Made by a program: the position numbers and the translations under genes | Notes under the pieces: generated by a model | Told to the model about the DNA's origin: nothing | Databases searched by the model: none | The model's input: only the letters and a program-made list of their open reading frames with translations | IMG/VR virus record: IMGVR_UViG_3300021373_000217 | Location: 1-34,453 of that record | Reading direction: 5' to 3' (one strand) | Origin: a virus | Length of the DNA: 34,453 nucleotides | Shown here: positions 1 to 34,453 of the stretch, one piece after another | Numbering within the stretch: position 1 is the first letter of the stretch | Layout: each line of letters begins with the position of its first letter

Positions 1-156
1 GTCTACATCATCCAGCGCCTTGGCTGTAGAGGTAACCGTGCCGTCATCGTTGTAGCCCCAGTTGTACAACCGGCTATCAGGATGCGGCTGCTGCACGATC
101 TCGGTGATGCCTAGTTCTGCCTTACGCTCGGCGCTGTAGGTGTGCCAGCTTGCTGG
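1..156. repeat. Terminal overlap, left copy (matches 34298-34453)
   Basis: Bases 1-156 match 34298-34453 in direct orientation. Bases 31-156 are identical. The four mismatches all lie in the outer 30 bases, at positions 7, 10, 29 and 30. A single reading frame crosses the join and supplies a missing N-terminus, so this is best read as the overlap of a circular or circularly permuted molecule rather than a repeat within the genome. The unit length would be about 34,297 bp. All four differences are synonymous in the gene that covers them, which suggests two co-occurring strain variants. Confidence 0.9.
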
Positions 157-237
157 GTGCGTGACGCCGGTCTGATCGGTCCACGCTTTGCCGGGTCGAA
201 TGGTCTGCCCGTGGCAGCATTTGAAAATTGATGTCAT
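1..237 (-). CDS. Tail-fibre accessory protein, N-terminal part (gene continues at the window's right end)
   Basis: The minus-strand ATG at 235-237 opens a frame that runs off base 1 after 79 codons. The protein begins MTSIFKCCHGQTIRPGKAW and its residues 47-79 duplicate the start of the frame ending at 33953. Joining the two at the 156-bp overlap gives one protein of 193 aa. It lies 10 bp downstream of the large fibre gene, with GATAAGGATAAATA before the start. The N-terminal part has a CC pair but no domain I can name. The function is inferred from its position directly after two fibre genes and from the C-terminal half, which is described at the other end of the window. Confidence 0.8.
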   Translation of the reverse strand, partial: MTSIFKCCHGQTIRPGKAWTDQTGVTHPASWHTYSAERKAELGITEIVQQPHPDSRLYNWGYNDDGTVTSTAKALDDVD

Positions 238-247
238 TTATTTATCC

Positions 248-2662
248 TTATCTTGCTGTAGCTGGTGCTGCGCCGTCACCGCCGAATGGATGTTCTGCGA
301 AGGCCATGTAGATGTATGGTGCGCCAGATGCGTTCATTCCGCCGTTAGCTTGTCGCAACTTGAATCCATTGCTCAAAAAATCCAAATTGTTGTCACTTGT
401 CAGTATGCTTTCTGCGTTGCTGCTGTTTGGCTCTAACTTGTGATCAGCAACATTATATGGATCACGTTGCGTGTCATACATTTGCCATTCTTGGGTGGTA
501 TTAGTTCTTTTTAGTATAACAAAAGCAGGTTTGAAGCCGGTGTAAACAAAAGTCCCATCTGTCGATCCATTGCCCGTGTAAGTTCCGAGACTGCTATAGC
601 CGGGAATTTCTGCAAAGCAGTACATCACATACGTACTGCTGCTTGCGTTAACACTAGCGTTTGTTCCTATTGACACAACGCTGCTGGTCGGCACAGTGCT
701 GTTCCAGATAGCGGCAACGCTGGCCTGTCCATCTGTATTTTCCAAATTCAGAAAATAGCTTCCGTTGGTCAGTCCGGTGTGCCAGACACGCCAACTTTCA
801 GAACTGTTGCGCCGTTTGACAATGACCATTTTTGGAGCAACACCCAGCCCATGCCCAACCGTAGCGTTTGATCCTGTGCCGGTGTACGTGCTGATACTAA
901 ACCCGGCGGTCGTGTTAGCAGATGTCGCAGTTGTGTTGATGCTGCCATCTTCGTTACTGCTGCCAGCGCCGTTGGCTTTCCACTGCCACCCAACGTAGGT
1001 TGCTGAACTGGTGTTGTATGAACCATCAGTGCCAACGGTGAAACCAGCAGAGTCAAAAGCAGTCAGCCCCTGTGCAACTGTTTCTTCAGCACTACTATCG
1101 TTTGTATTTATTTCTTTGGTAACACCTCTTAGTACATCAGTTACCACATGTTCCGTTGCGCCAGATCGTCCTTTGATCCAGACCCAATCAGGCTGGAATG
1201 TCGAGTTACCCGACTGAGTAACGGCTAGGGACGAACCTGTACCCGTATAAAGCGTAGGCTGAAAATACGCTGACCCATCTGTGATCGATGGTATGGGAAG
1301 GTTGGCGGTGTTTACTGCTTTGTACCCAGCAGGAGGCGTCGTTCCCCAATCGGCTTCAGCAAACTGTGCCGTCCATGCAGCTTGTGTGCCGCTACCAGCA
1401 GCGTAAAGGACAACAGGGTAAAAGTCACCGGTTAGGCCAGTAATTGCAGCGCCGGTAGATGCCGTTGACGGGTCACCACTGTTCTGAACTACACCGTCGA
1501 TGCTGAACCACAATGCACCACCTTTGAGATAGACGCCGATAACTTTGTTTGCTGTACCAGACCACGTACTGCCATAGGCACTAGTACTGCCCTGATTGTT
1601 CAAATTACCAGACCAGCCTTCATAATAGTAACGGTTGGTTTCGATGGAAGATAGGCTAGTAGCTGCCCCAATCTGGCTTGTTTGACTTGCAAGAACAATC
1701 CCAACACCCGGATATGTTGCAGCGGTGGTGACTTTCATCTCCCAGTACCAGCCGTTGCTATCCGTAGCATCAACAGCCATCGTGCCTAGAGCAGCTGCGT
1801 CAGCGCCAGTGCTAGTAACAAGATTACCGTCGCTGAGAGTGTATGTGTCGATCCAGAGTGGGTTAAACGTGCAATGGTTATTCGTCGGCGTATCCAGCAT
1901 CTGGTCTGTGGTGGCTAGTCCGCTGCTGGTGAAATCATTGCCGTTACCGCTTACGTCTTTACCCAGATCAGAACTGTCGGCAAAGTCGAGATGGAAGCCA
2001 TTGCTGCCATAGCTACCTGTGTATGCCTTCGGTATCCACACGCCATCGTCGTTGTATTCACCTAGATCGGTTGGTGCTAGCGCAGTGCCATCGACAAAGT
2101 GCATTTCTGCACAGTAGCCTTCAAATTCCCTGCCCGGAAAGCCCGCCTGATCGAAAAGTTGAAATGTTCCGGCTTGATTTGTTCCGCTGTCTACGTTTGC
2201 AGCCGCAACAGTACCGCCGCTTTTTAAATTACTGTCTACGCTGACGCCGTTGACATAACGCCTTGCCCGTGGCGTTGTACCACCGTCCGTATCCCAAACG
2301 CACATATAATGCGACCACGCTGATGGGTCTCTATACATAATGGTTGTCGCCTGATCTTCACGCCAAGCCCCACCGCTACGTTCAGCCCAATACCAATCGT
2401 CGTCGCCGCCTGAAATAGACGAATGAAAACGAAAAATTGACCGATTATCTCCGTTTACATATGTGCCGCCGACGTTGAAACCAAGACCCCCATTAGTTCC
2501 AAAAGTGCTGCGTTTAAGCCAAAACGAAAAAGTCCATGTTCGCAGATTGCCATCCGAAGATACCGTGCGGGACATATCGCCAGTGCCGTCTAGGCGTAAA
2601 GAATTTCCAATCTCGTAGGCAGCGCCGCCAGCCGCTTTGGATGTGCCTTGGATGATCGACAT
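248..2662 (-). CDS. Large tail fibre / receptor-binding protein with LamG-like and SPRY-like domains (804 aa)
   Basis: Virion tail protein, probably host-recognition. The N-terminal third (about residues 25-215) looks like a concanavalin/LamG-type jelly roll (TWTFSFWLKRS, then a MHFVDG region). Residues about 270-440 resemble a SPRY-like sandwich (NGWYWEMKV, then GVGIVLAS). The last 300 residues carry two units of a pattern common in aquatic-phage fibres: YTGTGS or YTGNGS, then GHGLGVAPKMVIVKRR or GFKPAFVILKR, ending in a YVMYCFAEIPGYS or YIYMAFAEHPFGG block. I place the start at the ATG at 2660-2662, which overlaps the upstream stop as TAATG. The open frame extends 21 codons further but only inside the previous gene. 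No signal peptide is seen. It is rich in Ser, Thr and Gly, as expected of beta-structured fibres. Domain names are recognised by eye and the exact borders are uncertain. Confidence 0.85.
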   Translation of the reverse strand: MSIIQGTSKAAGGAAYEIGNSLRLDGTGDMSRTVSSDGNLRTWTFSFWLKRSTFGTNGGLGFNVGGTYVNGDNRSIFRFHSSISGGDDDWYWAERSGGAWREDQATTIMYRDPSAWSHYMCVWDTDGGTTPRARRYVNGVSVDSNLKSGGTVAAANVDSGTNQAGTFQLFDQAGFPGREFEGYCAEMHFVDGTALAPTDLGEYNDDGVWIPKAYTGSYGSNGFHLDFADSSDLGKDVSGNGNDFTSSGLATTDQMLDTPTNNHCTFNPLWIDTYTLSDGNLVTSTGADAAALGTMAVDATDSNGWYWEMKVTTAATYPGVGIVLASQTSQIGAATSLSSIETNRYYYEGWSGNLNNQGSTSAYGSTWSGTANKVIGVYLKGGALWFSIDGVVQNSGDPSTASTGAAITGLTGDFYPVVLYAAGSGTQAAWTAQFAEADWGTTPPAGYKAVNTANLPIPSITDGSAYFQPTLYTGTGSSLAVTQSGNSTFQPDWVWIKGRSGATEHVVTDVLRGVTKEINTNDSSAEETVAQGLTAFDSAGFTVGTDGSYNTSSATYVGWQWKANGAGSSNEDGSINTTATSANTTAGFSISTYTGTGSNATVGHGLGVAPKMVIVKRRNSSESWRVWHTGLTNGSYFLNLENTDGQASVAAIWNSTVPTSSVVSIGTNASVNASSSTYVMYCFAEIPGYSSLGTYTGNGSTDGTFVYTGFKPAFVILKRTNTTQEWQMYDTQRDPYNVADHKLEPNSSNAESILTSDNNLDFLSNGFKLRQANGGMNASGAPYIYMAFAEHPFGGDGAAPATAR

Positions 2663-4308
2663 TAAGCAAACACCGCACTGGTAACGACATAGGCATTGGT
2701 GCCGTCGTCGTAGTAACTGAGCCAATATGTGCCAGCGGTGGAGATCGTCGTTGCCAGATTAGCATCGCCCTTGGTCGTTGCCGCCAAGCTGATCGCGTGA
2801 CCGCCGCTGTTAATCAGCAGGATGTTGCCTGACTGTCCAGCGGTGTGGTTTGTAAACGTCAACGCACCTGCGCCGCTAGGCGTACATTTGAAGTTATTGG
2901 TTCCGGTGTCGCCGATATCAAAAGACAAGTCATTGTCCGTGGTGATCGTGCCACGCTGGCTCACGGTGAACGTCTGCGCCGCATCGGTCACAGCGTTGTC
3001 AGCATCGAATGCCTGAACGTCCGTGCCGATAGCCACGCCCAAGTTTGTTCTGGAAGTTGCAGCTGACGCAACATCGGACAGGTTGTTCGCCGCAACCAAC
3101 AGACCAGCCGCACTGATCGCAGCTACCTGCCACGCGCTGCCGTTGTAGACCTTCAACTCATTTGACGTGGTGTTGAAGTAGAGGTCTCCGGCCTGAAGCG
3201 CGGAGGTGTCAGCCCGCTGCGTCGGGTCAGACGCGGAGGGGCCAATGTATACGTCAGCGAAGTTAGTAACGTCGGTGACGTTGGCGGCCACCGTCGTAAC
3301 GTCCGCGCTGATCCCAGCGACCGTTGCAATATCGGTGCTGTCGGCGGCCACTGTCGTAACATCGCTTGCAATACCTGCGGTCGTCGTCACGTCGCTGCTA
3401 ATCCCTGCAACGGTCGTAGTGTTGGCTGATATCCCGGCAACCGTGGTGACGTTTGAAGATATATTCGCGACGGTCGTGACGTTCGCGGACACGCCAGCGA
3501 CTGTATTAATGTTCGTAGCGTTTGCGGCGACGGCATTGATGTTCGTCTGGTCACCCGACGTGGGCGTTGTCCGCACCCAAGCCGACCCGGTGTAGACCAT
3601 CATCACATTGTTTGATGTGTTAAAATACAGCGCACCCGTTAGCAATGCGTCGCCATCATTGTCGGTTGATGGGTCGGAAGATTTCTGCCCAAGGTAACGA
3701 TCATCAAAATTGTCATAGCTAGTTGCCGCAGCCGCCGCGCTACTAGCTGATGCCGTTGCACTGTTTAAAGCATTGGTTGCGTATGTCTGGGCGCTGCTAA
3801 TTTCCGCTGCTGTTGGCCCAACAATAAAACCATCGGCGCTTTCGTTGATAACTAGCGCCGTGTTGGCGGTAATAGTGGTTGGCAACGTCGGGTCAAAACT
3901 GCCGGTGTAACCGTCAGGAAGCTGCGCTGTGCGACCTAGCGCCCGCTGCTGCTCCTGATTTACAGCCGTCAGCCGGTCAAGGGCTTCTTCGTGACTTTCG
4001 GCTGGAAATGGATCGTTCTCAACGTAATCCGTTTCTTGCGTCTGCGTAGTAGTCCGGTTAATTACCCACTTAACCGTGCTGGCTGGGGCAACTGCCGCAG
4101 TTACCGTGCCGGTTGCACCGTTACCACCGGAAACCGTAAAGTCAGAACCGTTTGATTTGACACTTTCAGCGCCGGTTGCAATAACAACTTCAACAACCTC
4201 AATCTCGGCGCTAGTGCCGGTTCCGAAGAACACATAATTGACCGCAAACTCAGTCGTGCTGCCGTTTCCGGTGTAGGAAACCGTATTAGTGGTGCTGGAA
4301 ATCGTCAT
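2662..4308 (-). CDS. Tail fibre with T7-type N-terminal attachment domain (548 aa)
   Basis: Residues 1-140 match the T7 gp17 N-terminal domain that anchors fibres to the tail: VSYTGNGSTTEFAVNYVF, a WVINRTT strand, then DPFPAESHEEALDRLT and an RALGRTAQLP linker. An Ala/Ser-rich helix follows (about 166-197), then ten imperfect 10-residue repeats (251-350) of the TTVAGISADV type. These repeats are flanked by two copies of a short module ending in LYFNTSNN / LYFNTTSN and GSAW (about 204-245 and 352-394). The C-terminus looks beta-rich. It overlaps the upstream internal-protein gene by ATGA and the downstream fibre gene by TAATG, so translation is probably coupled. It most likely acts as the adaptor that carries the larger receptor-binding protein encoded next to it, which is inference from gene order. 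Confidence 0.9.
   Translation of the reverse strand: MTISSTTNTVSYTGNGSTTEFAVNYVFFGTGTSAEIEVVEVVIATGAESVKSNGSDFTVSGGNGATGTVTAAVAPASTVKWVINRTTTQTQETDYVENDPFPAESHEEALDRLTAVNQEQQRALGRTAQLPDGYTGSFDPTLPTTITANTALVINESADGFIVGPTAAEISSAQTYATNALNSATASASSAAAAATSYDNFDDRYLGQKSSDPSTDNDGDALLTGALYFNTSNNVMMVYTGSAWVRTTPTSGDQTNINAVAANATNINTVAGVSANVTTVANISSNVTTVAGISANTTTVAGISSDVTTTAGIASDVTTVAADSTDIATVAGISADVTTVAANVTDVTNFADVYIGPSASDPTQRADTSALQAGDLYFNTTSNELKVYNGSAWQVAAISAAGLLVAANNLSDVASAATSRTNLGVAIGTDVQAFDADNAVTDAAQTFTVSQRGTITTDNDLSFDIGDTGTNNFKCTPSGAGALTFTNHTAGQSGNILLINSGGHAISLAATTKGDANLATTISTAGTYWLSYYDDGTNAYVVTSAVFA
3259..3558. repeat. Tandem imperfect 30-bp coding repeats in tail fibre
   Basis: Ten consecutive 30-base units encode a decapeptide pattern, consensus TTVAGISADV with variants such as TTVANISSNV and ATVAGISADV. 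The units are diverged at synonymous and Asn/Asp/Ser positions, so they are old repeats and not a recent slippage array. Such repeats commonly form elongated fibre shafts. Confidence 0.8.
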
Positions 4309-6635
4309 TGTGCGGTTCCTTCGTTCACTGGCTCAGTATAGCCCGTATATGATCTAATGGCTTTATAATATTGACGCAGTTCTTCTTGTATCTCAGGCTC
4401 CGCCTGACCAATCGCCACCAACCTAGCAACGTGGGCGGATACGTCTTTGCTTATTTGACTAGCCGGTGTTGATAGCCATTTGACAAAAGCAGGGTTGGTC
4501 ATAAGTTTTGCTGCGCCAATCGGTGCAAGAACGCTTCCGGTGACCATTGCAGCAGCCACACCGGGCTGACCAGTCAATACTTTCTCCGCTGCTCCTGTTA
4601 AAGACCCCCAGAACACCATCTGGTCAAGAGCGCCAGCGGTGTTGGAAAAGTTCGTGTAGCGTTTTACCTCTTTAAGCGCCCCGACAACATCAACTAAATT
4701 CATTAAATCTTTAGACACCCCAGCAAACTGAGTGCCGCCGAAAAGTGCCTCCATTCCTTCGGGGCCATTTTTTTTGATTTGAGACAGATTCTTCATAAAC
4801 GTCGCAACGCTAAACTCCGCGACATCGCCAACCTGCGCCCCAGCATTTTCACGACCAAGGTTATAAAGGGCGGAACTAGCAACATCTCCCCATTCGTCTG
4901 GCGTAAAGTTTTCGCGCAATCGCTGGAGCGCCTTAATGCCCTCTTTCCCCATGCCTTTTGCGGAAGTCATGATGTAGTCATAAGCCTGATTGTCAGCATC
5001 AAAACTTCTGATTTTGTCAAAAGTTTTCTGCGCCGTATCCGCAAAAATAGCGCGCTCTGTGTCAATGACCTTTAGCTTTGCACCCAATTTAGGATTAACA
5101 CTATTCGCGGCAACAGCAAGGTCATCAGTGATTCCCTTATAAATATCATCCACCATGCGATCATAATCGCCTTGGGTACCTGATATCTTTTTGCTTCTAA
5201 TCAGCCGAAGTTGTGTTCTTAAATCTCTCAACTGCTGGAATGTCATATTGCCTGTTTCAGCAAATTTGCTTAACGCATCATATTTTTTAACTAACGCCAA
5301 CAACTGACCTGTAGGCTGTGCGTCTGCTGGAAGTTCTGCAAGTTGACGAAGAACTGGTTGCAATGCCGCATTTACAGAAGTCATTTCGGTGACAACTGTA
5401 TCTGCGCCAATTTCGTCAAATACCTCATCATATTTTTTCGAGAAACCATCTCTAATGCGCTTTTCAGCGGCTTCAACAGATGATTTCAGTGCCGCACCGG
5501 CCTCATTAGGTGTTCGCACTTGTCCCATTTTAGATGCAATACCGCGCAAGGCGTCATTCAATTGAACAACAACTTTCTCAGCCTGTTTTTGCATAATGGG
5601 AGCTGCGGCCATACGTTGCTCAAGTCCAGCGCCCATCCGTCCAAGCATACCTTTACGACCAATTGCAGCGCTGACCGGCTCAATCCCAAGAGATTCAAAC
5701 TTTGCAATCAAATCAGAAGCCGCGTTACGGACTGTGGGCGAAACTCCTGTCAAAACACGTTTACCGGCTTCGGCCAGCATTCTCCCACCCTTTTCGCCGC
5801 TAACAGTTAGAACAGCACGGGTTCCGCTTTCCGTAAATTCACCAGCAATAGTTTTTGGCGCTCTTACGCGGCCACCAAAAATGCCCGTCAAGGTGTCAAA
5901 TGCCCTCGCTGAAAACTCAGTGCCAGCAACTAGTCCGCCATAAGTTCCCGGTCCCGGACCAGCCAATACAGTCCCGCCAAGACCACCGAGCGTTCCGCCA
6001 ACAATTTCAAAACCTGTTTTGGTAAGACTAGCGACATCTCCTAAATCTAGTCCCGGCGGGTTGTATAGCGTAAATTTTTTGGTGTCTGGGTCAAAAAACA
6101 GGAAATTGTCTTCACCGTACGGAACTGTTCCGGGGTAATATTTGTTTAATGTTGCCAGCTTTTCGTCCGTGGTTTCCAGCTCTCCGACCATAGCTCTAAC
6201 CAAACCCGGCGCACCGCTTTCGCTGTCAATGTTTTCCCGTTCCCAAGACTTGTCCGTCTGTGCCTTTTTGGCTGCGTATGCTGGGGTGCTTTCGTATTTA
6301 GTAATAATTTGATCAAGTTCTTCTTGAGTCACATCAGCCGGAAGTTTGAACCTTTGCCCTTCATATTCAAATATCTTCACTTGTGGCACTGCGGTTGGTG
6401 CAACAGGCGCTGGCTCTACAGGCGCGGGTTCTACGACAGCAGGTTCTTCTGCAACAGCAGGTTCAACAGATGCTGGCTCAACTGGCATCTCGGAAGACGC
6501 CATTTGCACCGGCTCTGCCTCTTCGGCTGGCAACACTTCAGCTTGCTGCTGCGGAATTATAGCAGAAAGCGCACCAGCAACCTGATCCACATCAATCTGA
6601 CCACCAAGAAGGTCTAAGGTTTGCGGCTCTGCCAT
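4305..6635 (-). CDS. Internal virion / ejection protein, gp16-position (776 aa)
   Basis: This gene occupies the place of T7 gene 16, between a second internal protein and the tail fibre, so a role in the capsid core and in DNA ejection is likely. Residues about 35-90 are a low-complexity Pro/Glu/Ala/Val linker with a repeated VEPA motif. A short YEGQRFKLPADVTQEELDQII motif follows, of the kind seen near the N-terminus of many phage internal proteins. Residues about 205-240 are Gly-rich and hydrophobic (GGTLGGLGGTVLAGPGPG) and could enter a membrane. Much of the remainder is predicted helical with long heptad-like stretches. I see no lytic transglycosylase motif, which gp16 of T7 does carry. 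The stop overlaps the next start as ATGA. The molecular role is inferred from position. Confidence 0.75.
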   Translation of the reverse strand: MAEPQTLDLLGGQIDVDQVAGALSAIIPQQQAEVLPAEEAEPVQMASSEMPVEPASVEPAVAEEPAVVEPAPVEPAPVAPTAVPQVKIFEYEGQRFKLPADVTQEELDQIITKYESTPAYAAKKAQTDKSWERENIDSESGAPGLVRAMVGELETTDEKLATLNKYYPGTVPYGEDNFLFFDPDTKKFTLYNPPGLDLGDVASLTKTGFEIVGGTLGGLGGTVLAGPGPGTYGGLVAGTEFSARAFDTLTGIFGGRVRAPKTIAGEFTESGTRAVLTVSGEKGGRMLAEAGKRVLTGVSPTVRNAASDLIAKFESLGIEPVSAAIGRKGMLGRMGAGLEQRMAAAPIMQKQAEKVVVQLNDALRGIASKMGQVRTPNEAGAALKSSVEAAEKRIRDGFSKKYDEVFDEIGADTVVTEMTSVNAALQPVLRQLAELPADAQPTGQLLALVKKYDALSKFAETGNMTFQQLRDLRTQLRLIRSKKISGTQGDYDRMVDDIYKGITDDLAVAANSVNPKLGAKLKVIDTERAIFADTAQKTFDKIRSFDADNQAYDYIMTSAKGMGKEGIKALQRLRENFTPDEWGDVASSALYNLGRENAGAQVGDVAEFSVATFMKNLSQIKKNGPEGMEALFGGTQFAGVSKDLMNLVDVVGALKEVKRYTNFSNTAGALDQMVFWGSLTGAAEKVLTGQPGVAAAMVTGSVLAPIGAAKLMTNPAFVKWLSTPASQISKDVSAHVARLVAIGQAEPEIQEELRQYYKAIRSYTGYTEPVNEGTAQ

Positions 6636-6636
6636 G

Positions 6637-8274
6637 TTATTGAGTGCCCGTATTTAATGTGCCGTCAGGATTTCGCGTTACAACCACAACACCCGGATCT
6701 GCTTCTTTGGCAGCAGCAGCAGCATCAGCGGTGCCGGTGCCGCCCACTTCGTCAACCTGTTCCTTTTCCAACGGAACTGTTCGAACTTTGTTAAACAACA
6801 AATCGTAAGTTGCTTGCGGATACCCCATTTGCATTATTGAGTATCCTGTGTCTTTAAGATAACCATCAATTGTGGTTTTCGAGACTTCGTTTGCTCCAGA
6901 AGTGAACGCCCTTGCAGCTAGTATAGCTTGCTCGACAAGGGGTCCAGAAACTGCTTCGCCTTTGGTTAAACTGTTTATGGCTGTCTGGAAACGAGTTTTC
7001 GCGCTAGATGCAGATTCCGCTAGTTTTATGTCGGAATCTCTAACAACAGCACCGTCGTCAATCATCTTCAAATAACCTTGCAGAATACCAAGCCCAGCAA
7101 GAGGGTTTGTTTTGTATTGAGCATAAAGATTTTCAAGCATTGATGACTGCCTTTGAATCTCTGTAGATGCTTCCATGTACGGCTTAATGCGACCAAAAAC
7201 ACCCTTCGGGCTAAGTTTTCCACTCGGCAGGAAGTCTTTATTGTAATCAACAGGCGGTACCTCTGGCAATTTAACGCCGCCAAAAGAGGCTTTTATATTT
7301 ATAGGAAGTTTATTAAATTCATCCTGAGTCATCATGCCATTTTCTACTAATGACTTACCTGTTGCTGTGATTTTCTCTCCTAATGTTGCATCAGGAGCAA
7401 CTGTTGCATCAGCAATAAAGTTTGCTGCTTTTCTTGGGTCTACGGGATACCCAGCAGCGCGAATCACATCAAGTTGTGCAACGCGCCCAGCCATTTCAAC
7501 GCGAGCTTTTTCTTGAACCTGTACGAAATTAGCTATCTGCTTATTGAACTGATCCTTTTTTGACGGATCAAGATATTTCATCAAAATTGGATTATCCATC
7601 AGCATAGAGTTTGCTTCTTTGTATTTTCCGGCATTAAGCAAACCGCTGACGGCGTACTCCATAACTAAAGAACGCCCAGCGTCACGCTCGCTGCGTTCTG
7701 TTGCGGGGTCAAGCGCCACTGAATATTTATTGATAATAGCATCGACCGCATCAAAATTTTTACGAAACATTGCAGGGTTTTTAGCAACTTCAGCCGCAAG
7801 AGGCGCAATTTCCTTTTGCGCTATGCTCGTTATATATTTCCGCTGCTCAGTGTTTTGATACTTGATCATCTGATTAGCGTATTGACCAGCGCGGCTTCTT
7901 AAACTTGCCTCAAGCTGCGCTTTTGCGTTTGCGCTCCCGCTAAAATTATTAACGGTTTGCATAATTCGCTGTTCAGTTTCAGCGTTAAAATTACCAATTG
8001 TATTTTGATTGGGGTCAAGAATATTTCCAGCTTCAAGTGCGGTGTTATAAGATCTCAAGGTTTCTTGTTCAAACTGATCGTTAGCCACGGCAGAACTAAT
8101 GATATCTTCACGCGCCTGTATCCGACCAGCAGCCGCTTCAAGCTGTCCTGCGACCTTTGTCAGCCCTTCGCCAACAGCGGAAAGCGGGCTAGATGCCAGA
8201 GATAGCGAGACTTGCTGCTGCCCGGTGCTGCCGGGAACAGATGCTCTGCTTGTGTATTTCGGAACCATTGCCAT
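6637..8274 (-). CDS. Internal virion protein, gp15-position (545 aa)
   Basis: It sits between the gp14-like and gp16-position genes, matching T7 internal core gene order. The sequence is almost entirely helical, Ala/Gln/Lys rich and without a signal peptide. It starts MAMVPKYTSRASVPGSTGQQ, a Ser/Gln-rich opening common to internal proteins of podoviruses, and has long amphipathic stretches (about 40-160 and 365-420). The second Met codon could also serve as start; AAGG lies about nine bases upstream of the first. The C-terminus is Ala/Asp rich and ends 1 bp before the next start. No enzymatic motif is visible. Assignment rests on position and composition. Confidence 0.7.
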   Translation of the reverse strand: MAMVPKYTSRASVPGSTGQQQVSLSLASSPLSAVGEGLTKVAGQLEAAAGRIQAREDIISSAVANDQFEQETLRSYNTALEAGNILDPNQNTIGNFNAETEQRIMQTVNNFSGSANAKAQLEASLRSRAGQYANQMIKYQNTEQRKYITSIAQKEIAPLAAEVAKNPAMFRKNFDAVDAIINKYSVALDPATERSERDAGRSLVMEYAVSGLLNAGKYKEANSMLMDNPILMKYLDPSKKDQFNKQIANFVQVQEKARVEMAGRVAQLDVIRAAGYPVDPRKAANFIADATVAPDATLGEKITATGKSLVENGMMTQDEFNKLPINIKASFGGVKLPEVPPVDYNKDFLPSGKLSPKGVFGRIKPYMEASTEIQRQSSMLENLYAQYKTNPLAGLGILQGYLKMIDDGAVVRDSDIKLAESASSAKTRFQTAINSLTKGEAVSGPLVEQAILAARAFTSGANEVSKTTIDGYLKDTGYSIMQMGYPQATYDLLFNKVRTVPLEKEQVDEVGGTGTADAAAAAKEADPGVVVVTRNPDGTLNTGTQ

Positions 8275-8286
8275 TTTTCAAAAACC

Positions 8287-8757
8287 TTATTTTGAATATT
8301 TTGCGCCCATTTGAGCGGTTGAAGACGCACCTGTTAAGAGCGAACCTATTGCAGCGCCTTGAGCCTTCTGTTTTGCCGCAGCGCCTTCCATTCTTGCAAC
8401 TGTCGCCCTCTGCTGTCCTGCCCTGTAGCCCATTTCACCGCCGTATCGTATCGCAAGGTTTTCAAGTTCAGCTTCTTCGGCGCTCATATCAACGACATCC
8501 TGCATATCAAGCAATTCGCCGCCTGTAGCGGCCATAGAAGCTCGCTGAGTGCCAGCGAACAACCGTGCCTGACGTTCCTGCGCCCTAGCGTCGAACTCGG
8601 CCTTCTGACGCGCTGCAATGGCATCGTTCTGTGCAATCTGTGCGTTGTAATTTGCAAGATTCTGCGCTGATTTGCCCTGTTGTATTGCGCCGACTGTGCT
8701 AGTTACCGTTCCTGCGGCGGCAGTAGCAAGCGCGGCAATTTCTAATCCAGTACACAT
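8287..8757 (-). CDS. Internal virion protein, T7 gp14-like (156 aa)
   Basis: The protein has the classic layout of podovirus gp14-type proteins. A hydrophobic Ala/Thr-rich N-terminal segment (residues 6-27, EIAALATAAAGTVTSTVGAI) is followed by a long charged Ala/Gln coiled-coil region, which includes AARQKAEFDARAQERQARL. Then comes GTQRASMAATGGELLDMQDVV and a second Ala/Gly hydrophobic patch near the C-terminus. The motif of a small residue run followed by AATGGELLD is recurrent in this family. T7 gp14 is thought to help form the ejection channel. It lies directly after tail tubular protein B, with the start 2 bp beyond the upstream stop. Confidence 0.85.
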   Translation of the reverse strand: MCTGLEIAALATAAAGTVTSTVGAIQQGKSAQNLANYNAQIAQNDAIAARQKAEFDARAQERQARLFAGTQRASMAATGGELLDMQDVVDMSAEEAELENLAIRYGGEMGYRAGQQRATVARMEGAAAKQKAQGAAIGSLLTGASSTAQMGAKYSK

Positions 8758-8758
8758 A

Positions 8759-10834
8759 TCAAACCTTCGTCGTATTAAGTTCTGGCATAATTGCCAAAAT
8801 AGTAAACGGAAGCGGCTGGTCCTGCACTAAGAAAATATAACCGTCCTTGTCCCAGTTGCGCGCAAATTCAACTTCTTTGTCGCCTGTAAACAATGCCGGT
8901 GCTTCATCCATGTCGTCCGCGCTGGACCGAAAAGGAATAATGTCCAGACGATCCGCGCTTGGGCCGTGCTTTAATCCAAGCGTATCAAAAAGCCGGTATG
9001 TAATTCGGGCAATGCGTTTCTTTTTACCCTGCGCTGTTCCATCTCTCGCTCCTGCTTCAATACGCATAGTTTGCAGCGTAGATGTATACGGCAATCCAAC
9101 ATGGACAACTTCATAAGAACCGTTCAACGTTATCGACCCGCTTGAAACCGTGCGGTCTGGATGGGCAGCGCCATTTGCCAACACTGAAACAGTTTGGCCT
9201 TCAAGATGATCCAAACCAAACACGGACGTTACGCCGCCGCCGTTATAAGTAAGCATGGAATCAAGATATGTGGCGTTTGTCGTGTTCACTGTAACTTCAG
9301 GCATACCCGGCGTTAGAAACTCAATATATCGAACTGATTGACCGTTGATTGTGCGCTGTATAACCGCCCACAGATCATCACGGCTTCCGGTTGTGTTGGG
9401 AATAACTGCAACGCTTTCAACCTTGGCATCAGCGCCGCCAATAATGTGTCTATGCCAGCCAACAACATCTTGTGCGCGTTCATATGTCATGCCCACAAGA
9501 ACACCGTCAGCCCGAACCAGCCACACAATGCTATCCGGCTCTTGCTGGTACGCCATATCAACAACGCCGCCTTCCGTAATGTGTTCCGAAAGAATGGCGA
9601 GGTCGGGCGCGGTATAAGCGTCACTTTCAAACTGGTAAACGTATTCCCGGACCTTACGGTTGGCCCGTTGCAGGAATAGAACGGAGTTACCAACCTGCGG
9701 AGGCGTTACTGCGGCGCTGCCAAACGTAGTTTGACGAACAACGCGGGTATTTGTGGGCGATAGCGGGCTGTTCTGATCGCCTTGCGATACAATAAATTCG
9801 CCGCCAGCAGTGCCTACGGACAACACCTTACCGGCCCTCATCCAGCGGATTGTATTTACCTGATCGGTCGCAATGGTATAGACAAACCCGCTATCGTCCA
9901 GAACGTTCCCATCATTGTCTGTGGGAGCGTGGTTGTAATAATCAGCAGACACAGAGAAAAACATAGATTGCGGTCGGCTTGTTGTAGCTGCCCAAACTAG
10001 GCGCTGCTCAAAAAACGTAACGACAGATGGATATCCGGTTGTTTCAGAAAACGCGCCTAGCCGCCACCCGGTTACCGCCGTGGTTGCGGAGGCGTTTGGC
10101 CCAATAAAATCAGCCGTGACGTGCGTTGTATCCGCTCGCGCAGTAATTTCTAGGTACGTCCAATCGTTATTGGTATCTTCAAAACGAATTAAGCGGCCTA
10201 CATCCGTAGAAAGAAAACCAGCACCATCGTTGATTCCGGTCACTGCTGAAGCGGTCACTGTTACCCCGGTGCCTGAAGTGGCCGAAAGGCCCAACGTCGT
10301 CTCTGTGGCGTTCACAGGATCATATGGGCCATCTAAAAACTGGATAATATCTAAACTCCAGTTTGTATCGGCCAACCTAGATAATGTTCGTGGTTCATGG
10401 TTCTGGTGCGCTATATACAGAACGTCAGCAGACTGAGTAATGACTAACTCAAACAATTCATCTTCAAGATATGGAGTTGATACTTCGTATGCGCTGCCTT
10501 TAGAAAAAGGCGTGTCAAACACTTCAGAAAACGGACCAGACGATATCTGACCGTAATTTCTATAAAACCGAACGTATTGATCGCCAAACTCAATTATGTA
10601 TGCCTGAGTGGCGCTGAACTCAAATGGCAGTATTCGAGTTTTTTTGCTGCTATCTTTCACTTCGGCAGAAAAATAAAACCCGCCCCGGCGAGATGCTGGA
10701 CCGTGCTTCTGCACAATCATATTTTCAAGCGTTTGACAGCCGTTGGGATATTTCTGAAGGTCAACGCGGCCTTCAAGGCGCGGCGAAAGTTCGCCCGCCG
10801 TAAAATTAGTAAATATCGGCGCTGAACGCGGCAT
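8759..10834 (-). CDS. Tail tubular protein B, T7 gp12-like nozzle (691 aa)
   Basis: The N-terminus, with FTAGELSPRLEGRVDLQKY followed by CQTLENMIVQKHGPASRRGG, is the diagnostic start of podovirus gp12-type nozzle proteins. It is followed by LPFEFSATQAYIIEFGDQYVRFYRN, also typical. Later motifs such as GYPSVVTFFEQRLVWAAT and FLQRANRKVREYVYQF are conserved in the family. The protein forms the tail nozzle below the gp11-type ring. Length is near that of T7 gp12 (about 790 aa), slightly shorter. Its start lies immediately after the gp11-like stop, consistent with joint translation. Confidence 0.95.
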   Translation of the reverse strand: MPRSAPIFTNFTAGELSPRLEGRVDLQKYPNGCQTLENMIVQKHGPASRRGGFYFSAEVKDSSKKTRILPFEFSATQAYIIEFGDQYVRFYRNYGQISSGPFSEVFDTPFSKGSAYEVSTPYLEDELFELVITQSADVLYIAHQNHEPRTLSRLADTNWSLDIIQFLDGPYDPVNATETTLGLSATSGTGVTVTASAVTGINDGAGFLSTDVGRLIRFEDTNNDWTYLEITARADTTHVTADFIGPNASATTAVTGWRLGAFSETTGYPSVVTFFEQRLVWAATTSRPQSMFFSVSADYYNHAPTDNDGNVLDDSGFVYTIATDQVNTIRWMRAGKVLSVGTAGGEFIVSQGDQNSPLSPTNTRVVRQTTFGSAAVTPPQVGNSVLFLQRANRKVREYVYQFESDAYTAPDLAILSEHITEGGVVDMAYQQEPDSIVWLVRADGVLVGMTYERAQDVVGWHRHIIGGADAKVESVAVIPNTTGSRDDLWAVIQRTINGQSVRYIEFLTPGMPEVTVNTTNATYLDSMLTYNGGGVTSVFGLDHLEGQTVSVLANGAAHPDRTVSSGSITLNGSYEVVHVGLPYTSTLQTMRIEAGARDGTAQGKKKRIARITYRLFDTLGLKHGPSADRLDIIPFRSSADDMDEAPALFTGDKEVEFARNWDKDGYIFLVQDQPLPFTILAIMPELNTTKV

Positions 10835-11437
10835 TTAATATGTGCCGTTTACGCTCACGGTTTGCCCGCCAGCGTAATTAAGACGACTGTCCAACCAAGT
10901 GTCAGCAATAATTTCCCTGTATCCGCTTTCCTGTGCGTCCATTGATCGAGCATCAGCAAGTTTTCGCTGATACATCTCCATCATGTTTGAATAAAGCGTA
11001 TTGCTTTCAGCCAACGTAACAGCCAACTCAGCAGCAATCCGGGCAGACAAAGCCTCAACAAACATAGAATCAAAAAGATTTACATCTTCAACGCGGGCCA
11101 GATATAAAATTTTGGCAGTGCCTTCGTTAGTCAGCAGTTTCCCGCCTTCGATCTGGTAAAACATATCCATATTTTCCATCTGCAACACCCGAAGGCAGTC
11201 AGAAGGAAGATTGTACTGGTAAGCAAATTCAAAAGCTGGCGCTGTACTGTTTTGCGCCAGTTCAACACGATTGACGGCAAAATTCCAAACATGGTCGCGA
11301 AGACAAGAGTCACGGACCTGTTCATAAATAAGATTAGCGGCACGAGCCGCTTCACTGTCTTCGGTCAATGTTAGAATGGCGTTTGCACCAATCTTGACCA
11401 AGGCATTGTTTACAATCTGAACAACAGAAGTCGCCAT
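10835..11437 (-). CDS. Tail tubular protein A, T7 gp11-like (200 aa)
   Basis: The N-terminal signature VVQIVNNALVKIGANAILTLTEDSEAARAANLIYEQVRDSCLRDHVWNFA is characteristic of gp11-type gatekeeper proteins; only the overall pattern and spacing are considered here. A YNLPSDCLRVL motif follows, also family-typical. It forms the ring that joins the portal to the tail nozzle. Length matches T7 gp11 (196 aa). A good ribosome site, AAGGTGA, precedes the ATG by four bases. It is the first gene after a stable hairpin that separates it from the capsid genes, as in T7 where a terminator follows gene 10. Confidence 0.95.
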   Translation of the reverse strand: MATSVVQIVNNALVKIGANAILTLTEDSEAARAANLIYEQVRDSCLRDHVWNFAVNRVELAQNSTAPAFEFAYQYNLPSDCLRVLQMENMDMFYQIEGGKLLTNEGTAKILYLARVEDVNLFDSMFVEALSARIAAELAVTLAESNTLYSNMMEMYQRKLADARSMDAQESGYREIIADTWLDSRLNYAGGQTVSVNGTY

Positions 11438-11458
11438 GCTGTCACCTTAGTAAAGTAT

Positions 11459-11478
11459 GGGGAGGCCGAAGCCTCCCC
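11459..11478 (-). terminator. UUCG hairpin between capsid and tail genes (partial terminator or attenuator)
   Basis: The minus-strand RNA would form a perfect 8-bp GC-rich stem, GGGGAGGC with GCCTCCCC, closed by a TTCG tetraloop. It is not followed by a T-run (ATACTTTAC), so full termination is doubtful. T7 has its terminator at the same place, between gene 10 and gene 11, to keep capsid expression above tail expression. A stop, pause or RNA-stabilising role is inferred. Confidence 0.6.
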
Positions 11479-11485
11479 AGCCTTA

Positions 11486-11905
11486 TTACGTTGCGGAGAA
11501 GTACATATCCACAACAAGATTGCCTGAAGCTGGCAGGTTTGCAGCCGAAATCGTAATAAAGATTTCTTCGTTTGCAGTCACCGTAGCAGTTCCAGCGTTT
11601 ACACCGAAGATTGCCGGAGCATTGGTAGCGGTCTGAACGGCGGCTGCTTTGTATTTAGCAACTGAGCCAGATACGCCAATGGCAATCTGCGCTGAACCCA
11701 GCGACGTGTCGGTGTTGACGACGCCGTACAGGAACGATTCACCTTCGGTTGCTTTCGCAATAACGATGGTGTCCGAAGTCGTCTGAGTGGCAAGCGTGAT
11801 AGTGGCCCGCTTTACGCGGACGTTACCATCGACAATGCCACCAGACGGGAGGCTAACCGGAACTGCGGCGAGTCCGGCCATTTCTGCGCTATAAAGTACA
11901 GTCAT
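11486..11905 (-). CDS. Putative capsid decoration / head-associated protein (139 aa)
   Basis: A small Ala/Thr/Val-rich, Cys-free and largely beta-type protein encoded 14 bp downstream of the major capsid gene. The pattern of short strands (VKRATITLAT, SDTIVIAKA, SFLYGVVNTD, EEIFITISAANLPASGNLVVDMYFSA) is what is seen in capsid decoration proteins or small structural sandwiches. A strong ribosome site, AGGAGGG, lies just upstream of the ATG, which points to high expression. I do not recognise a named family, so decoration function is inferred from location, composition and likely abundance. Confidence 0.6.
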   Translation of the reverse strand: MTVLYSAEMAGLAAVPVSLPSGGIVDGNVRVKRATITLATQTTSDTIVIAKATEGESFLYGVVNTDTSLGSAQIAIGVSGSVAKYKAAAVQTATNAPAIFGVNAGTATVTANEEIFITISAANLPASGNLVVDMYFSAT

Positions 11906-11919
11906 TTTCTATGCCCTCC

Positions 11920-12795
11920 TTATTCGGCGCAAAGGATTTCAAGAACACGGGCTTCTTCCATGCGAGTGCCGCCGATGCTCATTGAGCAAAAGACCTGCGT
12001 TGCATAGTTTTTGTCCGCACGTTCCGAAATCTTCGTTGTCATGTCAGCACCGACGCCAAGAAGCAAACCTTCATTCTGGAATGCAAAACAGCGGCGATCA
12101 CTAGAACCATCAACAGGAACCAGCTTGGTGCCGTCAATGCGCTTACCGTTCACGGATACAAATTCGAATCCCAGAAACGAATCGATCTCACCGCGAGCAA
12201 GTGCCTTGACAGTATTGAAATCTGAACTTTTGATTTCAGTCGTGTTCAAGAGATCGCTGATCTGCTCAGACGTACAAACAATGACGCGACCATTTTCAGG
12301 AACATCATCACCGTCCATTGTCTCTTTTGCCGACAGCAGCTTGGCAAGCGTAAGTCCGGTACCACCAGCAGCAATAGCCGTCTGACCTGCAACGGTAGTT
12401 CCGCCAGAAACGCCGGTAAAGGCATTTCCAAGGGCCGCATCAATCAGAACTTCGTCCATCGCACGACCCATGCTCATGGCCGCTGCGCGGGCATAATCAG
12501 AAGTCGGATCGATCAACATTCTGACTTTGTCCTCGTTGTCAATGAGGTCAGCCCAATCAAAATCTTCAAGGCTAACGCGACGACGTGCGTGAGGGGTGTC
12601 AACTCTGGGGGTGTCACTGTGGCGGCTCGTCCGACGCTGTGCGGACGTGGCACCAATCTGCTCGAAAAAGGCATTTTTGCCGGTAACGGCTTCTTCGCGA
12701 ACTGAACCGCGCAACTTAGACCCGTCCTGCTGGACAAGGTGCTGGACGTTGGCGCTGTACTGTTCGACGAAAGCCGTTGTCACTTGGATAGACAT
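11920..12795 (-). CDS. Major capsid protein (291 aa)
   Basis: The gene follows scaffold and portal in T7-type order, has its own candidate promoter, and has a strong TAGGAGAAA ribosome site. The sequence opens MSIQVTTAFVEQYSANVQHLVQQDGSKLRGSV and continues with an Arg-rich patch (THARRRVSLEDFDWADLIDNEDKVRMLIDPTS as a pattern) and a helix AMDEVLIDAALGNAF. These are familiar features of a family of small podovirus/siphovirus capsid proteins assigned the HK97 fold. Length (291 aa) is on the short side compared with T7 gp10 (345 aa). The HK97 fold is inferred from family resemblance and not directly visible. Confidence 0.88.
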   Translation of the reverse strand: MSIQVTTAFVEQYSANVQHLVQQDGSKLRGSVREEAVTGKNAFFEQIGATSAQRRTSRHSDTPRVDTPHARRRVSLEDFDWADLIDNEDKVRMLIDPTSDYARAAAMSMGRAMDEVLIDAALGNAFTGVSGGTTVAGQTAIAAGGTGLTLAKLLSAKETMDGDDVPENGRVIVCTSEQISDLLNTTEIKSSDFNTVKALARGEIDSFLGFEFVSVNGKRIDGTKLVPVDGSSDRRCFAFQNEGLLLGVGADMTTKISERADKNYATQVFCSMSIGGTRMEEARVLEILCAE

Positions 12796-12916
12796 ACGGA
12801 TTTCTCCTAAAGGGTTAAAACAGTAGTTTTCAGGGTTATCGTCTGGGACGGCCCAAGCTGCCTTCGTGCTTGTGCGGGTTCCGCAAGGAATTGTCCACCT
12901 ATAGAAAGGCGACTTG

Positions 12917-12944
12917 ATTGTATCTTATTTTTATGAATATGCAA
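12917..12944 (-). promoter_or_regulatory. Candidate sigma70-type promoter for capsid gene
   Basis: In the 183-bp gap upstream of the capsid gene, the minus strand reads TTGCAT (complement of 12939-12944), a 16-base spacer, then TACAAT (complement of 12917-12922). The -10 matches five of six consensus bases, the -35 three. It would give a leader of roughly 115 bases before the capsid ATG. This gap is the only sizeable one in the virion operon, and there is no phage RNA polymerase, so a host-type promoter here is reasonable. Confidence 0.5.
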
Positions 12945-12948
12945 ATAG

Positions 12949-12974
12949 CAAAAAAACAGCAGCAAATTGCCACC
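12949..12974 (-). terminator. Weak intrinsic terminator upstream of the capsid promoter
   Basis: On the minus strand a seven-pair stem (GGTGGCA with TGCTGCT, three of the pairs G-T) with an ATT loop is followed, after one G, by seven T residues. It begins a few bases after the stop of the 84-aa gene and just before the capsid promoter. The stem is weak, so efficiency may be low; the T-run is the better evidence. Confidence 0.35.
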
Positions 12975-12978
12975 GTTT

Positions 12979-13233
12979 TTATGCTTTAGATTTAGCGCCT
13001 GAACATTTCCATCTTTTGCGTGACAAGCGCAAAGGCGAATTTGGATTCTTTGCTGCCGCAGGGTGCTTTTTCATTTGACCAGCAGAACGAGCGCAGTAAG
13101 CGTCACCCTTTTTTGTTCCGGGTTTTACCCTAGCGCCTCCGCCTTTTGCTTTTCCGGCCTGACCATAACTGACACGCTTTCCACCAGCGGTCACTTTGAC
13201 TTTTGCTTTGCCTTTGGCAGGTTTAGCGGCCAT
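12979..13233 (-). CDS. Small basic head-module protein with conserved CARSAGQMKK motif (84 aa)
   Basis: Very Lys/Arg/Gly rich. The first half resembles a histone-tail-like low-complexity segment (AAKPAKGKAKVKV). The second half contains a recurrent phage motif, YCARSAGQMKKHPAAAKNP then a short Arg-rich run and WKC. Proteins with this motif are encoded near head genes of many phages but have no assigned function that I know. DNA binding inside the head is a reasonable guess from charge. It starts 2 bp after the stop of the 53-aa gene. Confidence 0.75.
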   Translation of the reverse strand: MAAKPAKGKAKVKVTAGGKRVSYGQAGKAKGGGARVKPGTKKGDAYCARSAGQMKKHPAAAKNPNSPLRLSRKRWKCSGAKSKA

Positions 13234-13235
13234 CG

Positions 13236-13397
13236 TTAAGACTTTCTTTTGGCAGGTTTTTTGGCTGTCTTTGCAGCCTGTTTAAACGCCTTTGCAGTCG
13301 GCGCACCTTTTGCACCGGGTTTACGCATTTTTTCTTTGCTACCAGAGGCAATGCGTTTTCTTTTAGCTTGGATGTTTGCGTACAGTCCCTTTGGCAT
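13236..13397 (-). CDS. Small basic phage protein, MPKGLYANIQAKRKRI family (53 aa)
   Basis: The opening MPKGLYANIQAKRKRI with a following KMRKPGAKGAPT is a widespread short phage protein usually found in head modules. About a third of the residues are Lys or Arg. I use the ATG at 13395-13397 because it gives exactly the family's usual N-terminus and has GAGG ten bases upstream; a longer in-frame opening reaching 13457 lies inside the preceding gene. It overlaps that gene by 35 bp. Function unknown; nucleic-acid or scaffold contact is possible. Confidence 0.8.
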   Translation of the reverse strand: MPKGLYANIQAKRKRIASGSKEKMRKPGAKGAPTAKAFKQAAKTAKKPAKRKS

Positions 13398-13557
13398 CAA
13401 TATTTTCCTCTTTCTTAATAGGTCTTCCACGTTTGGGCTTGGAAACAACCCAATCAAAATATCTTTCTGCTGTTTTAATTGTCTGATCTGCGGAACCAGA
13501 AACAGCTAAATTCAAACATTCTAGTCTGATTTGTTCTCTGTCACAAGTCACGATCAT
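13363..13557 (-). CDS. Small helical protein with AT-hook-like tail (64 aa)
   Basis: Residues 1-38 (with REQIRLECLNLAVS and then a TIKTAERYFDWV segment) match a very common short phage protein of unknown function. Residues 40-50 read KPKRGRPIKKE, which contains the RGRP core of an AT-hook, a minor-groove DNA-binding motif. The start overlaps the scaffold stop as ATGA, indicating coupled translation, and the end overlaps the 53-aa gene by 35 bp. The AT-hook reading is from the core motif plus flanking basic residues only. Confidence 0.7.
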   Translation of the reverse strand: MIVTCDREQIRLECLNLAVSGSADQTIKTAERYFDWVVSKPKRGRPIKKEENIDAKGTVRKHPS

Positions 13558-14393
13558 TCACCGTAGGCTTGGTTAAACAATGCCTGAACCTTCTTGACCA
13601 TAGAATTATGCTCTGGGTGCCGCTTATCTGTATAAGCCGGGTGAGACATAATCGTTGCCGCTTCAGCCCTAGCTTCTTCTGGCGTCAACGCCATCTGCGT
13701 TCCGCTGGACGGTCCAGCCAAATCCTTGTCAGCCATTGTTGTCTTAGCAATATTAGCAAATGCCCTGAGAACATCAGGGTCATTGCCCATGCCACTGGCT
13801 TCCATTTTCGCTGCCAGTTCGTCGCCGCCGTATTCAGCAAATGCTTTGCGGGCAAAATCTAAATTCTGATCATATGCACGGCCCCACTCCTGACGCAAAG
13901 CAGTTTCGCCCTGTTCCATAGACTGATCAATGATACCTTTATAGGCTTCATGTTGATTACTCATGTTGCCAGCTTGCCATGCTACAAGGCTTTTAACTTG
14001 CTCTGCATTAAGGCCCAGCTTGTGCGCTTCCTGCTTAAACGACGAAAGCGTTTCATCGTTAAACTGACCAGCGATTTCTTCTGGCAAGTCTTCCGGCAGT
14101 TCAATTTCGTATTTTTCAGGGCTTTCAGGGCGACCAAGGAACTCGTAGACGTCATCCCAATCGCTATCCGTAACTGGCTTTGCAATCTTATCTCGCCCAA
14201 GGTGCGATTGCAGATTAACGTATGATGCCGCTAGGCTATCCACATCTTTGAATTTAGAAAAACTTGGGTTTTCCCGAAGGTCCTCTGACAACGACGAACG
14301 CCAATCGTCGTTGCTTGTTTCTGTCTGAGGGGCCGTTTCACTAACTGCTTCTGCATTATCCACCATATCGGCAGGTGCGGTATCGTTAGGCAT
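13554..14393 (-). CDS. Capsid scaffold / assembly protein (279 aa)
   Basis: Acidic, helical and located between portal and capsid genes, the usual place for a scaffold. Motifs typical of podovirus scaffolds are visible: WRSSLSEDLRENPSFSKFKDVDSLAASYVNLQSHLG near residues 30-65, then DWDDVYEFLGRPESPEKYEI. The C-terminal part (MALTPEEARAEAATIMSHPAYTDKRHPEH) is also family-typical. The ATG at 14391-14393 is preferred over an upstream in-frame TTG, since AGGAG lies eleven bases before it. The start overlaps the preceding gene. Confidence 0.88.
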   Translation of the reverse strand: MPNDTAPADMVDNAEAVSETAPQTETSNDDWRSSLSEDLRENPSFSKFKDVDSLAASYVNLQSHLGRDKIAKPVTDSDWDDVYEFLGRPESPEKYEIELPEDLPEEIAGQFNDETLSSFKQEAHKLGLNAEQVKSLVAWQAGNMSNQHEAYKGIIDQSMEQGETALRQEWGRAYDQNLDFARKAFAEYGGDELAAKMEASGMGNDPDVLRAFANIAKTTMADKDLAGPSSGTQMALTPEEARAEAATIMSHPAYTDKRHPEHNSMVKKVQALFNQAYGE

Positions 14394-14628
14394 TGGCTTC
14401 AATCTCCTGTGAAAGTTCTAAAAATCGTTCCGGTGTTTCGTCTAACATCGTGAGAACCATCAACGCAACATTTCTCATGCCCTCGTTAAAGGCAGCATTT
14501 TCCAACGCTTCGCCCGGAACAAACGAAGGCCGCAGAACACCGCACTCACGACAAATGTGGGAAAGAACTCGCTTGCCTTCTTCTGATCCGAAGACAAACC
14601 GAAAATCGTCTTTGCTAACTTTGGACAA
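14386..14628 (-). CDS. Bbp19-like phage protein (80 aa)
   Basis: The motif DDFRFVFGSEEGKRVLSHICRECGV identifies the Bbp19-like family, small proteins found next to portal genes. The function is not established. The only usable start is a TTG at 14626-14628, since an in-frame TAA lies two codons upstream and no ATG occurs near the conserved N-terminus. The reading frame overlaps the last 14 bases of the portal gene, so it probably depends on ribosomes that have just finished the portal. An AGGAGAGG element lies rather far upstream of the TTG. Confidence 0.8.
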   Translation of the reverse strand: MSKVSKDDFRFVFGSEEGKRVLSHICRECGVLRPSFVPGEALENAAFNEGMRNVALMVLTMLDETPERFLELSQEIEANA

Positions 14629-16258
14629 GGTTTAACCCAGCCTCTCCTGCTGTTTTGGCAACATCAGCGCCTTTTTGCATCATGTCCATAACTTCAGCGC
14701 CCTGCATCATCTGCTGCTGCGCCGCTTGCGCTTGCTGCTGTGCTTGCATCTCTGCCATTAAATCATCGTCAGACTTTAGCAGCATTGGCGGAACGCCGTT
14801 AAGTTCCGCAATGTGGCGAACAGTGTCTGCGCCCTTAATAATCTGGGCAGCTTGCGGGTCCATACCAGCAATCGGACCAACAAATTCTAGCGTCCGCATA
14901 ATGCCTTGCGTCTCAGTCTGGCGCTGCGCTCTCGCAAGAGGCGACACATATTCAATCTTTAGTTCTAGTTCAGATATGGACTCAGGTGGCTCCGGTAAAC
15001 GACCAGCGCGAACCAAAACGCCATAGATGCGTTCTATCATAGGCCCAAGAAATTCTGACTGGAGCCGACCCAGAGTTGGCCCGAGTAGCCGCAACGTGCG
15101 CTCTGTGCGCTCAATAACCTCCGTCGCCGTCATGCGGGGTGCGCCTTGAAACTGCAACTGGTCAAGGAAGAACGTTGTGCGAATACGATCACGCAGATCG
15201 TTCATCATTTCGTAACTGAGGCCAATGTTTCCGCCTGTTTGAAGCGGCTCTATTCTAGCGCCGGTAGACGCACGATAATAATTCAGACCACCCGGAATAG
15301 TGCGAACCGGACCCAGTACGCCGTCGTCCGGCACCAGCAGCGGCGGATCAACAACTTTTTGCGCCGCTTTGATAGTGGTCTTCATAATTTCCTGAAGCAT
15401 CTTGATATCAGGCAGCGCAGTCATAGCCGGGGACCGGCCAAACACTTCACCGACAGTTTTCGACCAGCGGCCAACCATATAAGGCATTTCGTCAAAGCCG
15501 CCTTCAGCCAAAACGTGCTTTTCTTTCTCATCGATGTAGACCGACGCGACCGGCAGCATGGTTGCAGCCTTTTTGCCCTTATCAACATCGTCGCGTGGAT
15601 AAACGCAATGAAACAGTTCAACTTCTTTATCAAACTCTTTCTTTTCATACATTCTTTGGATGCGCGGAGACAAAGACTTTTCTCCCCACTTCTGCACAAT
15701 CTGGCGCACAGTCATTTTGAATGTGCGGAAAACGGTGTCAACAATTCCATCCGCGCTTTCAGCGATAAATATCTCATCGATATGGATTGACCTGAAGCTG
15801 ATGCCCTCGCGGGTTGTCGGCTCACCAACAAACATACAAGCCGTGCCAACAGAACAAAGCGACAAATAATATTCATGGATGTGGGACGGGAAGGCTACGT
15901 CTGGCGCGGAAAGTTCTGCAAGAATTACATTTGTGGTTTCTTCAAGCCACTGCTTCGCTTCAGCGTTATCTGCAAAATTGTCCATGCTGTCTTTGACGCG
16001 AAGGCTGAACCAGTTAGATGCCGGGTTGGTCAGCATTCCATGCAAACCAGCAGCAAGCATTTCGTTAGCGTGGATGCCTGTGCTGTCATAGACAAGCGTG
16101 GTTCGTTTGTCGCCTTTAGAACGATTCAGATTAAAATCAGATTCGTTAGGCAGAACAAAATTTGTCAAATCCTGCCAATGTGATTCCCACGTTCCGCGTT
16201 GCGCTTTTAGCTTGTTCTTACGTTTAACAAGATGGATGACTTGTTCTGAGCTAATCAT
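14615..16258 (-). CDS. Portal protein, T7-type head-tail connector (547 aa)
   Basis: This is the dodecameric portal through which DNA enters and leaves the head. Family hallmarks are clear: the N-terminal WESHWQDLTNFVLP, then STGIHANEMLAAGLHGMLTNPASNWF, a central FHCVYPR region, AAQKVVDPPLLVPDDG, and APRMTATEVIERTERTLRLLGPTLGRLQSEFLGPMIER. The C-terminal tail is Gln/Met/Ala rich. Length agrees with T7 gp8 (536 aa). AGGGG lies six bases ahead of the ATG. Confidence 0.96.
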   Translation of the reverse strand: MISSEQVIHLVKRKNKLKAQRGTWESHWQDLTNFVLPNESDFNLNRSKGDKRTTLVYDSTGIHANEMLAAGLHGMLTNPASNWFSLRVKDSMDNFADNAEAKQWLEETTNVILAELSAPDVAFPSHIHEYYLSLCSVGTACMFVGEPTTREGISFRSIHIDEIFIAESADGIVDTVFRTFKMTVRQIVQKWGEKSLSPRIQRMYEKKEFDKEVELFHCVYPRDDVDKGKKAATMLPVASVYIDEKEKHVLAEGGFDEMPYMVGRWSKTVGEVFGRSPAMTALPDIKMLQEIMKTTIKAAQKVVDPPLLVPDDGVLGPVRTIPGGLNYYRASTGARIEPLQTGGNIGLSYEMMNDLRDRIRTTFFLDQLQFQGAPRMTATEVIERTERTLRLLGPTLGRLQSEFLGPMIERIYGVLVRAGRLPEPPESISELELKIEYVSPLARAQRQTETQGIMRTLEFVGPIAGMDPQAAQIIKGADTVRHIAELNGVPPMLLKSDDDLMAEMQAQQQAQAAQQQMMQGAEVMDMMQKGADVAKTAGEAGLNLVQS

Positions 16259-16267
16259 GCCGACCCC

Positions 16268-16843
16268 TTAAACGGTTGGAAGTGCAAATGCTTGAAAATT
16301 AAAATCTTGGACCGTTACATTGGCGGTTGATGTTTCATTAGTAACATGAATTTCAATATAATCGTTTACACTCATCAGTGCGCTACCCTGCACCACAACC
16401 GCGCCTAGTTCGCCAGATGCGGTAACTTTGCGGCTTACAAGGCTGGCGTCCACCAATGAACCAGATGATGCGCTGTCGTCGTAATGCCAACCTTTAAGAG
16501 ACAAAACCTGATTGTTAGACGCCGCCGACAACGAACAAGACGCGCTGAACAGTACAATCCTATTCGGCGCACCAATGTAACGCAGCCGCCCGGTGTTAGT
16601 GCTGTTATTGTCAAACAACAACTCATTGCCCGAAAGCGCCGTCGTTCCAGCAATTTTATAATAAGTGCCAGCGCTAGCAATGGTTGTAGCCGTTGCGTTG
16701 CCCTGCATGGAACACTCGCCAAAGCTGGGACGCAACGAAACAATCAAATCCCGCATATCGTTTGCGGTGATTTCGTTGGCCGCTTGCCCGTCCTGAAAAA
16801 CAGCGGAGAGCAGCGTTGCCGTCGTGCGGACGGTGTCAACCAT
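16268..16843 (-). CDS. Putative virion structural protein (191 aa)
   Basis: The N-terminus (RTTATLLSAVFQDGQAANEITANDMRDLIVSL) is a pattern shared by several phage structural proteins, and the rest is beta-rich with a Ser/Thr/Val bias (TYYKIAGTTALSG, then RIVLFSASCSLSA, and NVTVQDFNFQAFALPTV at the end). The ending strand pattern is reminiscent of C1q/jelly-roll-type sandwiches in minor capsid or spike proteins. It starts within TAATG at the end of the previous gene and ends 10 bp before the portal. Probably a minor head or head-fibre component. Function not certain. Confidence 0.6.
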   Translation of the reverse strand: MVDTVRTTATLLSAVFQDGQAANEITANDMRDLIVSLRPSFGECSMQGNATATTIASAGTYYKIAGTTALSGNELLFDNNSTNTGRLRYIGAPNRIVLFSASCSLSAASNNQVLSLKGWHYDDSASSGSLVDASLVSRKVTASGELGAVVVQGSALMSVNDYIEIHVTNETSTANVTVQDFNFQAFALPTV

Positions 16844-17073
16844 TATTCACCAAGCAGCGTTTTCCTGCCGCCTGTCCCCGTATCACCGGCATCTGAGCCA
16901 GTTAGAATTGTGGATGAACGCCCCTGTGCGCCAGCAGCACGACGACGAGCCGTCTGTTCAGCGGCACGGACTTCTTCGGCTGATTTCTCAGGCGGTGGAG
17001 GCGGAGGCGGAGGCGGGGCCGGGGCCGGAGAGCCGCCAAAGCCGGGAACTGTGAATAGCTGTTTGAATTTCAT
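16843..17073 (-). CDS. Nested product from internal start: proline-rich protein with GRSSTILTG and KTLLG motifs (76 aa)
   Basis: The ATG at 17071-17073 lies in the same frame as the 196-aa gene. It is preceded by AAAGGAAG, with AAGGAAG ending six bases before the ATG, a near-ideal ribosome site. The 76-aa product matches a widespread short phage protein that normally stands alone: a short hydrophobic start, a proline run, an EVRAAEQTARRRAAG helix, GRSSTILTG and a terminal KTLLGE. Its function is unknown; it is usually found near portal and terminase genes. The internal start is supported by sequence only. Confidence 0.6.
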   Translation of the reverse strand: MKFKQLFTVPGFGGSPAPAPPPPPPPPPEKSAEEVRAAEQTARRRAAGAQGRSSTILTGSDAGDTGTGGRKTLLGE

Positions 17074-17433
17074 TGGACGCTTCCTTTTGGTCATCGACCG
17101 ATATAGCTGGTGCGGCGTCACCGCAAATGTTCGCAAGGCGCAAACAACCTTAACATGACCGACGCAATTATTCATAACCAACGGAAACAAACGCGGTTGC
17201 GTTCCCCGTTCAACTTCAACAACTGCAAAACCTTGCGCCCGGTAATGCGTTGCTAGATCGTAATCATCCGCCGCTTCCGCTTGAATGACCGGCACACCTT
17301 GATGCCAATTGTAACTAATCCACGCTCCACGATCCACATCCTGCAACGCACACCAAACATGACGCCGCTTACGATTGAGCAACCACGCCAATGGATGTGC
17401 ATTTTCCGCACCAAAGATCAACAGGCATTTCAT
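16843..17433 (-). CDS. Composite protein: Cys-containing N-terminal domain joined to a small proline-rich head-module protein (196 aa)
   Basis: Residues 1-118 contain DYDLATHYRAQGFAVVEVE and MNNCVGHVKVVCAL. The NCVGHVK pattern resembles the catalytic-Cys region of small papain/NlpC-like phage proteins, but the catalytic His and third residue cannot be confirmed by eye. Residues 121-196 are a separate recognisable unit: MKFKQLFTVPGFGG, a run of nine prolines, a charged helix, then GRSSTILTG and KTLLG. In many phages this second unit is its own gene. Here both are in one frame with no stop, yet a strong ribosome site sits before residue 121 (see the nested feature). Either this is a fusion or two overlapping products. 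Confidence 0.7.
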   Translation of the reverse strand: MKCLLIFGAENAHPLAWLLNRKRRHVWCALQDVDRGAWISYNWHQGVPVIQAEAADDYDLATHYRAQGFAVVEVERGTQPRLFPLVMNNCVGHVKVVCALRTFAVTPHQLYRSMTKRKRPMKFKQLFTVPGFGGSPAPAPPPPPPPPPEKSAEEVRAAEQTARRRAAGAQGRSSTILTGSDAGDTGTGGRKTLLGE

Positions 17434-17442
17434 AGCTTGACA

Positions 17443-17901
17443 TCATAAATGATTATTGGGCTTTTTGTAAACGGTGTATTTTTCAGTATACCCCAACCGT
17501 TCATATAGCTGCCCAGTCCTGTCTGGTGTGATCCCCGCCGACACGCCTAGCAACGGTTCGGACACGCCGTTTTCACTACACCATGCGTCATAAGCCTTGA
17601 CTAACCTTGCTCCCATCATGCCGCCCCGGTGTTCAGGTACAACGTATATCGCAAGGTCGCCGCTTGTCAGGTTATTGCCGAAGAAATGCGGCGCAACGTA
17701 GCCGATACAAAATCCAATAATTTCGCTATCGCGTTCAGCAACCAAGCACAGCCATCCATCAGGTTGATCCAGCATATTTGTGCCAAGGTGGCGCAGCTTC
17801 TCAGGATCAAAGTCAAGTTTTTCATATCTGCTTTCCTTGTGCATTGCCGCGCCCATGTCAATCAGGACGGGTATGTCCTGCGCGGTCATGGGTCGGATCA
17901 T
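17443..17901 (-). CDS. GNAT-family N-acetyltransferase (152 aa)
   Basis: The sequence shows the GNAT layout: N-terminal IRPMTAQDIPVLIDM, a central strand CLVAERDSEIIGFCIGY, acetyl-CoA-binding motif A (LAIYVVPEHRGGMMGARLVKA, where RGGMMG is the pyrophosphate-binding loop), and the C-terminal GQLYERLGYTEKYTVYKK. GNAT enzymes of this type are often found in phage head modules beside the terminase. The substrate is unknown; modification of a virion or host protein is possible. It overlaps the upstream gene's stop as ATGA. Confidence 0.88.
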   Translation of the reverse strand: MIRPMTAQDIPVLIDMGAAMHKESRYEKLDFDPEKLRHLGTNMLDQPDGWLCLVAERDSEIIGFCIGYVAPHFFGNNLTSGDLAIYVVPEHRGGMMGARLVKAYDAWCSENGVSEPLLGVSAGITPDRTGQLYERLGYTEKYTVYKKPNNHL

Positions 17902-18176
17902 TTTATAACTGGTGTCTTGCCGGGAACTACAGGTTCAGCCGCGACAGCTTTTTGACGCCTAGCTGTTTGCGTTGCTTTGCTTACGTTTTTAGATTTACCT
18001 CCGCCAAGAAAAGCAGCTTTTTCAGATGCAGACGGCGCTAGTCCGGCAAACATACTGCCAAAACCCCTCCCCATTTGCGTCCTTTCTTCACCTGTTAAAA
18101 CTTTACCGTCAGAGGATCTTGTGTATGTCAAGCCGGGCGAGGTAAAAATACGCCTTGAAACTTCTGGATCACACAT
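17898..18176 (-). CDS. Small virion-module protein of unknown function (92 aa)
   Basis: The protein begins MCDPEVSRRIF, includes GLTYTRSSDGKVLTGEERTQMGRGFGSMFAG, and ends in a basic tail (KATQTARRQKAVAAEP). No domain is recognised. A coding assignment is supported by a ribosome site (AAAGGA, 9 bases before the ATG), by the position 1 bp after the small lysine-rich gene, and by the 4-bp ATGA overlap with the acetyltransferase. Its place between terminase and portal suggests a minor head or packaging component. Confidence 0.7.
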   Translation of the reverse strand: MCDPEVSRRIFTSPGLTYTRSSDGKVLTGEERTQMGRGFGSMFAGLAPSASEKAAFLGGGKSKNVSKATQTARRQKAVAAEPVVPGKTPVIK

Positions 18177-18177
18177 A

Positions 18178-18276
18178 TCAATATCCTTTCTTTCTACCCT
18201 TGGACTTCTTCTTAGGCTTGTCTTTGCCCATCTTGCGGTAGCCTTCGGTGAGTAGCGTTTTGATGCTGTCGCTCAT
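18178..18276 (-). CDS. Lysine-rich micro-protein after terL (32 aa)
   Basis: The ATG at 18274-18276 follows the terL stop by a single base (TGAAATG), with GGGGA just upstream. The product starts MSDSIKTLLTEGYRKMGK and ends in a Lys-rich tail of about 14 residues (KPKKKSKGRKKGY), followed by TGA one base before the next start. The exact packing between two coupled genes and the ribosome site support real coding. Short Lys-tailed proteins of this kind are frequent near phage terminases. Function unknown. Confidence 0.65.
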   Translation of the reverse strand: MSDSIKTLLTEGYRKMGKDKPKKKSKGRKKGY

Positions 18277-18277
18277 T

Positions 18278-19585
18278 TCATTCCCCTATCGCCACGGCCT
18301 GACGGCCTCGGTAGTCGTTGGTTTCATAGTTCATAACGTTGTAATCCATATCAGCCACCGCTTGCTGGCGGTATACCTCGTTGCTTTTGTTGACCAGCTT
18401 CGGGAACAGTTCCGTAAACCCCCAGACCATAGCATCAACCCGGTCGGGTGATCCATCGCCTTCGTAACCGGACGCTGTGATCTGACACATCTGGCTTTCA
18501 AGCTGCGGAAACGTGCCGACGTGGTGGATGCGGCCAAGAGCGTACAGGGCGCTGATAGGTTCTGCTCTGACGTGCTTTCCTCGTGTCGCGTGTACCTCAA
18601 TGATGTTGATGCCGGGGCGGACGCTGTTGAGGACATGGCGGCACATATCGCCGCCCTGATTCTTCTCAATCACGATCCCGTCAGCATCATATCGGTCGTA
18701 CATAGCGATGGCCCGCCGCGCCCAGCGTTCAGGTGCGCCCTTGGTCGTGCCATCTTCCAGCATATAGCCGTGGCCTGATTGGCTAGATGCCACTGCTACA
18801 ATACCGTGTTCGTCGCTGTGCGCCTCGCTAGACACCGCCGGGTCAACCGCGATCAGGATACGAGACAGATCGTTAGGCAACTCAGCTTCACGCCCTTCGT
18901 TGATGTCGCGCATATTCCAGATCGCGCCAACCGCTTGCGGTTCGTAATCGCCTAGCCAAATATGGCTGTAACGGTCAGGCCGCAGACGCCTATCAAGCGC
19001 CCGCTCTGCTTCCAATTCTTTTGGAAACCACGGGTTGCTATCGTAATTGACCTGCACAACTGCCGCGCCTTCTGGAACGTCATCGCCGCGCAGGAAGTTA
19101 TCAACCGCATCCATACGGTTGCGCGGGTTCCAGCTAAAATACATCTGCGAACCGGGTGCGCGAATGGTCGGTCGCAATAGCTCCAAAGACTTAGCTGATA
19201 ACGTTTGCGCTTCCTCAACCCACGCAATGCGGAAACCTTCCAACGATTTTATCGTCTCCGCCGTGTGATCCTGCATACCCATAAATATAACCAAACCGCC
19301 TTGCGGCGTCTCAATGCGGTCGTGCATGACCCGGAAACGGTTGGCAACGCCTAGTGCGTTGATCTTGTCAGCAATCAACCTGTAAGCCGATTCACGCAGG
19401 GATTTCTGCACCTCACGAATACAAACGGCGCGGATAGTCGGGTCTTCAATCATCCTGTCCACAATGCGTTCAGCAAAATGGTGAGACTTGCCAGACCCAC
19501 GGCCACCGTGTGCGCCGAGATAGCGCAAATCCGGCTGAAACAAAGGCCGAAATGCTTTAGGCGTCGGGATCGTTAATTTTGCCAT
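18278..19585 (-). CDS. terL: Terminase large subunit (435 aa)
   Basis: Packaging motor ATPase and nuclease. The ATPase domain has Walker A (GGRGSGKS, residues 27-34), Walker B with catalytic glutamate (IAWVEEA, about 120-126) and a coupling motif (SWNPRNR, 151-157). The RNase-H-like nuclease has its three acidic sites at D228 (ILIAVDPA), E287 (GIVIEKNQ) and D364 (DRVDAMVWG). I choose the ATG at 19583-19585, two codons inside a TTG-initiated frame. It overlaps the small subunit by 29 bp, so translation is probably coupled. Confidence 0.95.
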   Translation of the reverse strand: MAKLTIPTPKAFRPLFQPDLRYLGAHGGRGSGKSHHFAERIVDRMIEDPTIRAVCIREVQKSLRESAYRLIADKINALGVANRFRVMHDRIETPQGGLVIFMGMQDHTAETIKSLEGFRIAWVEEAQTLSAKSLELLRPTIRAPGSQMYFSWNPRNRMDAVDNFLRGDDVPEGAAVVQVNYDSNPWFPKELEAERALDRRLRPDRYSHIWLGDYEPQAVGAIWNMRDINEGREAELPNDLSRILIAVDPAVSSEAHSDEHGIVAVASSQSGHGYMLEDGTTKGAPERWARRAIAMYDRYDADGIVIEKNQGGDMCRHVLNSVRPGINIIEVHATRGKHVRAEPISALYALGRIHHVGTFPQLESQMCQITASGYEGDGSPDRVDAMVWGFTELFPKLVNKSNEVYRQQAVADMDYNVMNYETNDYRGRQAVAIGE

Positions 19586-19928
19586 CAACAAAAACCCGTT
19601 CGATTGTTTCTATCTTGCCGGTATGTTCCTGCACGTTTGTCTCTTTCCAGCCCATCTGCGTCTTGGCCCAGAAGATAGCCGCCGACGTGTCGCCGTTCAT
19701 CACCTTGTTAAACAGCGTCCCGCCGACCTTGGCGTTCGCCAGTATCTTACTCTCACGGATTTCCTTCTTGAAATGCTTGGCAAGCGTGTCCGCATCGATG
19801 CCGTCGCGGATCACCATAGCAATCTGCTCTTGCGGTATGCCTACGGCCACCATCTGCCCAACCTGCTTGCGCTCGTCGTCCGTTGGCTTGAACGGTGGAC
19901 GGCCACTGCGGCCCTTTTTGCCTGTCAT
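19557..19928 (-). CDS. terS: Terminase small subunit (123 aa)
   Basis: DNA-recognition subunit of the packaging motor. The basic N-terminus (GKKGRSGRPPFKPTDDERKQV) leads into a helix-turn-helix (about 25-55: VAVGIPQEQIAMVIRDGIDADTLAKHF), followed by the family-typical segment KVGGTLFNKVMNGDTSAAIFWAKTQMGW. The gene overlaps terL and is first in the late operon, 40 bp from the divergent promoter region. The ATPase and nuclease motifs are absent, as expected. Confidence 0.93.
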   Translation of the reverse strand: MTGKKGRSGRPPFKPTDDERKQVGQMVAVGIPQEQIAMVIRDGIDADTLAKHFKKEIRESKILANAKVGGTLFNKVMNGDTSAAIFWAKTQMGWKETNVQEHTGKIETIERVFVDGKINDPDA

Positions 19929-19952
19929 CTTTTATAGCCCCGAAAAAAACTG

Positions 19953-19980
19953 TTTACATCTTAGTGCAATAATATATATT
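19953..19980 (+). promoter_or_regulatory. Plus-strand promoter for the 76-aa gene (TGTTTACA class)
   Basis: TTTACA at 19953-19958 and TATATT at 19975-19980 with a 16-base spacer match sigma70 consensus at five of six positions each. The wider element TGTTTACATC recurs at 29921 and, with one change, at 24983, each time upstream of a plus-strand gene with a good ribosome site. Confidence 0.65.
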
Positions 19981-19985
19981 GCACT
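19963..19985. promoter_or_regulatory. Perfect 9-bp inverted repeat, likely operator
   Basis: AGTGCAATA, five central bases (ATATA), then TATTGCACT: a perfect dyad of two 9-base arms. It overlaps the -10 element of the plus promoter and that of a minus promoter facing terS, so a dimeric regulator bound here could control both directions. The phage's own Cro-like protein is one candidate; a host regulator is another. Confidence 0.6.
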
Positions 19986-19997
19986 TGAGTTTAACAA
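19969..19997 (-). promoter_or_regulatory. Candidate late promoter facing terS
   Basis: On the minus strand, TTGTTA (complement of 19992-19997), a 17-base spacer and TATTAT (complement of 19969-19974) match sigma70 consensus at four and five of six positions. It would start the long virion operon about 36 bases before the terS ATG and overlaps the dyad. Confidence 0.5.
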
Positions 19998-20015
19998 ATA
20001 CCAAAGGATCATACC

Positions 20016-20246
20016 ATGACATACAACGGTTGGACAAATTACGAAACATGGCGCGTCAACCTCGAAATTTTTAACGGCACCAATCTCTGGGAAGATGTCA
20101 CCGCCGAGTTCTGCCAAGATTTAGTCGAACAGCATATTGAGCAAGAATCCAAAGGGCTTGCTTTTGGGTATGCCATGTCATTCCTTGAAAATGTTAACTG
20201 GCATGAAATTGCTGACAGCCTCAAGCGGGATTATGAGGATGCTTAG
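20016..20246 (+). CDS. Conserved small phage protein, NGWTNYETWRVNLEIF family (76 aa)
   Basis: The N-terminus MTYNGWTNYETWRVNLEIFNG is a strong family signature found in very many phages and some plasmids (a DUF7249-type protein, by recollection). Function is unknown. The protein is acidic and helical, with no Cys pair or membrane segment. AAAGGA lies eight bases before the ATG. It is alone on its strand between the late and modification operons, under the TGTTTACA promoter, and its stop overlaps the stop of the converging dioxygenase gene by four bases, with no terminator between them. Confidence 0.85.
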   Translation: MTYNGWTNYETWRVNLEIFNGTNLWEDVTAEFCQDLVEQHIEQESKGLAFGYAMSFLENVNWHEIADSLKRDYEDA

Positions 20247-21043
20247 AAATAATTCTTAAAGGCTTTCAAAGGGTAAAACACCAAGCTGTTTCTATAGCCG
20301 TTTTCTTTGATAGGAACTATCGGGGTTACACCGTGAATATTTTTCCACGCAGGATAGACTAAGATAGAATTGTTACAGCTATCCACAGTCGCGCCGTAGT
20401 CTGGAACAGTGGTGTTTCCGCCTTTTGCGTTCAATCGCTTCGTTATAATCACATTGACGCAGCCTTTTAGGTTTGCCATATCCCGATGATATTGCGCTGC
20501 AATATTGAAATTTGATATGGAACTTGTGAATAGGTTTCCAAACCGCCATTTTTTAGGAGCGTTTTCTTCTATGGCTTGTTTTTGCTTCAGATAAATATCT
20601 GGCGTGACCTGTTCGATTAGTTTTTCTGCCTCCAAGCAAGAAAGCATCATTGCTTTAATAAAATTTTTTGCTGTCTCAACTTGATGGACGCTCGATATTG
20701 TTGGGTAATTTCGACGCATATGTGGTTTCGGAGCCACAGCCCCCAAAATCGTGCTGTATTGCGTGACTAAATTTACACCGGCACGGGATCTTTCTAGTTT
20801 GTCTTTTTTGCTTCCCTGTGGTCCACGGCTCATTTCCTGTTTTGGCACTCTATCTGATAAAAATTCAGCATTAGCGATGTTGATATATTTTTGCAGTTTC
20901 TCTGGCAAATGATTCATATAGAAACCTACTGTTTCACCTTGGTCATAAAACACAGTATTTTCAGTGATGTTGGGTTCTATTTCCAAACATTTGTCGCCTA
21001 TCTTTATGTTGTGATTAATTTTTTCAAGATCGACGCGTTTCAT
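20243..21043 (-). CDS. TET/JBP-family 2-oxoglutarate/Fe(II) dioxygenase, DNA base hydroxylase (266 aa)
   Basis: Predicted to oxidise the methyl group of 5-methylcytosine (TET) or thymine (JBP) in DNA, using Fe(II), O2 and 2-oxoglutarate. The double-stranded beta-helix motifs are in order: iron ligands in YHRDMANLKG (H186, D188), a strand with a Gly pair and Pro (GGNTTVPDYG, 208-217), NNSILVYPAW (224-233), the distal iron ligand in IHGVTPI (H237), and the 2-oxoglutarate-binding Arg in YRNSLVFYPL (R251). The NS(I/L)LxY...HGVTPI...YRxS(L/I)VxY pattern is the hallmark of phage TET proteins. The N-terminal 150 residues are helical and basic. It is last in a three-gene ATGA-coupled operon after a glycosyltransferase and a ParB-like gene. 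G+C is by eye only about 40%, clearly below its neighbours. Whether the substrate is C or T cannot be read from sequence. Confidence 0.88.
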   Translation of the reverse strand: MKRVDLEKINHNIKIGDKCLEIEPNITENTVFYDQGETVGFYMNHLPEKLQKYINIANAEFLSDRVPKQEMSRGPQGSKKDKLERSRAGVNLVTQYSTILGAVAPKPHMRRNYPTISSVHQVETAKNFIKAMMLSCLEAEKLIEQVTPDIYLKQKQAIEENAPKKWRFGNLFTSSISNFNIAAQYHRDMANLKGCVNVIITKRLNAKGGNTTVPDYGATVDSCNNSILVYPAWKNIHGVTPIVPIKENGYRNSLVFYPLKAFKNYF

Positions 21044-21768
21044 TTGACTGTTTTTCCATGATCTGCTGCAAATTTTTTAATATCTATTTTTGCGTCTACT
21101 CTGCCAGTTTTTGTTTTTATCAATTTTGCATATGGATGCCAATCTTCCACAATTTTAACAGCCCATTCAGTGTCTCGTTTATTAGAATAATGCTCATGTA
21201 GCCCTCCTTTGTTACTGCCTATCACTGGAGAACTAAAAAAATATCTGTTAAACCTTATGGTTCCGTGACCGTTCTTTATCGTTTGCAGCAAAAAATCTCT
21301 ATCTTCTTTTGTATTATCTTTATAGCGCCAAGATATTTCAGAAACTTTCAACATTGTGCAAACTTCTGAAAATTTGCGATTTACAGAGAACGAAGTTTTT
21401 TCGTGCCAAGCATTTTGCCTGTAATTTATTCCAACAAGTTCAAATGGCATATTTTTTACTTTTTCAAATAAGTTATGCCATATTTTTGCGTTAGCTGTGC
21501 GATTTTTGCCGTCATAAAAACCGAAACCTGTGACATCGTCGTCGCAAACTATTATCCAATCGTTGCCGTTTGCTACCGCCCAATCAAGTATAAAATTACG
21601 AACATACGATATGCCTTTGTCATTTTCACCTATGTCTACAATATTCGGCACTTTGTATGACGAGATTTCTTGTGGTTCAATAAAATGAAAAGTTTTTATA
21701 TTAGCTTGTTCAAATAATTTGTAAGTTTTTGTTTCCGGCCTTCCTTTTGATGGTATGCAGCAAATCAT
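21040..21768 (-). CDS. TET-associated glycosyltransferase (TAGT), DNA base glucosylation-type enzyme (242 aa)
   Basis: Predicted to attach a sugar from a nucleotide donor to the hydroxymethyl base made by the neighbouring dioxygenase. The GT-A fold motifs are an N-terminal CIPSKGRPETKTYKLFEQA, a KGISYVRNFILDWA helix (51-64), and the metal-binding DDD in WIIVCDDDVTGF (D76-D78). A later acidic ENTKEDRDF-type segment (DNTKEDRDFLLQ, about 151-162) is a candidate catalytic region. This arrangement, adjacent to a TET/JBP gene, is the TAGT pattern described for phage DNA modification. The gene overlaps both neighbours by four bases. It is strikingly A+T rich (about one third G+C), pointing to acquisition from another genome. 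The donor sugar and the bond position are unknown. Confidence 0.85.
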   Translation of the reverse strand: MICCIPSKGRPETKTYKLFEQANIKTFHFIEPQEISSYKVPNIVDIGENDKGISYVRNFILDWAVANGNDWIIVCDDDVTGFGFYDGKNRTANAKIWHNLFEKVKNMPFELVGINYRQNAWHEKTSFSVNRKFSEVCTMLKVSEISWRYKDNTKEDRDFLLQTIKNGHGTIRFNRYFFSSPVIGSNKGGLHEHYSNKRDTEWAVKIVEDWHPYAKLIKTKTGRVDAKIDIKKFAADHGKTVK

Positions 21769-22379
21769 AGCTTTTCCTTTTCTTCTCTGAGAAAATTCAT
21801 AAACATATATCCCACATATGCCTCTTTATCGCGCCACCATTTAACTAATTCAGCCGCTTCTTCGTAATGCTCTGCTTCAAATTCAATCTGGATAGCTTTT
21901 TTTACATTTTCCTGCATTTCATCCAAGGTGTTTTCTATTTCATCTTCATCATCCAAAATGGAATAATCTATTTCGTCAAAATTAAGCTGAGATGGATGAA
22001 AACCGACAAGTTCTAAATCAAAAGCCTGATCTGTCAAATCCTCCATTTCGACCTTGAGCAAATCCATATCCCACCCGGCATTCTGGGGCAGTTGATTATC
22101 CGCCAGCACATAGGCTTGCTTCTGGGCCTTCGTCCAGCCGGTCGCCGTCATGGTTGGCACTTCCTCAATGCCCAGCTTCCGCGCTGCCATAACGCGGCCA
22201 TGCCCTGCTATAATTTCACCGTCTTCGTCAATCAGCACCGGGGTCGTCCATCCCCATTCTTTGATAGACGCTGCAAGCTGCGCCACCTGCTCGTCGGAGT
22301 GCGTCCGTGCATTTCGCGCATACGGGATCAGATCATCCACTTTGCGCCGTTCGATTTTATCCGCTGCCCAATCTTTCAT
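21765..22379 (-). CDS. ParB-like nuclease-fold protein linked to DNA modification genes (204 aa)
   Basis: Residues 14-115 form the phage ParB-like domain: VDDLIPYARNARTHSDEQVAQLAASI, then a PVLIDEDGEIIAGHGR box (GHGR at 59-62), and KAQKQAYVLADNQLPQNAGWD. In many phages this domain precedes a DNA methyltransferase in the same protein. Here it is followed instead by an acidic linker (about 124-148) and a helical C-terminus (IQIEFEAEHYEEAAELVKWW, then YVGYMFMNFLREEKEKL). I start it at the ATG at 22377-22379, with GGAA upstream; an ATG 12 bases earlier is possible, while a longer frame would translate the palindromic gap. A role in targeting or regulating the modification enzymes is inferred. The N-terminal half is G+C richer than the C-terminal part. 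Confidence 0.82.
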   Translation of the reverse strand: MKDWAADKIERRKVDDLIPYARNARTHSDEQVAQLAASIKEWGWTTPVLIDEDGEIIAGHGRVMAARKLGIEEVPTMTATGWTKAQKQAYVLADNQLPQNAGWDMDLLKVEMEDLTDQAFDLELVGFHPSQLNFDEIDYSILDDEDEIENTLDEMQENVKKAIQIEFEAEHYEEAAELVKWWRDKEAYVGYMFMNFLREEKEKL

Positions 22380-22550
22380 TTTGCTTTCCATGTTTGTGTA
22401 AAAACCCCTAGCCCGCAGTTGTACCCCCAAACCCCCACCCTTAAGGGTGGGGGGGTTTTTGGGGTACACGTTTCTGCGGTTTTTTGCCCCTCTTACCCCA
22501 ATTACCCTTTTAGTACCCTAGGGGTTTTTGGGGTAGCACGCAAAAGTTGT
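22380..22550. other. Non-coding 171-bp gap with C/G runs and TACCCC-type repeats
   Basis: The gap between the primase-helicase gene and the ParB-like gene contains four copies of a TACCCC / GGGGTA core in both orientations, two copies of GGGGTTTTTGGGGTA (22453-22467 nearby and 22521-22536), and strand-biased runs of C and G up to seven long. It contains the large palindrome listed separately. No gene is visible. Possible uses are replication origin, binding site for the ParB-like or primase protein, or a transcription stop ahead of the modification genes. Confidence 0.55.
22421..22467. repeat. Long near-perfect palindrome in G/C-run sequence
   Basis: The core is CCCCCACCCTT followed immediately by AAGGGTGGGGG (22432-22453), a perfect 22-base palindrome with TTAA at its centre. 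Outside the core, TACCCCC with AAA pairs with TTTTT and GGGGTA, with two extra G and two extra T as bulges. The plus strand ends in G7 then T5, which could act as a terminator for plus-strand RNA; the G-runs could also form a quadruplex. Confidence 0.7.
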
Positions 22551-24536
22551 TCAAGCATTGCGTGAAACAACCATTGCGGATGCCCAAACCTTATCAATTA
22601 TGACCCAGCCGTCATGTTGCTTTTCGATCATATTTGCCAAAAGCAACGCCCCGATAAGTTTATTATCGTATGACGGATTGAGCATATTTTTGATAGTTCG
22701 ATCGGCCATATCGTCGCTTTCAAGTTTGCGGATCAATGCCGCACGGGTCAGATATGGTTGGCCGTCAATATCCTCCGCGCCGGATGTCCACCAAGCATTC
22801 TCAAACAGCTTTTGATGTTTGACGATTGGGCTGTCTTTCTTTGCTTTGACAGGCTCTTGTCCGGCCACTAATACCGCGCTGGTCACTTGGTCTCCGTCCT
22901 CATCCATCCAGCCAGTAATAGGCACCGACTGCAACTCAGCAAATACCGGCACAGCTTCCTCGGCATCCTTGGATTTACGCTGTACGATCTCAATCGTATC
23001 GCCGGGGATAACCGATATTTCAATATCCAACGCCCCGCGCCATGCGCTACTGCCCCGCGCACGGTGCTGTGCCTCGTTTGATACGCCGGTATGATGTACC
23101 AATACCACGCTGCAACCGAACTCATGTATCAGCGCCCCACAGGCATCCAGCATCGATTTAGCATCCTGTGCGCTGTTTTCGTCGCCATCCAGAAACCTGT
23201 GCAGCGTATCAACCACGATGATTTCCGGCACACTAGGCAGCGACCGAATGGCATCCACCGTTTTCTGGTAGCCCTGCGGGGTGTTTAAATCCAGACCATG
23301 CCGTGAAAGCCACATATCCAGCCCGCTGACGGCCTTGTGCTGCTTCCATGCGGCTACCCTACCCCGAAGGCCGTGATGGCCCTCACCGGCCAGATATACC
23401 ACCGTACCGTGGCGAACCTTATTTCCGAACCATTCGCTGACCGCGCCCTTGCTGGCAACCGATAGCACCATATCCAGCACCATAAAGGTCTTGCCACCGC
23501 CAGAGGGGCCGTGAACCATTATGAGTGCTTGACTTTGCAGCCATCGCTTGATTTGCCAGCGGATCGGGTCCGGCTGTTCCGAAAAACTATCGGCAGGGAC
23601 CAGCCAATCGTCTGCGGGCGGAAAGAGCAACCCGGCCAGATCACCGCCTGATTGATGATAATCGTTCGCATCGCCTTCGATCGGCGGCATTACAATGCGC
23701 CCGCCGTGCTTGGCGCTTGCTTCGTCAGCCTTGTTACGGCCAACACCGGATGCGTCATTGTCTGCCACTATTACGATTTCCTGCGTCTGGCCGTGTATAT
23801 CGCGCAACTGGCCGACTATTTCCGGCAGGTTATTCGCGCTGTAGGCAATAACGCAAGGCCGACCAGATATCTCGTGGATAGTCGCGGCTGTAGCGTATCC
23901 CTCGGCTACAAATATCGGCCCCGGCGTTACCTCGCCCAGCGTCCATGAGCAGGATTTGGTTGTGCCGCCGGGATGGTAACGCTTTTCATCGTCGGAGATA
24001 TATTGCAGGGAAGCCAGATCGCCGTCTGCGGCGTACAACGGCACAATTAGCCGACCGTCGCCGGTTAGCCGTGCGCCGTGAGGATTGATGCCCTTGCGCT
24101 TTAGATAGGGATGATCGGGGCTTGCAGCGATTGCATCACGCCAGATTGTCTCGACAGTGCTGGCTGCAACTTCCGCCTTGCGCTGCCGTGCAAGATCGCG
24201 TTCTGCCTTGGCTTCCGATTGCCGCCGTAAAATTGCCATATTTTCAGCGGGTGACAGATCGCGGCCAATTTCGGCCTTAAACACCGCATCGATCTGATCG
24301 CGCCAGCACCCAAAACGACCGGCCACCGGCTCATCTGGAAACGCAATATACCAGCCTGAATCGTCGCGCTTGCGGCCTTTGGTACTAAAGCGGTGAAGCT
24401 GGCCGTCTATTTTGATATCACGCGGCGGTTCAATCCCAGCGGATCGCATGGCGTCAGCCAGTTGCAACTCAGGTGGATCAACTTGTTTGCTGGACGGGAC
24501 AAACGGCCCGCCGAATATGTCTTTGATGTCAGCCAT
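22551..24536 (-). CDS. Primase-helicase: TOPRIM domain fused to RepA/RecA-like ATPase (661 aa)
   Basis: The N-terminal half is a TraC/plasmid-type primase region with a TOPRIM core: E212 in IFVAEGYATA and D259/D261 in IVIVADNDASG. The C-terminal half is a RepA-type hexameric helicase/ATPase: Walker A GPSGGGKT (343-350), Walker B EIIVVDTLHR (D443), and VVLVHHTG (H481-H482), followed by an RARGSSAWRG motif. The last 70 residues look like a winged helix (LTRAALIRKLESDDMADRTIKNML). Together these would unwind and prime the phage origin. No zinc finger is evident at the N-terminus, unlike T7 gp4. GAGGAA precedes the ATG. It is the only replication initiator-like gene here, and no polymerase accompanies it. 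Confidence 0.9.
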   Translation of the reverse strand: MADIKDIFGGPFVPSSKQVDPPELQLADAMRSAGIEPPRDIKIDGQLHRFSTKGRKRDDSGWYIAFPDEPVAGRFGCWRDQIDAVFKAEIGRDLSPAENMAILRRQSEAKAERDLARQRKAEVAASTVETIWRDAIAASPDHPYLKRKGINPHGARLTGDGRLIVPLYAADGDLASLQYISDDEKRYHPGGTTKSCSWTLGEVTPGPIFVAEGYATAATIHEISGRPCVIAYSANNLPEIVGQLRDIHGQTQEIVIVADNDASGVGRNKADEASAKHGGRIVMPPIEGDANDYHQSGGDLAGLLFPPADDWLVPADSFSEQPDPIRWQIKRWLQSQALIMVHGPSGGGKTFMVLDMVLSVASKGAVSEWFGNKVRHGTVVYLAGEGHHGLRGRVAAWKQHKAVSGLDMWLSRHGLDLNTPQGYQKTVDAIRSLPSVPEIIVVDTLHRFLDGDENSAQDAKSMLDACGALIHEFGCSVVLVHHTGVSNEAQHRARGSSAWRGALDIEISVIPGDTIEIVQRKSKDAEEAVPVFAELQSVPITGWMDEDGDQVTSAVLVAGQEPVKAKKDSPIVKHQKLFENAWWTSGAEDIDGQPYLTRAALIRKLESDDMADRTIKNMLNPSYDNKLIGALLLANMIEKQHDGWVIIDKVWASAMVVSRNA

Positions 24537-24798
24537 TTCCTCGCTCCAGTATATTTCTCACCAACCTAGCGTAGCCCTCAATATCAAGCCAGTGGTCAAT
24601 GTTGTCGGGGTCGCCGGAAACAATCCGCGCCATTTTGCTCGCCATCATGTCGAGGCTTTCGCGCTGGGCATATGACAAACTGCCGGTATCACAAACATCT
24701 CTCAGCGCCATTTTTATAAGCTGCGAAATTTTGGCAACGTCGCGGTAGTCACCATATTGTTCCTCGCGCTGGTCAAGGGTGTCCATCACATCGCTCAC
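24529..24798 (-). CDS. DUF6378-like small phage protein (89 aa)
   Basis: The signature LDQREEQYGDYRDVAKISQLIK, then QRESLDMMASKMARIVSGDPDNIDHWLDIEGYARL, matches a helical family common in phages (DUF6378, by recollection). The function is not established; its all-helical shape has been likened to nucleotide-processing or regulatory proteins, which I cannot test. The start is GTG at 24796-24798, overlapping the Cro-like stop as GTGA. Its end overlaps the primase start by 8 bp, so the three genes form one coupled operon. Confidence 0.8.
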   Translation of the reverse strand: MSDVMDTLDQREEQYGDYRDVAKISQLIKMALRDVCDTGSLSYAQRESLDMMASKMARIVSGDPDNIDHWLDIEGYARLVRNILERGNG

Positions 24799-24956
24799 GA
24801 CGCCTTCAACTCCCCATCGCTCAAGCGTTCAATCTCAAACTGCCGCAGTTTAGGCGGATGGTCGCCCCAGCGATATGTACCGTGCAGTCCAATGCCGAGC
24901 GCCTCGGCCATTTTCTTGCGGTCGCCAAAGTAGGCAATAGCTTCTTCCGTTGTCAT
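24795..24956 (-). CDS. Cro-like transcriptional repressor (53 aa)
   Basis: The ATG at 24954-24956 has AGGAG nine bases upstream and gives a 53-residue protein that starts MTTEEAIAYFGDRKKMAEAL and continues with GIGLHGTYRWGDHPPKLRQFE and IERLSDGELKAS. The layout is that of phage Cro-family proteins: a helix, a GDRKKMAEALGI HTH first helix, a recognition helix ending in the YRWGD segment, and the LRxFxIERL dimerisation end. It is the first gene of the minus-strand replication operon and faces the plus-strand early operon across a 114-bp divergent region, the classical position of a Cro switch. No CI-type partner or integrase is present in the window. Confidence 0.82.
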   Translation of the reverse strand: MTTEEAIAYFGDRKKMAEALGIGLHGTYRWGDHPPKLRQFEIERLSDGELKAS

Positions 24957-24984
24957 TTTTTTTGCTCCTGTGTGAAATTAACTG

Positions 24985-25013
24985 TTTACACCATAATACA
25001 ATCTGTGTTTATA
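24985..25013 (+). promoter_or_regulatory. Plus-strand early promoter (TGTTTACA class), divergent region with cro
   Basis: TTTACA at 24985-24990, 17 bases, then TTTATA at 25008-25013; TATATG two bases further on is an alternative -10. The flanking ACTGTTTACA matches the element at 19950 base for base over ten positions. It drives the operon that begins at 25071. Confidence 0.6.
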
Positions 25014-25019
25014 TGTAAA
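24993..25019 (-). promoter_or_regulatory. Candidate minus promoter for the cro operon
   Basis: The minus strand has TTTACA (complement of 25014-25019), 15 bases, then TATTAT (complement of 24993-24998). The spacer is short. The same TTTACA/TGTAAA pair forms an inverted repeat with the plus-strand -35, so one regulator could cover both promoters. Confidence 0.35.
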
Positions 25020-25024
25020 TACAA

Positions 25025-25053
25025 AATCGCAACCGGATAACCCAACCGCGATT
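25025..25053 (+). ncRNA. Structured 5' leader, copy 1 (stem-loop with AACCGGATAACCCAACC loop)
   Basis: The RNA can form a perfect 6-bp stem, AATCGC with GCGATT, around the 17-base loop AACCGGATAACCCAACC. The same loop, with three changes, lies in a second leader at 29960, while the stem sequences differ but still pair. It ends 17 bases before the start codon at 25071, next to the AGGAG ribosome site. Confidence 0.6.
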
Positions 25054-25070
25054 AAGCAGGAGAAAAAGAC

Positions 25071-25373
25071 ATGAACGACCTTGATGTAATGTACGACGAC
25101 CAAGGCATTGTAGAAGCCGCCCTTTCAATCGCCCGCACGGTTCGCGACGAAGTACCGGCAGGACGCTGGACCCGCTCCGCAGTGCTTCCCGGCATCGGCG
25201 TTACCATCAGCGCGATGGCAAGCCGCATCAGCCATACCGCAGCGGCGGCAGAACTTAAATCATTTGGCGATTACGTTGGCGAGACTTTCGACAACGACGA
25301 TCTGGACGGCCTGATTCAGGATTTTCTGGTCTGCGCTCAAACGCTGGTCGAAGACGACCGTTACTTTAACTAA
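25071..25373 (+). CDS. First early protein of the plus operon, unknown function (100 aa)
   Basis: Acidic helical protein beginning MNDLDVMYDDQGIVEAALS and containing a GIGVTISAMASRISHTAAAAEL segment. No family is recognised. It is preceded by the structured leader and an AGGAGA ribosome site, and is first in the recombination operon, immediately after the Cro-facing promoter, so it is likely to be among the first proteins made. Early first-position small acidic proteins often target host functions, but nothing in the sequence shows that here. Confidence 0.7.
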   Translation: MNDLDVMYDDQGIVEAALSIARTVRDEVPAGRWTRSAVLPGIGVTISAMASRISHTAAAAELKSFGDYVGETFDNDDLDGLIQDFLVCAQTLVEDDRYFN

Positions 25374-25391
25374 ACCCACAGGAGATAAAAA

Positions 25392-26063
25392 ATGGCTATC
25401 AATCTACAAAACACGAACACCGTATCGGCCAGCAGCATCAAGCTGCTAGTCTACGGCCAAGCGGGCGCAGGTAAAACCTCGCTCATTCCGACCATGCCGA
25501 AGCCGGTCATCTTATCGGCGGAGGGCGGGCTGCTTTCTATCGCCGGGTCCGACATCCCGTTTATCGCAGTCAACAGCATGGACGAACTGCGCGAGGCATA
25601 TACATGGCTGGCTGGTTCCGACGAGGCCAGAGCATACGACAGCGTGGCGCTGGATAGCATCAGCGAGATTGCGGAAGTCTGCCTTGGACATGAAAAGGCC
25701 AAAGCCAAAGACCCGCGTCAGGCTTATGGCGAAATGCAGACGACTATGGCGGAAGCCATCCGATCATTCCGCGATTTGCCAAAGCACGTCCTGATGACGG
25801 CCAAGCTGGAAAAGTCACAGGATGAAATGGGACGGATGCTTTACAGCCCATCGATGCCGGGTAATAAAACCGGCCAATCGCTGCCGTACTTCTTTGATCT
25901 GATGCTGGCCCTGCGGGTTGAGAAAGACGCCGAAGGCGTATCGCAGCGCGGCCTGATGTGTGACAGCGATGGCCTTTGGCAAGCCAAGGATCGCAGCGGC
26001 AAGCTGGATCAATGGGAAAACGCAGACCTCGGCGCAATCATTGCCAAACTTGGAGCAAAATAA
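25392..26063 (+). CDS. RecA-like ATPase, Sak4/AAA_24 type (223 aa)
   Basis: Walker A is GQAGAGKTS (residues 22-30) and Walker B is YDSVALDSI (D88 as the likely acid). The opening KLLVYGQAGAGKT and the following PKPVILSAEGGLLSI are typical of the phage Sak4-like AAA_24 group, which acts with a single-strand binding protein in annealing or strand exchange. The length agrees with the family (about 220-250 aa). It is followed by a small linker gene, then the DUF669 protein and nuclease, the usual grouping. AGGAG lies eight bases ahead of the ATG. Confidence 0.88.
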   Translation: MAINLQNTNTVSASSIKLLVYGQAGAGKTSLIPTMPKPVILSAEGGLLSIAGSDIPFIAVNSMDELREAYTWLAGSDEARAYDSVALDSISEIAEVCLGHEKAKAKDPRQAYGEMQTTMAEAIRSFRDLPKHVLMTAKLEKSQDEMGRMLYSPSMPGNKTGQSLPYFFDLMLALRVEKDAEGVSQRGLMCDSDGLWQAKDRSGKLDQWENADLGAIIAKLGAK

Positions 26064-26446
26064 TGTCCCTTGAAAATCTCAGCCAGAACTGGCTTGACGC
26101 AAAGCAAGCCGAAAAGGTCGCAACCGAACGTCGGCGCGAACTGGAAGACAAACTGCTTTCCTTGATCGGCGTTGCCGAAAACATGGAGGGTACTGAAAAT
26201 GTTGAAACGGACGGAGGATATAAAATCAAAATCACTGGACGCATGACCCGCAAAGTCAACGGCGAACGCATCCAAGAAATTGCAGCGGAGGAGGGGTTAA
26301 CAGATCATTTGCAGAGCCTGTTCCGTTGGAAGCCGGAGATCAATATGTCCGCGTGGAAAAGTGCAGACAAAGCGATCACCGGGCCGCTACTCGGCGGCAT
26401 TACCACCCAGCCCGGACGGGCTTCATTCACCATTACAAAAGGATAA
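26063..26446 (+). CDS. Small conserved protein between Sak4-like and DUF669 genes (127 aa)
   Basis: The start ATG at 26063 overlaps the ATPase stop as TAATG; a longer open frame exists upstream only inside the ATPase gene. The N-terminal half is a charged helix (WLDAKQAEKVATERRRELEDKL), then strands, and the ending QSLFRWKPEINMSAWKSADKAI is a pattern I associate with short phage proteins found at this spot. It may assist the ATPase and the single-strand binding protein, which is inference from its constant place in such operons. Confidence 0.75.
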   Translation: MSLENLSQNWLDAKQAEKVATERRRELEDKLLSLIGVAENMEGTENVETDGGYKIKITGRMTRKVNGERIQEIAAEEGLTDHLQSLFRWKPEINMSAWKSADKAITGPLLGGITTQPGRASFTITKG

Positions 26447-26450
26447 TCTA

Positions 26451-26936
26451 ATGGCTTTTCTCGACGAGACTTTTGACATTGCTGAAATGCCGGTTACGGA
26501 GCAGCGCAGCTTCGACCCGGTGCCAGCAGGATGGTATACCGCAGCAATTGCGGGTGCCGAACTTAAAACCACCAAGGCCGGAACTGGCAACTACATTGCA
26601 GTACGGTTTGATATAACCGGGCCGGAGCATCAGGGGCGTGTGGTTTTTACCAACCTGAACACCCGCAACCCAAACCCGAAAGCGGAGGAAATCGGGCGGG
26701 CGCAGCTTGGTGACATCATGCGGGCAACTGGCGTTGCAAAGCTGGAAGACACTGACCAGCTACTTGGCGGCAATTTGTCAATCAAGGTCACGGTCAAAAA
26801 CGACCCGACCTATGGCCCCGGCAACGAGGTCAAAGGCTTTAAGGCCGTTGACGGCTCCGCACCGCCAATAGCTGCCGCACCCGCTGCGGCTGCACCGGCA
26901 GCACCATCCGCAGCCCCGCCTTGGGCAGCTAAATAG
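26451..26936 (+). CDS. DUF669 family protein, probable ssDNA-binding partner of Sak4-like ATPase (161 aa)
   Basis: The sequence has the DUF669 pattern: opening FDIAEMP, then FDPVPAGWYTAAIAGAELKTTKAGTGNYIAVRFDITGPEH, GRVVFTNLNTRNPNPKAEEIGRAQL and NLSIKVTVKNDPTYGPGNEVKGF. Phages often encode DUF669 proteins next to recombination ATPases, and a single-strand DNA binding role is likely. The C-terminus is a long Pro/Ala tail (about 140-161) ending in WAAK, not the acidic tip usual in host SSB. The ATG at 26451 follows the previous stop by four bases. Confidence 0.85.
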   Translation: MAFLDETFDIAEMPVTEQRSFDPVPAGWYTAAIAGAELKTTKAGTGNYIAVRFDITGPEHQGRVVFTNLNTRNPNPKAEEIGRAQLGDIMRATGVAKLEDTDQLLGGNLSIKVTVKNDPTYGPGNEVKGFKAVDGSAPPIAAAPAAAAPAAPSAAPPWAAK

Positions 26937-26943
26937 CAAGGAA

Positions 26944-26968
26944 GGCCGGGGGCTAATAACCCTCGGCC
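26944..26968 (+). promoter_or_regulatory. Hairpin between ribosome site and start of the Cas4-like gene
   Basis: A 9-bp stem with one G-T pair (GGCCGGGGG with CCCTCGGCC) and a 7-base CTAATAA loop. The only Shine-Dalgarno-like sequence, AAGGAAG (26938-26944), lies just before the stem and more than 30 bases from the ATG. When the stem forms, this site comes within about eight bases of the start. TTTT follows, so a weak terminator is the alternative. Confidence 0.55.
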
Positions 26969-26976
26969 ACTTTTAC

Positions 26977-28020
26977 ATGACAGCAATACCACCACCCATT
27001 CACAGCATCGCCAATCTGATTGACGAACACCACGCCAGCCAGCCGGACGAACCGCGTCTGCATCTGGGCGGCTCTATGCTGGGCCATCCCTGCGAACGCT
27101 GGCTCTGGCTGTCGTTTCGCTGGGCAGTGCGCGAGAAGTTCCCCGGTCGCATCCGACGCCTGTTCCGGCGCGGTAACAATGAGGAAGACATCATTACGGA
27201 CGATCTCAAAGCCATCGGCATTGATATCAACAGCACAGGCGATCAGCAGCGTTTTATTAAATTTGGATCGCACGTTGGCGGATCGGTTGACGGCATCATT
27301 GAGTCCGGCGTTCCCGGTGCTGAGAAAACCCGCCATATTGCGGAGTACAAAACCCACGCCAAAAAGTCTTTTGAAGATTTGGAAAAGAAGGGTGTGCAAG
27401 CATCCAAGCCAATGCACTGGGCGCAGATGCAAATCTATATGCTCGGCACTAAGATCGAACGTGCGCTGTACGTTGCCGTCTGCAAAAACGATGACCGCCT
27501 TTATACTGAGCGAGTGAAATATGATGCAGAAGCCGCCAAAAACTTACTAGATCGCGGACGACGCATTGCCACGACCGAACGCATCCCTGCGCCGATATCA
27601 ACAGATGCAAGTTGGTATCAATGCAAGTTCTGTCCGGCGCATAGCTTCTGCCATAAGGAGCAACTAACCCAGCACGTTAATTGCCGCACTTGCGCTCAGT
27701 CTACGCCGGAGGGTGATGGCACATGGTCGTGCGCCAGATGGGAAAGCAAGAACATTCCCGGCGATTTTCAGAAGACCGGCTGCGATAGCCATGTGCTGCA
27801 CCCTGATCTGGTGCCGTGGCCTGTAAAGGACAGCAACACGCCGCACGAAGCCGTGTATGAGATTAACGGCAAGGATATCCGCAACGGTGAAGGCGATGCT
27901 TATGTTTACAGCAGCAAGGAATTGATTGCTGGTGGCAAGGCTTGCGCTGATGACGGTGTGCAGCAGGTGCGGGAAGCCTTTCCCGGTGCGGAAGTTGTCG
28001 AGGTGCGGGATGCTTCGTGA
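26977..28020 (+). CDS. Cas4-like PD-(D/E)XK nuclease with Fe-S cluster cysteines (347 aa)
   Basis: The nuclease core is visible: D105 in GGSVDGII, then E123 and K125 in IAEYKTHAK, and an AQMQIYM motif with Q150/Q152. Fe-S ligands of the Cas4/AddB type are also visible: C39 in LGHPCERWLW, and a Cx2Cx5C set at C216, C219 and C225 (CKFCPAHSFC). A second cysteine set follows (C236, C239, C252, C269), which could bind another metal. This family trims DNA ends in exonuclease or recombination pathways. No CRISPR array is present, so the role is phage recombination or repair. It overlaps the helicase gene, and its start is adjacent to the hairpin described above. Confidence 0.88.
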   Translation: MTAIPPPIHSIANLIDEHHASQPDEPRLHLGGSMLGHPCERWLWLSFRWAVREKFPGRIRRLFRRGNNEEDIITDDLKAIGIDINSTGDQQRFIKFGSHVGGSVDGIIESGVPGAEKTRHIAEYKTHAKKSFEDLEKKGVQASKPMHWAQMQIYMLGTKIERALYVAVCKNDDRLYTERVKYDAEAAKNLLDRGRRIATTERIPAPISTDASWYQCKFCPAHSFCHKEQLTQHVNCRTCAQSTPEGDGTWSCARWESKNIPGDFQKTGCDSHVLHPDLVPWPVKDSNTPHEAVYEINGKDIRNGEGDAYVYSSKELIAGGKACADDGVQQVREAFPGAEVVEVRDAS

Positions 28021-29596
28021 TTACCAGCGCCGCACCATTGACCAGCTTTACAAGTGGTTTGCGGATGGTCGTAAAGGCCATCCGTGCATTGAACTGCCGA
28101 CCGGATCAGGCAAAAGCCATATCGTTGCTGCGCTCTGCAAAGAGGCAATTCAGACATGGCCGGAAACCCGCATCCTGATGCTGACGCACGTTAAAGAACT
28201 GATCGAACAGAACGCCGAGAAAATGCGCGATCATTGGCCGAACGCACCGCTGGGCATTTATTCGGCGGGTATGCGGCGGCGGGATATTGGCGAACCGATT
28301 ACGTTTGCCGGTATTCAATCAGTGCGGAATAAAGCCGACCAGATCGGCCACGTTGATTTGGTGCTGATTGATGAATGTCATCTAGTAAGCCACAAGCAGG
28401 AAGGCGGCTACCGCAAGCTGATTGACGACCTTACATTAATTAACCCGGCGCTGCGGGTGATCGGCCTGACAGCCACGCCGTACAGGCTAGGCCACGGCTA
28501 TATCACCGACGAGCCAGCGTTGTTTTCGGATATTATTGCGCCTGTCAGTATTGAAGAATTGATCTTTAAGAAACACCTCGCACCGCTGCGGTCCAAGCTG
28601 ACAAATCACAAGTTATCTGTTGATGGCGTACACAAGCGCGGCGGCGAATATATTGAAAGCGAACTGCAAGCCGCCGTGGATACAGACGATCACAATGCGG
28701 CAACGGTGGATGAGGTTATCAGCTTGGCCGGTGATCGCCGGTCGTGGCTGTTTTTTTGTGCCGGTGTAAAACACGCCTATAACGTAGCTGATATTTTGAA
28801 TGCTCGCGGCATTGTCGCCGCAACGATTACAGGCGAAACGCCAAAAGCAGAACGCGAGCGAATCATCGCCGGTTTTAAGTCTGGCGATATTCAGGCGCTG
28901 ACAAACGCAAACGTTTTGACAACCGGGTTCGATCATCCTGACCTTGACCTGATTGCTATGCTGCGGCCAACGCTATCCACCGGCTTGTATGTGCAGATGG
29001 CTGGGCGCGGAATGCGACCCAAGAACCACACCGACCATTGCCTTGTGCTGGACTTTGCTGGTGTCGTGCAAACGCACGGCCCTATCACAGCGGTCAATCC
29101 TAAAAAGCCTTCAGGCAAAGGCGAAGGCGAAGCGCCGGTCAAAGCCTGTGAAAATTGTTTTGAACTTAATCACATATCCGCAAAGGAATGTGTTGCTTGC
29201 GGCGAACCATTCCCAGCGCCAAAACCAACCAAGCAAAAATTGCACGACGACGACATCATGGGTTTGGACACAACCGAGATGAACGTGACTGAATGGCAGT
29301 GGCGTCGGCATATAAGCCGCGCCAGTGGCAAGGAGATGCTGATGGTGACGTATTATGGCGCACTGTCAGACAAGCCGGTAAACGAGTACCTGACGGTGAT
29401 GCACGACGGGTATGCCGGACAGAAGGCGCGGGTGTCGTTGGTCAAGATTGCCAGCAACGCGGGAGTACACGGCGTAACGCTTGATAACCAACTGGACGAT
29501 GTAGCATTTGATCTGAACAAAGCCACGCCGCCCGCATTGATAAAATTTCGGCAGGATGGCAAATTTTATCGCGTGACAGATCGGAGATGGGGATGA
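28010..29596 (+). CDS. Superfamily 2 DNA/RNA helicase (528 aa)
   Basis: Motifs in order: Q-like N-terminus LRDYQRRTIDQL, motif I ELPTGSGKSH (K35), motif II VLIDECHLVS (DECH at 121-124), motif III LTATP (163-167), and motif VI near YVQMAGRGMR. The C-terminal region (about 380-420) contains CENCFELNHISAKECVACGE, a likely zinc ribbon. I use the ATG at 28010, at the start of the conserved RDYQ region and overlapping the nuclease gene by 11 bases; a longer frame lies inside that gene. Next to the Cas4-like nuclease and Sak4 proteins it probably drives recombination or replication-fork processing. Confidence 0.9.
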   Translation: MLRDYQRRTIDQLYKWFADGRKGHPCIELPTGSGKSHIVAALCKEAIQTWPETRILMLTHVKELIEQNAEKMRDHWPNAPLGIYSAGMRRRDIGEPITFAGIQSVRNKADQIGHVDLVLIDECHLVSHKQEGGYRKLIDDLTLINPALRVIGLTATPYRLGHGYITDEPALFSDIIAPVSIEELIFKKHLAPLRSKLTNHKLSVDGVHKRGGEYIESELQAAVDTDDHNAATVDEVISLAGDRRSWLFFCAGVKHAYNVADILNARGIVAATITGETPKAERERIIAGFKSGDIQALTNANVLTTGFDHPDLDLIAMLRPTLSTGLYVQMAGRGMRPKNHTDHCLVLDFAGVVQTHGPITAVNPKKPSGKGEGEAPVKACENCFELNHISAKECVACGEPFPAPKPTKQKLHDDDIMGLDTTEMNVTEWQWRRHISRASGKEMLMVTYYGALSDKPVNEYLTVMHDGYAGQKARVSLVKIASNAGVHGVTLDNQLDDVAFDLNKATPPALIKFRQDGKFYRVTDRRWG

Positions 29597-29919
29597 AAAC
29601 CGAACACGAAGAACAGCGCGAATTTGTAAAATGGATTCGTCAGACATACCCCGGCGTTCGCATATTTGCCATCCCCAACGGCGGGCAGCGGAGCCGCACC
29701 ACAGGCGCGAAGCTGAAGGCGGAAGGCGTCAGCGCCGGGGTGCCTGATTTGTATATCCCTGCGTGGCGCTGCTGGGTTGAGATGAAGCGCGAGACGGGCG
29801 GCAAGATTTCGGCGGTGCAAAAAGATTGGCTGACATATTTGCAGAGCATTGGTGACAAGGTGATTGTCGGGCATGGCTGCAAAGACGCTCAAAATAAAAT
29901 TAAACTTTTGTGCAAATAG
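29593..29919 (+). CDS. VRR-NUC domain nuclease (108 aa)
   Basis: A complete small VRR-NUC nuclease: EHEEQREFVKWIRQTYPGV, then FAIPNGGQRS, GVPDLYIP (D52), the ExK motif in WVEMKRETGG (E63, K65), and Q76 in SAVQKDWL. This group cuts branched or structured DNA. I use the second ATG (29593) because GGAG lies six bases before it; an ATG at 29587 is the other candidate. Its start lies at the end of the helicase frame, so it belongs to the same operon. Length is normal for phage VRR-NUC proteins. Confidence 0.9.
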   Translation: MKTEHEEQREFVKWIRQTYPGVRIFAIPNGGQRSRTTGAKLKAEGVSAGVPDLYIPAWRCWVEMKRETGGKISAVQKDWLTYLQSIGDKVIVGHGCKDAQNKIKLLCK

Positions 29920-29922
29920 GTG

Positions 29923-29951
29923 TTTACATCATCGTTGGACTAATGTATAAA
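29923..29951 (+). promoter_or_regulatory. Plus-strand promoter for the small-gene cluster (TGTTTACA class)
   Basis: TTTACA at 29923-29928, a 17-base spacer and TATAAA at 29946-29951 give five of six matches at both boxes. The flanking GTGTTTACATCAT resembles the elements at 19950 and 24982. Transcription would start a few bases before the structured leader. Confidence 0.7.
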
Positions 29952-29959
29952 ATAGGGTA

Positions 29960-29987
29960 AGGGGCAACCGGATAGGCCGACCGCCCT
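29960..29987 (+). ncRNA. Structured 5' leader, copy 2 (stem-loop with AACCGGATAGGCCGACC loop)
   Basis: AGGGGC and GCCCT pair with one bulged G around the 17-base loop AACCGGATAGGCCGACC. The loop matches copy 1 at 14 of 17 positions, whereas the stem bases differ but still pair, so the structure is conserved while the sequence is not. It sits upstream of AGGAG and the start codon at 30006, at the same distance class as copy 1. Confidence 0.6.
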
Positions 29988-30005
29988 AAACAAGGAGACT
30001 ACGAC

Positions 30006-30233
30006 ATGGCTAATTTGAAAAAAGTGAACAAGGTAATCGCAGCGAACACCGACCTAGACATCCAAGCCGTGCGCGGCGACGGTTACGTCTACTTTGACGG
30101 AGAAGACGGGTTCGGCAAGATCGATTCCGTTTACGCGCACCCGGTGACTACGACGACCGATGAAATGACGCAATTTTGTCTGGAGGCCATTCACGGCGTT
30201 TATTTTGATATTTTCGGCGCGGTTGCCGAATGA
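30006..30233 (+). CDS. Small phage protein of unknown function (75 aa)
   Basis: The sequence, beginning MANLKKVNKVIAANTDLDIQ, contains RGDGYVYFDGEDGF and VYAHPVTTTTDEMTQFCLEAI, which I have seen as a pattern in other small phage proteins, without a known function. It is acidic and has no membrane segment. It heads the second small-gene cluster under the TGTTTACA promoter and structured leader, with AAGGAG ten bases upstream. A stable UUCG hairpin follows its stop. Confidence 0.75.
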   Translation: MANLKKVNKVIAANTDLDIQAVRGDGYVYFDGEDGFGKIDSVYAHPVTTTTDEMTQFCLEAIHGVYFDIFGAVAE

Positions 30234-30239
30234 TCACCC

Positions 30240-30259
30240 GCCGGGGCTTCGGCCCCGGC
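30240..30259 (+). terminator. UUCG hairpin after the 75-aa gene
   Basis: A perfect 8-bp stem GCCGGGGC with GCCCCGGC closed by TTCG. CACAGG follows in place of a T-run, so it is more likely an attenuator or RNA-stabilising end than a full stop. The next gene's ribosome site starts right after it. Confidence 0.5.
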
Positions 30260-30274
30260 CACAGGAGACCTGAC

Positions 30275-30367
30275 ATGACACGCAAGATACTCGAACAACT
30301 CTGCAACCTGTTCATATGGTGCAGCATCTTCGGCCTCACCATTTTCTCGCTGGTGGCGTTTGGCTGA
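30275..30367 (+). CDS. Membrane micro-protein (30 aa)
   Basis: The ATG at 30275-30277 has AGGAG nine bases upstream. The product begins MTRKILEQLC and then has a single hydrophobic helix of about 18 residues (LFIWCSIFGLTIFSLVAF). The stop overlaps the next start as TGATG, which supports real translation. Charged N-terminus and hydrophobic remainder fit an inner-membrane peptide. The function is unknown; superinfection exclusion or interference with host membrane functions are possibilities only. Confidence 0.6.
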   Translation: MTRKILEQLCNLFIWCSIFGLTIFSLVAFG

Positions 30368-30558
30368 TGTTCAAATTAAAGCAGCAGGTTAGCGTAGTTC
30401 TGAACGATGGTTCAGAAATTACAGGACAAATTGTTGGCAGGACAATCCAAGAGGAACCCCGTTATGACGTAAAATTGCCAGACGGCTCCATCATTCAAAA
30501 CGTTGCTTTGCATCTTGGCGACAACTCAAACTATCTGATCAATGCAATTGCGCCATGA
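30367..30558 (+). CDS. Small beta-rich protein of unknown function (63 aa)
   Basis: The ATG at 30367-30369 overlaps the stop of the membrane micro-protein. The sequence (VSVVLNDGSEITGQIVGRT, then RYDVKLPDGSIIQNVALHLG) has the short strand pattern of small SH3-like or Sm-like barrels that bind nucleic acid or peptides. No named family is recognised. The next gene overlaps its stop as ATGA. Confidence 0.6.
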   Translation: MFKLKQQVSVVLNDGSEITGQIVGRTIQEEPRYDVKLPDGSIIQNVALHLGDNSNYLINAIAP

Positions 30559-30863
30559 CAACAGAAGCAAGATTTACACCGGCACAAGTGAAGCTGATGT
30601 GCGATTTAATGGATGACCACGGACTAACAGCGCGGGAAGTAGGTGAGAAATTTGGCATCACTCGGAACGCGGTCATCGCGCTGCGGTATCGCGCAGGTCG
30701 CGCAAAGCCGAAACAACATGACCCGCTGATGGCAGGTAAGAATCAGATACCATCGAAGCCATGTCTGCGCTGCGGATCAAATGCACCGCGTGATCCGGTG
30801 CATCGCATTTGTGATAACTGTAAAAATTCAGATGTTTTTGGAGGGATGTATGGAGCGTATTGA
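30555..30863 (+). CDS. GcrA-like regulator with HTH and zinc ribbon (102 aa)
   Basis: Residues 6-47 (RFTPAQVKLMCDLMDDHGLTAREVGEKFGITRNAVIALRYRAG) form a helix-turn-helix in the manner of GcrA, the alphaproteobacterial cell-cycle regulator that acts with sigma70 at m6A-marked promoters. The R-N-A-V-I motif is the best match. Unlike host GcrA, the rest is short: a basic linker and a zinc ribbon C70-x2-C73-x12-C86-x2-C89. Phage versions might redirect host RNA polymerase, which is inference. The start overlaps the previous stop as ATGA, and the end overlaps the next gene. Confidence 0.7.
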   Translation: MTTEARFTPAQVKLMCDLMDDHGLTAREVGEKFGITRNAVIALRYRAGRAKPKQHDPLMAGKNQIPSKPCLRCGSNAPRDPVHRICDNCKNSDVFGGMYGAY

Positions 30864-31014
30864 TTTTCTTTCTGTGCCAGATATTGATTGGGGCGGCAGC
30901 TTTGTCAAAACGGCGCAATCAAAACCTATCGCAATATCAGACAACAGTTTGCTGAGACGGCTATTAGAAGAAAACCCGAATATCAAAAAGGAACTTGAAA
31001 ATGAAACAAGGTGA
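30850..31014 (+). CDS. Small acidic protein of unknown function (54 aa)
   Basis: The ATG at 30850 has GGAGG six bases upstream, inside the end of the GcrA-like gene. The product starts MERIDFLSVPDIDWGGSFV and ends in a charged helix (LLRRLLEENPNIKKELENETR). The ribosome site, operon position and overlap with both neighbours support coding. No family is recognised. Confidence 0.6.
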   Translation: MERIDFLSVPDIDWGGSFVKTAQSKPIAISDNSLLRRLLEENPNIKKELENETR

Positions 31015-31192
31015 TATTGTTTACGGCGAAAACAATCGGCAATGGAAGTTAGTGCTGGATAACGGTGAGGGACTTTGGCTTGCTCATGTTTGGACGCCAG
31101 AGTCCGCTCATATTCAAGGCATTAGCCCGCCGTTGCATATTGTAAACGAAAAATATATGACATTGACCGAACAGGATTTATCGGTAAAATGA
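31001..31192 (+). CDS. Last small protein of the plus operon (63 aa)
   Basis: The ATG at 31001 has AAGGAA eight bases upstream; an in-frame TTG two codons earlier is less likely. The sequence has the start MKQGDIVYGENNRQWKLVLDNGEG and WLAHVWTPESAHIQGI, a beta-type fold of unknown function. A strong terminator lies just after it, so this closes the early operon. Confidence 0.6.
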   Translation: MKQGDIVYGENNRQWKLVLDNGEGLWLAHVWTPESAHIQGISPPLHIVNEKYMTLTEQDLSVK

Positions 31193-31218
31193 TGTTGTTA
31201 GTCTCTCCTGTTAAACTT

Positions 31219-31248
31219 AGCCCGGCATTCGTGCCGGGTTATTTTTTT
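31219..31248 (+). terminator. Strong intrinsic terminator ending the plus operon
   Basis: CCCGGCA pairs with TGCCGGG around a TTCG loop (31221-31238), and TTA then seven T follow. This is a classic Rho-independent stop. It lies between converging operons and reaches into the stop codon of the metallophosphoesterase gene on the other strand, so both strands may use the hairpin. Confidence 0.9.
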
Positions 31249-32354
31249 GACCGCTTCCACGTTAGGAAGTCCGCGCCCTCCTCAAGGTCGGCGAACGCAC
31301 TAATCCGCTTGACCGCGCTGCCTTCCTCCGGGTCTATCACGAACAGGATTGTCGAACCGTACTCGTCGCGGTGGAAATTGTGCCGGGTTGCATACTCGTC
31401 AATCCATTTGTAGCCACGGGCGCGGGCTTGCCAGACGACACGACCGTCATCCAGTTCTTCATGCGTCAGCCCCCATGTGTGATGATGCCCGGCCACATAA
31501 ATATCTGCATCCTCATCGAATAGCGCCGCACGTTTTTGTCCGTGCAGTCTGTTATAGATCGACGTGCCTTTATGGTTATGCGCCGCGTCAATCCTAACCT
31601 CACCGCCGCTGGGGAACCTCAGCTTGAATTTAGCCCGCCAATCGATCATCGGTATCTGCGCTACGTTCACCGTTTTTAGAAACGTCGAGAACTCACCGTG
31701 CATCGTATCGTGGTTGCCGTGCAGCCAGACCACCCACGGCACACCAGCATCACGTAGGAACCACCGAGCCAGCTTGCGTTCTGTCGGCTTGCTAATGTCA
31801 TCCTCGGCGTAGAGGTAGATCATCCTGCCCCAGTTGTCAGCAGTGTCTCCGATGTTGACCGCCATCATGCCCTCGGTCTGCGACATGATCTCGATGTCGC
31901 GCCGCAGCAACGGTATATTACAATGCGTACCCAGATGCGGATCACCGACGACGGCCAGCCCAACCGGACCATCAATGCGGACGTTCACATCGAACCAAGT
32001 TTTTGCATCCTCGTTCGCCAGCTTCTTTTCAAACCGGCGAGACAGGTGGTCAAGTATTGCATCAACTTCAATATCTTCGTCGGGGAAAACAGGCAGATCA
32101 AAAACCGGCTTGTCTTGCGGTTCACTTGCTGGCTTGTATTGCTCCCAATCGATCTTGCGATACATACGCTCAGCGGCTTGTCGTTTGGATGACCCGCTGC
32201 TGCGTGGGATATTCAGTTCATTGGTTGCCTCGGCCAGTGCGCCATTTAATCCCTGCACAGTTGTCCCCATTGGGGGATAGCCTTCACGCAATTTCTGCTC
32301 AACCAGTTCGACAAACTTTTTGGCGTCGGCTTTAGATATTCCGGGATTAGCCAT
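31239..32354 (-). CDS. Calcineurin-like metallophosphoesterase (371 aa)
   Basis: All metal-binding motifs of the calcineurin-like family are present: GDPHLG (D138, H140), NIGDTADNW (D170), HGNHD (N214-D216), AAHNHKG (about 257-263) and GHHHTWG (H290-H292). Residues 1-70 are an extra N-terminal segment with a helix-turn-helix look (GYPPMGTTVQGLNGALAEATNELNIPRSSGS). A phosphodiesterase acting on nucleic acid or nucleotides is likely; the substrate is not known. It overlaps the lysozyme gene by 8 bp and is the last gene of the late block, ended by the converging terminator. Confidence 0.88.
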   Translation of the reverse strand: MANPGISKADAKKFVELVEQKLREGYPPMGTTVQGLNGALAEATNELNIPRSSGSSKRQAAERMYRKIDWEQYKPASEPQDKPVFDLPVFPDEDIEVDAILDHLSRRFEKKLANEDAKTWFDVNVRIDGPVGLAVVGDPHLGTHCNIPLLRRDIEIMSQTEGMMAVNIGDTADNWGRMIYLYAEDDISKPTERKLARWFLRDAGVPWVVWLHGNHDTMHGEFSTFLKTVNVAQIPMIDWRAKFKLRFPSGGEVRIDAAHNHKGTSIYNRLHGQKRAALFDEDADIYVAGHHHTWGLTHEELDDGRVVWQARARGYKWIDEYATRHNFHRDEYGSTILFVIDPEEGSAVKRISAFADLEEGADFLTWKRSKK

Positions 32355-32796
32355 CTATGCTCTCCAGCCGCCTAGCGTGGCGTTCTGTGCGGTTTGTGGT
32401 CTGCCGGTACAGGTTGCTGTCCCGAAGCTGTGCTGCCGCCTCAGACCAATCTTTAGCCTCAACAGCGGCATGGTGTAGCTTGAACTTTTGGTATCGTGGC
32501 AACCCTAGCTGGAAGCACAGAGAAGCGATAACAATCCGCGCCGCGTCCGGCAGGTCGTCAAAGTCTGGATGCAGCCACCGCGCATCCTTCAGCGCAATAC
32601 CGACATCCTGATTGTACAATTGCGTGACACGCGCTTCGCTTATCTCCGTGCCGATGGGCCATGCGTATTCGCGGTCAGATTCGATAATCAGATGCCCGAT
32701 GCCGCACGTCGGATTGCCGAGATGGTCTTCGTAAATTTCATGCACGATGCCCTCGTCCGCTTCCAGCGTCAGGCGTAGGCTTTCCTCAAACGTCAT
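32347..32796 (-). CDS. GH24 T4-type lysozyme (endolysin) (149 aa)
   Basis: The catalytic triad of T4 lysozyme is present with exact spacing: E15 in LEADEGIVHE, D24 in IYEDHLG and T30 in PTCGIGHL (E-x8-D-x5-T, as E11, D20, T26 in T4). H35 lies in the GIGH motif. It cleaves the peptidoglycan glycan strand. No signal peptide or signal-anchor is seen, so it needs the holin to reach the wall. I use the ATG at 32794-32796 because it overlaps the stop of the preceding small gene as ATGA; the frame could extend to a GTG at 32823. Confidence 0.92.
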   Translation of the reverse strand: MTFEESLRLTLEADEGIVHEIYEDHLGNPTCGIGHLIIESDREYAWPIGTEISEARVTQLYNQDVGIALKDARWLHPDFDDLPDAARIVIASLCFQLGLPRYQKFKLHHAAVEAKDWSEAAAQLRDSNLYRQTTNRTERHARRLESIDG

Positions 32797-32942
32797 CGGC
32801 CCTGCCCTCGGTACTTCTTCCACGACCTGCGCTTGTTCTTATTCGACGGCTTGCTGTTAGGCCCGTTACCGATGCTGGTGCGGTGCTTTATTTTCAGCGG
32901 TTGCCATTCAGAAACGCCGACGCCATTGGATTTCGTAGCCAT
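32793..32942 (-). CDS. Small basic phage protein with KHRTSIGNG motif (49 aa)
   Basis: The ATG at 32940-32942 overlaps the holin stop as TAATG and the TGA overlaps the lysozyme ATG. The product starts MATKSNGVGVSEW, then has KIKHRTSIGNGPNSKPSNKN and ends in a run rich in Lys/Arg (KRRSWKKYRGQGR). This KHRTSIGxG...NK(N/H)KRR(S)...KYRGQG pattern recurs in short phage proteins of unknown role. Double overlap is good evidence for translation. Nucleic acid binding is likely from charge, not proven. Confidence 0.7.
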   Translation of the reverse strand: MATKSNGVGVSEWQPLKIKHRTSIGNGPNSKPSNKNKRRSWKKYRGQGR

Positions 32943-33346
32943 TATTTGCTGACCTGTTTAATTTTCTCCACGGTCCTTAATCCCCCGAGACCTAAAAGCC
33001 CCATCAACACTGGCATCATCTGTGACATGTCAAGCGTCGGCAGTTCCACGAGATGTCCTGTCTGCGCCAACACAAACGATGCAAGCGGGAACACAATAAA
33101 GTTAAGCCCCATTGCGCCCCCGCACATCCAACCGATAGCTGGACGCCATCCGCTTACAAACACAGAACGGCTTGCCGCTTCAACTTTGTTTATCTCTAGT
33201 TGAGCAAGGTCAATCTTTGCGAGGTGCATCGTTAGTTGCGCCTCAATCTCACGCTCCGCAGCGGCTCGCTTCTCTTTGTCCTCCGGGAGGAATCTTCCCG
33301 CCACATCCATCACAGACGGTAGTACAGCCGATAATAGACCTATCAT
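32942..33346 (-). CDS. Holin, 3-TM family (134 aa)
   Basis: Forms membrane lesions that release lysozyme. The family signature is VEAASRSVFVSGWRPAIGW, followed by a hydrophobic helix region (GGAMGLNFIVFPLASFVLA, about 75-93) and another near the C-terminus (MMPVLMGLLGLGG). A coiled-coil region (about 22-55) precedes. Length is normal for the family. The start overlaps the upstream spanin-like gene as ATGA and the stop overlaps the small basic gene. Membrane topology is predicted by eye only. Confidence 0.85.
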   Translation of the reverse strand: MIGLLSAVLPSVMDVAGRFLPEDKEKRAAAEREIEAQLTMHLAKIDLAQLEINKVEAASRSVFVSGWRPAIGWMCGGAMGLNFIVFPLASFVLAQTGHLVELPTLDMSQMMPVLMGLLGLGGLRTVEKIKQVSK

Positions 33347-33705
33347 TTTGCAACCCTTTCGTTTGCCACAGGCGGATGGACGCCGTTGTGGATTTTATGC
33401 ATCCGCGATGCCTCGTCTTTCAGGTAAGCAATGTCTGACAGCATGGTTGCGGTTTGCATATTGCGGCGCTCCAACACATCAGGCGCGTTCATCTTGGCGA
33501 GGATGTCAAGGCGCTGTTTAACCACGGCCTCTCCATTGTCGAGCAGATCAATGCGCTGATCGATTTTGCGTATCCGCCCTTCTATGTCGCGCAGAGTTTC
33601 TTGAATTACGCGGATTGACATCTTGCCTACGGCTGCTGCTCCAGCCACGGAGAATAGGATGCCACCTACTGTAATAATAAGGCGAAGGTCTATCGCGCCG
33701 TCCAT
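33343..33705 (-). CDS. Spanin-like membrane-anchored coiled-coil protein (120 aa)
   Basis: One N-terminal membrane helix (residues about 7-30, RLIITVGGILFSVAGAAAVG) is followed by a long coiled coil (EGRIRKIDQRIDLLDNGEAVVKQRLDIL) and a basic tail. The layout and its place in a lysis cassette fit an inner-membrane spanin (Rz-like). I see no lipobox or separate outer-membrane partner, so this may be an atypical spanin or another lysis accessory protein. It overlaps the holin gene and starts just after the 29-aa gene stop. Confidence 0.55.
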   Translation of the reverse strand: MDGAIDLRLIITVGGILFSVAGAAAVGKMSIRVIQETLRDIEGRIRKIDQRIDLLDNGEAVVKQRLDILAKMNAPDVLERRNMQTATMLSDIAYLKDEASRMHKIHNGVHPPVANERVAK

Positions 33706-33795
33706 CTATTTTCTAAACGCGGCGAACAGCAGCGCAGCCATAACAACGCTTAAAATCATAATTTCACCGTAGCTTAACATTACTGCTTGCGACAT
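33706..33795 (-). CDS. Membrane micro-protein in lysis cassette (29 aa)
   Basis: The ATG at 33793-33795 overlaps the preceding 57-aa gene, and the TAG is directly followed by the spanin-like gene's ATG. The product MSQAVMLSYGEIMILSVVMA then ALLFAAFRK is a single hydrophobic helix with a basic end. GGATCGAGAA lies upstream. Packing between two real genes and hydrophobic character support it. Possibly a small holin-like or antiholin peptide. Confidence 0.5.
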   Translation of the reverse strand: MSQAVMLSYGEIMILSVVMAALLFAAFRK

Positions 33796-33953
33796 TTCTC
33801 GATCCACCTTTGCACTGTTTCGGTTTCATAGATGCGGATGATCGACCAGATCAAGGACGCCAAAGCCGCCGCAGCAGGAAGCCATTCGACCAGCGTGGCA
33901 AGCACGACTGTGATGCTGCTTACGTCGATGATGGTTTTGGCGTGATCGTCCAT
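33780..33953 (-). CDS. Small membrane protein, likely holin class II-like (57 aa)
   Basis: The ATG at 33951-33953 overlaps the stop of the tail-fibre accessory gene as TGATG. Residues about 13-42 are two hydrophobic stretches around WLPAAAALASLIWSIIR, and the end IYETETVQRWIEK is a repeated motif in short phage membrane proteins (WxxIRIYETxTVQR). It starts the lysis cassette. A holin or accessory role is inferred from size, membrane helices and position. Confidence 0.65.
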   Translation of the reverse strand: MDDHAKTIIDVSSITVVLATLVEWLPAAAALASLIWSIIRIYETETVQRWIEKCRKQ

Positions 33954-34453
33954 CAATCAAGTTCCGGCCAGTCGTACAGGATGCCAGACTTCGTGGTGCT
34001 GCCATCATCTTCCAGCGTATACATCAGGAACAGCGCAGCTACCGCATCAGTATCAGCAGCGTCAGTGATAGCCGTTTCCATCTCGGTGGCTTTGGACCGG
34101 ATTGCGGCACGGTAGGTTGCAATGTTCGCCGGGATTGCATCTCCAGTGTCAGCGTTGCGGATCACGGCCCAGTCAGTCCCAGCAAGAAGTGCGCCCTGCT
34201 GCGTCTTGACCTCTGTGATCAGGTTCGACTTGACGCCCTTAGTCACCACCTGCACACCGTCGTCGTCCAGCAGAGGATCGCCGTTCTCGTCTACCTCGTC
34301 TACGTCGTCCAGCGCCTTGGCTGTACTGGTAACCGTGCCGTCATCGTTGTAGCCCCAGTTGTACAACCGGCTATCAGGATGCGGCTGCTGCACGATCTCG
34401 GTGATGCCTAGTTCTGCCTTACGCTCGGCGCTGTAGGTGTGCCAGCTTGCTGG
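33953..34453 (-). CDS. Tail-fibre accessory protein, C-terminal part (N-terminus at 1-237)
   Basis: The frame enters from the right edge and stops at 33953. Read through the terminal overlap it is a 193-aa protein starting at 237. The final 100 residues contain LLAGTDWAVIRNADTGDAIPANIATYRAAIRSKA, a pattern shared with XkdW/tail-fibre-assembly-type C-terminal domains. An acidic linker with a VDEVDENGDPLL run lies before it. A GTG inside at 34391-34393 could be taken as a start but would remove 46 conserved residues. Following two fibre genes, a role in fibre assembly or attachment is likely. Confidence 0.8.
   Translation of the reverse strand, partial: PASWHTYSAERKAELGITEIVQQPHPDSRLYNWGYNDDGTVTSTAKALDDVDEVDENGDPLLDDDGVQVVTKGVKSNLITEVKTQQGALLAGTDWAVIRNADTGDAIPANIATYRAAIRSKATEMETAITDAADTDAVAALFLMYTLEDDGSTTKSGILYDWPELD
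34298..34453. repeat. Terminal overlap, right copy (matches 1-156)
   Basis: Direct copy of the first 156 bases with mismatches at 34304, 34307, 34326 and 34327, and 126 identical bases from 34328 to the end. It marks the closure of the circular assembly. Confidence 0.9.

Follow-up and report, generated by a model that had tools for sequence, protein, structure and literature searches.

A three-gene operon beside the terminase genes

The window, by which we mean the whole 34,453-base stretch of virus record IMGVR_UViG_3300021373_000217 (a record that may be incomplete), carries on its minus strand three contiguous genes encoding, in order of reading, a ParB-like protein of 204 aa (21765–22379), a TET-associated glycosyltransferase, TAGT, of 242 aa (21040–21768) and a TET/JBP-type 2-oxoglutarate/Fe(II) dioxygenase of 266 aa (20243–21043). 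The genes overlap by ATGA at both junctions, ParB/TAGT at 21765–21768 and TAGT/TET at 21040–21043, as the original prediction of a compact operon had stated. ORF finders extend the ParB-like frame to a GTG at 22469; the ATG at 22379, with GGAAAG upstream, gives the better match to relatives.

The operon is preceded on the same strand by a primase-helicase gene (22551–24536), identified by its Toprim_3 and AAA_25 profiles, and between the two lie three copies of TACCCCNAAANCCCC (22420–22535) in inverted and direct order, against 0.02 expected. The repeats are a candidate operator. They were not found in the other fetched loci, and a role as a general ParB site was rejected since they were found only in the window phage. 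Downstream, a small convergent gene on the plus strand (DUF7249; 20016–20246) separates the dioxygenase gene from a probable small terminase subunit gene (19557–19928, minus strand), assigned from its position beside terL and from comparison of gene order, and this is followed by the large subunit gene (18278–19591, minus strand; Terminase_3 and Terminase_6C profiles). The remainder of the window is largely given over to head, tail and lysis genes. A DNA search for a nearby named phage yielded no useful match, and the four relatives that a host scan located among metagenome-assembled genomes do not suffice to assign a host.

The dioxygenase matches the Pfam profile Tet_JBP (PF12851) with an E value of 2e-10 and 40.6 bits, the curated cut-off being 34.9. 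This was the sole above-cut-off match in a Pfam scan, which indicated a single-domain protein and revealed no J-DNA-binding domain. An AlphaFold model (mean pLDDT 92.3) has as its top PDB matches TET2, CcTet, NgTet1 and CMD1 (E 5e-12 to 7e-8), with FTO and AlkB weaker, and profile and fold together thus uphold the proposed TET/JBP family and rule out an AlkB-like dioxygenase. The metal-binding triad H186-x-D188...H237 and R251, for 2-oxoglutarate, lie at the positions first read from the sequence and, together with N191 and Y257, they are invariant among 64 aligned relatives. In the HMMER alignment N191 and Y257 are the equivalents of TET2 N1387 and Y1902, and L259 occupies the position of TET2 H1904; these three TET2 residues are base contacts, N1387 and H1904 touching 5-methylcytosine (5mC). 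Equivalents of N191, Y257 and L259 are also kept in four actinophage TETs. NCBIfam made no call for either TET or TAGT. The PHROG label "queuine tRNA-ribosyltransferase" for TET was rejected as a likely misannotation because the same proteins match Tet_JBP.

TAGT was likewise recovered by its family profile, PF20691 of Pfam (E 6e-15; 56.1 bits; curated cut-off 27.5), and carries the predicted acidic DDD motif at residues 76–78. R10, D77, D78, G113, D156 and G189 are invariant in 41 relatives. The AlphaFold model is confident (pLDDT 95.7), but the GT-A and nucleotidyltransferase folds that match it best do so weakly (E values of 7e-5 or worse; TM about 0.45–0.54), and a sequence search of solved structures gave nothing significant; given the weakness of the fold matches, it is chiefly the Pfam family and the DDD motif that identify the protein as a TAGT. 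TAGT is tied to TET by the ATGA overlap and by its recurrence between ParB and TET genes, in 71 loci. The ParB-like assignment also held, with ParB_N (PF02195) scoring above its curated cut-off (E 2e-6; 28.3 bits against 26.3). No ParA was found among the window genes scanned, a set that did not take in every small ORF.

The ParB tail, the cassette and its exchangeable slot

Relatives of TET were collected from IMG/VR with a single-protein query and an alignment query, and TAGT relatives were fetched separately; most of the fetched records are uncultivated contigs and possibly incomplete. Of the loci recovered, 142 have a ParB-like gene shortly before TET, and the general order is ParB, a slot holding variable genes, TET and, usually, terS and terL, with terL at most 3 kb downstream in 79 of the 95 loci with room for it (median 347 bp). 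Recurrence of this gene order in more than 100 viral contigs puts the arrangement far beyond chance.

The C-terminal part of the ParB-like protein (21765–21980, minus strand) constitutes a tail of about 65 residues which aligns among relatives with the pattern DYSxLDD...VKKAIQIEFEPEHYEEA.ELVKFWR...AYVG. It is joined to N-terminal ParB domains of at least two types, GHGR and GNMR, which share a mean identity of 0.29 while the tails of the two types share 0.51. When the tail alone was used as query, TET lay downstream in all 73 contigs with room among the best 80 of 450 confirmed matches, the remaining seven contigs ending within 2 kb; since only the best 80 of the 450 were taken, more distant tails may exist that have no TET beside them. 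As judged by these alignments, the tail belongs to the cassette and tracks TET.

Base composition and DNA matches bear on how the cassette reached this genome. Positions 20243–22049 have a GC content of 0.367, compared with 0.512 (sd 0.027) in 1.8-kb windows elsewhere, and the step falls inside the ParB gene, with values of 0.567 before 22050 and 0.351 after it. A DNA match to phage MW202613, in which ParB is joined to a methyltransferase, ends at 22039, and DNA matches to the nearest TET relatives start at 22022–22334, within the ParB gene, and stop at 20248–20264, at the end of TET. We read these limits as a recombination boundary within ParB near 22040, delimiting a putative mobile low-GC cassette of ParB tail, TAGT and TET (20243–22040, minus strand). 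It appears that the phage retained its own ParB N-domain and acquired the tail together with TAGT and TET in one piece.

The content of the slot varies widely. TAGT occupies it in 71 of the 142 loci, three of these with extra genes resembling sugar-nucleotide supply; an FkbM-type methyltransferase is present in 19, a P-loop kinase alone in 13, and an amino acid:DNA transferase (ADDT), with or without a kinase or class II amidotransferase, in a further 19, while ten slots hold other genes (nine long ORFs without family assignment and one short ORF) and ten are empty, counts that depend on the fetching, with the TAGT-seeded search inflating TAGT. The TAGT, FkbM, ADDT (PF18724) and GATase-like slot types are backed by Pfam. 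By eye, some of the nine unassigned ORFs look glycosyltransferase-like. In the tail-only sample of 73 contigs, from the best 80 of 450 matches, TAGT was found in 21, FkbM in 21 and ADDT combinations in 23.

Mapped on a 127-row tree of TET, the slot types require at least 40 changes, the minimum possible being 6, and closely related pairs record the exchange itself. Loci L007 (kinase) and L010 (TAGT) have flanks that are 93% and 91% identical in DNA sequence, with similarity ending 9 bp past the ParB frame and returning 12 bp before the TET start; TAGT is likewise replaced by FkbM between L019 and L025 (flanks 96% and 91% identical) and a kinase stands in place of TAGT in L014 relative to L139 (89% and 89%). 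The breaks lie about 3–12 bp from the flanking reading frames. That near-identical TETs are accompanied by unrelated partners suggests that all of the slot enzymes share one TET product. On the evidence of these comparisons, the operon of the window is better described as one occupant of a widespread, exchangeable hypermodification locus than as a single three-gene operon.

Proposed pathway and the base it would modify

We consider, with a probability of about 0.72, that the locus is a post-replicative DNA hypermodification cassette, in which TET would hydroxylate a pyrimidine of polymerised phage DNA at its 5-methyl group and the slot enzyme would then decorate the hydroxymethyl group left by TET. 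With TAGT in the slot, as in the window, the expected product is a glycosylated 5-hydroxymethylpyrimidine. This is the oxidation and glycosylation pathway first proposed from the window, and it gains support from the profiles and folds and from the absence of a thymidylate-synthase-type hydroxymethylase (PF00303) from all 29 records searched, the window included. Across phages the ParB tail and TET are the constant parts and the slot enzyme the part replaced by recombination, such that the final decoration could change without a change in the oxidation step; a single chemical handle appears to underlie a variety of DNA disguises. From what is known of these enzyme families, the modification would serve to protect the phage from host restriction, and ParB, given its linkage to TET, probably uses its conserved tail to recruit the enzymes to phage DNA or to link them with the neighbouring packaging genes.

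Two other readings of the locus concern the roles of its proteins. TET could act as a counter-defence eraser or regulator of host or phage methyl marks, with the slot enzymes directed to proteins, surface glycans or RNA; FkbM-type methyltransferases and glycosyltransferases typically have sugars and small molecules as their substrates, and 10 of the 142 loci have no slot gene at all. We regard this as very unlikely, since the amino acid:DNA transferase family PF18724 occurs among the slot genes at the same position, the swaps next to near-identical TETs are those expected of enzymes that use the TET product, and TAGT is a family defined by its link to TET, the two co-occurring also in mycobacteriophage Donny and Nonlabens phage P12024L. 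That the ParB-like protein is a mere neighbour, a common phage gene on the terminase side with no part in modification, accords with how widespread such proteins are in phages, most of them lacking a TET match (ParB in 390 records, TET in 86), and is improbable, if less so than the eraser. Against it stand the 73 of 73 association of tail and TET among the best 80 of 450 matches, the conservation of the tail across two very different ParB N-domains, the occurrence in other phages of that ParB domain as a fusion with a DNA methyltransferase in the corresponding position, and the presence of ParB adjoining TET in actinophages whose TETs are only about 27% identical.

Within the preferred hypermodification reading, the base itself is a matter on which the evidence leans one way and does not decide. 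Phage TETs characterised by Burke et al. in PNAS in 2021 reportedly act on 5mC made by a phage C5-methyltransferase partner, and 5mC had been hinted at as the substrate here, a suggestion that finds no support in the genomes searched. No C5-cytosine methyltransferase (PF00145) was found in the window, which may be incomplete, and none in 68 of the 75 phage records searched; the match is full-length or nearly so in three (G021, G052 and G053) of the seven others. The same was true of 35 of the 39 related records of at least 30 kb, only one of the four matches among these being full-length, and of the five named phage genomes searched. The absence from the window and from the 35 records makes thymine the best guess over 5mC, and we predict, as the somewhat favoured course, that thymine is oxidised to 5-hydroxymethyluracil and converted to a base-J-like glycoside. 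The alternative, that 5mC is supplied by a host methyltransferase, or by a phage one encoded outside the record, and is converted to glycosyl-5-hydroxymethylcytosine, is rather unlikely. It draws on membership of the same enzyme family as the metagenomic phage TET systems, on the activity on 5mC of the fold-search leaders TET2, CcTet and NgTet1, on the match of N191 to TET2 N1387, a known 5mC contact, and on the methyltransferases of G021, G052 and G053. It is weakened by the relatives that swap in a kinase and an ADDT, a pathway which, as characterised by Lee et al. in 2018, is said to work on 5-hydroxymethyluracil, and by the leucine that replaces the 5mC-contacting histidine of TET2. This last point is only suggestive as to substrate, because fungal CcTET still oxidises 5mC although it, too, is missing a conventional contact to that base (PMC12730594). 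Rhodococcus phage Tonitrus and Gordonia phage CloverMinnie encode relatives of the slot kinases and ADDT, and the authors who described the Tonitrus gene set regarded it as possibly serving thymidine hypermodification (PMC11955845). Nonlabens phage P12024L was considered as an example of TET accompanied by a C5-methyltransferase and discarded; its adjacent methyltransferase is of the N6/N4 type and therefore of no help to the 5mC case.

If thymine is the substrate, a fuller model can be put forward tentatively, in which the locus is a plug-in unit linked to packaging: TET would make 5-hydroxymethyluracil from thymine in completed phage DNA, the ParB tail would act as a tether, and the exchangeable slot would determine whether the base ends up glycosylated in a base-J-like form, O-methylated, phosphorylated or joined to an amino acid, with recombination exchanging slots as phages encounter different host defences.

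Significance and comparison with known systems

The protein families and TET-initiated hypermodification were already known. The ParB tail, the precise exchange of slots and the setting free of a C5-methyltransferase appear to be new in the literature searched, and may overlap with earlier gene-neighbourhood figures. Should the proposed pathway be correct, a single oxidation step would provide the common handle and the final DNA decoration would be a replaceable part, which would explain the fast diversification of hypermodified bases, and loci sharing the same TET and differing in slot enzyme would constitute natural near-isogenic pairs for testing tailoring enzymes. The ParB tail provides a searchable marker for new DNA-modifying enzymes, any gene between it and TET being a candidate, including slot proteins without a Pfam match, and cultured actinophages such as Donny offer convenient laboratory systems for nucleoside analysis.

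The left arms of Mycobacterium phage Donny/Acadian, Gordonia phage CloverMinnie and Rhodococcus phage Tonitrus carry ParB-like, TET, tailoring and terminase genes in order, as does the window. In Donny the order is ParB, TET, TAGT (E 6.5e-38), PIG-L deacetylase, Ploopntkinase3 and terminase; the tailoring genes of these actinophages follow TET, whereas in the window they lie between ParB and TET. Their TETs are about 26–33% identical to that of the window, and a window-type tail is not recognisable in their ParB proteins (E 0.04 at best). Cyanophages MED4-117, MED4-184 and P-HS2 are closer, with a ParB bearing the window-type tail, a slot, a TET 47% identical to ours, a gene of terS size and terL; their slot contains an FkbM-type methyltransferase in place of TAGT, and no C5-methyltransferase was found in the MED4-117 genome.

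In the metagenomic clusters of Burke et al. 2021, phage TETs reportedly feed glycosyltransferases and other tailoring enzymes, as proposed here; a C5-methyltransferase supplies 5mC in those clusters, an enzyme missing from the window and most of its relatives. Phages M6, ViI and PhiW-14 hypermodify DNA by way of 5-hydroxymethyluracil of the thymidylate-synthase type, and tailoring enzymes of the kinase and amino-acid transferase types, like theirs, also occur in some of the slots. A thymidylate-synthase homologue was found in none of the 29 records searched here, where the hydroxymethyl group would instead come from TET acting on replicated DNA. Hypermodification in M6 and ViI is cited in PMC9599517.

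In other phages, MW202613 and MW202867 among them, a ParB N-domain 68–69% identical to that of the window also lies upstream of terS and terL; there the tail, TAGT and TET of the window give way to an N6/N4 methyltransferase fused to the ParB domain. In the base J pathway of kinetoplastids, the hydroxylases JBP1/2 and then the glycosyltransferase JGT act on polymerised DNA, the same succession of TET/JBP hydroxylase and glycosyltransferase that is predicted for the window. JBP1 contains a J-DNA-binding domain which the 266-aa window TET lacks in a Pfam scan and, if the proposed chemistry holds, the cassette would be a phage counterpart of the base J system.

Gene labels in the TET cassettes

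The TET/JBP proteins of the window (20243-21043), a cyanophage (locus L001, 19980-20765) and Mycobacterium phage Donny (locus L170, 813-1691) carry the label 'queuine tRNA-ribosyltransferase' or DpdA-like, a name given to such proteins by PHROG phrog_6059 and several RefSeq records. Their Pfam family is Tet_JBP and the label is probably a propagated misannotation. The cyanophage ParB protein, both in L001 (18641-19279) and in MED4-184, is annotated as 'DNA methylase', and ParB was the only domain found in it.

Around the ParB genes

In the window, three palindrome-forming copies of TACCCCNAAANCCCC lie between the primase and ParB genes (22420-22535); none occurs in the other fetched loci. The C-terminal stretch of the actinophage ParB proteins (loci L169 and L170) shows a pattern like that of the TET-associated tail (best E 0.04), and is possibly a distant relative of it.

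Tailoring genes

Among the genes exchanged between ParB and TET, proteins of about 300 aa in loci L093 (5120-6001), L086 (4037-4963) and L034 (9083-9985), with no Pfam matches above cut-off, are candidate new tailoring enzymes. In locus L123 (3823-5276), and likewise in L124 and L128, two genes in this position precede TAGT, one resembling a nucleotidyltransferase and the other a phosphatase/kinase; they perhaps provide a dedicated sugar-nucleotide supply. Locus L070 encodes a short C5-methyltransferase-like protein (7144-7752; about 200 aa) of doubtful function, which covers only the N-terminal third of PF00145; three other records yield similar short matches.

Donny genes 3-5 (L170, 1707-3588) encode a TAGT (6.5e-38; annotated 'hypothetical'), a PIG-L deacetylase and a Ploopntkinase3 protein (3e-61; annotated 'adenylate kinase'), a set which suggests a base bearing an amino sugar. 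In Nonlabens phage P12024L (locus L175, 4116-6381), TET belongs to a different lineage and has no adjoining ParB; after it come TAGT and a methyltransferase of the N6/N4 type.

Follow-up and report, generated by a model that had tools for sequence, protein, structure and literature searches.

A structured RNA hairpin in the early leaders of many uncultured phages

In the stretch of DNA analysed here (the window, a viral contig of 34453 bases) inspection of the letters revealed two plus-strand hairpins, located at 25025–25053 and 29961–29987. The first comprises an outer stem AATCGC/GCGATT (25025–25030 and 25048–25053) around the central sequence AACCGGATAACCCAACC (25031–25047), with an internal loop AAC/ACC, inner G-C pairs and an apical loop ATAAC. 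In the second, an outer stem GGGGC/GCCCT of 5 bp, one of them G-U (29961–29965 and 29983–29987), encloses AACCGGATAGGCCGACC (29966–29982), with internal loop AAC/ACC, an inner stem CGG/CCG and an apical loop ATAGG. A first-pass annotation had described a shared loop with 14 of 17 positions equal, and the two central sequences do agree at 14/17; its stem for the first copy pairs as given, but the AGGGGC/GCCCT proposed for the second has to be shortened to GGGGC/GCCCT, with A29960 unpaired. It had also placed a common promoter sequence ahead of both leaders and an AGGAG site shortly behind them, and both are present: TGTTTACA occurs at 24983 and 29921, whilst the Shine–Dalgarno sequence AGGAG lies at 25058–25062 (4 nt 3' of the first hairpin) and at 29993–29997 (5 nt 3' of the second), with ATG start codons at 25071 and 30006, respectively. 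The promoter of copy 1 (24983–25015, plus strand) pairs TTTACA at 24985–24990 with a −10 sequence TTATAT/TATATG some 18–19 nt downstream, which was placed by eye because the automatic pick took another pair; that of copy 2 (29921–29951, plus strand) has TTTACA at 29923–29928 and, after 17 nt, TATAAA at 29946–29951.

The first gene after copy 1 (25071–25373, plus strand) specifies 100 aa and has no PHROG match, and that after copy 2 (30006–30233, plus strand) specifies 75 aa of unknown function. The operon that continues behind copy 1 (25392–29919, plus strand) encodes, by PHROG matches, a Sak4-like annealing protein, an SSB-like protein, a Cas4-domain exonuclease, a DNA helicase and a VRR-nuclease-like protein, the last name being the annotation of the relatives' genes; this gene set is kept in 9/9 genomes or genome parts compared. 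Divergently oriented is a gene for a 53 aa Cro-like regulator (24795–24956, minus strand; phrog_409, E-value 2.4e-11). A search of this opposite strand with the model R2 (described below) gave no match, so that the hairpin is missing from the divergent cro/primase transcript and is therefore not something that every mRNA of this phage requires. The promoter of copy 1 carries an imperfect inverted repeat, TGTTTACA...TGTAAATA (24983–25021), and in many loci the promoters of leader-bearing operons contain inverted half-sites that vary from phage to phage (TGTTTACA...TGTAAATA, TGCTTGCA...TGCAAGCA or TTGACA...TGTCAA). Judged from sequence, these half-sites probably serve as operators for the divergent Cro-like regulator, with a possible one at copy 1. 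A further promoter-like site with TGTTTACA was seen at 19953–19980, 5' of a 76 aa ORF at 20016, and has no leader hairpin.

By itself the window is weak, at best suggestive, evidence for an RNA element, and it is the relatives that decide the question. Allowing ≤ 3 mismatches, the loop pattern was found twice against 0.35 expected, a count equalled in 5 of 100 shuffles; the folding z-scores were −2.79 for copy 1 and −0.57 for copy 2, and TGTTTACA-like words showed no excess (27 against 28.3 by chance). With the models described below, copies 1 and 2 scored 65.1 and 61.3 bits (R1) and 39.6 and 38.7 bits (R2), respectively, and R2 matched nothing else in the window.

A loop-only scan of viral contigs returned at least 25 matches with complementary flanks of 4–6 bp, the window's two included, whilst the remaining listed matches all had ≤ 3 bp of flank complementarity, giving two clean classes; members of the 4–6 bp class are flanked by a promoter-like stretch and, on the opposite side, by a Shine–Dalgarno sequence and ATG. 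The 120 matches listed from a second loop-only scan, which used neither stems, promoters nor genes, comprised at least 67 with flanks of 5–6 bp, five with 4 bp and 48 with ≤ 2 bp, and among these a Shine–Dalgarno sequence and start codon followed 63/67 of the 5–6 bp group compared with 5/48 of the ≤ 2 bp group. When the closing GC pairs were included in the pattern, 67 stretches were found in viral contigs. An alignment (A1) was then built from 45 loci chosen by eye from both pattern scans, including the window's two (L001 and L002); one truncated copy, L151 (position 1), was skipped, and 32 distinct rows were left. In A1 93.4 % of the pair cells form, covariation is 0.459 compared with 0.126 when shuffled (0/500), and four pairs are changed on both sides. 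The model built from it, R1, found matches in 41/41 records, as expected given that the same pattern had found them. All seven records of ≥ 23 kb contain two good R1 copies each, with a spacing that is mostly ∼5–6 kb (415 nt in G026); a third match in G028, of 14.3 bits, was taken as chance.

To the wider family belong many of the 80 loci that a search of viral contigs for Sak4 relatives yielded. Their sak4 upstream regions, together with a structural scan, revealed the same architecture with different outer stems and with inner stems CGG/CCG, CAG/CTG, CTG/CAG or CCG/CGG. For a gapless alignment of leaders with 5-nt loops (A3, 34 distinct rows), we used 33 rows from 40 picks plus L199, leaving out seven picks whose loops had 4 or 6 nt and seven variants found by hand; 12 matches of the structural scan were taken as chance and removed by eye. 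Here 94.1 % of the pair cells form, and covariation is 0.782 compared with 0.166 when shuffled (0/500) and ≤ 0.135 in slid versions. Changes on both sides are seen in each of the six outer pairs and in the middle pair of the inner stem, whilst the outermost pair of that stem (columns 12/22) is unpaired in 7/34 rows and the innermost (14/20) is invariant. As the structural scan required pairing plus A at two loop positions, A3 leans to structure, and since the examples were mostly picked by pairing, more weight belongs to the second loop-only scan and to a fold test of sak4 promoters. In this test, 49/80 loci had a sigma-70-like promoter immediately 5' of sak4, and in 48/49 the 5' end of the predicted transcript folds into the hairpin of this family (the exception is L238); the minimum-energy structures of four of the 48 (L221, L227, L243 and L266) show an internal loop of smaller size. 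Searching the 80 loci (605 kb, both strands) with R2, whose model sequences came partly from these same loci, gave 86 matches with E ≤ 2, 86/86 of them on the sak4 strand, and 77 matches in 68 loci with E ≤ 0.05; two or three copies are present in each of L240, L245, L202, L249, L237, L248, L191 and L192. As many contigs are closely related, the counts are not of independent events. The hairpins upstream of sak4 in PB15/XX1924 and in CGphi29 are variants that R2 missed and that were identified by eye, the CGphi29 hairpin being matched by R1 as well (22.2 bits, E-value 0.0026). Thus an RNA structure is maintained by compensating changes, with the unpaired letters conserved and the stems not. 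The first-pass annotation had read a conserved loop with a covarying stem as the sign of a functional RNA, and the covariation in A1 and A3 supports this; it had named a lack of copies in relatives and broken stems as findings that would speak against it, and related viral contigs hold further copies whose stems are kept through compensating changes.

Throughout the family a freely covarying outer stem of 5–6 bp is followed by a 3 × 3 internal loop NA[AC]/A[AC]N, an inner stem of ∼3 bp and an apical loop that is usually AU-rich, and the Shine–Dalgarno sequence and start codon come downstream of the hairpin. In the 23 leaders that were parsed, out of 40 distinct ones from the sak4-promoter fold test, A is the middle base of the 5' strand of the internal loop and the first base of its 3' strand. 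Positions were surveyed in 75 R2 matches, near-identical ones having been dropped by eye. The distance from the −10 hexamer to the first stem base is 5–10 nt, mostly 7–8, in 71/74 leaders with a scored promoter, and the three outliers, window copy 1 included, are apparently wrong automatic picks. The Shine–Dalgarno sequence begins 0–11 nt 3' of the stem and the start codon 11–25 nt, both being present in 74/75, and the hairpin is held more tightly to the −10 box than to either. The hairpin is accordingly predicted, from the −10 box, to begin near the transcript start; in the TTTACA subgroup, to which the window belongs, it stands ∼9–10 nt 3' of the −10 box, with perhaps 3–4 unpaired bases ahead of it. 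An upstream promoter-like site accompanies nearly all of the R2 matches listed, and no match was noticed before internal operon genes, whilst 55 leaders stand before 28 families of first genes, some of which are very short frames. The leaders thus lie on early-type transcripts beside a ribosome-binding site, much as had been claimed for the two in the window.

Dozens of viral contigs carry the element, as do the phages 1N2-2, CGphi29, PB15 and XX1924; in most cases it precedes the Sak4 recombination operon. The hosts of these isolated carriers belong to Idiomarinaceae, Salicola and Alteromonas, all gammaproteobacteria. No convincing R2 match was found in 11 named phages whose Sak4 proteins are more distant, a match in BP63 (E-value 0.67) being taken as chance, and the family therefore has a boundary; four of the 11, read whole or nearly so, encode their own DNA polymerase. 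We also considered an origin in hosts, and rejected it: when 84,980 genomes of bacterial and archaeal species were scanned, the strict loop-plus-GC pattern, which represents the strict subgroup, gave eight stretches, none of them placed as a leader would be. Consistent with the earlier remark that this is not a named RNA family, Rfam 15 gave no match in the window at gathering score, and a lax search of 6 kb around both leaders gave eight sub-threshold matches, none at the leaders. Nor was a description of the element found in the portions of the literature consulted, which lay mostly outside subscription journals and included papers that name the relatives. A structured-RNA family that is undescribed and has no Rfam match is thus strongly supported as regards its structure, whilst its function we infer: the hairpin probably guards or controls the early recombination-gene mRNAs of many uncultured phages.

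In looking for a phage-encoded partner, we compared 17 window genes and found none confined to leader phages. The nearest was the primase type, present in 9/9 leader phages yet also in 1/6 non-leader phages; the gp157like query was in the wrong frame and contains stops, so that its row reflects similarity of the stretch only. A partner would therefore be either host-encoded or some phage protein beyond the genes compared, and the result weakly favours a host-encoded partner or none.

The position near the predicted start, the closeness of the Shine–Dalgarno sequence and the variety of downstream genes together point to an element of the mRNA 5' end. We give a probability of roughly 0.45 to a 5'-terminal mRNA module that hinders decay from the 5' end, keeps the ribosome-binding site open and presents conserved unpaired bases to a putative factor. 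Such a leader would be a ready-made early 5' UTR, consisting of a sigma-70 promoter, a hairpin within a few bases of the predicted start and then 11–25 nt holding the Shine–Dalgarno sequence up to the start codon. According to the sections of PMC3997798 consulted, mRNA is stabilized by secondary structure at its 5' end, since both RppH and RNase E require that end to be single-stranded. With few unpaired nucleotides before the stem, pyrophosphate removal by RppH and 5'-end entry by RNase E would be hindered, ribosomes would load immediately behind the hairpin, and early recombination mRNAs would be longer-lived and well translated. The T7 gene 10 leader likewise has a 5'-terminal stabilizing stem-loop, and to our knowledge stem-loops of this type (ompA, papA and T7 gene 10) need no conserved loop sequence, whereas in the phage leader both loops, internal and apical, stay conserved in many phages on stems that are unrelated. 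Protection alone does not call for conserved loop letters, which counts against a purely protective 5'-end structure, as do the perhaps 3–4 unpaired bases of the TTTACA subgroup, where protection would be weaker, and the lack of the hairpin on the divergent transcript. The conservation of the unpaired letters suggests that something also reads the fold: a factor, host-encoded or an unrecognized phage protein, might bind the internal and apical loops and so tune stability or translation across all leader-bearing operons together. The Escherichia coli ompA and papA 5' stem-loops are similar in lying near the mRNA 5' end with a Shine–Dalgarno sequence close behind and in protecting against RppH and RNase E (PMC3997798, in the sections consulted).

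Judging from the position relative to the promoter, we infer that the 5'-end explanation is at least as good as protein binding or translational control. A translational operator or enhancer, in which early translation would be switched off or on by a protein (a phage repressor or an RNA-binding protein of the host) or by the 30S subunit docking on the loops, is unlikely, although it would account well for the ribosome-binding site and start 11–25 nt behind the hairpin in 74/75 leaders, for the conserved unpaired A's and AU loop, and for the many different genes behind the leader, as in a regulon. Phage translational operators, such as the coat protein hairpins of ssRNA phages and the T4 gene 43 operator, have unpaired A's and an AU-type loop near the ribosome-binding site, and the leader shares these features; however, the ssRNA-phage coat operator contains the start codon, whereas here the Shine–Dalgarno sequence and start lie outside the hairpin, and many genes carry the leader. 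A translational switch also fits poorly with a hairpin placed more tightly relative to the −10 box than to the Shine–Dalgarno sequence or start codon, with listed R2 matches that are nearly all linked to promoters and were not noticed before internal genes, and with the lack of a leader-specific protein among the window genes compared. CsrA/RsmE sites present ANGGA in a hairpin loop, and the window's subgroup reads ACCGGAUA; such a site was rejected, as GGA is not conserved and is replaced in several of the 34 A3 rows (inner stems CAG/CUG and CUG/CAG). Possible, if still somewhat unlikely, is a minimal class of early-leader RNA, a hairpin of ∼30 nt whose A-rich 3 × 3 loop and AU loop are read by a conserved host machine; RNA polymerase, the ribosome or the RNA-decay machinery would then recognize a hairpin made in the first moments of transcription, and phages of different hosts would be marking every rightward early transcript.

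Quite unlikely, in our estimation, is a small put-like antiterminator, whose nascent hairpin would bind the RNA polymerase leaving the promoter and allow it to read through terminators of the early operon. The leader does lie directly downstream of early-type promoters, as does HK022 putL, and, as put does, it places structured RNA just past the promoters of more than one early phage operon (PMC9378689, consulted in part); moreover, genomes with several copies have one per promoter, and no phage partner is obvious. On the other hand, it is a single hairpin of ∼30 nt beside a Shine–Dalgarno sequence and is used in one early direction only, the divergent early operon being without it, whereas put spans ∼70 nt with two stem-loops and need not adjoin a Shine–Dalgarno sequence, putR lying ∼270 nt from its transcription start (PMC9378689, same parts). 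The best R2 match in HK022 (11 bits, E-value 1.7), at 14075–14107 beside a tail gene, is not above chance, and the transcribed strand shows no enrichment of terminator-like sites (55 plus compared with 114 minus, Rho-dependent ones lying outside this count). Very improbable is a DNA operator, a terminator or a chance resemblance. The hairpin adjoins an operator-like inverted repeat, and the minus-strand reading of copy 1 scores as terminator-like, but variable arms around a constant centre are the reverse of a palindromic DNA site, the stems carry compensating changes, the plus strand has no T-run 3' of the hairpin and the strand bias is 86/86.

The element defines an RNA family absent from Rfam that connects early operons across a broad range of phages, most of them uncultured, and it leads to a testable claim: early phage mRNA is controlled by a short hairpin at its 5' end whose unpaired bases are conserved. 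Should a host machine recognize it, the hairpin would offer a very small and portable RNA handle for acting on transcription, translation or decay; if it solely stabilizes mRNA, it would nonetheless be a ready-made 5' UTR part. As the isolated phages 1N2-2, PB15, XX1924 and CGphi29 carry the element, experiments are feasible.

Several further features were noted in the operon and elsewhere in the window. Before the Cas4-exonuclease gene (26937–26976) a purine-rich, Shine–Dalgarno-like stretch comes first, then a stable GC hairpin and, ∼8–10 nt on, the ATG, as if a distant Shine–Dalgarno sequence were brought beside the start codon; the arrangement recurs in L176, L179, L180, L192–L196, L201 and L203 with differing hairpin sequences. 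The gap between the SSB and Cas4 genes contains an A-run and then a GC-rich hairpin with no T-run in L205, L207–L211, L214, L215, L218 and L220, and also in L230–L232, L236, L239, L246, L249, L251 and others; on the opposite strand it has the form of an intrinsic terminator within the early operon, perhaps directed against antisense transcription. On the minus strand, a cluster at 20243–22469 with queuine tRNA-ribosyltransferase-like, glucosyltransferase-like and ParB/methyltransferase-like genes suggests DNA base hypermodification. Near the tail-end genes, 30-nt periodic repeats occur in a minus-strand reading frame (3255–3543). Finally, a direct repeat of 156 nt at the termini (1–156 and 34298–34453) is 97 % identical, making circularity or terminal redundancy plausible, though not exact.
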